Positions 1-5,140 of a DNA stretch of 5,140 nucleotides are shown piece by piece. The notes beneath the pieces were generated by a model. It worked only from the letters and a program-made list of their open reading frames with translations. It was not told the DNA's origin and ran no database searches. Location of the stretch: assembly GCA_947483545.1 (NCBI GenBank), contig CANKNP010000353.1, positions 1-5,140 on the forward strand, read 5' to 3'. The DNA is from Deltaproteobacteria bacterium (GTDB lineage Bacteria > Myxococcota > UBA796 > SXON01). Position 1 is the stretch's first letter. Each line of letters opens with the position of its first letter. Position numbers and translations under genes: made by a program.

Positions 1-1158
1 GCGGGTCGCCGGATCGGCGCTGCCCCAGGGGATGTTCGTGCTCGTCGTCAGGTACCAGATCCCGTCGGCGCGGGCCGCGGCGAAGCCCACACCCACGCCG
101 ATGGGAACGCCGCCGGTCACGACCGGGACGCCCGGTTGGAGGGTCACTTTCGGGGTGCCCAGGGCGTCGAGCAGCACGGCCCGCCCATCGCCGAGCCCGG
201 CGAACGCAAAGTCCGGGCCGCGGGTGACGGCCTCCCAGAAAAACACGCTGGTGAAGTAGGGCGTGAGCGGCTCGAACACGTGCGACCAGCGGGGCTGCAG
301 ATCCGGGAGCGCGAGGTCGATGAGGCCGCCGACGGGGAGATCGGCGGGGGCCGGGCCGTCTGCGGAGCGCGAGATGCCGAGCAATACATCGCTGTTGCCA
401 TCGGCCTCGTAGACGGTTGGGAACAGGAAGACGGCATCGGCGGGGCCGTCGCTGGGGAACGCTGCCAGGGTCGCGCCCGCGGGCGAGAGCAGCCGCAGAC
501 GCGACAGGTTGCGTCGCCCGGTCGGGGTGTTCCAGCCGTGCGCCCCCGCGACCAGCACCCGACCGTCCTTCAACACCTCAACGGCGTAAGCGCCGGGCAG
601 GGAGAACCGACCGAACAGGGTGTCGTCGGCGGGGAGCGTGCTCGATTCGACATCGTCAGCGAGCCGCTGCTTCCACCGCTCGGCGAGGGTTTCGGCGTCC
701 AAGGCGTACAGATACGCGTCCGGGGACTGCTCTCCCACGTAGATCGTGCGGCCGTCGGGGCTGTACGCCACGTCCTTGACCGCGCCTTCGGCAAGCTGGC
801 GCGTGGCGACCGTCTCCCCGCCGGGGACCGAGACGACTTGAACCCGGCCGCCGACCGAACCGAGCAGGAGTCGGTCGCCTGCGGGGCTGAACGCCATCGC
901 CACGCTCGCCGCGGGCACGCCTGTTTCAGCGTCTGAGCGTCGGTCCTCCAGCGGGATCGTGAACTGGGGGCGACACTCCGGGGTTTTGGGCGCGACGGAG
1001 CCTTGAACACTGTCGCCCGGGGACCATCGCTGGGGTTGGACAGGGCCACCTTCGGCTTGCACGGCACCGCGGAGGAAGTGGAGCTCGCCAGCCGGTTTGG
1101 GGGCTGGCGACCTGCAGCCGAGGACGAGGACGAGTGATACAAGTGATACATGTGTCAT
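1..1158 (-). CDS. Beta-propeller-like (WD40/PQQ-style) lipoprotein, 3' end cut by window edge
   Basis: The frame is open for 386 codons from ATG at 1158 and runs off the left edge without a stop, so the C-terminus is missing. The N-terminus MTHVSLVSLVLVLGC is a short lipoprotein signal with a lipobox ending LGC and lipidated Cys15. A Pro/Gly-rich linker follows (about residues 16-60). From about residue 88 there are repeats of beta-propeller type: AFSPAGDRLLLGS (89-101) and VAYSPDGRTIYVGE (130-143), then YALDAETL and DGRVLVAGAHG. The F/Y-S-P-D/A-G motif followed by hydrophobic strands is typical of WD40-like and YVTN propellers. No catalytic motif is visible, so a binding or scaffold role outside the cytoplasm is the safest reading. 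A GAGGG Shine-Dalgarno lies 7 bases before the ATG. The gene follows the B12-controlled genes on the same strand after a 151-base spacer. It may be the distal operon gene or have its own promoter. The fold is moderately sure; the substrate is unknown. Confidence 0.8.
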   Translation of the reverse strand, partial: MTHVSLVSLVLVLGCRSPAPKPAGELHFLRGAVQAEGGPVQPQRWSPGDSVQGSVAPKTPECRPQFTIPLEDRRSDAETGVPAASVAMAFSPAGDRLLLGSVGGRVQVVSVPGGETVATRQLAEGAVKDVAYSPDGRTIYVGEQSPDAYLYALDAETLAERWKQRLADDVESSTLPADDTLFGRFSLPGAYAVEVLKDGRVLVAGAHGWNTPTGRRNLSRLRLLSPAGATLAAFPSDGPADAVFLFPTVYEADGNSDVLLGISRSADGPAPADLPVGGLIDLALPDLQPRWSHVFEPLTPYFTSVFFWEAVTRGPDFAFAGLGDGRAVLLDALGTPKVTLQPGVPVVTGGVPIGVGVGFAAARADGIWYLTTSTNIPWGSADPATR

Positions 1159-1165
1159 GGGTGAG

Positions 1166-1170
1166 CCCTC
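1166..1170 (-). promoter_or_regulatory. Ribosome binding site of the distal propeller lipoprotein, inside a REP-like element
   Basis: On the minus strand GAGGG is followed by 7 bases and then ATG at 1158. This supports that ATG as the start. The same bases are the conserved CCCTC end of the REP-like repeat on the plus strand, so the repeat supplies the ribosome binding site. Confidence 0.55.
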
Positions 1171-1220
1171 ATCCGGCCGCGAAGACGCGGCCACCTTCTC
1201 CCGCCGAGCGGGAGAAGGGT
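1166..1220. repeat. REP-like palindromic element, copy B (two hairpins)
   Basis: The plus strand reads CCCTCA at 1166-1171, then a hairpin GGCCGCG-AAGA-CGCGGCC (1175-1192), then a perfect 11-bp stem CCTTCTCCCGC-CGA-GCGGGAGAAGG (1194-1218) ending in GGGT. Elements with this plan, CCCTCA followed by TCTCCC-loop-GGGAGA-GGGT, are dispersed intergenic repeats in many GC-rich proteobacteria; that is recall, not a search. There is no T-tract on either strand, so it is not a canonical intrinsic terminator. The stems could still stabilise the 3' end of the upstream mRNA or reduce readthrough into the next gene. Confidence 0.65.
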
Positions 1221-1242
1221 ACTGCCATCGTCCGGAGTCGCA

Positions 1243-1299
1243 CCCTCACACATACGGATCCTCTGACGCTGTCCTACCCTTCTCCCTCTGGGAGACGGT
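1243..1299. repeat. REP-like palindromic element, copy A (degenerate)
   Basis: This is a second copy in the same orientation as the one at 1166. It has CCCTCA at 1243-1248, a variable middle that lacks the first hairpin, then ACCCTTCTCCC-TCT-GGGAGACGGT. The stem pairs TCTCCC (1281-1286) with GGGAGA (1290-1295), plus two further base pairs beyond one mismatch. It begins about 11 bases past the stop codon of the small Cys-rich lipoprotein gene, so on the minus strand it is the first structure after the three-gene cluster. It could act as a weak terminator or mRNA-end stabiliser, but no U-run follows. Confidence 0.55.
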
Positions 1300-1309
1300 G
1301 CCGCCGGCC

Positions 1310-1612
1310 TCACAGCTCCTCCCCCCACGCCGTGTACCAGGCGGCGCAGTCGCCGTCGTCGATGATCGCCTGCCGGTCGTCACACCAGCCTTCCCGGCCA
1401 AGCTCCTGCTCTTCCCAGACGTAGGTGTCGCACCAGTCTTGAAAATCTGCGGCCGAGGTGAAGCCTACCGAGGCGCCCCACTCCAGGCCGCTCTCCGCGA
1501 GACACGCCGAGAACTTCTCCTCGGCGTGCACACACAGCGTCTCACAGGGATCCTCACGCGGCGCGCAGCCCAGGCTGAGCACCCAGAGGCTGAGCACCGC
1601 GTGAGCCCGCAT
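1310..1612 (-). CDS. Small six-cysteine lipoprotein (100 residues), function unknown
   Basis: I do not recognise a named family. The N-terminus MRAHAVLSLWVLSLGC has Arg2, a hydrophobic core and a lipobox ending LGC, giving lipidated Cys16; Ser at -3 is less usual. The roughly 84-residue mature part is acidic and rich in Trp, Glu and Asp. It has six further cysteines at 23, 27, 37, 61, 77 and 89 (spacing C-x3-C-x9-C-x23-C-x15-C-x11-C), an even number that suggests three disulfides in an extracytoplasmic fold. The start is ATG at 1612, overlapping the stop of the upstream propeller lipoprotein by one base (TGATG), so the two are translationally coupled. Only a weak GAG precedes it. The protein is probably made together with the receptor and its stalked lipoprotein, and could be an accessory subunit at the outer membrane. 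The in-frame sequence further upstream is a shadow of the neighbouring gene. Confidence 0.75.
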   Translation of the reverse strand: MRAHAVLSLWVLSLGCAPREDPCETLCVHAEEKFSACLAESGLEWGASVGFTSAADFQDWCDTYVWEEQELGREGWCDDRQAIIDDGDCAAWYTAWGEEL

Positions 1613-2817
1613 CACTCGTGGATCGCCACGTCGAGGGAGCTGGGACCGAGGGCGGCGCCCACGGTGGCTTCGACCGCGCAAGTCACCGGGTTGATCTTGG
1701 TGAACCCGACTTCCGCGGGGGTCCCGCCGCCGTATCCGTCGCCGACCGCGGCCCAGACCATGCCGTCCGGCGTCGCCACCATCGAGCCGATGTACGCGTT
1801 GCCGATGTCCACGGTGGTCAAGGCGGCGGTGCTGGCGTCGATGCAGAGCAGAGACCAAGTGTAGCAGTCGTCCGTGCTGGACACGAAGTGGCCATCGGCG
1901 GTGCCGACGACCCCGCCGAGGTTTGCGCCCAGATCCTCCTCGGTCAGGAACATGGGGGTGTACGAGTCGTCCGAGGTGTCAAACGCGGAGAGACCGCCGT
2001 CGAGCAAGGGCCCGAAGTCCTCGTTGTAGTAGTCGCCGCCCGAGAGCAGGATGCCGTCGGGGTTGGTGGGGTCGGGCTGGAGGAGCGGATTCGGGCCGAC
2101 CTCCCAGGAGTCCACCACTTGCCAGGTCGAACAGTCGATCTTCGCGAGTGTACCGCTGCCATCCGCCGAGACCCAATCAAAGAGCTGGTTCATCGCGAGG
2201 TACAGGTAGCCGTTGGGGGCGAGGAACATGCGGTCGGGCTCGGGGCTGCCGTCGCCGTCGTCAAAGGCCGAGAGGTCCACGGAGCCGGTCTGCAGCCCCG
2301 TCGTCGCGTCGACGACCATGAGCGCGCCGGTGCCGTAGGGCGCGACCACGATGGCCCCGCCGCACTCGGCGACATCGTGGGGGTTTGAGCCGTCGCCGGT
2401 CGAGAACTCCAGCACGGGTGCCGAGAAGTCCCGATTGATGAACTTCTGCACGGTGTTTTCGGAGGAGCGGTTCAACACGTACGTGGCGTCGCCGATCTGG
2501 CGGATCGACGCGTCGGAGGAGACGGGCAACACCCGGTCGGTCAACGCGCCGGCTGAGTTGATGGTGACGAGGATGCCGGTCGTGTAGTCGGTCGTGCTGG
2601 CGACGATGGTGAAGTCGGCGTCCGCATCGGTGTCGGTATCCGTGTCCGTATCCGTGTCGGTGTCCGTATCGGTGTCGGTGTCGGTGTCGGAGTCCGCATC
2701 GGTGTCGGTGTCGGTATCGGTGTCGGTGTCGGTGTCGGCGGGGCCGGTGCCCGAGTCGTCGATCACGGGCTCGCAGGCGAGGAACGAGGGGAGGGTGAGC
2801 AGAAGGGCGAGAGACAT
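1612..2817 (-). CDS. Stalked beta-propeller lipoprotein, candidate BtuG-like surface corrinoid-binding partner
   Basis: The protein has 401 residues. The signal MSLALLLTLPSFLAC places the lipidated Cys at 15; the lipobox FLAC is acceptable but not ideal, and there is no basic residue before the core. Residues 28-68 form a stalk with Asp at every second position: six Asp-Thr units, an Asp-Ala-Asp-Ser break, ten more units, then Asp-Ala-Asp-Ala-Asp. Residues 69-401 (about 330, a size that suits a seven-bladed propeller) hold repeats of YVTN/YncE style such as NPHDVAECGGAIVVAPYG (145-162), VVDATTG (168-174), APNGYLYLAMN (200-210) and ATPDGMVWAAVGDG (348-361). Other cysteines are at 152, 229, 318, 325 and 380. 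The gene is read directly after the B12-riboswitch receptor. In Bacteroides, BtuG is a propeller surface lipoprotein that binds cobalamin and caps BtuB, and this gene has the same position and architecture. The homology and B12 binding are inferred. It could instead be a generic propeller lipoprotein. Confidence 0.8.
   Translation of the reverse strand: MSLALLLTLPSFLACEPVIDDSGTGPADTDTDTDTDTDTDADSDTDTDTDTDTDTDTDTDTDTDADADFTIVASTTDYTTGILVTINSAGALTDRVLPVSSDASIRQIGDATYVLNRSSENTVQKFINRDFSAPVLEFSTGDGSNPHDVAECGGAIVVAPYGTGALMVVDATTGLQTGSVDLSAFDDGDGSPEPDRMFLAPNGYLYLAMNQLFDWVSADGSGTLAKIDCSTWQVVDSWEVGPNPLLQPDPTNPDGILLSGGDYYNEDFGPLLDGGLSAFDTSDDSYTPMFLTEEDLGANLGGVVGTADGHFVSSTDDCYTWSLLCIDASTAALTTVDIGNAYIGSMVATPDGMVWAAVGDGYGGGTPAEVGFTKINPVTCAVEATVGAALGPSSLDVAIHE
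2614..2736 (-). repeat. Hexanucleotide coding repeat for an Asp-Thr stalk
   Basis: About 20 tandem hexamers of the form GAY-ACS (minus strand) cover 123 bases and encode the Asp-Thr linker of the lipoprotein. The order is six Asp-Thr units, Asp-Ala-Asp-Ser, ten Asp-Thr units, then Asp-Ala-Asp-Ala-Asp. Codons mix GAC/GAT and ACC/ACG, so the DNA repeat is imperfect. A change in copy number by whole hexamers keeps the frame and would only lengthen or shorten the stalk. Confidence 0.9.
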
Positions 2818-2820
2818 GGA

Positions 2821-4953
2821 TTACTCCTTGGGGGATTCTTTCCAGCGAACCGTGACCATCACGGTGCGCCCGGGGAGCGGGTAGCCGACAAAGTCGGTCA
2901 GGGGTTTGACGACCAGCGTGTCATCGGCCGGATCCAGCGGGTTCCGGTCAACGGCCATGCCGCGAACGTCGAAGAGGTTGTGAACGGCGGCCTCGACCGT
3001 GGGGAAGTCCCGTGCGACACGCACGGAGGCGGTCACAGCGTGCAGATCTCGTGGCGACGAAGGCATCAAGTTGGCCTCGTCCAGGAAGGTCGCCCCGGTG
3101 TAGGACCAGATGTGCGAGAGCACGAGGCGGTGCGGGTAGTTTGCAGCGAGGGTGAGCGTCGTCGCCTGGCTGACGTCGAGGGGCGCCGTGTTCGGGAGTT
3201 GGTTGTTGGAATACGTCGGGTTCGTGTCCAGGTTTCGCGTCAACAGGTGGGTGGCGGTCGAACTGGACGCCACGCCAAGGTGAACGCCCCCGACGGTGCC
3301 GTCCAACCCGAGCTGGAGCGCACCCTCCAGCGTCCGCAGGTACGCCTCGCCAAGGTTCACCGCGTGCTCCGTCTGCTGCGAGTTGGGCACGTAGGTGATG
3401 AGGTCGTGGACCCGTTGGCGGGCGTACCCAGCGTCTGCCCCCACCGTCAGCGGTCCGAGCCGAGTGGGATCGACGCGCACACCCGCCTCCAACCCGAACC
3501 CGGTCTCGGCGACCAGATCGGTGTTCCCGACGATCACCCCCTGGTCGCCGAACAGCTCGGTCATCTCGGGCGCCCGGGCATAGAGCCCGCCGCTCCCGCG
3601 CAAGGAAAGCGGCCCGACGATGTTCCAGCTCAACGCACCCCGCGGGAGCACGAACACCGCGAGATCGTCGGAGTCCGGTGACACCGGCATGTTTTCGAAC
3701 GGCACGTCGCCCAGCAGGTGGTTGTCGATCACGTCGAGCTGAATGACCGGGGAGAGTGTGACCAACCCCAGCACCGGTTTGAAGGATGCGTTTGCCGACA
3801 GGGCCGCCGTTCCACCGCGACGGATGCGGTGACCGTCCCCGTTCTCCTCGCCCTCTAGCAGGTTGAACGGTCGATAGTCCTCCTGGCGCCCACGCACCAG
3901 CAGGCTTGTGGTCAACCAGGGGGCCGGCACGATCACCGTGTCGATCTGCGCGCCGCCGGTGTTCCAGACGCCTCGGCTCCAGCTTGGGGCCAGCGCCAGC
4001 TCGCCCGCCGGATCGTTGACCGTCTCGTCGCGGTACAGCCACCAGGCCCGCGGCGACACCCGAACGGCCGACTTGGAACGCAGATCGCCGTCGAGCACCA
4101 GCAGGTTGCGGGCGCTCGTCCAGGTAGCCTCTGTGGAGGGGTTCGAGATCGTGCCCGTCAGCTCCGACGAGGTCCACGTGGGCACGTCCATCACCGACAA
4201 CGTGACGCCGGGCGTCGCCCTTGTCCGGACCCGCGCGATGCCACTCGCCCGGTCGATGCGGTTGTGCTCGCGGATCGGCGTGCGGTCGTCGAACCGGTTG
4301 AAGTCCGTGCCCTGGTCGTCGAAATAGGGCCAGTTGCCGTCGGTGTGGAGCTGGTCGAAGGTGAACAGGGCGTCCGTCTTCCCAAGTTCGCGATGGCTCA
4401 CGCCCCAGGTGTGAATCGTGCCCCAGGACCCGCCGGAGACGCCGATCGCGGTCGGGGAGGAAGCGCCGGTGCGCAGGTCGATGACCCCGCCCATCGCGGC
4501 GGATCCGTACTTTGCGGGTGCGAAACCACGGTAGACCAGCATGTCGGAGAAGGTGGCGACGGGCAACGTCGAAAGATCGATGACAGCGTCCCCGTTGGGG
4601 TTCAGCGGCACGCCGTCGAGGAAGATCTCGACCTGCTGAAACGTCGATCCGCGCAGGCGGACCGCCGCGAAGTCGCCGAGCCCCCCGAGCCGCCGAACCG
4701 TTGTCCCCGGGATGGTCTCAAGCGCCCCGGCGAGGTCGGTCAGGCCGGCCTGATCGGGGCCAAGCGGTACGACGGTGACCGCCGCCTGGGCGGCGCCATC
4801 GACCGGGGCGTAGATGACGACCTCGGCGCCGGGCGCAGGTGTGGCATCCCCGGGAGGGTCAACAGCGAGCGCGATGGGGAGGAGCGGGAGCACGGCACAT
4901 CCGGCCATCCCTGTGGAGAAGGGACGCGCCAAACGGCACGCCCCATCACGCAC
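2821..4953 (-). CDS. btuB: BtuB-like TonB-dependent outer-membrane receptor for cobalamin
   Basis: This is a TonB-dependent receptor, a 22-strand barrel with an N-terminal plug that would import corrinoids using TonB-ExbBD energy. The coordinates assume GTG at 4953 (710 residues). An Arg-rich n-region, a hydrophobic core and an ALA cleavage site (28-30) form a signal peptide. EVVIYAP (44-50) resembles a TonB box. The plug (about 59-162) carries RLRGSTFQQVEIFLDGVP (99-116) and YGSAAMGGVIDL (149-160), both classic plug motifs. The C-terminus has the barrel-closing signature YPLPGRT...VTVRW, with Trp at 704, then six extra residues. The start is uncertain. TTG at 4971 lies only 10 bases from the aptamer, and ATG at 4908 would remove all the arginines; none of the three has a clear Shine-Dalgarno. 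The receptor family is certain from motifs. The substrate is assigned mainly from the cobalamin riboswitch in front. A siderophore or other receptor is the alternative but would not explain the riboswitch. Confidence 0.9.
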   Translation of the reverse strand: MRDGACRLARPFSTGMAGCAVLPLLPIALAVDPPGDATPAPGAEVVIYAPVDGAAQAAVTVVPLGPDQAGLTDLAGALETIPGTTVRRLGGLGDFAAVRLRGSTFQQVEIFLDGVPLNPNGDAVIDLSTLPVATFSDMLVYRGFAPAKYGSAAMGGVIDLRTGASSPTAIGVSGGSWGTIHTWGVSHRELGKTDALFTFDQLHTDGNWPYFDDQGTDFNRFDDRTPIREHNRIDRASGIARVRTRATPGVTLSVMDVPTWTSSELTGTISNPSTEATWTSARNLLVLDGDLRSKSAVRVSPRAWWLYRDETVNDPAGELALAPSWSRGVWNTGGAQIDTVIVPAPWLTTSLLVRGRQEDYRPFNLLEGEENGDGHRIRRGGTAALSANASFKPVLGLVTLSPVIQLDVIDNHLLGDVPFENMPVSPDSDDLAVFVLPRGALSWNIVGPLSLRGSGGLYARAPEMTELFGDQGVIVGNTDLVAETGFGLEAGVRVDPTRLGPLTVGADAGYARQRVHDLITYVPNSQQTEHAVNLGEAYLRTLEGALQLGLDGTVGGVHLGVASSSTATHLLTRNLDTNPTYSNNQLPNTAPLDVSQATTLTLAANYPHRLVLSHIWSYTGATFLDEANLMPSSPRDLHAVTASVRVARDFPTVEAAVHNLFDVRGMAVDRNPLDPADDTLVVKPLTDFVGYPLPGRTVMVTVRWKESPKE
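2824..2829 (-). promoter_or_regulatory. Ribosome binding site of the stalked lipoprotein, inside the receptor's last codons
   Basis: AAGGAG forms the final Lys-Glu codons of the receptor gene. It is followed by TAA (the receptor stop), TCC and then the ATG at 2817. The 6-base spacing is optimal, and this is the strongest Shine-Dalgarno in the window. It fixes the lipoprotein start and couples its translation to termination of the receptor. Confidence 0.85.
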
Positions 4954-4981
4954 CCCGAAGGACGGCGGCAAGAGGACATCG

Positions 4982-5140
4982 AGGCCGGTCTCCTGACTCT
5001 CGGATCATCCGTGTTCTCTCCGCCTTCCCGGTCGATTCCGGTGGCGCGCGCCGGCTCCTTTGGAGCTGCACTGCGAGAGACACGTACCCGATGACAGTGG
5101 CGGGGGCCGTGCTGGATTTTCACCAGCTTCCCGTTTCACC
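4982..5140 (-). promoter_or_regulatory. Cobalamin (adenosylcobalamin-type) riboswitch aptamer, 5' end cut by window
   Basis: Read on the minus strand, the conserved core appears in the right order. GGGAAGCTGGTGAAAATCC contains a GCTGG/CCAGC stem (5111-5115 with 5123-5127) and the GGTGAAAATCC element (5114-5124). CCCCCGCCACTGT follows (about 5094-5106), then a peripheral hairpin (5054-5066) and GGGAAGGCG (5021-5029). The B12 box GAGTCAGGAGACCGGCCT closes it at 4999-4982. The 5' partner of the closing stem lies beyond the window. Riboswitches of this class lower expression of the downstream gene when B12 is abundant. Only 28 bases separate the B12 box from the chosen receptor start and no terminator hairpin with a U-run is seen, so control of translation initiation is more likely than termination. 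That mechanism is an inference. Confidence 0.92.

Follow-up and report, generated by a model that had tools for sequence, protein, structure and literature searches.

The closest described counterpart of the locus analysed here is the BtuB-BtuG system of Bacteroides. In the accessible portions of the two sources, BtuG homologues are reported only in Bacteroidetes, from 313 human gut genomes (PMC6143338), and lipoprotein-capped transporters seem exclusive to that phylum (PMC10404256). Background on ECF and BtuM B12 transporters is given in PMC6072759 and PMC8620254, and other B12-binding lipoproteins, including DUF4465 members in Myxococcota, are treated in PMC13398666 and PMC12751083, each source being available in part. 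No published report of a Myxococcota BtuB-propeller B12 system was found in the literature covered, which consisted partly of excerpts and had subscription journals mostly outside it. The window (the whole stretch of DNA analysed, 5,140 nucleotides) is probably the outer part of a Myxococcota corrinoid (vitamin B12) uptake operon, with a beta-propeller protein as its capture lipoprotein. Its assignment to Myxococcota was judged from relatives, among them the database proteins P0020, P0021, P0062 and P0066 by their source names.

Layout of the window and its receptor

All genes described in the window share the minus strand with a cobalamin riboswitch (Table 1), whose aptamer has its 5' part cut off by the window edge. 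An earlier note on this DNA had placed the receptor directly behind the riboswitch and closely coupled to the lipoprotein, and both claims were borne out: the RF00174 match lies directly ahead of the receptor start (ATG 4908), and the receptor stop TAA is separated by three bases (TCC) from the lipoprotein ATG. Translated from ATG 4908, the receptor has the length of a 100%-identical database protein (P0056); an alternative start, TTG 4971, overlaps the aptamer. Further along, the ATG of the Cys-rich gene overlaps the propeller stop (TGATG). The REP-like repeats described in the same note came down to one inverted repeat with 18-nt arms within the span searched, 1100-1420.

Table 1. Features of the window and of one related locus (L044), with the basis of each assignment
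Feature	Coordinates	Strand	Basis
Cobalamin riboswitch aptamer	5140-4966	minus	RF00174, 89.3 bits, E 7.6e-22, gathering score 31.5
BtuB-like TonB-dependent receptor	2821-4908	minus	695 aa; Plug and barrel (Pfam)
BtuG-like beta-propeller lipoprotein	1612-2817	minus	401 aa; lipobox FLAC; AlphaFold2 model; VIA-align list
Asp-Thr stalk, lipid anchor to propeller	2617-2739	minus	sequence, residues about 27-67
Propeller body	1615-2616	minus	residues 68-401 of the lipoprotein
Small Cys-rich lipoprotein, 100 aa	1310-1612	minus	relatives in class loci; aligned Cys
Second propeller-like lipoprotein, cut by window end	1-1158	minus	WD40/PQQ-like Pfam matches below cut-off
Inverted repeat, 18-nt arms, 89% complementary	1204-1221/1275-1292	no strand	between Cys-rich gene and second propeller gene
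570-aa protein and ABC-ABC-EcfT fusion	L044:10896-14854	propeller's strand	relatives in 26/67 and 21/67 class loci

Pfam searches identified the plug (5.6e-15) and barrel (5.4e-17) of a TonB-dependent receptor. Among solved sequences the best match was BtuB (3rgm, E 9.2e-12), with the siderophore receptor XusA level (9gbc, 1.4e-11), and the modelled fold was BtuB-like in a structure search. NCBIfam was led by the myxochelin siderophore receptor MxcH (97.6 bits against a cut-off of 925), and the BtuB models gave 61.5 bits (cut-off 836) and 55.5 bits (TIGR01779, equivalog cut-off 599.7); no NCBIfam equivalog cut-off was reached, and all scores were far below. Since the BtuB equivalog cut-off was missed, the receptor is termed BtuB-like rather than BtuB. 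Its named relatives were mostly iron-complex or plain TonB receptors, one being listed as 'vitamin B12 transporter'. A record titled Bifidobacterium breve (L001) has a Gram-negative, Myxococcota-type receptor with a riboswitch, and the label of this bin is very probably wrong.

The propeller lipoprotein and its relation to BtuG

The earlier reading of the second gene as a lipoprotein of about 400 residues, with an Asp-Thr stalk and a propeller body, agreed with the analysis: the lipid Cys of the FLAC lipobox is Cys15, the stalk precedes the body, and the AlphaFold2 model of the body is a beta-propeller (mean pLDDT 94.3, pTM 0.92) with a fold like that of 3DSM. Residues 67-401 have a pI of 4.05 and a net charge of -38.

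The whole-protein search of three related genomes (G001-G003) gave 51, 31 and 47 matches, nearly all via the stalk, so the query of later genome searches was either an alignment or the body without its stalk. Each of these genomes has dozens of otherwise unrelated ORFs with an Asp-Thr stalk, which is apparently a general lipoprotein spacer. NCBIfam matches to adhesins arise from the stalk, and an adhesin identity was rejected. Among the 69 propeller copies described below, a loose pattern found a lipobox-like Cys ahead of the body in 63, of which at least L092 is spurious, and the stalk measured 13 to 53 residues with L092 set aside. Asp at +2, the classical lipoprotein retention signal in E. 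coli, was present in 6 of the 63 lipobox-bearing copies. The Bacteroidetes lipoprotein export signal is described, in the available part of PMC6143338, as exclusive to Bacteroidetes.

Profile searches, a check that the earlier note had proposed, brought up BtuG structures: with profile A1, twelve sequences of BtuG had E values between 3e-4 and 7e-3, and with profile A6, from a wider alignment, these twelve had 9.5e-14 to 1.7e-8, two of them (8baz, 8puj) being counted as BtuG by scores and names only. BtuG structures also head the VIA-align list, at 12-15% identity over the aligned structure. An archaeal surface protein with a YVTN propeller, 1l0q, ranks among or above BtuG in both structure and profile searches. 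No Pfam or NCBIfam family reached its cut-off with the propeller (DUF5074, 16.8 bits versus 27.2), no named BtuG occurred among the 31 matches of profile A6 in a large protein database, where only the 7990 candidates with most words in common were scored, and no propeller relatives were found in viral contigs. Since 1l0q is as near as BtuG and the pocket residues are not clearly matched, the propeller is termed BtuG-like rather than BtuG; the likeness may be that of a distant homologue or of an independently recruited YVTN propeller. The relatives P0040-P0047, of which two are named Gemmatimonadota, end in EF-hand/dockerin-like tails, and the rows covered show no lipobox in them.

In BtuG2, Trp194, Trp272 and Tyr316 narrow the cavity for the upper ligand, according to the accessible text of PMC10404256. 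BtuG2 numbering was taken from 8bmy as chain index plus 31, which gives Trp 194/272 and Tyr 316/335. In the profile alignment, which is firm only around Trp272, Trp272 itself aligns with an Asn kept in 91% of the propeller family, Trp194 with a polar position (Asn, Gln, Ser and others) and Tyr316 with Ile/Val; Tyr315 aligns with a position that is aromatic in 98%, and Tyr335 falls near a position aromatic in 45 of 45 sequences. If the propeller binds corrinoid, its pocket is probably built differently from that of BtuG2, as judged from aligned residues. A model of receptor and propeller joined in one chain had a pTM of 0.68, from only two paired rows of 100, a value compatible with some or with little confidence in how the two parts are placed; when this model was searched, Foldseek and VIA listed receptors, and VIA listed propellers too, as separate matches.

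Recurrence of the gene pair in Myxococcota

The gene pair, whose recurrence in related genomes the earlier note had made its proposal of a capture system depend on, was found across Myxococcota, mostly with cobalamin riboswitches. A receptor scan of reference genomes gave three loci, all with a riboswitch ahead of the receptor, and the class of one of these loci was sampled as 71 genomes. The propeller body was present in 66 of the 71, at 69 places, a count that includes the inverted duplicate in G045 twice and two separate places in G060. In the G045 locus (L051, G045:C215) the two copies of the operon score identically, and the duplication may be an artefact of assembly. Cobalamin riboswitches were found at 104 places in 67 of the 71 genomes, and lay 2.0-3.9 kb upstream on the same strand at 43 of the 69 propeller places, against a chance expectation of 0.03 within 4 kb.

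Neighbourhoods were taken from 67 class loci, leaving out a weak second place in G038, and the profile used to recognise receptors was made from the window receptor together with the matches it gave in those 67 loci. At five loci (L042, L072, L102, L105, L107) the contig breaks off immediately ahead of the propeller, and in 58 of the 62 assessable loci the receptor directly preceded the propeller on the same strand (57 by script, 58 with the first copy of L051), being broken or cut in two of the 58 (L071, L079). Twelve class loci with the receptor-propeller pair had no cobalamin riboswitch at the gathering threshold, and one further locus (L114, in G062) had riboswitch and receptor, yet its genome gave no propeller match in the 71-genome search.

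Propeller copies with neither receptor nor riboswitch were found in four class loci (L075, L088, L091, L103). By reading, the propeller of L088 and L091 is directly behind a large CxxCH-rich lipoprotein, and the fold may serve another job there. In L103 it sits behind an amylase-like lipoprotein, and in L075 behind another lipoprotein (339-1265, stalked, with a PEIVLGSPEG...VFENAF-type domain), with the four later operon genes downstream.

Across the phylum, the propeller body was present in 150 of 377 genomes, class members included. The survey outside the class comprised the 20 best-scoring places, in 18 genomes: a cobalamin riboswitch lay upstream on the same strand at 16 of the 20, a receptor on the same strand at 12 (in L120 after the propeller) and on the other strand at one, and one place (L134) had neither. 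At six of these places (L122, L123, L125, L126, L130, L131) the riboswitch directly precedes the propeller with no receptor between, the leader length being judged by reading, and three of the six genomes had no further cobalamin riboswitch at the same threshold. The propeller itself, not only the receptor, is therefore tied to corrinoid control.

These six loci bear on whether the propeller partners the receptor in a structural role, binds no ligand of its own and resembles BtuG only through a common YVTN fold. Such a role would fit the tie between 1l0q and BtuG and the pocket aromatics, which are not clearly conserved; a riboswitch placed ahead of the propeller alone argues against it, and it is considered quite improbable. 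Gene pairing, regulation and predicted fold support the propeller as a BtuG-like corrinoid catcher, whose binding and docking we infer.

Later operon genes and the proposed uptake route

In 43 of the 67 class loci a relative of the small Cys-rich lipoprotein lies on the propeller's strand; this protein had no family match, and six Cys besides the lipid Cys were invariant in 24 of 24 aligned sequences. The second propeller has relatives so placed in 26 of the 67; its WD40/PQQ-like Pfam matches (best 9.6e-9) were all below cut-offs, and its profile was dominated by WD40 proteins, giving no lead on function. In L044 the operon runs through the Cys-rich lipoprotein, the second propeller, a 570-aa protein and a 749-aa protein, neighbours overlapping, the last two past the part that the window spans. 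The 749-aa protein contains two ABC_tran stretches (1.2e-39) and a CbiQ domain (7.4e-18) by Pfam, matches NCBIfam ECF ATPase models below their cut-offs, and has a sequence that reads as a single-chain ECF energising module. The 570-aa membrane protein begins with a lipobox-like stretch and is hydrophobic in its C-terminal part, gave no convincing match in Pfam, NCBIfam or PDB sequences, and is from its position a candidate for the substrate-binding part of the ECF transporter. All four later genes were found together with the receptor in 15 of 67 class loci, counts of later genes being affected by genes cut at the stretch end and by the many loci that end too soon. The order differs in L065, L081 and L096, where the receptor comes after the genes for the membrane protein and the ECF module.

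The class looks like B12 users, mostly scavengers. B12-dependent MetH was over the cut-off in 55 of 71 class genomes, with some match in 70, and CobI/CbiL, a corrin-ring step, was over the cut-off in 4, with weaker matches in 14 more. The weaker matches mean little, because 13 of 14 control genomes gave a CobI/CbiL match and only 4 passed the cut-off, and since the class genomes are drafts, absences are soft.

Cobalamin riboswitches also control cobalt transporters, and what the operon imports might be cobalt, or a cobalt complex other than corrinoid, a reading with which the Pfam name of the EcfT part (CbiQ, Cobalt transport protein) and the lack of a known family for the membrane partner agree. 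The CbiQ family takes in EcfT proteins in general. By its fold the receptor resembles BtuB, which is also among its best sequence matches, and with CobI/CbiL over the cut-off in so few class genomes, there would be little need of cobalt for de novo synthesis; cobalt import is judged very improbable, and corrinoid is kept as the probable substrate.

The ECF genes raise the further question of which way the propeller faces. Directed to the periplasm, it would take corrinoid leaving the receptor and hand it to the ECF transporter in place of BtuF, which is consistent with a lipoprotein that adjoins the receptor and is in one operon with the ECF module in 21 of 67 loci, with the variation in stalk length, and with the four L044 operon proteins scanned, in which no BtuF-type domain was found. 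Its closest fold, however, is the surface protein BtuG, and its steady neighbour is the receptor (58/62), not the ECF genes (21/67, many loci ending early), and a periplasmic orientation is considered unlikely.

For the preferred surface orientation, the following route is proposed. Under B12 shortage, the riboswitch would permit expression of the operon, as expected from its family. In the manner of Bacteroides BtuG, the propeller lipoprotein, held by its lipid and acidic stalk, may capture corrinoid with its acidic propeller and pass it on to the receptor, and the BtuB-like receptor, by its family and riboswitch, would move it across the outer membrane. In near relatives of the window the same operon continues to the ECF energising module and a membrane protein, maybe its substrate-binding part, so uptake over both membranes would be encoded together there. 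The wider proposal, to which an even chance is given, is that throughout Myxococcota BtuB-like receptors work with a family of propeller lipoproteins that are under riboswitch control and have a corrinoid pocket of another build. In one class, on this proposal, they would share a single operon with an ECF transporter, its substrate part being a novel fusion of lipoprotein and membrane protein, so that one operon would encode the B12 route across both membranes.

If true, lipoprotein-capped TonB-dependent B12 uptake would not be confined to Bacteroidetes, and with the same arrangement in a second phylum, capture of a vitamin by a lid would be a more general answer to scarcity. The Myxococcota proteins would also offer an independent set for studying ligand hand-over from lid to receptor, and would hint at how Myxococcota that apparently need B12, mostly without CobI/CbiL, get it.

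Compared with known systems, the ECF-type or S-component-like B12 route over the inner membrane is like that of ECF-CbrT and BtuM, as far as the available part of PMC6072759 describes them. Unlike those systems, the Myxococcota operon has ABC, ABC and EcfT as one protein, and the candidate partner, which matches no known family, joins a lipoprotein-like domain to a hydrophobic one. The pairing of a receptor with a surface lipoprotein is shared with the XusA-XusB siderophore system of Bacteroides (PDB 9gbc, 9hqk), XusA being level with BtuB in the receptor's sequence matches. Bacteroides BtuB-BtuG differs in phylum, in the 12-15% identity over the aligned structure, in Trp272 and probably Trp194 of BtuG2, which are not kept in the Myxococcota propeller, and in the inner-membrane part, which is ECF in many Myxococcota relatives and not BtuCDF. 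Shared with it, on the accessible portions of PMC10404256 and PMC6143338, are the cobalamin riboswitch, the BtuB-type receptor and the adjacent propeller lipoprotein, and the propeller is, like Bacteroides BtuG, negatively charged, with BtuG as its nearest solved structures by VIA-align.
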